Assembly (NCBI RefSeq): GCF_030695525.1
Contig: NZ_JAUYSS010000043.1
Location: 1 to 32,224 of the forward strand
Reading direction: 5' to 3'
From: Daejeonella sp.
Lineage (GTDB): Bacteria; Bacteroidota; Bacteroidia; Sphingobacteriales; Sphingobacteriaceae
DNA length: 32,224 nucleotides
Numbering within the stretch: the first letter of the stretch is position 1; each line of letters opens with the position of its first letter. Of this stretch, positions 1 to 32,224 are shown in pieces. Made by a program: the position numbers and the translations under genes. The notes beneath the pieces were generated by a model. The model made no database searches, was not told the origin of the DNA, and worked only from the letters and a program-made list of their open reading frames with translations.

Positions 1-1
1 A

Positions 2-30
2 GCCTCGCAGGAAACTGTTGAGGCTTTTTT
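2..30 (+). terminator. Terminator-like hairpin, copy 1 of 3
   Basis: GCCTC, bulged G, CAG, GAAA tetraloop, CTG, bulged TT, GAGGC, then six T. Stem plus T run fits a rho-independent terminator on the plus strand, probably for a gene left of the window. The same hairpin recurs at 138-169 and 234-263, so it may also be a repeat element. Confidence 0.55.
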
Positions 31-137
31 ACGTTACAGCCCGTCAGAGCCCCCCATAGTTATCGGGAGGTACTGTCCGCCCGGGGCGGATGGGAGTTAG
101 GTCGGTGCCCATCCCGATTGCTATCGGGATTAAACGA

Positions 138-169
138 AAGCCTCGCAGGAAACTGTTGAGGCTTTTTTT
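138..169 (+). terminator. Terminator-like hairpin, copy 2 of 3
   Basis: Same stem-loop as copy 1 (GCCTC..CAG-GAAA-CTG..GAGGC) followed by seven T. It is preceded by a separate palindrome, ATCCCGA/TCGGGAT, at about 111-130, and followed by an A-type hairpin with stem CTGGC/GCCAG at about 172-190. There is no gene between copies, so repeated termination of one transcript or spread of the hairpin itself is more likely than three separate gene ends. Confidence 0.45.
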
Positions 170-233
170 GTTTCTGGCTTTCGCCAGAATGAAACGGTGT
201 CCCTCCCTCCCGATTTTTATTTGGATTGAACGA

Positions 234-263
234 ACCCTCGCAGGAAACTGTCGAGGTTTTTTT
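234..263 (+). terminator. Terminator-like hairpin, copy 3 of 3
   Basis: CCTCG-CAG-GAAA-CTG-T-CGAGG followed by seven T. One base differs from the other copies (TT to TC), and this change adds a G-C pair to the stem, so the fold is kept or improved. Confidence 0.45.
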
Positions 264-291
264 GTTACGGCCCGCCATGAAGGCATTTTAC

Positions 292-399
292 TGTCATTGC
301 GAGCCCGCCTGATCGGACGGGCAGGGAGGTACGACGAAGCAATCTTATCACATTAAGTACTAGTAGTGAAGGGATTGCTTCGCTACACTCGCAATGACA
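292..399. repeat. Nested inverted repeat (TCATTGCGAG / CTCGCAATGA)
   Basis: TGTCATTGCGAG (292-303) is the exact reverse complement of CTCGCAATGACA (388-399). Inside it GAAGCAATC (336-344) pairs with GATTGCTTC (373-381). Each half therefore carries the same two words in opposite orders, as in a foldback repeat. The outer word TGTCAT/ATGACA is shared with the A hairpins elsewhere in the window. Confidence 0.65.
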
Positions 400-433
400 A
401 AATGCTGTGATCGTAAAGACGCAAGATATTGCG

Positions 434-648
434 GGGTGGCGGGTCAGGCCCGCCATGACAGTCGATTGCGGGGTTAATAAGGAGATTCCGGCTCGGAGGC
501 CGGAATCTGAGCGAGCGGTACTGCTTAATTTTAAGAGGAAAAATTGCAATTTCTGCTAGCCTTTACTGTACTTCCGATTCCGGTCTACGAACCGGAATCT
601 CCTCAATCTTTAAATACGGATTGTCATCGTGGCGAAAGCCACGACCTC
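434..648. repeat. A-B-core-B'-A' palindromic element, non-coding
   Basis: Left end: hairpin A at 434-460 (stem GGCGGG/CCCGCC, ending ATGACA), 20 bp gap, hairpin B at 481-509 (GGAGATTCCGGC / GCCGGAATC). Core of about 65 bp without a gene. Right end: B' at 575-603 (GATTCCGG / CCGGAATCTCC), 18 bp gap, A' at 622-648 (TGTCATCGTGGC-GAAA-GCCACGACCTC). Order, gap lengths and outer flanks match the GIY-YIG element at 12503-13036, but the stem bases differ. A further A' hairpin follows at 666-691. Confidence 0.7.
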
Positions 649-665
649 AATTTTTATATACAAAT

Positions 666-691
666 TGTCATTGTGGCGAAAGCCACAACCC
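666..691. repeat. Single A-type hairpin
   Basis: TGTCATTGTGGC-GAAA-GCCACAACC. It is a second A' hairpin directly after the right end of the 434-648 unit. The stem GTGGC/GCCAC matches that of 622-648, so the two probably arose by local duplication. Confidence 0.6.
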
Positions 692-811
692 CATATTCGC
701 AAACCAAAAAGATTGCAAGGGCCATGCTCATGTATTTATTTTATACCATTTTCTGCCTCAAATGCTTGATGTTTTTTGGCTCGCAAGGACGCAAAGACGC
801 CGAAATCCGAA

Positions 812-835
812 TGTCATCCTGACGAAAGTCAGGAA
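812..835. repeat. Single A-type hairpin
   Basis: TGTCATCCTGAC-GAAA-GTCAGGA. The GTCAT flank and GAAA loop are kept, but the stem (CCTGAC/GTCAGG) differs from every other copy in the window. No B partner is seen at the usual 16-22 bp. Confidence 0.55.
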
Positions 836-997
836 AACGGGATCGCAGCGGCAGATTTACCGCAATGTAAATAGCATCTTAACACTAATTCTCTGCGGCA
901 AACTCTAGCGCCCCCCAGCTGAAGCCATTCGGACGGGGAGTGCACGGCTGACGGGACCGATAGAACACTGAACCTGCTTTTTAAAATAAATTGATTC

Positions 998-1068
998 CCC
1001 ATGGTCGGGGTTGTCACCGTACCATAAACAACTTATGTCTCTTGATCGGTGACAATACCGACCAAAGG
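998..1068. repeat. GGTCGGTG-family inverted repeat, reverse-oriented copy
   Basis: ATGGTCGGGGTTGTCACCGTA near 1000 and GATCGGTGACAATACCGACC near 1043-1062 are inverted copies of each other. Reverse complemented, the unit matches those at 18983-19047 and 19206-19277, including the words ACCATAAA and the flank beside CCGACCATAGG. It lies upstream of the desaturase gene. Confidence 0.65.
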
Positions 1069-1272
1069 AAAACCTGAATTTTTCTTCAAATTAATCACAT
1101 TAAATTCATGCATAATAATATTACGATTTTTCTGATAAGCGCGTGATCTATCTCATTTTCTCTACCATTATTTTTATCTATACTTGCACAAATTATTGCT
1201 TTTATGGCATCTCATATCTATTAAAAGGATGTTATGAATTCAATTTTAAGACCCTGATTCATGCTTTTTACG

Positions 1273-1280
1273 TATATTTG
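1273..1280 (+). promoter_or_regulatory. Candidate -7 element upstream of the desaturase
   Basis: TATATTTG matches the Bacteroidota -7 consensus TAnnTTTG, 18 bp before the chosen ATG at 1299. No clear TTG is seen at the usual -33 distance, so this is a weak call. If real, it rules out the longer reading frame that starts at 1143. Confidence 0.4.
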
Positions 1281-1298
1281 GATAATTTAGAAGTTCAT

Positions 1299-2279
1299 AT
1301 GAATATTAATATAGGATCACGCAGAGAAGTATTAGTGCACATCGAAAAGTATATGCTTGAAAAGATGCATGAATATCTCAAACCTATCGAAACAAACTGG
1401 CAGCCTTCCGACTTTCTGCCTGATTCAACGCGCGATACATTTTATTCAGAAATTAAGGATTTAAAGGAGAATGCAAAAGCACTTTCTTATGATTTGGTGG
1501 CGGTTTTGATCGGTGATACGATTACCGAAGAAGCACTCCCAACCTATGAGTCCTGGTTGACCATGGTTGACGGAATTTCTAAGGACGAACATAATGGCTG
1601 GATGAAATGGGTTAGACTATGGACAGCAGAAGAAAACCGTCACGGCGATTTGCTGAACAAGTACCTTTATCTTTCAGGGCGCGTAAACATGCGCCAGATG
1701 GAGATTTCTACCCAATATCTTATTGCTGATGGTTTTGATATCGGTACCGGTCATGACCCATACCGTAATTTTATTTATACCAGTTTTCAGGAATTGGCTA
1801 CAAATATTTCGCACAGAAGGGTTGCTTCATTAGCTAAAGCTGAGGGCGATACACTCTTATCGAAAATGTGTGGTGTCATTGCTTCGGATGAGGCCCGGCA
1901 TGCAAAAGCATATAAGGATTTTATGCTTCGTATTTTTGAAGTCGATCCAAGTGAAGCCATGATTGCTTTTGAAGATATGATGCGTAATAAAATTGTAATG
2001 CCTGCTCACTTCCTTCGTGAAGTTGGTCTGCAAATGGGTCAGACATTCGGACACTTTACGGATGCAGCGCAACGTTTGGGCGTTTATACCGCAGTGGACT
2101 ATGTACAGATCATGAAACAACTGATTGATGAGTGGCATATTGAAAAAATTACTGATCTAAATGAAGCCGGTGAAAAGGCACGTGATTATGTGATGAATTT
2201 ACCGGATCGCCTGTTGAGGGTTGCCGAAAGAATGAAAAACCCTTCCCTGGAATATAAATTCAGTTGGATAGCAGGGTAA
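1299..2279 (+). CDS. Acyl-ACP desaturase (ferritin-like di-iron)
   Basis: 326 aa when started at ATG 1299 (MNINIGSRREVL). The frame stays open upstream to 1143, but those 52 residues are unlike the family and overlap a candidate promoter. The protein belongs to the acyl-[acyl-carrier-protein] desaturase family (FA_desaturase_2), soluble di-iron enzymes that put a double bond into saturated acyl chains. Both family signatures are visible: EENRH in the middle (WTAEENRHGDLL) and DEARH later (ASDEARHAKAY), plus an upstream Glu in TITEEALPTYE. It stands alone, with repeats on both sides, and probably serves membrane unsaturation. The substrate chain length and double-bond position cannot be read from sequence. 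Confidence 0.92.
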   Translation: MNINIGSRREVLVHIEKYMLEKMHEYLKPIETNWQPSDFLPDSTRDTFYSEIKDLKENAKALSYDLVAVLIGDTITEEALPTYESWLTMVDGISKDEHNGWMKWVRLWTAEENRHGDLLNKYLYLSGRVNMRQMEISTQYLIADGFDIGTGHDPYRNFIYTSFQELATNISHRRVASLAKAEGDTLLSKMCGVIASDEARHAKAYKDFMLRIFEVDPSEAMIAFEDMMRNKIVMPAHFLREVGLQMGQTFGHFTDAAQRLGVYTAVDYVQIMKQLIDEWHIEKITDLNEAGEKARDYVMNLPDRLLRVAERMKNPSLEYKFSWIAG

Positions 2280-2409
2280 TTATCTAAATTTAACCTGAGT
2301 TAGAAATAATAATGGTTATAAGATAGGTTGAAATTATTGGGATAAGGTTTTGGAGTCACATTAATTGATTTTTGAAACCAATGCTTGTGTTCTATAGGCA
2401 GGTTCAGCC

Positions 2410-2492
2410 CTTTCCTCCGGAGTATTTCCGGCAAGAAATATCGTTCAAATTACAATTCCGTATAGCCGGAAGATACTTCCTCCGGCAAGGTT
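2410..2492. repeat. Imperfect inverted repeat rich in TCCGG
   Basis: CCTCCGGAGTATTTCCGGC near 2415-2433 is an imperfect inverted copy of GCCGGAAGATACTTCCTCCGG near 2465-2485. The 524-bp gap 2280-2803 has no convincing gene. It contains this repeat, the one at 2576-2636 and a terminator at 2754-2791. Confidence 0.5.
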
Positions 2493-2575
2493 TATTTTAC
2501 CAGGTGCTGATTTCCATCGGGAGTGACAGCCCGACAAAAGGACCATTTGCATTTTGAAATAAACCCGGGTGGCAG

Positions 2576-2636
2576 CCGTAGATTTTTGCCAAATCTGATT
2601 TTATCTTACCCAGAAATTTATTGGCAAAAACTACGG
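2576..2636. repeat. Inverted repeat (CCGTAGATTTTTGCCAA / TTGGCAAAAACTACGG)
   Basis: The arms 2576-2592 and 2621-2636 pair over about 16 bases with one bulge and a 28-base loop. Just outside, CCCGGG and CACGGG continue a broken match. It has no T run and lies in non-coding DNA, so a decayed foldback element is more likely than a terminator. Confidence 0.5.
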
Positions 2637-2753
2637 CAGAACACGGGACTGGTATAACCGAAGAAGTACAGACCCTGCTTTCCAAAACAAAAGAAAATCT
2701 CCAATTTTAATAGTAGCTAGCAAAAATTTATATCCAAATTTGTTAATTAACAG

Positions 2754-2791
2754 AAAAGCCCGACTAGTAATATTACCAGTCGGGCTTTTTT
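2754..2791. terminator. Bidirectional terminator hairpin
   Basis: AGCCCGACT and AGTCGGGCT form a 9-bp stem, and the interior GTAAT-ATTAC can extend it. There are six T on the plus side and four on the minus side. It lies 13 bp beyond the stop of the minus-strand oxidoreductase, so it probably ends the sugar operon. Confidence 0.75.
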
Positions 2792-2803
2792 CTTGTGGTT
2801 AAA

Positions 2804-4180
2804 TCACTTTTTAACTAATTGCATCTTCTCTGGATTCCACAGTATTGCAGTATCGTTGTTATAGCTGTCATTACATAACAATGCAGGAGCTGCGGCTCGA
2901 TATCCGAAAATTGCATCCTCCACAACTTTGCCATTGTTTTTGATCGCATTAAAGAAATTCACGAAATGGTCATAAGGACCACCCATATAGCCTTTTTCTG
3001 CTGCAAAGGTATATTCTTCCTGCGGCAGGATTCGCTTTCTGTCACTTAGTGGTGTTCCGGCCTTTTTCATGTTTTCAATGAAAAATGGATCATCTGAAGA
3101 GAAATTTTTGTTTCTTCTAAGGGTTACGCTATCCCATCCGATATCCATTGCCCCTTCACTTCCTATTAGCTTAAGAATTGTATTCCCACTGGTTCCATCA
3201 ATGAAATTACATCTTAGCGACAAGTTAAACGCGGGATGAGCCTCTGCCTGATCAGGATAGTCAAATATGCCTAAAAGTACATCCGGGACTTCCCGCCCGT
3301 CCTTCCAATACCTTAAGCCACCCGAGGAATAAATTTTATTCGGACCGAATGAATCTGTGATAAAATGAAGACTTGAAAACAGGTGGACAAACAAATCTCC
3401 TGACATTCCGGTGCCATAATCACGATAGTTTCTCCATCTGAAAAAACGTTTTGGATCAAATGGGCGTTTCGTAGTATTGCTCAGGTATGTTTCCCAGTCG
3501 ACTGTTTCTGCTGATGCATCTGCCGGAATTGGGTATGACCATGCTCCTCCCGGTGAATGACGTGCCCAAAAACCTTCTGCAAAGTTAAGCTGCCCGATTG
3601 CTCCATCTTTCAGAAGTTCCTTTGCTTTCTCATTTCCCAAAGAAGATACTCCCTGACTACCAACCTGAAAAACTTTTCCGGTTTCTTTCTGAGCTTTGAT
3701 TACTGCTGGTCCTTCGGTAATGTCATGAACCATTGGTTTTTCACAGTAAACGTGTTTGCCGGCTCTCATGGCATCGATAGAAATCTGTTGATGCCAGTGA
3801 TCAGGTGTAGCCACAATAACAGCATCAATATCTGAGCGGTTTAATATTTCTTTGTAAGATCTTGTAGTAAAAATATCCTGTCCCCAGCGATTTTTGGCGT
3901 CTTTTAGTCTTCCATCATAGAGATCGCATACCCCTACAAGTTTAGTCCCCGGGACTTTGAGTGCAGTGATCGTATCCCCAGTGCCCATTCCTCCTGCTCC
4001 GATCAGTGCAATATTTATATTGTCATTTGCACCAATGTATTGTCTTTTATGGATTATAAACTGTGCTGTTTCACTTTCCTGAGCTGCAGCAAGTACATTG
4101 CTTCCAACTGCAACGGCGGCGGTGGTTGCTGCAATTTTTTTAATAAAACCTCTACGAGAAGATTCCTGATTGTTGTTCAT
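2804..4180 (-). CDS. Gfo/Idh/MocA family oxidoreductase with Tat signal
   Basis: 458 aa. The N-terminus SSRRGFIKK (R9, R10) and the alanine-rich stretch after it form a twin-arginine signal, so the folded NAD(P)-bound enzyme is probably exported to the periplasm. The nucleotide-binding fold shows GAGGMG at about residues 61-66. The family EKP motif, which carries the catalytic lysine, is at 147-149 (VYCEKPMVHD). The C-terminal half has the usual GFO_IDH_MocA layout. Members oxidise sugars, inositols or glycosides. It is the last gene of a minus-strand set after NagX-like and DUF1080 genes, which suggests glycan or sugar-derivative work outside the cytoplasm. The substrate is unknown. Confidence 0.92.
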   Translation of the reverse strand: MNNNQESSRRGFIKKIAATTAAVAVGSNVLAAAQESETAQFIIHKRQYIGANDNINIALIGAGGMGTGDTITALKVPGTKLVGVCDLYDGRLKDAKNRWGQDIFTTRSYKEILNRSDIDAVIVATPDHWHQQISIDAMRAGKHVYCEKPMVHDITEGPAVIKAQKETGKVFQVGSQGVSSLGNEKAKELLKDGAIGQLNFAEGFWARHSPGGAWSYPIPADASAETVDWETYLSNTTKRPFDPKRFFRWRNYRDYGTGMSGDLFVHLFSSLHFITDSFGPNKIYSSGGLRYWKDGREVPDVLLGIFDYPDQAEAHPAFNLSLRCNFIDGTSGNTILKLIGSEGAMDIGWDSVTLRRNKNFSSDDPFFIENMKKAGTPLSDRKRILPQEEYTFAAEKGYMGGPYDHFVNFFNAIKNNGKVVEDAIFGYRAAAPALLCNDSYNNDTAILWNPEKMQLVKK

Positions 4181-4198
4181 TAGATTATAATTTGGGGT

Positions 4199-4270
4199 TT
4201 ATTCCCGTATAAACGGGATTGAGCCCTGCACATGCGGGATTGATTCCCACGCATGCGGGATTGGGCAGGC
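4199..4270. repeat. CGGGATTGA repeats between DUF1080 and oxidoreductase genes
   Basis: Three copies of CGGGATTG, two of them in the longer word CATGCGGGATTG, with facing ATTCCCG and ATTCCCACGCAT words that allow several hairpins. It lies in the 118-bp gap inside a probable operon, so any transcript that crosses it would carry the hairpins. Confidence 0.6.
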
Positions 4271-4298
4271 TTAAATGTTTGATTAATCGTGCTGATGT

Positions 4299-4898
4299 TT
4301 ATTCGAGCTCTTTAATTTTAATTCTTTTCCATCTAACCTTGATGTCTCCACCAGAATGGATTTGAAGAGCAATAAATCCTTTTCCTGCACCAAATTTTTC
4401 ATCTTTCAGATGAGAGATTTGTTTACCGTTTAACCATGTAGTTATTTCATCACCCATTACATGAATTTTTCCACGGTTCCAGCCATCCGGACTAAGGCCT
4501 GATTCTTCTTCTTTAGTAGGTTTGGTTAACCAGCCTCTTCCATAGGATTCATAAATGCCTCCTGTTCCGTTTCCGGGAGGAGCAACTTCTACCTGCCATC
4601 CGCTGATCTTAGTTCCTTCGATGCTTGAACGGACGAAAACTCCACTGTTTCCATTGGCCTCAAGTTTAAAATCATATTCCAGGATGAAATTTTTGTAATT
4701 TTTGTTTGTAGACAGATAGCCATATTCTTCTTTTGGCCCATTTTCACAGATGAGATGGCCTTTTTCAACATACCACTTCTCTGTACCATGAATAGTCCAT
4801 CCCGTAAGGTCTTTACCGTTGAACAGCTTTGTTGATTTCTGAGCAATAGCAGCAGTTGAAATCAAAATGAAGGAAAAAATAAATACTAAGTATTTCAT
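4299..4898 (-). CDS. Secreted DUF1080 (3-keto-disaccharide hydrolase family) protein
   Basis: 199 aa. Residues 1-19 form a Sec signal peptide with a likely cut after AIA (TAAIAQ). The remainder is one DUF1080 domain, a concanavalin-like beta-sandwich, with the typical start KLFNGKDLTGW, the middle NSGVFVRS and the end GFIALQIHSGGDIKVRWKRIKI. The family is now named for hydrolysis of 3-keto-disaccharides and is often coded next to Gfo/Idh/MocA oxidoreductases, as here. A plausible scheme is that the neighbour oxidises a glycoside and this protein cleaves the keto form. That scheme is inference from the neighbourhood. The start is supported by the signal peptide. Confidence 0.9.
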   Translation of the reverse strand: MKYLVFIFSFILISTAAIAQKSTKLFNGKDLTGWTIHGTEKWYVEKGHLICENGPKEEYGYLSTNKNYKNFILEYDFKLEANGNSGVFVRSSIEGTKISGWQVEVAPPGNGTGGIYESYGRGWLTKPTKEEESGLSPDGWNRGKIHVMGDEITTWLNGKQISHLKDEKFGAGKGFIALQIHSGGDIKVRWKRIKIKELE

Positions 4899-4924
4899 TG
4901 TAGTATGTGTTTTGGTTTATATAA

Positions 4925-4953
4925 TAAATATAGTTTTTAAATAATGGATTCAA
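4925..4953 (-). promoter_or_regulatory. Candidate promoter of the DUF1080 gene
   Basis: On the minus strand TTG (4951-4953), 18 bp, TATATTTA (4925-4932), one mismatch from TAnnTTTG. It lies 26 bp before the DUF1080 start, in the 73-bp gap after the NagX-like gene. If active, the DUF1080-oxidoreductase pair can be expressed apart from the first gene. Confidence 0.4.
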
Positions 4954-4971
4954 AACGAAGCGGGATATATT

Positions 4972-6102
4972 TTACACTTTTATATAAATATGCTTCTTAT
5001 CCATCCACAGTCCAACCAACCAGCAGAGTAGCATAAAGGAAAGAGCGAAGAGTAAAGAGCCGATCGGTCCGGGTGCTATGGCCTGAAATACATTGATGCT
5101 GATGGCTTTACGCAAACTGGTATCTTCAGCCAGGGTGATCAGACCAAGTATTCTGCTGCCCACTTCGGCCACTAAATAAATAAATAGCGGATTTTTACCA
5201 AATACCGTAAAGAAGTAAGTCCAGTTCCATTTATTCATAGATTTTATTTCAACAACATACAATAATGCAGCAATGATTGCCAGATTAAGTCCGCTGGTTA
5301 ACAGGATAAAGGAACCTGTCCAGAGTTTTTTGTTGATCGGAAATACACTGTCCCAGCATAATGCAATAAAGATCAGAACCGCTGCACTCAATAATAATTT
5401 TGCAATGCTTTCATAATTTTTGCCATTTTCTCTGATAAATTTTCCGGCAAAATAGCCGATGATGGTCAGTACAATTGCCGGCATGGTACTCAGAAGTCCC
5501 TGAGCCTCGAAAGGCACACCCTCTCCTTTTGACAGATGACTTTCACCAAACAGAAATTTATCCAAATAATGACCTGCATTTCCAAGCATACTGTAAGGGT
5601 CTGCAGGATCACCAAAAGCGAGCAGGATTGCCCAATAGCCTAAAAGGAAAAATACACTGAGAATGATAATTTTTTTAGAATTGAGATAATGGATCATCAG
5701 CGCAGCAAAGAAATAACAAAGTGCGATTCGTTGTAATACCCCGAAAATGCGTGTTTCACTGATTGGTTTTAAGATTAATTCTCCGGCTTCATTTGACTTA
5801 AAGTAAGGAAACCAGTAGAGCAGGTATCCCAATAAAAAGATCCATGCAGTCCGCTTCAATATCTTAAAAAAGGCCATGCTGTCGCTTTCAAGTTTCGCTT
5901 TGGTGAAGCTCATTGCATTTCCAACCGCAAATAAAAACCCGGGAAAAACCAGATCTGTTACAGTAAAACCGTGCCATGAGGCATGAAGCAGCGGTGCAAA
6001 GGGAGTAGCCCCACTTCCGGGAGTATTGACAATGATCATGAAACATACAGTCATGCCTCTGAAAACATCGAGTGAGAGAAAGCGGGTGGGAGAATTGCTC
6101 AT
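4972..6102 (-). CDS. NagX-like membrane acyltransferase (DUF5009 / HGSNAT-related)
   Basis: 376 aa from ATG 6102 (MSNSPTRFLSLDVFRGM). A TTG start 36 bases upstream is possible but less likely. The opening RFLSLDVFRGMTV and the phrase HGFTVTDLVFPGFLFAVG are hallmarks of COG4299, which is related to human heparan-alpha-glucosaminide N-acetyltransferase and to bacterial NagX. About ten hydrophobic segments make it an integral inner-membrane protein. Relatives move acetyl groups across the membrane onto amino sugars or take part in their uptake. It is first in the minus-strand set with the DUF1080 and oxidoreductase genes. The actual sugar is unknown. Confidence 0.87.
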   Translation of the reverse strand: MSNSPTRFLSLDVFRGMTVCFMIIVNTPGSGATPFAPLLHASWHGFTVTDLVFPGFLFAVGNAMSFTKAKLESDSMAFFKILKRTAWIFLLGYLLYWFPYFKSNEAGELILKPISETRIFGVLQRIALCYFFAALMIHYLNSKKIIILSVFFLLGYWAILLAFGDPADPYSMLGNAGHYLDKFLFGESHLSKGEGVPFEAQGLLSTMPAIVLTIIGYFAGKFIRENGKNYESIAKLLLSAAVLIFIALCWDSVFPINKKLWTGSFILLTSGLNLAIIAALLYVVEIKSMNKWNWTYFFTVFGKNPLFIYLVAEVGSRILGLITLAEDTSLRKAISINVFQAIAPGPIGSLLFALSFMLLCWLVGLWMDKKHIYIKV

Positions 6103-6283
6103 TTTGTTGAAATTGGATTGAAAGTATTCAAGATCCAATTTACATTATTTTGGAGGAATTGGAAATGTGTGGGATTTTTAAGAGTTGGCTGACAATACAA
6201 TTTTCGCAGTGATGGCAGAAAAGTGGTTCCAATTCATAAACACGACTGAAAAAACATTAATTTGTAGCATAATGAGATAAACA

Positions 6284-7006
6284 ATGACCAATCGCTTTAC
6301 GGACATAATTCAGCTAATAAAATAATCTCGGACTAATGCCATAAAAGCCGTAAACGCTGAGCTAATAAACCTATATTGGAATATCGGTGAATATATAAGC
6401 AAGAAAATTGAACAATCTGAATGGGGCGACTCTGTTGTGACAGAATTAGCCAATTACATACAGACACACGAACCTGAAATAAAAGTCTTCTCTGATAAAA
6501 ATATTTGGAGAATGAAGCAGTTTTATGAGACTTATAGAGAATTTCCAAAACTCGCACCACTTGTGAGAGAAATTGGTTGGACAAACAATTTGCCCATAAT
6601 TTTCAAGATGCAAATCTATTGAAGAAATTGAGTTTTATCTTCAACTCGTAAAGCAAGAAAATTATAGTAAAAGAGAACTCGACCGACAAATATCTGCAAG
6701 CCTTTTCGAGCGGACAATGATAGGCAATTCAAAACTCTCACCAGCGGTGAGAGAAAGTAACAAAGACCTAACAAATACTTTTAAAGATAGCTACGTATTT
6801 GAATTTCTAAACTTACCCGAACCGCATAATGAAAGTGATTTACAGCGTGGACTTGTGAGACAGATGAAGAATTTTATACTTGAACTTGGGAAAGACTCTT
6901 TGTTTATAGGCGAAGAATATAAATTGCAAGTAGGGAACAGTGACTTTTTCATTGACCTCCTTTTTTACCACCGTGGACTTCAATGCTTGGTTGTCGGGGA
7001 AGCTTA
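6284..7006 (+). pseudogene. Broken DUF1016 / YhcG-family nuclease gene
   Basis: Reading from ATG 6284 gives the family's N-terminal DNA-binding part (AVNAELINLYWNIGEYISKKI, WRMKQFYETYREFPKLAP), but with an in-frame TAA at 6323-6325 and a frame change near 6600. Beyond that, another frame continues with CKSIEEIEFYLQLVKQENYSKRELDRQI and the PDDEXK-type C-terminal part (FIGEEYKLQV, DFFIDLLFYHRGLQCLVV). The frame leaves the family just where the catalytic E-x-K strand should follow, and sequence resembling icmF starts there. Stop, frameshift and loss of the active site make it a pseudogene. Intact relatives are often coded near restriction systems. Confidence 0.85.
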
Positions 7007-7007
7007 C

Positions 7008-7155
7008 AATGGGATAATTGTTGGTGATCCATTTTTATTGAGAAAGGTATCCACCCCAACGAGGATAAATCCCGTCGTGTTTCAGGGTTTCATAGAAAAT
7101 AGATTCCTCCTGAATCTGGCTTCGCTAGTAAATCGTTTCCATTGCTCTCAAAAAC
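7008..7155 (-). pseudogene. Decayed fragment of icmF
   Basis: Roughly 148 bp that aligns with 9083-9230 inside the intact icmF, in the same orientation. Shared runs include CCATTTTTATTGAG, CACCCCAAC, GTCGTGTTTCAGGGTTTCAT and ATCGTTTCCAT. By eye about four bases in five agree, with a 2-bp deletion that breaks the frame. The fragment corresponds to the late mutase part coding for [26 protein letters not shown]. It abuts the truncated DUF1016 gene, so the two were joined by a rearrangement. Confidence 0.85.
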
Positions 7156-7310
7156 CCCGTTTTAATAGTATCTGAACGTAAAATGCCTATACCTTAAACG
7201 AATCTAAGACCTGCCTAAGGCCTGGCTTTTAGCTTTGCCGGGTCCTGTTTTTAAGTTAAGCTCTTGATAAACAGTGAAATTTTTCTTAAATTCAATAAGG
7301 AATTAAGAAA

Positions 7311-7829
7311 ATGGCTATTCAAACCTCCATACTTTTTAAAGGCTTCAGTGGAAGTATCAACCGGCAGTTGTTATTCAGACAATGCGCGGGGAAAACAGTT
7401 GTTTCCAGGTTCCCTGACAGAAGTTCTGTGATCTATTCGGAAAAACAGAAACAGGAGCGGAGACGTTTCGCAGATGCGGTTTCGTTTGCACGGGTAGTGA
7501 TTTCAGATCGGGGTTTGAAACAGGTTTACAGCATTAAAGCTGCTTTGCTGGGATTCCGATCCGTCTGGAATGTGGCTATTGCAGAACATATGAGTGATCA
7601 ACCGCTAAAGGTCAAAAAGAAGAAAATGCCCTTTGATAAATCGCAGATAGAATTACAGGCAGGCAGAAAAATACAAATAAAGTTATTTAGAACGATAGAA
7701 GGGGAGCCTCCGGTTTTGGTTAAGTTATCACTGCGATATAGCAGAAGCAGGAATATTACTAAAATACGGCGGGATAGAGTGGGCTTACAGAGGGATGCGA
7801 GTGAATTACAAATTGTAAATTTATGCTAG
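7311..7829 (+). CDS. Hypothetical protein (MAIQ...KGFSGSINRQL type)
   Basis: 172 aa, soluble, basic, with no signal peptide or membrane segment. The start ATG 7311 is preceded by AAGGAATTAAG, an acceptable ribosome-binding site. The N-terminal third (ILFKGFSGSINRQLLFRQCAGKTVVSRFPDRSS) resembles a kind of small uncharacterised protein I recall as common in Bacteroidota. I can give it no function. It lies in the accessory block between the broken DUF1016 gene and the KilA-N gene. The C-terminal end is rich in arginine and could be partly decayed. Confidence 0.55.
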   Translation: MAIQTSILFKGFSGSINRQLLFRQCAGKTVVSRFPDRSSVIYSEKQKQERRRFADAVSFARVVISDRGLKQVYSIKAALLGFRSVWNVAIAEHMSDQPLKVKKKKMPFDKSQIELQAGRKIQIKLFRTIEGEPPVLVKLSLRYSRSRNITKIRRDRVGLQRDASELQIVNLC

Positions 7830-8013
7830 CCGGGTAACTGATGACGGTGGCGTTTTCCGTCATTCCGAAGGAGGCCCGCAGGCCGGAAGAATAGGTAGGG
7901 CGAGCAGTCTCATGATCAACGCTTTTAGCATTAGTAATAAGAATTCACCTCGCGATAAGGCTTGTTTTTCAATTGTAGGTTGTTAAATGCTTTATTTTCT
8001 AAGTATTTCATAG

Positions 8014-8838
8014 TCACTTCAATTTCTTAAAATTATTGTTTCCTAAGAGAGATTTCATCTGGGTAATGGCTATCCTATTCAACTGCTTTAGTCGATCACT
8101 TTGTTTCAATCCCTGGTGAATTAATACAGCATTAATGCTTTCCATGTTGCTCAAAACTACCAATTGTTCTATTGTTGCCTCATCGCGTATATTGCCTTCA
8201 GCTTTAGGATTTGCCTCTCGCCACTGTTTTGCTGTCAGACCAAACAGTGCTACATTTAGCATATCGGCTTCATCTGAATACACAAAGCGAATTTTCTCTA
8301 TGCTTAGAGTTTCGGGTATCAGGATTTCCTTAATTGCATCGGTATGGATGTGGTAATTTACCTTAGCTAAGGTGCGCTGAAGATTCCAATCTAGTTTTAA
8401 TCGATCGCTTTCATCAGCCTTGAGTCGCTGAAATTCCTTAATGAAATAAAATTTGAATTCGGCACTGATCCATGTTGCAAATTCAAAAGCAATATCCCGG
8501 TGTGCAAAAGTTCCTCCATATCGTCCTGATTTTGAAATTATTCCTTTTGCATTAGTAGTTTCAATCCACTTTTGCGGAGTAAGTGCAAAACTGTTTGACC
8601 CTGACTCATTTTTAAAGGCATCGAATTCGATGCCTTTAAAATCAGGGTTGTTGAGCTGTTCCCAAAGACCGCAAAATTCAATTGCGCTTCTGGTTCTCAT
8701 CCAGTTTTGTATGATATAGTTTGTTCGCTCAGAATCGCGGTAACGAGCCATATCAGTAAGCGAAATAAAATCGTTCATTTGGTCGGAAATCAACGTAATT
8801 TCTCTGCCCTGAACGCTTAATGTTTTGCTTTTTGACAT
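8014..8838 (-). CDS. KilA-N domain protein
   Basis: 274 aa. The N-terminal half is a KilA-N domain, a DNA-binding fold first seen in phage P1 KilA and common in phages and large DNA viruses. Visible landmarks are ISLTDMARYRDSERTNYIIQNWMRTRSAIEFCGLWE, FALTPQKWIETTNAKGI, and GRYGGTFAHRDIAFEFATWISAEFKFYFIKEFQR, read here in three parts. The C-terminal half (about 150-274) is helical and seen in bacterial chromosomal versions. It starts 12 bp after icmF stops, with AAGGACTC as ribosome-binding site, so it could be co-transcribed with icmF, though the functions have no clear link. It probably arrived with mobile DNA. Confidence 0.88.
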   Translation of the reverse strand: MSKSKTLSVQGREITLISDQMNDFISLTDMARYRDSERTNYIIQNWMRTRSAIEFCGLWEQLNNPDFKGIEFDAFKNESGSNSFALTPQKWIETTNAKGIISKSGRYGGTFAHRDIAFEFATWISAEFKFYFIKEFQRLKADESDRLKLDWNLQRTLAKVNYHIHTDAIKEILIPETLSIEKIRFVYSDEADMLNVALFGLTAKQWREANPKAEGNIRDEATIEQLVVLSNMESINAVLIHQGLKQSDRLKQLNRIAITQMKSLLGNNNFKKLK

Positions 8839-8850
8839 GAGTCCTTTTAA

Positions 8851-11800
8851 TTACATATTCCTCCTATACTGCCCCCCAACCTCATACAATGCATGCGAAA
8901 TCTGCCCCAGGGAACAAACCTTGCAAACTTCCATTAGGCTTTCAAAAATATTTTCTCCGGCAATGGCTTTCTGTTGAAGTTCTTTCAAAAGCTTAGCTGA
9001 AGTTTCCTCATTTCTTTGCTGAAAGGTTTCCAAAGCGCTGATCTGAAATTGCTTTTCTTCTTCTGTCGCACGGATGACTTCTGATGGGATGATGGTCGGT
9101 GAACCATTTTTATTGAGGAAAGTATTCACCCCAACAATCGGATAAGTTCCGTCGTGTTTCAGGGTTTCATAGTAAAGTGATTCTTCCTGAATGCGGCTGC
9201 GCTGGTACATCGTTTCCATGGCTCCCAACACTCCGCCGCGATCATTGACCCGTTTGAATTCCTCCAAAACGGCTGCTTCAACAAGTTCGGTTAGTTCTTC
9301 AATTATGAAGGCTCCCTGTAATGGGTTTTCATTTTTTGCCAGACCTAATTCCCGGTTGATAATGAGCTGTATCGCCATCGCCCTGCGTACCGACTCTTCT
9401 GTAGGTGTGGTGATCGCTTCATCATAAGCATTGGTATGCAGTGAATTGCAATTATCATAGATCGCGTAAAGCGCCTGCAAGGTGGTACGGATATCATTGA
9501 AATCGATTTCCTGAGCATGTAAAGATCGCCCGGAAGTCTGGATATGATATTTTAATTTTTGGGAGCGGTCATTGCCCTTGTATTTATGCTTGATAGCTTT
9601 TGCCCAGATAATTCTGGCCACGCGTCCGATCACAGAATATTCAGGATCAATTCCGTTAGAGAAAAAGAAGGAAAGATTGGGTGCAAACTCATCGATATGC
9701 ATCCCACGACTCAGGTAATACTCCACGAAAGTAAAGCCATTACTCAAGGTAAATGCCAATTGTGAAATCGGATTAGCTCCTGCTTCAGCAATATGGTATC
9801 CCGAAATGGAAACAGAATAGAAGTTCCTTACCTGTTTGTCGATGAAGTACTTCTGGATATCACCCATCATCCTAAGGGCGAATTCAGTTGAGAAGATGCA
9901 GGTATTTTGTGCCTGGTCTTCTTTTAAAATATCTGCCTGCACAGTACCTCTTACACTGGCAATTGCATAGGCTTTGATCTTATTATAGACATTTGCCGGT
10001 AAAACCTGGTCGCCGGTAAGTCCGAGAAGCATTAAGCCAAGTCCATTGTTCCCTTCAGGGAGTTCACCCTGATAAACCGGCTGATTTATGCCCTTTGCTT
10101 TGAAAATCTGTTCAATTTTGGCCTTAACTTCTGCCTGTAGCCCATTTTCAATGATGTATTTCTCACATTGCTGGTCGATGGCGGCATTCATGAAGAAGCC
10201 AAGCAGCATTGGCGCAGGACCATTAATGGTCATGGATACCGATGTGGAAGGATGGCAGAGATCAAAACCGCTGTATAGTTTTTTAGCATCATCAAGTGTC
10301 GCGATGCTAACCCCTGAATTTCCAATCTTACCGTAAATATCAGGACGTAGGCCGGGATCTTCTCCGTAAAGTGTGACCGAGTCGAAAGCTGTAGAAAGAC
10401 GGTGTGCCGGCTGTCCGAGGGAAACATAATGAAAACGCTTGTTGGTTCTCTCCGGACCGCCTTCGCCGGCAAACATTCGGGTTGGGTCTTCGCCTTCACG
10501 TTTTAAAGGGAATACTCCTGCAGCGTATGGAAACTCTCCGGGTACATTTTCAGTCAGTAACCAGCGCAGAATGTCGCCCCATGCTTCATATCTCGGTAAG
10601 GAGATCTTGGGAATTCTAAGTTTGGACAAAGATTCGGAATAAAGAGATTGCTTAATTTCCTTATCCCGGACTTTAAAAATGAATTCATCAGCCTTATATT
10701 TTAAGATCGTTTCCGGCCATTCACGCAATAATCTTCGGCATTCCGGATCAAGACTTTCTTCAAGTTTATTATATACATCAGTCAAAGGTCCATCTAAATC
10801 CTTTTTTAAGCCCTCTCCTTCGGAGAGGGTTTGGGTGAGGCCCAATACCCCCTTAACCTGAAACATCTGCTGAGCAATTTTACTCTGCGCATTTACCCAT
10901 TCGGCATAAGCTGAACTGCTTTCAACGATTTCTGCGAGATAACGGATCCGCTCTGGCGGAATGATATAACTCTTTTCGCTATGCTTTCCAATCAATTCCA
11001 TTTTTGCCTGGAAATCATATCCGGTTTTTCTTAAAATGGCCTTCATCAATTCCGCGAAGAGTTTATTCATTCCGGGATCATTGAATTGTGAAGCCATGGT
11101 GCCGATCACCGGCAGATCCTCATCTGCTGCATCAAACAATTGATGATTGCGTTTGAATTGTTTCCTTACATCCCTGATCGCATCCAGTGCCCCGCGCTTA
11201 TCAAATTTATTGATCGCAACAATATCGGCGAAGTCGAGCATGTCGATCTTTTCCAATTGTGTTGCTGCTCCAAACTCGGGAGTCATCACATATAAGGATA
11301 CATCACAATGTTCGGTGATCTCAGTATCCGACTGTCCGATGCCGGAAGTTTCAACAATGATCAGTTCGTATCCTGCTGCCTTACAGATATCAATCGACTC
11401 CTGAACATATTTCGAAAGGGCTAAATTGGCCTGCCTGGTTGCCAGGGAACGCATATAAACCCTTGGGTTATTGATGGAATTCATCCGGATACGGTCGCCC
11501 AATAAAGCCCCACCGGTTTTTCGTTTTGATGGATCTACAGAGATAATGGCAATGCTTTTATCAGTTTCGACCAAAAAACGACGAACCAGTTCATCGATCA
11601 GTGATGATTTTCCTGCTCCTCCTGTACCTGTTATCCCAATAACCGGGACTTTTTTATCTGCATTTAATTTTTCAAGTTCTTTCAGAAAGCTTTCTGTCTG
11701 CTCAGGATGGTTTTCTGCCAGGGTGATCGCGGAAGCTATGGCATTGACATTCTTCTGCTGAATGCCCTGAAGTTCATTCGTCAGGCTGGTATGGGTTTGG

Positions 11801-12228
11801 AAATCACATGCCTGGAGCATATCATTGATCATTCCCTGAAGCCCCATTTTTCGGCCATCATCAGGTGAATAGATCTGCGTAATGCCGTATTCTTTAAGTT
11901 CTTTGATTTCAGTCGGTAAGATCACGCCACCACCACCGGCAAATATTTTAATATGTCCTGCGCCCAATTCCTGCAGCAGATCATACATATATTTTAAATA
12001 TTCAATATGCCCTCCCTGATAAGATGTCATGGCAATACCTTGTACATCCTCCTGAATCGCACAGTTTACCACCTCCTGCACAGATCGGTTATGACCCAGA
12101 TGGATAACCTCTGCCCCGGAGGACTGAAGTATGCGCCGCATAATGTTTATGGTTGCATCATGCCCATCGAACAGGGCAGCTGCTGTAACAAAACGTATCT
12201 TATGTTTAGGTTTGTAGACTTCGGTCAT
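8851..12228 (-). CDS. icmF: Fused isobutyryl-CoA mutase IcmF
   Basis: 1125 aa, the usual size of the fused enzyme. Order: B12-binding domain with DGHDAT at 21-26 and the GGG loop near 98-101; MeaB-like G-protein chaperone with P-loop GTGGAGKS at 201-208 and NKFDKRG later; linker; methylmalonyl-CoA-mutase-type catalytic barrel ([47 protein letters not shown]). It uses adenosylcobalamin to interconvert isobutyryl-CoA and n-butyryl-CoA, and some members also act on isovaleryl-CoA, with the G domain loading and protecting the cofactor. The linker near residues 460-474 carries an odd inserted peptide ([13 protein letters not shown]) coded by a palindromic repeat. A KilA-N gene follows after 12 bp. 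Confidence 0.94.
10811..10853. repeat. Palindromic repeat inserted in frame in icmF
   Basis: CCCTCTCC-TTC-GGAGAGGG (10811-10829) followed by TTTGGGTGAGGCCC. This is the look of a dispersed intergenic palindrome, yet here it codes, on the minus strand, for [13 protein letters not shown] in the linker between the G domain and the mutase domain. The frame is kept and both domains are intact, so the insertion seems tolerated. Confidence 0.65.
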
Positions 12229-12502
12229 TTTGATTCTTCTTGGGGTATAAAGGTAAGAATAATTGGATTGATGAGAGATTTAGGGGGGATAGAAATAAGA
12301 ACCCGGGTTCAAATTGCTTCTGACAATAGTGATGGCTTGTGCCCGAAAATTTTATCGTGTATGATCAGGTGTTGAACTGACCTCGAAGGTTAATGTAAGT
12401 ATTTTAGAAATTAAAGTTTCCAGCTTTCATTGATGGAAATTTGTAATACGTGTTTAAGGAAGTTTCCACTCTAGTTGATCAAACCTGGTAATATTTATTG
12501 CA
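12229..12502. other. Gap upstream of icmF
   Basis: Gene-free DNA before the GIY-YIG element, which begins at 12503. On the minus strand TACCTTTA, one mismatch from TAnnTTTG, lies about 20 bp before the icmF start and may be its -7 element. No clear TTG is placed for -33. Otherwise I see nothing here. Confidence 0.4.
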
Positions 12503-13036
12503 GGAGGTTCTCGCTTTCGCGAGAATGACAAGCATGGGGGTATGAGGGAGATTCCAGCCTTCGCTGGAATCGAAATGCGGAACCGTATGATAAATGATGC
12601 TACCTTTTACTCATTTTTTGTCTTTAGATATTTCGGGAATTGCAGTTTTGGGAAATGAAGGAATATTTTGTTTACATGCTAACTAATACATTTCATAACG
12701 TTTTGTACATCGGTATTACAAACAATATCCGCAGAAGAGTGTATGAACATAAACGAAAGCTCGTTTATGGATTCACAAGTAAGTACAATTGCACAAAACT
12801 TGTGTGGTATGAAAAGTTCACTGATGTGAACTCAGCCATCGCCAGGGAAAAACAATTAAAGACCTGGCAACGATCATGGAAAAATACTTTAATTGAAAAG
12901 CTTAACCCAGATTGGCATGATCTTGCCGCGAATTGGTTCATTAAAAGTGATAAGTAACCCAAGCCGATTCCAGCGAAGGCTGGAATCTCCTTACTCTCCA
13001 ACAACGCTTGTCATTCCCGCGAAAGCGGGAACCTCC
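12503..13036 (+). mobile_element. GIY-YIG gene between double-palindrome inverted ends (putative autonomous element)
   Basis: Left end: A hairpin 12503-12530 (TTCTCGC-TTTC-GCGAGAA, then TGACA), 16 bp, B hairpin 12547-12572 (ATTCCAGC-CTTC-GCTGGAAT). Right end: B' 12965-12990, 18 bp, A' 13009-13036. The right end reverse complemented reads almost like the left end over about 70 bp, including outer GGAGGTTC, ATGACAAGC and the identical B hairpin. The only gene inside is the GIY-YIG nuclease (12655-12957), preceded by 80 bp that recur in the deleted copy at 13353-13585. No target duplication is apparent by eye. That this is a mobile unit is my inference from the two matching copies. Confidence 0.65.
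12655..12957 (+). CDS. Small GIY-YIG endonuclease-family protein
   Basis: 100 aa from ATG 12655 (MKEYFVYMLTN). A TTG 15 bases upstream is open but would start before the family motif and is not needed. The protein is a single GIY-YIG domain: VYMLTN near 6-11 stands for GIY, YIG at 18-20, R26-R28 region (NNIRRRVYEH) with the conserved Arg and His, and the catalytic-type Glu in AREKQLKTW (E65). Such stand-alone domains resemble the nuclease part of UvrC and of homing enzymes and cut DNA with a metal ion. They occur in many copies in Bacteroidota, with unknown roles. Here the gene sits inside inverted palindromic ends, suggesting a part in spreading or excising them. Confidence 0.88.
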   Translation: MKEYFVYMLTNTFHNVLYIGITNNIRRRVYEHKRKLVYGFTSKYNCTKLVWYEKFTDVNSAIAREKQLKTWQRSWKNTLIEKLNPDWHDLAANWFIKSDK

Positions 13037-13102
13037 GCTAACTTAACTTACAAAGAAGAAACAGAAGGAAGCGAGAACATTAAATACACCATCATATAAT
13101 TC

Positions 13103-13337
13103 CTTTTCAGCGAAGGCTGGAATCTCCTTACCCTCGCCCAACCATGTTTGTCAACCGATAAAATCAATTCACGCTAAAGCGGGAACCTCCGACAATACAT
13201 TTAAGGCAGGATCAAGGAAAGCTGTAATCTCATACCCAAAACCATTCTAAAATTTTATATCTGCGATGGATGGAATCTCCTCACCTCCAACCACGTTTGT
13301 CAACCGATAAAATAGGTTCCCGCAAAGGCACAATCTC
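13103..13337. repeat. Degenerate B'-A' units with an internal duplication
   Basis: B'-like 13103-13127 and a broken A' ending AAAGCGGGAACCTCC near 13190; a weak B' near 13209-13231; B'-like 13261-13280 and a broken A' near 13313-13337. A segment of about 42 bp occurs twice (13121-13164 and 13274-13313), with the exact shared word GTTTGTCAACCGATAAAAT. In both, the A' stem is interrupted at the same place, so this damaged form was itself duplicated. No gene is present. Confidence 0.6.
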
Positions 13338-13352
13338 ATTATTTAAGAGTCG

Positions 13353-13585
13353 GGAGGTTCCAGCTTTCGCTGGAATGACAAAATTTTTTGGTTAAAAAGG
13401 AGATTCCAGCCTTCGCTGGAATCGCAAGAAGGAACCGTATTATAAATGATGTAGTGCTTCTACTCATTTTTTGTCTTTATATATCTTTGGAATGAGGAGT
13501 GATCTGACTCCGATTCCAGCGACGGCTGGAATCTCCTTACCCTCCCCCCACCCCGCGTGTCATTCCCGCGAAGGCGGGAACCTCC
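13353..13585 (+). mobile_element. Internally deleted (MITE-like) copy of the GIY-YIG element
   Basis: Same order of ends as 12503-13036: A 13353-13380, 18 bp, B 13399-13424, core, B' 13510-13535, 22 bp, A' 13558-13585. The core starts with the same pre-gene sequence as the full element (GGAACCGTAT, ATAAATGATG, CTACTCATTTTTTGTCTTTA) up to an ATG at the matching place, then jumps to AGTGAT, a word found at the end of the GIY-YIG gene, and on to CCGATTCCAGCG. Nearly the whole gene is therefore missing. This is the usual relation of a non-autonomous element to its parent. Confidence 0.65.
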
Positions 13586-13653
13586 TGTAACCCATCTTAT
13601 AATTCCTTATTAACGCAACATGGAACCTCCAACAATAACCCTAATAAACCTAT

Positions 13654-13896
13654 CTAACCCTTCTTAGGACTATGCTTACTCGGCATTTTTGGCGCCTTTG
13701 TTTTGCCCTGAACCATGGAGTTTACATTTCCTTTATTTACGGTAGCCTGTTTATTGTCTGTTTGATGAGACATCTGTCCGCCGCTGTTTGAAATGCCTCT
13801 TGATTTCAGAGTTTCTTTTTTTGCATTGATCGATTGATTTCCTTTTGAACTACCCTGCTGGTTTTCATTGGATTTGTTTCTTACCGGTGTTTTCAT
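13654..13896 (-). CDS. Small basic, low-complexity hypothetical protein
   Basis: 80 aa, rich in Lys, Ser, Asn, Gln and Gly, almost without hydrophobic residues, so probably disordered and perhaps nucleic-acid binding. The start is supported by AAGAGG, 5 bases before the ATG. It lies alone, between the repeat cluster and corA, on the same strand as corA but behind it by 94 bp. I do not recognise a family. The composition resembles small stress-related or DNA-associated basic proteins of soil Bacteroidota, which is only an impression. Confidence 0.5.
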   Translation of the reverse strand: MKTPVRNKSNENQQGSSKGNQSINAKKETLKSRGISNSGGQMSHQTDNKQATVNKGNVNSMVQGKTKAPKMPSKHSPKKG

Positions 13897-13990
13897 AGTA
13901 ACCTCTTGTTTTTACAAGGCTGTTGCAAGCATTTGCATTTCGCCATATCTACAAGATACGAATAAGTATTCCGGTAAAAAATGACTTAGG

Positions 13991-14944
13991 TTACAACCAG
14001 TTTTTCTTTTTGAAATAAATCAGGGTAATGACTGATGACAAAACCATTAGCGAAATAGCAAAGACATAGCCATAATCCCAGCCCAGTTCAGGCATAATCT
14101 TAAAATTCATGCCATAGACACTGGCGATCAATGTTGGAGGCATAAAGGCAACAGTAGCTACCGTGAAAATTTTAATGATCCGGTTCTGCTCGATGTTCAC
14201 CAGACCCATAAAGGTATCCTGAAGGTATTCCAATCGTTCAAAGGCAAATTTATTGTGCTCGATCAGTGAGCCGATATCCTTGATCATGATCCGCAAAACA
14301 GGCATATATTCTTCAGGAAATAAACTGCTTTTCATCAGGGAGGATACTAAACGCTGCTTATCCACAATGTTTTCGCGCATCAGTATGTTGTAGTTCTGGA
14401 AGGAGGCAATTTTTAAGAGAATCTCCTCATCTGAACGTTTTCTGTTCAGGGTTAATTTTTTATTCAGGTCGGCGATGTCTTTCGCGAGACCTTCAATGAT
14501 ATCTGCATCCTGTTCAATTCCTGTTTCAAGAATCGTGAGCAGGATATGATACCCGTTTGTAAATGAACCCGGATTTGATTTTATCTTTTTGACGGATTCA
14601 CCAAAGGTCTTCAAATCGTCATCCCGGTAGGTAAACAGGATTCCTTTTTCAAGGATAATTGAAACAGGGCAATAATCAAATTCCTGCATTTTGGGCGACA
14701 GGAAATTGGAGTTGATGATCAGTTCATCATCCAGTTCATTAAAGCGGGAAGAACTTTCAATCTCTGAGGACTCTTCTACTGAAGAGTATTTGATATCAAA
14801 ATAGGTTTCTATGGTCACCTTTTCTTCAACGGTAGAATTTTGAAGATCTACCCAAACCATGTCGTTAAGCGGGATTGTACGCAGTAAAGTGATGTCACTT
14901 TCTTTCGCCAGTCGTTTATCTTTTTTATAATATATCCGGAGCAT
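13991..14944 (-). CDS. corA: CorA-family magnesium/divalent cation transporter
   Basis: 317 aa, the usual length. A long soluble N-terminal part with helices ends in two membrane segments. The signature GMN, which forms the ion selectivity loop at the pore mouth, is at 278-280 (ASVYGMNFKIMPELGW), after the first segment (FTVATVAFMPPTLIASVY), and the second segment follows (YGYVFAISLMVLSSVITLIYF). The C-terminal KKKNWL matches the family's basic tail. It works as a homopentamer in the inner membrane, mainly importing Mg2+ and sometimes Co2+ or Ni2+. It is divergent from the radical SAM gene, with a shared short control region. Confidence 0.92.
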   Translation of the reverse strand: MLRIYYKKDKRLAKESDITLLRTIPLNDMVWVDLQNSTVEEKVTIETYFDIKYSSVEESSEIESSSRFNELDDELIINSNFLSPKMQEFDYCPVSIILEKGILFTYRDDDLKTFGESVKKIKSNPGSFTNGYHILLTILETGIEQDADIIEGLAKDIADLNKKLTLNRKRSDEEILLKIASFQNYNILMRENIVDKQRLVSSLMKSSLFPEEYMPVLRIMIKDIGSLIEHNKFAFERLEYLQDTFMGLVNIEQNRIIKIFTVATVAFMPPTLIASVYGMNFKIMPELGWDYGYVFAISLMVLSSVITLIYFKKKNWL

Positions 14945-14975
14945 AGGCAGAATTTATGGGTAAGATTGAATTTTG

Positions 14976-14983
14976 TATCTTTG
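14976..14983 (+). promoter_or_regulatory. -7 element inside the apparent N-terminus of the radical SAM gene
   Basis: TATCTTTG followed by CAAA is a perfect Bacteroidota -7 element. The -33 word is weak (TTATG near 14954). Transcription from here should begin around 14987-14991, which moves the usable start codon downstream to TTG 14997 and gives a leader of only a few bases. Confidence 0.6.
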
Positions 14984-14996
14984 CAAAAATAAAGTT

Positions 14997-15962
14997 TTGG
15001 GAACACCTTTAGATTACGGATTCAAGAATTATAATCATTATGGCGCTTATCTTAAAAATAAGTATGATGGGCAGCGCGTATATAAGATTATTGCTGATGC
15101 CGGATTTACCTGCCCAAACCGTGATGGGAGTAAGGGTTACGGCGGATGCACCTATTGTAATGTAGATTCTTTTACTCCCGAGCTTTCCCGGAAACTTCCA
15201 ACCATTCGAGAGCAGATCGAGCAGGGCATGGAAAGGGCCTATAAAAACTACAGAGCCGAAAAGTTTATTATCTATTTTCAGCCCAATACCAATACCTATG
15301 CTCCAACTCATTACCTCAAAATGCTTTATGATGAAGCGCTGAGTATCAATACAGAGGGTATTGTCGGATTGTCAGTTGGAACCCGCCCTGATTGTATTGA
15401 TTTTGAGAAGCTGGCATTACTCGAAAGTTATGCTGATCGCTTTGATGTGGATCTGGAGATGGGGATGGAATCTATCTATGATGATACCCTTTTGCAGATC
15501 AACAGGGGATGTACCCACCAGGAATTCCTGAATGCAATTCAATTGGCAGAAAATACAAAGGTTGATATCTGTGTACATACCATTTTTGGCTTCCCTTGGG
15601 AAACCCATGAAATGATGCTGCGTTATGCGGATGAGATCAACAGATACCCTCAAATTAAATTTGTTAAACTACATCATCTTCATATAGTAAAAGGCTCGAT
15701 CATGGGCTCAAGATATGCCCGCGATCCTTTTAAAGTATTCACTATTGATGAATACACTGATTTTATAGCTGAATTTATTCCTTTATTAAGACCTGATATT
15801 GTACTTCAAAGACTATTTGGCCTCGCCGATTTCGATTTGCTCATCGCTCCAAACTGGGGAATGAAGAAATCTCAGATCCAGAGTTATATCGATAAGCGTC
15901 TGGAAGCCAAAGGGGTTGTTCAGGGGAGTGCTTATAAAGGTGCTTCGGTTTTGGTTGTTTAA
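14997..15962 (+). CDS. TIGR01212-family (YhcC-like) radical SAM protein
   Basis: 321 aa if translation starts at TTG 14997. No in-frame ATG precedes the domain, and the longer TTG start at 14973 overlaps the promoter. The 4Fe-4S cluster cysteines are C39, C51 and C54 (FTCPNRDGSKGYGGCTYC), with the wide spacing typical of the YhcC group rather than CxxxCxxC. Further family marks are VGLSVGTRPDC, DLEMGMES and CVHTIFGFPWET. The family resembles Elp3-type radical SAM enzymes and its substrate is not established. It faces away from corA. Confidence 0.88.
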   Translation: MGTPLDYGFKNYNHYGAYLKNKYDGQRVYKIIADAGFTCPNRDGSKGYGGCTYCNVDSFTPELSRKLPTIREQIEQGMERAYKNYRAEKFIIYFQPNTNTYAPTHYLKMLYDEALSINTEGIVGLSVGTRPDCIDFEKLALLESYADRFDVDLEMGMESIYDDTLLQINRGCTHQEFLNAIQLAENTKVDICVHTIFGFPWETHEMMLRYADEINRYPQIKFVKLHHLHIVKGSIMGSRYARDPFKVFTIDEYTDFIAEFIPLLRPDIVLQRLFGLADFDLLIAPNWGMKKSQIQSYIDKRLEAKGVVQGSAYKGASVLVV

Positions 15963-15971
15963 TCTTATTGT

Positions 15972-16095
15972 GGATTATTTAACGGTAATATGGCGCTAAA
16001 GCACCAATATTTGTTCCGTTCTTGCCGCTTAGGTTTTGGGCTGAAGCCCGCCCGGAAAACCGGATCCATACCCGGAGCTAAAGCACCGGGCTATT
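15972..16095. repeat. GGGCTGAAGCCC repeat unit, copy 1
   Basis: About 125 bp that recurs at 16412-16536 in the same orientation. Shared words are GCTAAAGCACCA, TATTTGTTCC, TTTTGGGCTGAAGCCCG and ACCCGGAGCTAAAGCACC followed by GGGCTATT. It contains the palindrome GGGCTgaAGCCC. It lies downstream of the radical SAM gene in the 899-bp gene-free gap before amt. Confidence 0.75.
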
Positions 16096-16298
16096 GAACA
16101 ATATGGCTATCCCAATGCTCAATATTAATATTCAATCATCTAATTATCCATCATCCAGTCATTAATTGACGTATAGTGTATCAATATTTCACGTATTAAC
16201 GCACTGGTAAACTTCCATTTTATTTTAGGCGCATTAGTATTCCATTGGCTTTGTCAAAGTATATATGATATGTCACCAATACGGTTTTGCTCAATAGG

Positions 16299-16393
16299 CC
16301 CCAGCTTTAGCTGGGGTTAAAGGATTAAATCGTTTTCGGGCTTCAGCCCAATATTCAGCAATTGGTAAGGAAAATTACATTGGGCTTTAGCCC
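16299..16393. repeat. Three short palindromes (CCCCAGC/GCTGGGG, GGGCTnnAGCCC)
   Basis: CCCCAGC-TTTA-GCTGGGG at 16299-16316, GGGCTTCAGCCC at 16338-16349 and GGGCTTTAGCCC at 16382-16393. All share a GCT-nn-AGC centre with the units on either side. They lie between the two 125-bp copies, so the whole 15972-16536 stretch is a repeat block. Confidence 0.7.
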
Positions 16394-16411
16394 GATAGAA
16401 TACTAAATTGG

Positions 16412-16536
16412 TAATTATTTATCGGCAATATGTAGCTAAAGCACCAGTATTTGTTCCATTCAGGCTGCTTAGGGTTTTGGGCTGAAGCCCGACCTGATAA
16501 CCGGTTAATTTACCCGGAGCTAAAGCACCGGGCTAT
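16412..16536. repeat. GGGCTGAAGCCC repeat unit, copy 2
   Basis: Second copy of the unit at 15972-16095, starting at a similar ATTATTT..CGG.AATATG and ending at GCACCGGGCTATT. The remaining gap, 16537-16787, is AT-rich and shows nothing further except the amt promoter. Confidence 0.75.
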
Positions 16537-16787
16537 TTAGCATTCTGCCCTCCATAATATCTTATTGACGCTCTTTTTCTTAAAAAACTTCGCCTATTTC
16601 TCATTAATCTCTGCATTTTCAATTAAAATTCCAAAATTCAGTCCAAAATTTCTTGATTTTGCATAGTTCTATTTGCAATATTTTAAATTTTACCTCATTT
16701 GTAAGGCATTTTATCTGTTAAAATTTGATTTAAGATTATAAATCTTCTAAAAATTTAATGTTTTATTAAAAAAACATCAAAATAATA

Positions 16788-16817
16788 TTGATTTTATTCA
16801 AAATGCTTATACATTTG
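16788..16817 (+). promoter_or_regulatory. Promoter of the ammonium transporter gene
   Basis: TTG (16788-16790), 19 bp, TACATTTG (16810-16817). Both elements match the Bacteroidota consensus at standard spacing, about 45 bp before the amt ATG. No operator is evident. Confidence 0.7.
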
Positions 16818-16861
16818 TATCAAATAATTGAAATTTTGTTCTCTTAATAAGAAATTTTATC

Positions 16862-18310
16862 ATGAAAGTTGGATTAAAGCAAATTCTACCCTTTTTAATT
16901 CTTGCCATTATAGCTGTAGCTGCAGTTTTTGTTCCTTCTCTTCCGGATTTTGCCGATACCGGCAAGTATAACGGAGCTGATATCGCCTGGTTGCTTGTTG
17001 CAACTGCTCTGGTATTCCTGATGACGCCGGGTCTGGCATTTTTTTACGGTGGAATGGTTCATCGCAAGAATGTAATTTCAACAATGATCAAGAGCGTCGT
17101 TGCTGCCGGGGTTGTCAGTATACTATGGGTTACTGTTGGTTTCAGTCTTTCTTTTGGGGAGAGTATCGGTGGTATAATCGGAAATCCATCCACATTCTTA
17201 TTCTTTCAGGGAGTGAACTCCGGTGAGCCCTGGAGTCTGGCACCAACGATACCTTTAACACTCTTTGCATTATTCCAATTAATGTTTGCGATCATCACTC
17301 CTGGTTTGGTTGTTGGTGCTGTTGCAGAACGTATTCGTTTTACCTCTTATATTTTATTTATAGTTCTGTTTAGTTTGCTTGTTTATGCCCCAATCGCACA
17401 CTGGGTATGGCATCCGGATGGGTTTTTATTTAAAATGGGCGGACTTGATTTTGCAGGAGGTGCAGTTGTGCACATCTCTGCAGGTATGGCTGCTTTGGCT
17501 GGCGCAATGGTTTTAAAACGCAGACAAGCACATCTTAACGGACAGGAAGTTCCACCGGCAAATATTCCTTATGTTTTAATAGGAACAGGTTTATTATGGT
17601 TTGGTTGGTTTGGCTTCAATGCAGGTTCTGCACTTGGTGCGAATGCGCTCGCAGTATCAGCTTTTGCAACTACCAATGTTTCAGGAGCTGCAGGAGGATT
17701 ATCCTGGATGTTCTTCGACGTAGTGAGAGGGAAAAAGCCTTCAGTACTTGGTTTCTGTATCGGGGCTGTTGTCGGACTTGCTGCTGTTACTCCCGGAGCC
17801 GGATTTGTAGGGATTCCACAGAGTATTTTTATAGGTTTCGTTGCAGCGATCATATCAAACCTTGCTGTATACTGGAAAACAAAAACTACACTGGATGATA
17901 CGCTTGATGTATTTCCATGTCATGGAGTGGGAGGTATAGTAGGTTTACTTTTAACGGGATTACTGGCTACAAAAACAGTTAACCCTGCAGGTTCTGACGG
18001 TTGGTTCTATGGAAATCATGAGTTTTTCTTTACCCAGCTTAAATTAGTTGCTATAACCGTTTCCTATAGTTTTATTGTCTCTTACGGAATCTTCAAGTTC
18101 ATCAATTTATTACAGCCAATGCGTGTAAGCTCAGAGGAAGAGGAGGAAGGACTTGACTCAACACAACATAATGAAAAATACACACAAGGAACCTTGCTGG
18201 TAAGCAGCCATGGATTCATCTATGAAAAGGAAGTCGAAGATGAGATGGAGGATGAAATGGAGAATGTGAGGCAAATCGTTACTGAGCACATAAAACTAAA
18301 ATCATCATAA
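16862..18310 (+). CDS. amt: Ammonium transporter Amt
   Basis: 482 aa with eleven or so membrane segments. The Amt/MEP signature is clear: DIAWLLVATALVFLMTPGLAFFYGG near the start, the pore region ending in FDFAGG-like LDFAGGAVVHISAG, and the paired pore histidines in VHISAG and DVFPCHGVGGIVG. It forms trimers in the inner membrane and brings in ammonium. The tail after the last membrane segment is about 70 residues, with acidic runs (EEEEEG and DEMEDEMEN), longer than in many bacterial Amts and possibly regulatory. No glnK (PII) gene follows; a YkuK-like gene lies on the other strand. A hairpin terminator ends the unit. Confidence 0.95.
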   Translation: MKVGLKQILPFLILAIIAVAAVFVPSLPDFADTGKYNGADIAWLLVATALVFLMTPGLAFFYGGMVHRKNVISTMIKSVVAAGVVSILWVTVGFSLSFGESIGGIIGNPSTFLFFQGVNSGEPWSLAPTIPLTLFALFQLMFAIITPGLVVGAVAERIRFTSYILFIVLFSLLVYAPIAHWVWHPDGFLFKMGGLDFAGGAVVHISAGMAALAGAMVLKRRQAHLNGQEVPPANIPYVLIGTGLLWFGWFGFNAGSALGANALAVSAFATTNVSGAAGGLSWMFFDVVRGKKPSVLGFCIGAVVGLAAVTPGAGFVGIPQSIFIGFVAAIISNLAVYWKTKTTLDDTLDVFPCHGVGGIVGLLLTGLLATKTVNPAGSDGWFYGNHEFFFTQLKLVAITVSYSFIVSYGIFKFINLLQPMRVSSEEEEEGLDSTQHNEKYTQGTLLVSSHGFIYEKEVEDEMEDEMENVRQIVTEHIKLKSS

Positions 18311-18327
18311 ACCAATTATTATACATC

Positions 18328-18361
18328 AAAGAAGCCATTGCCTGAAAACAATGGCTTTCTT
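18328..18361. terminator. Terminator between amt and the YkuK-like gene
   Basis: AAAGAAGCCATTG and CAATGGCTTTCTT form a 13-bp stem with an 8-base loop. It lies 17 bp after the amt stop and 4 bp from the stop of the convergent gene, so it can serve both strands. Confidence 0.75.
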
Positions 18362-18364
18362 TGT

Positions 18365-18838
18365 TTACTGAACTAGTTTATTTGCGCAAGCTGAACTGGC
18401 AAAGGCTTCAGGCTTTGCTTTGAACACAAAACCCATACTTAATATATAACCCATCGCTTCGTGCAGCGCCATGTTTGATTTGAAATTGGGATTTGTATTG
18501 ATATCAGCATGAACTTCAAGATCTACATCATAAAGATCAAGCAGGTCACAAAGGGAATAAGCACATTCAATTGATTTCTGGACTTCTGAAAGCATCCTTT
18601 CTTTAATTCCCATTCTCAAAGAAGAACGCTCCTGGTGGATGTACATAAATCCACCTTTCTTCTCTCTCAGGAATACGATGACGGTCGCGAAGTCGATGAT
18701 TGATCCTTTAACCTGGGAGTCTGTGCCGATACAAACTTTTAATTTATTCCCCATTGCAGATTCCCGTTCGATAGCTTGCTCAACTTCTTCCAGGATCGGG
18801 CTTTCAATGATTTCTCCATTAAATTTCTTCCAAGTCAT
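18365..18838 (-). CDS. YkuK-like RNase H-fold protein (DUF458)
   Basis: 157 aa, soluble. It matches the ribonuclease H-like YkuK family: the first strand with an acidic residue in CIGTDSQVKGS, the region YIHQERSSLRMGIKERM, and the later acidic strand LEVHADINTNPNFKSN followed by GYILSMGF. The fold suggests a nuclease or a nuclease-derived protein, but no member has a settled role that I know of. It is coded alone, convergent with amt. The C-terminus ACANKLVQ looks complete. Confidence 0.82.
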   Translation of the reverse strand: MTWKKFNGEIIESPILEEVEQAIERESAMGNKLKVCIGTDSQVKGSIIDFATVIVFLREKKGGFMYIHQERSSLRMGIKERMLSEVQKSIECAYSLCDLLDLYDVDLEVHADINTNPNFKSNMALHEAMGYILSMGFVFKAKPEAFASSACANKLVQ

Positions 18839-18982
18839 AAATTTGATTCAATTTGAATTTTTATTTAAACCGGTGTAATACAGGAAATTGCAATACAATT
18901 AAAGATAGCTGATATTCTTTCAATCTGTCGGCGTAGGTATGTTATTTATTTGTTAACATATTAACAATGAGGAGTTAGTCTC

Positions 18983-19047
18983 CTCTGGTCGGTGTTCTCA
19001 CAGACCAGCTCGCGGTTTATGGTACGGTGATAACACCGACCATAGGA
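18983..19047. repeat. GGTCGGTG-family inverted repeat
   Basis: TCTGGTCGGTGTTCTCACAGACCAG forms one hairpin (written here as GGTCGGTGTTCTCACAGACC), followed by GCGGTTTATGGTACGGTG and ATAACACCGACCATAGG. The first and last parts also pair with each other. The same unit follows at 19206-19277 and, inverted, at 998-1068. The 477-bp gap 18839-19315 holds no gene. Confidence 0.7.
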
Positions 19048-19175
19048 AATTCCTGCCAGGCTAAAGCCCACCTAATACTATCATAGACCTACAGCTAAAG
19101 CTTTAGGCTATTGAACATCCAATAATATTTCCCTGTGTTTAGTGTTATCAACAACCAGTCATCTGTTCACCCTTT

Positions 19176-19277
19176 GGTTGGTCCTCTGGTTGGTCCTCTG
19201 GTCGGTCCTCTGGTCGGTGTTCTCACCGACCAGTTCTATCGCGGTTTGTGGTAAGCTGATAACACCGACCATAGGAA
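19176..19277. repeat. 12-bp tandem repeat running into a GGTCGGTG-family unit
   Basis: GGTTGGTCCTCT twice (19176-19199), GGTCGGTCCTCT (19200-19211), then GGTCGGTGTTCT (19212-19223), which is the start of the GGTCGGTG unit itself. The unit continues to ATAACACCGACCATAGG near 19277. The tandem copies therefore grew from the repeat's own left end, for example by slippage. Confidence 0.75.
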
Positions 19278-19315
19278 AAAGGATGGCAACCATAATTATA
19301 TTCGTATATTCTATT

Positions 19316-20176
19316 ATGAACAAGTTGAAATATGTACTATCAGGTTTGCTGTTTATCTTTATTATCAGCGCCGGCTGTAAAAAAGCACCTGATCAACCTC
19401 AGGAAGCTGCCATCACCTCTCAGGATCTCCTAAATGTGTCCTATGGTGCACATGTTCGCAATTCACTGGATATTTATCTGCCCGGGCAAAGAGATGGGAA
19501 AACCGCAGTAATACTGCTGGTGCACGGAGGCTCCTGGCTTGGGGGTGATAAATCAGCATTTACAGACCTTGCGAAATACTGGCGGGATAAGGGCTATGCA
19601 GCTGCCACCTTGAATTACCGTTTAACGAATACACCCGAAAATAATATTCATCCCGCACAGGTAAATGATATTGCTAAGGCTATAGGGTTTATAGGTTCAA
19701 AGGCTGCAGAGTGGAAGATTTCCTCAGATAAATTTGCGCTTCAGGGTGCGAGCGCTGGTGGGCACCTGTCGCTTTTATATACTTATAAATATGACATTGG
19801 CAATAAGGTCAAAACTGTGATTTCACTGGCCGGTCCTACTGACTTTACACCAACGAGTGGTTTGAATCCTAATCAGGCTCAACTTGTACAGTTGTTGATC
19901 GGCACATCCTATCTTACTAATCCCTCAGCATATGCCGAAGCAAGTCCGATAAGTCATGTTACGGCTAATTCAAAGCCTACGCTCTTATTTCACGGCAAAC
20001 TTGATGTTGTGGTACCCTATCAGCAATCTGTTGACTTGAAAAATCGACTTGCACAATTTAGTAATGTCCATAAGCTCGTATCCTATGAAGATACGGGGCA
20101 TGAGGTTATAAATGTAAATTACATGGCAAGTTTCCTTGCAGAGTGTGATAACTGGTTCAAGCTACACTTAAAATAA
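19316..20176 (+). CDS. Lipoprotein alpha/beta-hydrolase (esterase, BD-FAE type)
   Basis: 286 aa from ATG 19316. The frame is open back to 19142 but that part is read through the 12-bp tandem repeat, and the lipoprotein signal (LLFIFIISAGC, Cys21) fixes the start. The enzyme should sit lipid-anchored in the envelope. Fold landmarks are the oxyanion motif HGGSW (70-74), nucleophile elbow GASAGG with Ser146, acid D230 in HGKLDVVVP and His262 in TGHEV. The order and spacing fit the BD-FAE/carboxylesterase group, so ester cleavage, perhaps of acetyl or feruloyl groups on carbohydrates, is likely. It stands alone and ends in a strong terminator. Confidence 0.88.
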   Translation: MNKLKYVLSGLLFIFIISAGCKKAPDQPQEAAITSQDLLNVSYGAHVRNSLDIYLPGQRDGKTAVILLVHGGSWLGGDKSAFTDLAKYWRDKGYAAATLNYRLTNTPENNIHPAQVNDIAKAIGFIGSKAAEWKISSDKFALQGASAGGHLSLLYTYKYDIGNKVKTVISLAGPTDFTPTSGLNPNQAQLVQLLIGTSYLTNPSAYAEASPISHVTANSKPTLLFHGKLDVVVPYQQSVDLKNRLAQFSNVHKLVSYEDTGHEVINVNYMASFLAECDNWFKLHLK

Positions 20177-20180
20177 ATTG

Positions 20181-20226
20181 ATTTTGGCCGTCTGGTTGGT
20201 ATTATCACCAACCAGACGGCCAAAAT
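20181..20226. terminator. Perfect 20-bp hairpin between convergent genes
   Basis: The arms 20181-20200 and 20207-20226 (ATTTTGGCCGTCTGGTTGGT and its exact reverse complement) flank the loop ATTATC. It lies between the stops of the esterase and ettA and overlaps neither, so it probably terminates both. Its centre GGTTGGTATTATCACCAACC is a variant of the GGTCGGTG repeat family, with the stem altered on both sides. Confidence 0.8.
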
Positions 20227-20227
20227 C

Positions 20228-21910
20228 TTAGTCAGTCAGTTTTTTATAACGCAGGCGGTGAGGCGTAACGTCGCCGGTACGTTTCTTTCTGTTCTCTTCG
20301 TATTCAGAATAGTTTCCTTCGAAATAATACACCTGGGAATTGCCTTCAAATGCCAGAATGTGGGTACAAACCCGGTCAAGAAACCATCGATCGTGGGAAA
20401 TGATCACTGCACAACCACCGAAATTTTCTAAACCTTCTTCAAGCGCTCTCAAGGTGTTCACATCAATATCGTTAGTTGGCTCATCCAATAGGAGCACGTT
20501 GGAACTTTTCTTCAATGTAATTGCAAGGTGAACCCGGTTTCTTTCTCCACCGGATAATACGCCAACCTTTTTCTGCTGATCTGCCCCGTTAAAGTTGAAT
20601 TTGGAAACATATGCCCTTGAGTTAATTGGCCTGTTTCCAAGCATAATGGTTTCATTTCCATCGGTGATGTTCTCCCAAACAGATTTCTCAGGATTCAGGT
20701 CATCATGATTCTGGTCAACATAACCAAGTGCTACCGTTGGTCCAACCCTGAAGGATCCGGAATCAGGTTGTTCCTGACCGGTAATCAGGCGGAATAAAGT
20801 AGTTTTTCCAGCGCCGTTTGGTCCGATGATCCCAACAATACCTGCCGGAGGTAATGAGAAACTCAGGTTGTCAAAAAGTATTTTATCGCCATAAGCTTTG
20901 CTTACGTTTTGTGCTTCAATTACCAGATTACCCAATCTTGGTCCGGGTGGAATAAACAACTCGAGTTTATCTTCACGCTCTTTTGTGTCTTCGGAGGCCA
21001 GTTTCTCATAATTTGATAAACGTGCCTTGGATTTCGCATGACGCGCTTTCGGAGCCATTCTAACCCATTCCAATTCTCTTTCCAGAGTTTTCTGACGCTT
21101 ACTTTCAGTTTTTTCTTCAGATTCCAAGCGCTTGGATTTTTGTTCAAGCCAGGAGGAATAGTTTCCTTTCCATGGGATGCCTTCTCCGCGATCAAGCTCC
21201 AGGATCCATCCGGCAACATTATCCAGGAAATACCTGTCGTGGGTAACTGCAATTACAGTTCCTTTATATTGTTTCAGATGCTGCTCCAGCCAGTCGATAC
21301 TTTCTGCATCGAGGTGGTTGGTAGGCTCATCAAGTAAAAGAACATCCGGTTCCTGAAGCAGCAAGCGACATAATGCTACACGCCTGCGCTCGCCGCCTGA
21401 CAATATGGCAATTTTTGTATCAGGCTCAGGACAGCGTAATGCATCCATTGCCCGTTCCAGTTTACTGTCCAGTTCCCAGGCACCCGAAGCATCGATCTGA
21501 TCCTGTAATTCACCCTGTCTGGCGAGTAGTTTATCCATCTCATCGGCATTCTCATAAACCTCTGGCAGGCCGAATTTTTCGTTGATCTCCTCGTACTCTT
21601 TGAGGATGGCAGTTGTTGAGGCAACACCCTCCTCCACAACTTCCCGAACTGTTTTATCAGGGTCTAAAATGGGCTCCTGGGCCAAATAACCCACTGTATA
21701 GCCCGGAGCGAATACAACCTCACCCTGGTATGATTTGTCCAGCCCGGCAATAATTTTGAGTACGGACGACTTACCTGAACCGTTTAATCCGATTACCCCG
21801 ATCTTTGCTCCGTAAAAAAAAGACAGATAGATATTTTTAAGGACCTGTTTCTGTGGAGGGTAAATCTTATTTACCCCGGCCATAGAAAATATAATTTTTT
21901 CGTCTGACAT
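20228..21910 (-). CDS. ettA: Energy-dependent translational throttle protein EttA (ABC-F)
   Basis: 560 aa, close to E. coli EttA. Two ABC ATPase domains without membrane segments: first P-loop GLNGSGKS at 41-48, signature LSGGE at 170-174 and Walker B LLLDEPTNHLD near 191-201; second P-loop GPNGAGKT at 363-370, then LSGGERNR and LLLDEPTNDID. The basic linker between them (about 240-300, KRQKTLERELEWVRM, ARHAKSKAR) is the P-site tRNA interaction part. EttA binds the ribosomal E site and regulates the first step of elongation according to ATP/ADP level. It has its own promoter and is divergent from clpC. Confidence 0.95.
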   Translation of the reverse strand: MSDEKIIFSMAGVNKIYPPQKQVLKNIYLSFFYGAKIGVIGLNGSGKSSVLKIIAGLDKSYQGEVVFAPGYTVGYLAQEPILDPDKTVREVVEEGVASTTAILKEYEEINEKFGLPEVYENADEMDKLLARQGELQDQIDASGAWELDSKLERAMDALRCPEPDTKIAILSGGERRRVALCRLLLQEPDVLLLDEPTNHLDAESIDWLEQHLKQYKGTVIAVTHDRYFLDNVAGWILELDRGEGIPWKGNYSSWLEQKSKRLESEEKTESKRQKTLERELEWVRMAPKARHAKSKARLSNYEKLASEDTKEREDKLELFIPPGPRLGNLVIEAQNVSKAYGDKILFDNLSFSLPPAGIVGIIGPNGAGKTTLFRLITGQEQPDSGSFRVGPTVALGYVDQNHDDLNPEKSVWENITDGNETIMLGNRPINSRAYVSKFNFNGADQQKKVGVLSGGERNRVHLAITLKKSSNVLLLDEPTNDIDVNTLRALEEGLENFGGCAVIISHDRWFLDRVCTHILAFEGNSQVYYFEGNYSEYEENRKKRTGDVTPHRLRYKKLTD

Positions 21911-21929
21911 TCGTATATTGATTGAGGTT

Positions 21930-21961
21930 CAAATATCGGATTTTAGTCAGAGACATGTCAA
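21930..21961 (-). promoter_or_regulatory. Candidate promoter of ettA
   Basis: On the minus strand TTG (21959-21961), 21 bp, GATATTTG (21930-21937), one mismatch from TAnnTTTG, 19 bp before the ettA ATG. Confidence 0.5.
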
Positions 21962-22041
21962 CTTTATTATGTCTTCCTATCGTAAAACCTTTTTAACCGA
22001 AATGGCGTAATTGTTGATAACTTGTTACAATAGCCAGAGGT

Positions 22042-22064
22042 CTATTAATTCATATTATTAATAG
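22042..22064. promoter_or_regulatory. Perfect 8-bp inverted repeat upstream of clpC
   Basis: CTATTAAT, 7 bases, ATTAATAG, about 33 bp before the clpC ATG. It could be an operator or just an AT-rich palindrome. It does not match CIRCE, and CtsR is not expected in Bacteroidota. No clear TAnnTTTG was found for clpC. Confidence 0.35.
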
Positions 22065-22096
22065 CTTAGGGCATTAAAATACAGAAAGGTATACTA

Positions 22097-24631
22097 ATGG
22101 AAGCGAAATTTTCTCCACGCGTCAAAGACGTGATATCATATAGCAGGGAAGAAGCCCTGCGTTTGGGCCATGATTATATTGGCACAGAGCATTTATTGCT
22201 GGGACTTATCCGGGAAGGAGATGGGATGGCAATAAAGATTTTAAAAGGTTTAAGTGTCGATACTGCCCGTTTGCGCAAGTCGGTGGAGGATTCTGTGAAG
22301 GGAACATCCAGTACGACTGTTAATCTGGGAAATATTCCTTTAACCAAACAGGCAGAGAAGGTGTTGAAAATCACTTACTTAGAGGCTAAAATATTTAAAA
22401 GCGATATTATCGGTACAGAACATTTGCTCTTATCTATTTTGAGGGATGAAGATAATATTGCATCGCAGATTTTGCAGCAGTATAATGTGAACTACGATAT
22501 ATTCAAGGCTGAAGTTGAGAATAATAAGGAAGGTTTCCGTGATGAAGCTCCGGGTTCACCTGCAGGTGACGATGATTTCAGGGAAGAAGAAAGCTTTAGT
22601 CAGCCAAAAAAGGTTTCTGACATTAAATCCAAAACCCCGGTTCTGGATAATTTTGGCCGGGATCTGACGCGTGCTGCTGAGGATGGTAAACTGGATCCTA
22701 TTGTGGGTCGTGAAAAGGAGATTGAACGAGTATCCCAGATTTTATCACGTCGTAAAAAGAATAATCCGATACTGATTGGTGAACCGGGTGTGGGTAAATC
22801 TGCGATTGCAGAAGGACTTGCTTTACGAATTATCCAGCGTAAAGTATCTCGTGTATTATTTAATAAAAGGGTAGTTACCCTGGATCTTGCTTCTTTAGTT
22901 GCGGGTACAAAATACCGCGGTCAGTTTGAAGAAAGAATGAAAGCAGTGATGAATGAACTGGAGAAATCTCCTGATGTCATTCTGTTTATTGATGAGATCC
23001 ATACCATCATTGGAGCCGGTGGGGCATCAGGTTCGCTGGATGCTTCGAATATGTTCAAACCAGCATTAGCAAGAGGTGAAATTCAATGTATCGGTGCAAC
23101 CACACTTGACGAATACCGTCAGTATATTGAGAAGGATGGAGCCCTGGACCGCCGTTTCCAGAAAGTAATGGTTGAGCCGGCAACTCCGGTTGAGACTATT
23201 GAGATCCTGAACCGCATTAAAGAAAAATATGAAGAGCATCATGGTGTAACTTATACTGATGAGGCTATCAACGCATGTGTTAGTTTGACAACACGTTATA
23301 TCACTGACAGGTTCCTGCCTGATAAGGCTATTGATGCCCTTGATGAATCAGGGTCACGAGTTCACCTGACCAATATCCATGTGCCACAGAATATAATTGA
23401 TGTGGAGCAAAAGATAGAAGAGATCAAAATTGAGAAGAATAAGGTGGTTCGCAGTCAGAAATATGAGGAAGCTGCCAAACTTCGTGATACTGAGAAAAAC
23501 CTGCTTGAGGAGCTTGAAAAAGCAAAAAGTGAGTGGGAAGCAGAAACCAAGACTAAGCGTTATACCGTAACCGAAGATAATGTTGCCGAGGTAGTATCCA
23601 TGATGACCGGTATCCCTGTTCAAAGGGTTGGTCAGGCAGACAGCATCAAATTACTGGGAATGTTTGATTCAATCAATGCGAGAGTAATCGGGCAGGAAGA
23701 TGCGGTTAAAAAATTAACAAAGGCTATTCAGCGTACGCGTGCCGGATTGAAAGATCCTAAAAAACCAATCGGCTCCTTTATTTTCCTGGGCCCAACCGGT
23801 GTCGGAAAGACAGAGTTGGCCAAAGAACTTGCCCGTTTCATGTTTGATACTGAGGATGCATTGATTCAGGTTGACATGAGTGAATACATGGAGAAATTTG
23901 CTGTTTCACGTTTAGTGGGAGCGCCTCCGGGATATGTGGGTTATGAAGAAGGCGGACAACTGACAGAAAAAGTCAGAAGAAAACCATATGCAGTGGTACT
24001 TCTTGATGAGATTGAAAAGGCTCACCCTGATGTGTTTAACATACTTTTGCAGGTACTTGATGAAGGTCAGCTTACGGATAGTTTGGGCCGTAAGGTTGAT
24101 TTCAGGAATACAATCATTATCATGACTTCCAATATCGGAGCCAGACAATTAAAGGATTTCGGACAGGGAGTTGGCTTCAGTACAGTGGCAAAATCTTCAC
24201 AAGCCGATACTTACTCAAGGGGAGTTATAGAGAATGCACTAAAGCGTGCTTTTGCTCCTGAGTTTCTGAATCGTGTGGATGATGTGGTTGTGTTTAATTC
24301 ACTGACCAAAGAAGATATCTTCAAAATTATTGACATTGAATTAAAAGCATTATTCGACCGGATTCATGGATTAGGTTATGAAATTAAATTGACCGAAGCA
24401 GCTAAAGATTTCATCGCCGAAAAGGGTTATGATTCAAATTTTGGCGCACGACCGTTGAAACGTGCTATTCAGAAGCATCTGGAAGATCCGATCGCTGAAG
24501 AGATCCTGAAAGGAGAGCTGGCAGAAGGAGATACAATGGAGGTGGATTACGACAAGGAGAAAGAGGAAATCCGGATTATCGCAAAAGCCAAAACCGCTAA
24601 AAGAAAGAAAGAAGAAAAGAAAGAAGAATAA
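22097..24631 (+). CDS. clpC: ClpC AAA+ unfoldase, ClpP partner
   Basis: 844 aa. N-terminal Clp_N repeats (RVKDVISYSREEALRLGHDYIGTEHLLLG and a second similar one near 80-125), first AAA+ domain with Walker A GEPGVGKS at 228-235 and Walker B LFIDEIHT, a short middle domain of the ClpC type with a UVR-like motif (QKYEEAAKLRDTE), second AAA+ domain with GPTGVGKT near 565, and the VGF loop (GQGVGFS) used to dock on ClpP. The hexamer unfolds damaged or tagged proteins and feeds them to ClpP. The lysine/glutamate-rich tail AKRKKEEKKEE is typical of Bacteroidota versions. It is monocistronic, with a terminator at 24652. Confidence 0.96.
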   Translation: MEAKFSPRVKDVISYSREEALRLGHDYIGTEHLLLGLIREGDGMAIKILKGLSVDTARLRKSVEDSVKGTSSTTVNLGNIPLTKQAEKVLKITYLEAKIFKSDIIGTEHLLLSILRDEDNIASQILQQYNVNYDIFKAEVENNKEGFRDEAPGSPAGDDDFREEESFSQPKKVSDIKSKTPVLDNFGRDLTRAAEDGKLDPIVGREKEIERVSQILSRRKKNNPILIGEPGVGKSAIAEGLALRIIQRKVSRVLFNKRVVTLDLASLVAGTKYRGQFEERMKAVMNELEKSPDVILFIDEIHTIIGAGGASGSLDASNMFKPALARGEIQCIGATTLDEYRQYIEKDGALDRRFQKVMVEPATPVETIEILNRIKEKYEEHHGVTYTDEAINACVSLTTRYITDRFLPDKAIDALDESGSRVHLTNIHVPQNIIDVEQKIEEIKIEKNKVVRSQKYEEAAKLRDTEKNLLEELEKAKSEWEAETKTKRYTVTEDNVAEVVSMMTGIPVQRVGQADSIKLLGMFDSINARVIGQEDAVKKLTKAIQRTRAGLKDPKKPIGSFIFLGPTGVGKTELAKELARFMFDTEDALIQVDMSEYMEKFAVSRLVGAPPGYVGYEEGGQLTEKVRRKPYAVVLLDEIEKAHPDVFNILLQVLDEGQLTDSLGRKVDFRNTIIIMTSNIGARQLKDFGQGVGFSTVAKSSQADTYSRGVIENALKRAFAPEFLNRVDDVVVFNSLTKEDIFKIIDIELKALFDRIHGLGYEIKLTEAAKDFIAEKGYDSNFGARPLKRAIQKHLEDPIAEEILKGELAEGDTMEVDYDKEKEEIRIIAKAKTAKRKKEEKKEE

Positions 24632-24651
24632 TCAGATTTAATTTCATTATT

Positions 24652-24687
24652 AAGGGCTGACAGATGCAACTGTCAGCCCTTTTTTTT
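24652..24687 (+). terminator. Rho-independent terminator of clpC
   Basis: AAGGGCTGACAG, loop ATGCAA, CTGTCAGCCCTT, then six more T. A 12-bp perfect stem, 20 bp after the clpC stop. Confidence 0.92.
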
Positions 24688-24771
24688 CGTCCTCATTATA
24701 CAGGCCTTTCCTGGATAACATCAAAGGTTCCATCCCGCACTTGCGTGATAACAAACTATAAAAATAATTAG

Positions 24772-25158
24772 ATGAAAAAATCGGTCTTTCTTTTTGCCAT
24801 GAGTATTATGTTGTTAGGTGCAGGATGCAAAAAGGAATATATTGTCCCTAACCGCACCATTTTTGCAACGCTTAACCCCGGGAACTGGATTAAGCTTGAT
24901 GGAGGCCGTAGCTATACCGCTTCAATCAATATGCCTGAGATCGATAATTATTTCAATGACTATGGAGCCGTTCTGGTTTATATTTCCTTTGATAATGGGA
25001 CTTATGAACAGATTCCTCAGGTTTACAATGGTGTTTCCTATAGTTATTTAACCCGTTCAGGACAGATTGTGATGGAAATACAGAGCTCTGATGGAATAGG
25101 AACAGTCACTCCACCGGGATCGGTAAAAGTTAAGATTGTGCTTATCGAATCAATCTGA
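24772..25158 (+). CDS. Small predicted lipoprotein, function unknown
   Basis: 128 aa. The N-terminus MKKSVFLFAMSIMLLGAGC is a lipoprotein signal with Cys19 as the anchor, followed by KKEYIVPN. The mature part is beta-rich (WIKLDGGRSYTASINMPEI, AVLVYISFDNGTYEQIP, GSVKVKIVLIESI) and looks like a small sandwich domain. Short lipoproteins of this type are frequent in Sphingobacteriales, but I can assign no family or role. It follows clpC after that gene's terminator, so it is a separate unit, and it ends in its own hairpin. Confidence 0.72.
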   Translation: MKKSVFLFAMSIMLLGAGCKKEYIVPNRTIFATLNPGNWIKLDGGRSYTASINMPEIDNYFNDYGAVLVYISFDNGTYEQIPQVYNGVSYSYLTRSGQIVMEIQSSDGIGTVTPPGSVKVKIVLIESI

Positions 25159-25212
25159 TATAGTTGAGAGTGGAGAATGGAGAGTGGAGAAAAGAATCGT
25201 ACTTCAGAACGC

Positions 25213-25252
25213 AAAAAGGCCCGTTCTATAATTTTAGAATGGGCCTTTTTTA
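25213..25252. terminator. Bidirectional terminator between lipoprotein gene and fabI
   Basis: AAAAAGGCCCGTTCTA and TAGAATGGGCCTTTTT form a 16-bp stem with one G-T pair and a 6-base loop. A and T runs on both sides suit the two convergent genes. Confidence 0.88.
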
Positions 25253-25291
25253 TAAATGCAGGGCGTTTAAAGCCTTAGGGATCGATTGATA

Positions 25292-26116
25292 TTAACCCTC
25301 ACCATTCTCAACGCCTAAACGATACATCACATCATCACTTACCCCGGTAGAAGAATATCCCCCATCGTGAAACAGATTTTGCATGGTCACCATACGGGTG
25401 AGGTCAGAGAATAAGGTGATACAATAATCTGCACAGGATTCTGCATCAGCATTTCCAAGTGGTGCGATTGCGTCGGCATAATCATAGAAGCTGCCAAAAC
25501 CCTTGATTCCGGTACCTGCAGTAGTTTTTGTGGGAGATTGTGAAACGGTGTTAATACGAACTTTTTTATCCAGTCCGTAGTGATAACCGAAACTCCGTGC
25601 AATTGATTCAAGCATAGCCTTAATGTCAGCCATATCGGTATAGAAAGGGTAGGTACGCTGGGCTGCCATATAAGTCAGCGCAACTACACTACCCCATTCG
25701 TTTATGGCATCCATTTTCTTCGCTACACTTAACATTTTATGTAAAGACAGGGCAGAAACATCTATTCCTTTTTGAAAGTATTCATAGTTAAGCTCAGGGT
25801 AAGGAATTTTCTTGCGAATGTTAACACTCATACCAATGGAGTGAAGGACAAAATCGATTTTTCCGCCCAGAATTTCCTGAGATTGAGTAAAAAGATTAGT
25901 CAGGTCTTCTACGCTTGTAGCATCAGCCGGTATAATTTGTGATCCGGTGGCTGCAGCCAATGTGTTAATTTCACCCATCCGCATGGCTATTGGTGCATTG
26001 GTAAGAACAAATACAGCACCTTCTTCATGAGCTTTCTCTGCGACTTTCCAGGCAATTGAATTTTGATCCAATGCTCCTGAAATGATTCCTCTTTTACCTT
26101 TCAGTAAGTTATACAT
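25292..26116 (-). CDS. fabI: Enoyl-ACP reductase FabI
   Basis: 274 aa, an atypical short-chain dehydrogenase. The nucleotide-binding start KRGIISGALDQNSIAW is the FabI form of the glycine-rich loop. The active-site Tyr159 and Lys166 keep the Y-x6-K spacing (FYTDMADIKAM), and the upstream Tyr149 lies in ALTYMAAQR. The SQSPTKT loop and C-terminal FHDGGYSSTGVSDDV are as in Bacteroidota FabI. It reduces the enoyl-ACP double bond with NAD(P)H in the last step of each fatty-acid elongation round, in the cytoplasm. It lies 69 bp behind recN on the same strand, and may be co-transcribed or have its own promoter (a TAnnTTTA word lies in the gap). Confidence 0.95.
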   Translation of the reverse strand: MYNLLKGKRGIISGALDQNSIAWKVAEKAHEEGAVFVLTNAPIAMRMGEINTLAAATGSQIIPADATSVEDLTNLFTQSQEILGGKIDFVLHSIGMSVNIRKKIPYPELNYEYFQKGIDVSALSLHKMLSVAKKMDAINEWGSVVALTYMAAQRTYPFYTDMADIKAMLESIARSFGYHYGLDKKVRINTVSQSPTKTTAGTGIKGFGSFYDYADAIAPLGNADAESCADYCITLFSDLTRMVTMQNLFHDGGYSSTGVSDDVMYRLGVENGEG

Positions 26117-26185
26117 ATGATTGATTTTGGTTTTTGACTTAAATAAAAAGCTAAAGTTATTATTAATCTCTAATTCTAAAACTCT

Positions 26186-27850
26186 TTAAAAATTTAAGAG
26201 TAATTCCCGGGCATTTTGAATCGCAGATTCTCCCGGATTATTACCACTGAGCATTTTTGCAAGTTCCAGTACCCGTTCTTCTTTATCCAATTGCCTGATC
26301 TGGGTATGTGAAATTTCGCTTTCTTCATCCTTGTAAACACAAAAATGAGTGCTCCCTTTACTGGCAATTTGTGGTAGGTGGGTAATAGCGATAACCTGCA
26401 TATTTTTTGATAATTTCTCCATAATATTCCCAACTCTCAATGCTATCTCTCCCGAAATACCGGTATCGATTTCATCAAATATAATTGTTGGAAGTGCGGT
26501 ATGTATAGCAACCAAAGACTTAATGGCCAGCATTAATCGTGAAAGTTCACCCCCGGAAGCTACCTTGTTCATTGGCAAGGGAATCTGTCCTTTGTTTGCA
26601 CTGAACAGATATCTGATCTGATTATTTCCGTTTGTGTCGAATTTCCCTTCAGGGAGTGTTTCATTTATTATTTGAAGAACAGCATTTGGCATACCAATTT
26701 CTGATAAGGTTTGCATGACTTGTGTTTCTACCTTTGGGATACAATCAGTCCGGCGCTTACTGATTGTATCTGCCAGTTCTATCATTTCCTGATGTAACTT
26801 ATCACTCTCGGTTTTTAATTTTTCAATATCTTCATCAGCAAATAGAATGCTGTTAATTTTTATGGAAAACTGATCCCGGATGGCTATTAGTTCGGTATCT
26901 GAGTTTACACGATGTTTCTTCTGCAGGGAATATAGTAAATCCAGGCGTTCATTTACTTCTTCAAGTCTTGATTCATTAATCAGACTCCTTTGTTCAATGT
27001 TTTCCAATTCAGAAATAAGGTCTTTAATTTCTATCAGGCTACTGTTGAGTCTTTCAGTGATTTTAGCAATTTCAGGTTTAAATTTTTCTGCATTAGCCAA
27101 ACTGATTAATGCCTCTTTAATTTGTGCAGCAACTGAGGGCTCATTCTCACTCAAAAGGCCAATTGAAATAAGTAAGCTTCTTTTGATCTCCTCAGCATGA
27201 GTCAATTCACTTTGTTCTTGTTCAAGTTCTTCCTGCTCACCCAAGGCTAATCCTGCTTTTTCGAGTTCGTCATACTGAAACTGGAAATAATCGAGATCTG
27301 CTTTGTTTTGCTCACTAAGACTAATCATTTCCTTTAAGCGTGACTGAGCTATTCTGTATGCTTTGTAGGTGCTTCTGTAATCAGAGAGAAGGTCTTCATT
27401 CCCTGCAACCGTATCTATGACCAGTAACTGAAACTCTTCATCATTAATTTCAAGTGTAGCATGCTGCGAATGAACGTCGATTAGTTTTTCTCCGAGTTTC
27501 TTGAGCAGAGCCAAATTAACAGGGGTATCATTGATGAAAGCCCTTGTTTTACCATCGGATGAGATTTCCCGTCTTAAAACCGTTTCACGGTCATAATCCA
27601 GATCATTTTCCGTAAAAAAATCTTCAAGACGAAATCCATTTACTTCAAAAATTCCTTCGATCACACATTTTTTTTGCTGGTTGAAAAAGTACTTCCCTTC
27701 AGCACGTTGCCCTAAGATTAAGGAGAGTGCACCAAGAATGATAGATTTACCTGCTCCAGTCTCGCCGGTCATGATATTCAGTTCATTGGAGAATGAAATA
27801 TCCAGGTTATCTATTAAGGCATAATTCCTAATTGCCAGTCGCTTGAGCAT
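26186..27850 (-). CDS. recN: DNA repair protein RecN
   Basis: 554 aa, an SMC-like ATPase. P-loop GETGAGKS at 29-36 after the start MLKRLAIRNYALIDNL, two long coiled-coil stretches (about 150-370), then the signature VASGGELSRLMLAIKSL and Walker B TIIFDEIDTGISGEIA, and the late motif VIAITHLPQIAS. It works early in double-strand break repair with RecA. Gap to porD upstream is 68 bp and to fabI downstream 69 bp, all on one strand. I see no LexA-type operator upstream. All motifs are intact. Confidence 0.95.
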   Translation of the reverse strand: MLKRLAIRNYALIDNLDISFSNELNIMTGETGAGKSIILGALSLILGQRAEGKYFFNQQKKCVIEGIFEVNGFRLEDFFTENDLDYDRETVLRREISSDGKTRAFINDTPVNLALLKKLGEKLIDVHSQHATLEINDEEFQLLVIDTVAGNEDLLSDYRSTYKAYRIAQSRLKEMISLSEQNKADLDYFQFQYDELEKAGLALGEQEELEQEQSELTHAEEIKRSLLISIGLLSENEPSVAAQIKEALISLANAEKFKPEIAKITERLNSSLIEIKDLISELENIEQRSLINESRLEEVNERLDLLYSLQKKHRVNSDTELIAIRDQFSIKINSILFADEDIEKLKTESDKLHQEMIELADTISKRRTDCIPKVETQVMQTLSEIGMPNAVLQIINETLPEGKFDTNGNNQIRYLFSANKGQIPLPMNKVASGGELSRLMLAIKSLVAIHTALPTIIFDEIDTGISGEIALRVGNIMEKLSKNMQVIAITHLPQIASKGSTHFCVYKDEESEISHTQIRQLDKEERVLELAKMLSGNNPGESAIQNARELLLNF

Positions 27851-27918
27851 GTATTCGAAAAGATTTGAGCTAAATTAAGTATTTTGATTAATTGTACCTG
27901 CATTCATGAAATCACCTG

Positions 27919-28812
27919 TTAAGGTTTTTTCAGGGATTCGTACTTTAAACTGTTTGAAGGATCTATCACCGACAATGCGTTGTAGGCCTTCAGCCTTTCC
28001 TGGGGTTCAGCAGAGCCAAGTATATTAACTATTTCATCAGCTTTAGCAGTAAAAAAGATCTGATTTAAGATTGAACCTTGTTTCTGTCTGTCGATTTTCT
28101 GAAGTTGCGGGATAACAGAAAGAATCGCTTTTCTTCCTTTAGCCTGATTTTCAGCCATGACATCCAATCCATATCTATGATAGATATAAAGGCTTTCACG
28201 AAGAGGATTGAACGACTTATTCATTAGATTCTCTACAAGCCAGAAGCGGTTTCTAAGGTTTTCAAAAGCTTTCCATCCGCTATGCGGGGCGGCTTGTGCA
28301 TTGTTCAATACTGTTTGAGCTTTTTCGAAATAGTCTGAACCTCCGAATTTCGAAAAGGAGTCATAATCCATCCCTGTGATGATGTAGGCATAAAACGCGA
28401 GTAATGAGCTCAGGTTATTGATGTAGTTTTGTTCCGAAAAATCGAGAGGCTGACCTTCAGAATAGGTAAAACCAAAATCCCTGTCACTTATATTCAATAG
28501 GGTACTGCTGTAAGAACTATTGAATACCGGCCTGTTTGATTGAATCTGGGCCTCTGCTTTGAAATTGCTTGACCCATCCCAGTCGGTAATTGTGATTACA
28601 AAATTGCAGTCAATCCTCTCCTGGGGCTGAAGTGCATCTGCAGACCATCTCTTGTTATTTAAGAAATCTTTGATACTTGTTTCGAGTATATCAAGTAGCC
28701 GTTGATTTGAGTTTGCCAGTTGGGGTGCCAGGATCTGGACACGGGCATTCAAATCCTGTGAATGGACAGCCTGAGATAGGATTAAAAGAAAAAAACAGAT
28801 CAGGTATTTCAT
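27919..28812 (-). CDS. porD: DUF4835 protein, type IX secretion-linked PorD
   Basis: 297 aa. Sec signal peptide with a probable cut after VHS (MKYLICFFLLILSQAVHSQ). The rest is one DUF4835 domain, with landmarks QPQERIDCNFVITITDW, NRPVFNSSYSSTLLN, and the region AFYAYIITGMDYDSFSKFGGSDYF. The family is annotated as type IX secretion system protein PorD and is confined to Bacteroidota. The exact task is unclear. Its ATG overlaps the coaBC stop (ATGA), so the two are translationally coupled. The order coaBC-porD-recN is typical for the phylum. Confidence 0.88.
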   Translation of the reverse strand: MKYLICFFLLILSQAVHSQDLNARVQILAPQLANSNQRLLDILETSIKDFLNNKRWSADALQPQERIDCNFVITITDWDGSSNFKAEAQIQSNRPVFNSSYSSTLLNISDRDFGFTYSEGQPLDFSEQNYINNLSSLLAFYAYIITGMDYDSFSKFGGSDYFEKAQTVLNNAQAAPHSGWKAFENLRNRFWLVENLMNKSFNPLRESLYIYHRYGLDVMAENQAKGRKAILSVIPQLQKIDRQKQGSILNQIFFTAKADEIVNILGSAEPQERLKAYNALSVIDPSNSLKYESLKKP

Positions 28813-30008
28813 CCTAATAAATCTAAGACTTTTTTGCAGATATCTGCTGCAACTTCAGTTTTCGGTTTTAAATCAAATGTTTTTTTATTCAGTTTCCGGT
28901 CAATGATGGTAATCTTATTGCTATCATTTTTAAATCCTGCACCCTCGTCTCTGAGTGAATTCAGAACAATGAAATCCAGATTTTTCTTTTCGAGTTTCTT
29001 AATAGCGTTTTCTTCCTCATTATTTGTTTCAAGGGCAAAACCGACAAGTATCTGGCCGGTTTTTTTTTCTTTCCCCAAAGTTGCCAGTATATCCGGGGTT
29101 TTGATCAGATCGATTACGAACTCTGAACTATCCTTTTTGATTTTGGTAGGAGAGATGTCTTTAGGCCGGTAATCCGCAACGGCAGCACTTAATATGGAGA
29201 TGTCAGTCCCGGCAAAATTAGTTATAGCTGATTCAAGCATTTCTTCGGCAGACGTGACGTCAATTCTCTTAATGCCCTGATTGTTAAGACTGAGCGATGT
29301 TGGTCCTGTAACCAGTACAACTGAAGCGCCTAAAGCAGCGAGTTCTTCAGCAATTGCAAATCCCATTTTTCCTGAGGAATGGTTGCCAATAAATCTGACG
29401 GGGTCGATTGCTTCGTAGGTTGGACCTGCAGTTACAAGCGCCTTTTTACCTCTTAGCGGAAGTTTTTTTTTTAATTCACCACTCAGGACTTGAAAAATTG
29501 CTTCAGGTTCTGCCATTCGGCCATCCCCTGTTAGTCCGCTGGCTAATTCACCATAGTCTGGCTGAATCATTTTGTTCCCAAAACCAATCAGTGTAGCAAT
29601 GTTCTTTTGTGTTGCGGGATGTTTCCACATATCCAGATCCATTGCGGGTGCAAAGTAAACCGGGCATTTTGCGGAAAGATACACGGCTGATAGTAGATTG
29701 TCACATAATCCATTAGCGAATTTAGCCAGAGTATTAGCGCTGGCAGGGGCTATGATCATCAGATCAGCCCACAATCCTAGTTCTACATGATTATTCCAGC
29801 TTCCGGTATCAGTGTCGAAATAATTGATAAAAACAGGATTTTTGGAAAGTGTTGAAAGCGTTAAAGGAGTAATGAAGTTACAGGCATCCTTTGTCATCAC
29901 AACCCTGACATTTGCACCGGCTTTAACCAGTAAACGTACCAGAAATGCCGATTTGTAGCTGGCAATACTGCCACAAACGCCCAGGAGAATGTTCTTATTT
30001 ATAAGCAT
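28809..30008 (-). CDS. coaBC: Bifunctional CoaBC (Dfp), coenzyme A synthesis
   Basis: 399 aa from ATG 30008 (MLINKNILLGVCGSIASYK). The frame is open to 30053 but the extra 15 residues are not part of the family. The N-terminal half is the FMN flavoprotein CoaC (IAPASANTLAKFANGLCDNLL, FAPAMDLDMW), which decarboxylates phosphopantothenoylcysteine. The C-terminal half is CoaB (LVTAGPTYEAIDPVRFIGNHSSGKMG), which joins phosphopantothenate to cysteine. CoaB also shows the usual KKTGQILVGFALET and KLEKKNLDFIVLNS. It sits 72 bp behind rpoZ and overlaps porD by 4 bases. Confidence 0.95.
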   Translation of the reverse strand: MLINKNILLGVCGSIASYKSAFLVRLLVKAGANVRVVMTKDACNFITPLTLSTLSKNPVFINYFDTDTGSWNNHVELGLWADLMIIAPASANTLAKFANGLCDNLLSAVYLSAKCPVYFAPAMDLDMWKHPATQKNIATLIGFGNKMIQPDYGELASGLTGDGRMAEPEAIFQVLSGELKKKLPLRGKKALVTAGPTYEAIDPVRFIGNHSSGKMGFAIAEELAALGASVVLVTGPTSLSLNNQGIKRIDVTSAEEMLESAITNFAGTDISILSAAVADYRPKDISPTKIKKDSSEFVIDLIKTPDILATLGKEKKTGQILVGFALETNNEEENAIKKLEKKNLDFIVLNSLRDEGAGFKNDSNKITIIDRKLNKKTFDLKPKTEVAADICKKVLDLLG

Positions 30009-30080
30009 AGGGCAAAGATTTACCCATCTGAAAGCATGCATGGTGCATAGCACATAAAAGTACTATGCTCCCTTGCTTTG

Positions 30081-30407
30081 TTAGTTTTGCTCTTTAGAGG
30101 GATTGCGGTAATAAACCTTGTTGTTTAAAAACTCATCAACAGCAATAAGCGATGGCTTAGGCATGCGCTCATAGTGTTTAGATATTTCTATTTGCTCACG
30201 GTTTTCAAACACCTCTTCTAAATTGTCATTGGATGATGCAAATTCTGCCAGTTTACCATGAAGTTCCTCTTTAAGGTTATTCGCAATCTGGTTAGCACGT
30301 TTACTGATAATTACAATCGACTCATAAACATTGTCGGTTGTTTTATCCAGTTCACGAACATCACGAGTTACTGTAGTATTTGGAATAAGGGGTTTAGTAG
30401 TACTCAT
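30081..30407 (-). CDS. rpoZ: RNA polymerase omega subunit (RpoZ/Rpb6 type)
   Basis: 108 aa. Bacteroidota omega subunits are divergent, but the core TTDNVYESIVIISKRANQIANNLKEEL keeps the omega/Rpb6 pattern of a helix that ends in RAnQI. The following part, KPSLIAVDEFLNNKV, also fits. The placement is the strongest support: one base after bamD and before coaBC, as in many Bacteroidota. The subunit clamps the beta' C-terminus and aids polymerase assembly. Confidence 0.87.
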   Translation of the reverse strand: MSTTKPLIPNTTVTRDVRELDKTTDNVYESIVIISKRANQIANNLKEELHGKLAEFASSNDNLEEVFENREQIEISKHYERMPKPSLIAVDEFLNNKVYYRNPSKEQN

Positions 30408-30408
30408 T

Positions 30409-31314
30409 TTACTTGTTTTTTATGTCTTCTTTTTTACTTTCTTCTGCAGCTTTGATTTTTTCTTCCTGTGCTTTCATTTCTGCTGTTTGCAGAGCGATCA
30501 GTTTTCTTACATCAATAATTGCTTTCTCACTGCTTTTCTTTATATCTTCCGCTTCTTTCAGGTATTTACTTGAAGGATAATTCTGTGCAAATTCATTATA
30601 TAACCCGATGGCTTCATTATAACGATCTTCCTGTTTAATTTCAAAACTTGCTCTGGCATATAATGCCTGAGCTTTAATGGTCAGGAATTCCATTTCTTCG
30701 GCATATTTTGTGTCGGGAAACTCACGTGCTGAATTTCTGAATGCAATCACTGCCGATTTGTAATCCCCAATGTCCAGGAATAATTTAGCGTTCGCATACG
30801 ACTTAGTTTCAAGTTTATCACGTAGATTTCCAATCAATTTACTGGCCTCGGCAACCCGTTCACTTTTTGGATATAAGTTTATAAATAACTGTAATGATTC
30901 GATTGCTTTTATCGTGTTCTCCTGATCAAGTGAATATATCGGAGATTCCAGATAAAAGCAATAGGCAGCCATGAACCGGCATTCTTCTGCTTTTGGGCTC
31001 GAAGCATACGTGTCGGCAAATGTTTTAAAATGATATCGTGCAGTTGTATAATCCCTTAATTTATAATGTGTGTATGCAAAATAATAGGATAGGTCTTCTG
31101 CTTCAGCAGATCCACGATATTTGGTTACAAGATCACTAAATAGTCCAAGCGCTTTATTGTAGTCCTTTTTCTCATAAAGACGCACCGCTTCCCGGTACTT
31201 TTTGGCGGTATCATTGCTTGCACGAAGTTTTTCATATTTGCTTTTACAGCCTGTAAACGCAATAATTATAACCAGTAATATGCTTAGGGATATGTTAAGC
31301 TTATTTTTAAACAT
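30409..31314 (-). CDS. bamD: Outer membrane assembly lipoprotein BamD
   Basis: 301 aa. Lipoprotein signal ending AFTGC (Cys23), so it is anchored in the outer membrane's inner face. The mature part is a chain of TPR-like helix pairs: YREAVRLYEKKDYNKALGLFSDLV, LSYYFAYTHYKLRDYTTARYHFKTF and, later, AIGLYNEFAQNYPSSKYLKEAE. The C-terminal tail is charged coiled coil (KAQEEKIKAAEESKKED). BamD works with BamA to insert beta-barrel proteins. It is the first gene of the block bamD-rpoZ-coaBC-porD-recN. The promoter lies only 4 bases before the ATG, so the message is probably leaderless. Confidence 0.92.
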   Translation of the reverse strand: MFKNKLNISLSILLVIIIAFTGCKSKYEKLRASNDTAKKYREAVRLYEKKDYNKALGLFSDLVTKYRGSAEAEDLSYYFAYTHYKLRDYTTARYHFKTFADTYASSPKAEECRFMAAYCFYLESPIYSLDQENTIKAIESLQLFINLYPKSERVAEASKLIGNLRDKLETKSYANAKLFLDIGDYKSAVIAFRNSAREFPDTKYAEEMEFLTIKAQALYARASFEIKQEDRYNEAIGLYNEFAQNYPSSKYLKEAEDIKKSSEKAIIDVRKLIALQTAEMKAQEEKIKAAEESKKEDIKNK

Positions 31315-31318
31315 TCTG

Positions 31319-31348
31319 CAAAGATAAGGTAAATCGGTAAAATTTCAA
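31319..31348 (-). promoter_or_regulatory. Promoter of the bamD block, leaderless type
   Basis: On the minus strand TTG (31346-31348), 19 bp, TATCTTTG (31319-31326), then CAGA and the bamD ATG. With the usual short distance from the -7 element, transcription must begin at or next to the start codon. Confidence 0.75.
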
Positions 31349-31511
31349 TTATTAATTGATACTCATTATTATATACGCGAAAATATCCCTTTGTATATAT
31401 ATAGGCAGATGTTTAACATTCTTTAACAAATTTGAATTCTAATTTCATCCAGGGTGCAGGTGGAATTATAGCGCTCGGTTTGAATGCTTATTCAGTAAGA
31501 AAAAATTTTTC

Positions 31512-31566
31512 TTCAGCTTTCAGCTTTCAGCTTTTAGCTTTCGCCTTTTAGCTTTCGCCTTTTAGC
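31512..31566. repeat. Low-complexity AGCTTTC / TTTTAGC tandem stretch
   Basis: TTCAGCTTTCAGCTTTCAGC, then TTTTAGCTTTCGCC twice and TTTTAGCC. Short 7-mers and 14-mers alternate, as after replication slippage. It lies in the gene-free leader region between bamD and the rRNA promoters. Confidence 0.75.
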
Positions 31567-31736
31567 CTCTGCCTGGATTCTGGGGGCGACCCTTTGTGAG
31601 GGTTCGGGCTATTCGCTTCAATCTTTTTAAAAGCAATGCTTTTGGAGTATTTAAGATGTTGTTTAATCTGTTTTAAATTTTTCCTGCTTGTTTCCAGCGA
31701 CTTAAGTAAATCTCATTAATTAATTGTTCATTACCC

Positions 31737-31767
31737 TTGTGTAGTGTATTGAATTTACATACCTTTG
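31737..31767 (+). promoter_or_regulatory. rRNA operon promoter P1
   Basis: TTG (31737-31739), 20 bp, TACCTTTG (31760-31767), then CAACCC. A good Bacteroidota promoter about 410 bp before the 16S gene. Confidence 0.7.
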
Positions 31768-31883
31768 CAACCCGCAACGAAGGAGATGTGGGATGTTATT
31801 TGAGGGTTTTGGAGGAAAAGGAGGGGGTAGATTAGTGAGGAGCGTGGGTGAAAAGGCTCAGCGAAAAAAACTTCAAAATAAAT

Positions 31884-31914
31884 TTGGCTTAAGTAGAAAA
31901 TGTTTCTACCTTTG
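31884..31914 (+). promoter_or_regulatory. rRNA operon promoter P2
   Basis: TTG (31884-31886, within TTTGG), 20 bp, TACCTTTG (31907-31914), then CAGTCCC. Same -7 word and same spacing as P1, 147 bp further on. Confidence 0.78.
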
Positions 31915-32175
31915 CAGTCCCAACAAAAACGGGATACTACAACAAGCTGATGGCGCGATGCCTGGAGCGATAAATACTGAAAGATTTAGCTGGTAGCAAT
32001 ACCAGATAGATATATGCCAACCCGCGAGGCGAGGGCGCAACGTTCTTTAAAGAAATGTCAATTGAAGTATAACGAGTAATAAGATACTTTGTTATTTTAA
32101 GTTAAATACGAACATAGATATAATTAATACTAGTTCTATTTGAGATATAATAGGGCTAGGACAAACCAACATTTT
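31915..32175 (+). other. 16S rRNA leader
   Basis: No protein gene is supported. The open frame 31793-31996 spans the second promoter and is not a gene. The leader contains GTTCTTTAAAGAA near 32042, an inverted word that may belong to an antitermination or processing site, and an AT-rich run just before the mature 16S end. One strand of the processing stem should lie here, but its partner is outside the window. Confidence 0.5.

Positions 32176-32224
<49 letters not shown>

Follow-up and report, generated by a model that had tools for sequence, protein, structure and literature searches.

Genes for a small GIY-YIG nuclease are paired with palindromes of the CGTC/TGTC type, an association that we regard as well supported: the gene stands between inverted copies of such palindromes, gene-less derivatives accompany it, the arrangement recurs across phyla, and the gene co-occurs with repeat load. 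We put at roughly two in three the probability that the nuclease is the cognate enzyme of these tagged palindromes and that together they form one selfish unit, which spreads gene-bearing and gene-less forms of itself by cutting. In the account on which we draw, that of Di Nocera et al. 2013 (PMC3733652), this is one of two large superfamilies of REPs, and it has been without a known enzyme since its definition in that year; a candidate can now be named, namely a small, expressible protein whose gene, in many phyla, has palindromes of this type on either side and is associated with repeat load.

The window, by which we mean the whole stretch of 32,224 nucleotides that was analysed, is contig C69 of a 4.2-Mb Daejeonella genome. 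Two related units lie there in the gap between a minus-strand gene (8851-12228) for a methylmalonyl-CoA mutase with MeaB and B12-binding domains and a CorA gene (13991-14944). The first (12503-13036) reads A-B-leader-GIY-YIG gene-B'-A', and the second (13353-13585), on the CorA side, is a gene-less version of it with the four corresponding hairpins. The features are as follows.

12503-12531 (stem 12508-12525), no strand: left outer palindrome A, with a TGTCA tag when read on the minus strand
12547-12572 (stem 12550-12571), no strand: left inner palindrome B, complementary to B' at 26 of 26 nt
12573-12654, plus strand: leader, largely common to the gene-less units
12655-12957, plus strand: small GIY-YIG nuclease gene (100 aa), with the family's conserved residues kept
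12965-12990 (stem 12966-12987), no strand: right inner palindrome B'
13006-13036 (stem 13014-13031), no strand: right outer palindrome A', with a TGTCA tag on the plus strand
13099-13331 (13099-13190 and 13256-13331), no strand: decayed right-end pieces, a REP-like cluster between both units (families D1, D2 and D6)
13353-13381, no strand: gene-less unit, left outer palindrome A
13399-13424, no strand: gene-less unit, left inner palindrome B
13425-13510, plus strand: gene-less unit, leader fused to the gene's last bases by internal deletion (junction GAGGAGTGAT)
13511-13536, no strand: gene-less unit, right inner palindrome B'
13558-13585, no strand: gene-less unit, right outer palindrome A'

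A preliminary description of this DNA had proposed an inverted-ended unit around the GIY-YIG gene and, adjoining it, an internally deleted copy, and both proved to be real. In the gene-bearing unit the B arms are fully complementary, the A arms 94% so across 31 nt, and the A, B, B' and A' hairpins each fold better than the average of their shuffled sequences (z -3.08, -4.61, -4.13 and -2.95, with 2, 0, 0 and 3 of 200 shuffles, respectively, folding equally well). The gene-less unit has equal ends and a leader that matches that of the full unit in two blocks (85% and 86% identity); its sequence stops near the ATG and restarts at GAGTGAT beside B'. The two hairpins differ in format, A having a TGTC(A) tag, an AT:AC start (an imperfect first stem pair) and the tail CCTCC, and B having an AT:AT start, a loop of 4 and no GTC tag. 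A search of the window against Rfam matched no intron or known element, and identity with either was rejected on that ground.

The genome holds seven PF01541 matches, two of which, besides that of the window, have the layout of the window unit. At C50 a protein 89% identical to that of the window is encoded in the A-B-gene-B'-A' layout, and at C59 one of 69% identity has the same layout with different stem letters, whereas the gene at C54 (51% identity) is flanked by TGTCATTGCGAG..GAAGCAATCT repeats instead; C27 retains a broken gene. Across the copies the stem letters change in pairs (TTCTCGC/GCGAGAA, TTCCCGC/GCGGGAA, TTCCTGC/GCAGGAA, TTCCAGC/GCTGGAA and, at C59, TTCCGGC/GCCGGAA), so it is the pairing that is conserved and not the letters. 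Gene-less derivatives are found elsewhere as well: units reading A-B-leader-B'-A' are present at C61, C37 and C6, and one junction is common to several loci. In particular, the window's deletion junction GAGGAGTGAT is the same at C61, has one base changed at C37, and is found, identical or nearly so, in gene-less units of the relatives G009 and G017. The flanks at C37 match, by eye, those of the units in G009 and G017, and the unit on C47 of G009 occupies a further place. Because the junction at C6 differs from that shared by C69, C61 and C37, at least two deletion derivatives have been dispersed.

Comparison of orthologous places, which the preliminary description had hoped would yield empty sites and exact boundaries, gave the former in part: there are orthologous sites with and without the unit, and no exact boundary. 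The mutase-CorA gap of five relatives (G009, G011, G010, G004 and G001) is diverged in sequence and has no such gene, one palindrome being retained in G010. At the site orthologous to C6, forms of the unit exist in G009 and G017, and another palindrome cluster stands there in G019, G007 and G011. An exact empty site or boundary, or a target duplication, was not found at the orthologs of the window or of C6, where the flanks are too diverged. Palindromes of a CGACCCYGAAGGGGTCG-type family were observed at the ortholog of the window locus (G009:C10) and at orthologs of C6 (G019:C47, G007:C115 and G011:C26); the presence of these different palindromes at the same intergenic places in unit-free relatives makes the sites look like shared hot spots.

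Hot spots of this kind raise the matter of neutral crowding, that is, of mobile genes and repeats both gathering by chance in intergenic space, for which the other palindrome families at the same two sites in relatives speak. The evidence of related loci is otherwise. The window protein (P0001) was matched in 48 of 60 genomes (E 0.001), and the matches are of two kinds, the first patchy, multicopy and 35-92% identical, with copies that are often broken, and the second about 26% identical and present once per genome among the matches listed. For each locus we compared 450 nt upstream with 450 nt downstream and set the best inverted alignment against 100 shuffles. Of 51 rows of the first kind, 36 had flanking inverted repeats above all 100 shuffles and 15 did not; this set excludes fragments, some weaker complete matches and the broken copy L085, and counts one locus (G031:C17:5779) twice (as L051 and L077), once above and once below the shuffles. 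In the same genomes, a second GIY-YIG-like family had inverted flanks at 0 of 19 loci (20 loci, less L098, which had no hit).

A wider set of loci gave the same picture. From a profile scan of a species-genome collection we kept the best 80 of at least 577 relatives (at least 587 stretches), which by their titles, in an informal tally, represent about twenty phyla and include Patescibacteria, Cyanobacteria and Chloroflexi as well as Bifidobacterium; nine plasmid loci, taken from 9 of 33 matching plasmid records, bring the total to 89. One of these had too short a flank, and inverted flanks above all 60 shuffles were present at 63 of the 88 testable loci (the best 80 of at least 577 relatives, plus plasmids) and not at the other 25, as against 3 of 89 control windows. 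The gene without these ends is thus not the rule, contrary to what the preliminary description had named as its refutation.

The repeats next to the gene have a common format. When all 5-mers were counted within 200 nt of the gene and compared with far sequence, the most enriched word in both locus sets was GTCAT, and not GTAG: it was near the gene in 48 of the 51 rows from relatives versus 13 of 40 far windows, and at 87 of the 89 loci (best 80 of at least 577, and plasmids) versus 36 of 69. Other words near the second GIY-YIG-like family are ascribed to conserved orthologous flanks. GTC-palindromes were bilateral and inverted at 57 of 87 loci of the wider set (best 80 of at least 577, and plasmids; two flanks were too short) versus 2 of 87 far windows, and in those 57 loci the nearest ones lie at a median distance of 28 nt before the start of the gene and 14 nt after its stop. 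Two of the nine plasmid loci (L141 and L144) have no such flanks. In the Bacteroidota set the bilateral count was 20 of 51 rows (control, just 2 far windows; second family, 2 of 19), a count that is low because the detector is blind to the window type, in which A starts AT:AC. The shuffles, the control windows, the second family, the GTCAT enrichment and the inverted order make flanking by chance unlikely, and those controls, together with the tight spacing and inverted order, leave neutral crowding with very little probability in our estimation.

As to the second GIY-YIG-like family itself (L086-L105), its proteins are of 96 to 124 aa, the conserved pattern is absent by eye, and flanking words are shared among its loci; it is possibly a retired or repurposed nuclease.

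Beside the gene the repeats read [CT]GTC-AT-stem-loop-stem-AT-C.., examples being CCGTCATCCTCGGGCTTGACCCGAGGATCCA in S. meliloti, CCGTCATTCCCGCGCAGGCGGGAATCTAGA in N. gonorrhoeae and TGTCATTCTGAGTGAAACGAAGAATCTC in Planktothrix. Many relatives have an AT:AT stem start, a loop of 4-5 and a short tail, and several have longer loops or imperfect stems. The stem letters track protein similarity (Mantel r 0.28, p 0.0005, 60 loci), a correlation that host relatedness can also produce.

This format fits a described superfamily. According to Di Nocera et al. 2013 (PMC3733652), REPs fall into GTAG-tagged and CGTC-tagged superfamilies, the latter with the tag CGTC, often TGTC or CCTC, with AT complementary at the first two stem positions, with short loops and tails, and mostly in head-to-head pairs; Neisseria dRS3 and Rickettsia RPE-4 and RPE-6 are among its members. 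In the same account GTAG repeats go with RAYT, whereas CGTC/TGTC repeats "apparently lack a dedicated transposase", and its authors suggest that such a transposase is extinct or that many other transposases serve; the string 'GIY' is absent from the paper's main text. The superfamily's format is matched by palindromes beside our gene in several groups (Rhizobiales, Sphingobium and Neisseria among them), rhizobial repeats also fit, and the hosts overlap (Neisseria, S. meliloti, Bradyrhizobium and Rhodopseudomonas). As in the superfamily, copy number is high in this genome and genus, and palindromes pair in opposite orientation; opposite-strand neighbors were also counted among the listed places in Bacteroidia genomes. 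Unlike the superfamily as described, many palindromes here have longer or imperfect stems, and the window pair is a variant (A with the tail CCTCC and AT:AC, B without GTC).

The likening of the window units to REP/REPIN palindromes and their RAYT transposases was apt, with the difference that the repeats fit the CGTC/TGTC superfamily, to which an enzyme had so far not been assigned. As in a REPtron, an enzyme gene lies between inverted tagged palindromes and many gene-less pairs exist. Unlike in a REPtron, the enzyme is of the GIY-YIG and not the Y1/HUH type, and the tag is of the GTC-AT type and not GTAG. A likeness to MITEs is also evident, in that a gene-bearing unit has short derivatives with inverted repeats and no gene; unlike MITEs, the unit has no DDE transposase, and no target duplication was seen, the flanks being diverged. 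The system would work in the manner of a REPtron, but the Y1 enzyme and GTAG tag of RAYT, the transposase of a DDE transposon and the setting of an intron homing endonuclease were not found; on this ground we regard it as new, while the repeats themselves are known.

Gene and repeat load go together in 197 Bacteroidia genomes. Repeats were counted with the pattern GTCATTNCN{6,22}GNAATCT, which limits the count to GTCATTNC...GNAATCT repeats and whose backward control gave 0-4 per strand; the gene was scored with profile A1, a strong match having E below 1e-27, and genomes with 10 or more repeats were classed as repeat-rich. A strong match was present in 39 of 55 repeat-rich versus 28 of 142 repeat-poor genomes (odds ratio 9.9, p 2.8e-11, a raw ratio that ignores relatedness), those 28 having a strong match yet fewer than 10 repeats of the pattern. 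Label permutation confined to families gave p 0.00025, and among the 25 families that held both states (122 genomes) the mean was higher in 19; part of the association can reflect host relatedness. Seven genomes with at least 20 repeats had no family member at E 1e-10, and mean repeat numbers were 6.0 in weak-match versus 9.0 in gene-free genomes. One of these seven, from the window genome's family (G035), has 389 GTCAT-type repeats and at E 1e-10 lacks both the GIY-YIG gene and any Y1 transposase; it holds either orphan repeats or a diverged enzyme.

The same genomes bear on the idea that RAYT or another Y1 transposase moves the repeats, the GIY-YIG gene being carried along incidentally. Genes of both types are widespread in Bacteroidia, Y1_Tnp being present in 118 of the 197 genomes with, taken alone, an odds ratio of 1.9 for repeat-rich genomes (p 0.054, raw). 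Within GIY-YIG strata, however, Y1 has no effect (odds ratios 0.5 and 1.1), and the GIY-YIG gene keeps 8.4 and 20 within Y1 strata (all raw); it was on this comparison that RAYT was rejected as the mover. Di Nocera et al. 2013 (PMC3733652) likewise found no tyrosine transposase gene with CGTC-repeat flanks. We therefore give a Y1 mover scarcely any credence.

The protein itself is a single domain of 100 aa whose only Pfam match is PF01541 (E 1.4e-16), and the unit encodes no Y1 (HUH) and no DDE transposase. Among 65 sequences Y7, G20, R28, E65 and N84 are invariant, positions that we take to be those of the GIY-YIG active site, and Y18 and H32 are nearly so. The predicted structure has the GIY-YIG fold (mean pLDDT 93.5), and its sole match to a solved structure at E < 0.001 is the UPF0213 protein 1zg2 (E 5e-4); UPF0213 GIY-YIG proteins (PDB 1zg2 and 1ywl) are the closest solved sequences and fold, the similarity being weak, and the branched-DNA nuclease Slx1 is next (E 0.007 to 0.1). 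On this predicted fold, a natural reading is that a structure-selective nuclease would meet the tagged hairpin, in single-stranded DNA, or a cruciform. A tblastn search (E 1e-5) of 50,697 phage records gave no match to the gene, and carriage by sequenced phages was rejected for that reason.

With Slx1 among the nearest folds and the gene commoner in repeat-rich genomes, one might suppose a resident nuclease that serves the host by resolving repeat cruciforms and is kept nearby for its usefulness. The patchy distribution, the several copies per genome, the broken copies and the absence of the gene from the orthologous site in close relatives all speak against a host-serving role, which we judge improbable.

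Sites compared between close relatives outside the Bacteroidota allow a further alternative to be weighed, in which the palindromes spread by other means and the nuclease, as a homing passenger, cuts them and copies itself in. Free-standing GIY-YIG homing endonucleases are known, among them the Seg proteins of T4 and I-TevI, and the likeness lies in a selfish gene with a GIY-YIG catalytic domain that may home into a target; unlike those enzymes, the protein is a catalytic domain alone, the window has no Rfam intron, the target would be a dispersed repeat, and gene-less derivatives spread. In Sphingobium plasmids the gap between fnrL and a response-regulator gene holds palindrome-gene-palindrome in seven records among the matches listed; three occupied sites were read, one gene having a one-base gap. 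Two relatives have in this gap a single near-symmetric palindrome with the tag at both ends, another has a different repeat, and an outgroup has another palindrome. In a tree with that outgroup the gene-bearing clade is nested among gene-less plasmids, so that the tree leans to gene gain, with weak support at the key node (one inner node 0.207). S. meliloti Ak57 provides an independent case of a deleted unit that adjoins a full unit. Sinorhizobium sp. C101, whose left flank is 96% identical to that of Ak57, has a single palindrome in each of the two positions, near-symmetric where Ak57 has the deleted unit and imperfect where it has the full one. In Shinella H4-D48 there is no palindrome where Shinella HZN7 carries the unit.

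A symmetric palindrome can be either a homing target or the scar of recombination between stem repeats. Homing would account for the near-symmetric single palindrome at three gene-free orthologs (the two Sphingobium plasmids and C101) and for the nested Sphingobium clade, but such a palindrome is also obtainable by gene loss between direct stem repeats, and two sites (L226 and the Shinella site L231) are without one. Moreover, homing alone leaves unexplained both why repeat load tracks the gene and why gene-less units with a common leader and junction stand at several loci. Both the link with repeat load and the dispersal of the deletion family favor an enzyme that spreads gene-less repeats over homing alone, which we consider unlikely, though it deserves more weight than the other alternatives.

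Under the preferred reading, that of a cognate enzyme, we infer binding, cleavage and a repair route that moves DNA. The nuclease would recognize the CGTC/TGTC-tagged palindrome as tag plus hairpin, probably when replication lets it extrude as a hairpin or cruciform, and would nick or cut it; copies would then arise at new intergenic sites, either as the host repairs the break or as the excised fragment inserts again. The items copied could be single palindromes, palindrome pairs or pairs that enclose the gene, and internally deleted pairs, having retained their ends, could be mobilized in trans, in the manner of REPINs with RAYT. GIY-YIG enzymes hydrolyse DNA and, to our knowledge, have no rejoining activity, so movement would need host repair. 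The loci compared gave no sign of movement, of a cut site or of a target duplication; since neither cleavage, transposition, exact ends nor target duplication was found, the autonomous element of the preliminary description is one that we infer.

It is also rather probable, in our view, that the GIY-YIG nuclease is the dedicated spreader of the CGTC/TGTC superfamily throughout bacteria, Neisseria dRS3, Rickettsia RPE and rhizobial repeats included, which would make elements driven by a GIY-YIG enzyme and host repair a class beside that of RAYT/GTAG. If so, the repeat families known individually from Neisseria, Rickettsia and rhizobia would have a common driver, and a new type of enzyme for moving bacterial DNA repeats would be added; we know of no GIY-YIG enzyme described as such a mover. 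Among the best matches in the open-licence PMC literature (preprints being outside this scope) none links GIY-YIG proteins to REPs.

Three other arrangements were observed in Daejeonella and its relatives. A 177-bp element with inverted ends GTGGCTGTTGCTCAACTC lies inside hairpin A of the C6-orthologous unit (L245:2777-2953, on G009:C1), bordered on both sides by TTTC, which resembles a 4-bp target duplication. An interspersed repeat some 250 bp long, which contains GCCGGAGGAGGTAGCTTCCGGC and GCCGGAACTACCCCGGAGGAAAGG (L013:1789-2037), has more than 100 matches among those listed for the members of the genus that were searched (G009, G019, G017, G011 and G007). Finally, a GIY-YIG gene of another subfamily (L005, G000:C47:15558-15764) directly follows a tRNA-Leu gene (L005:1303-1389), and a 16-nt copy of the tRNA's 3' end region (CTCCGAGTACAAAAGC) lies beyond it, as if a small element had come to lie at the tRNA.
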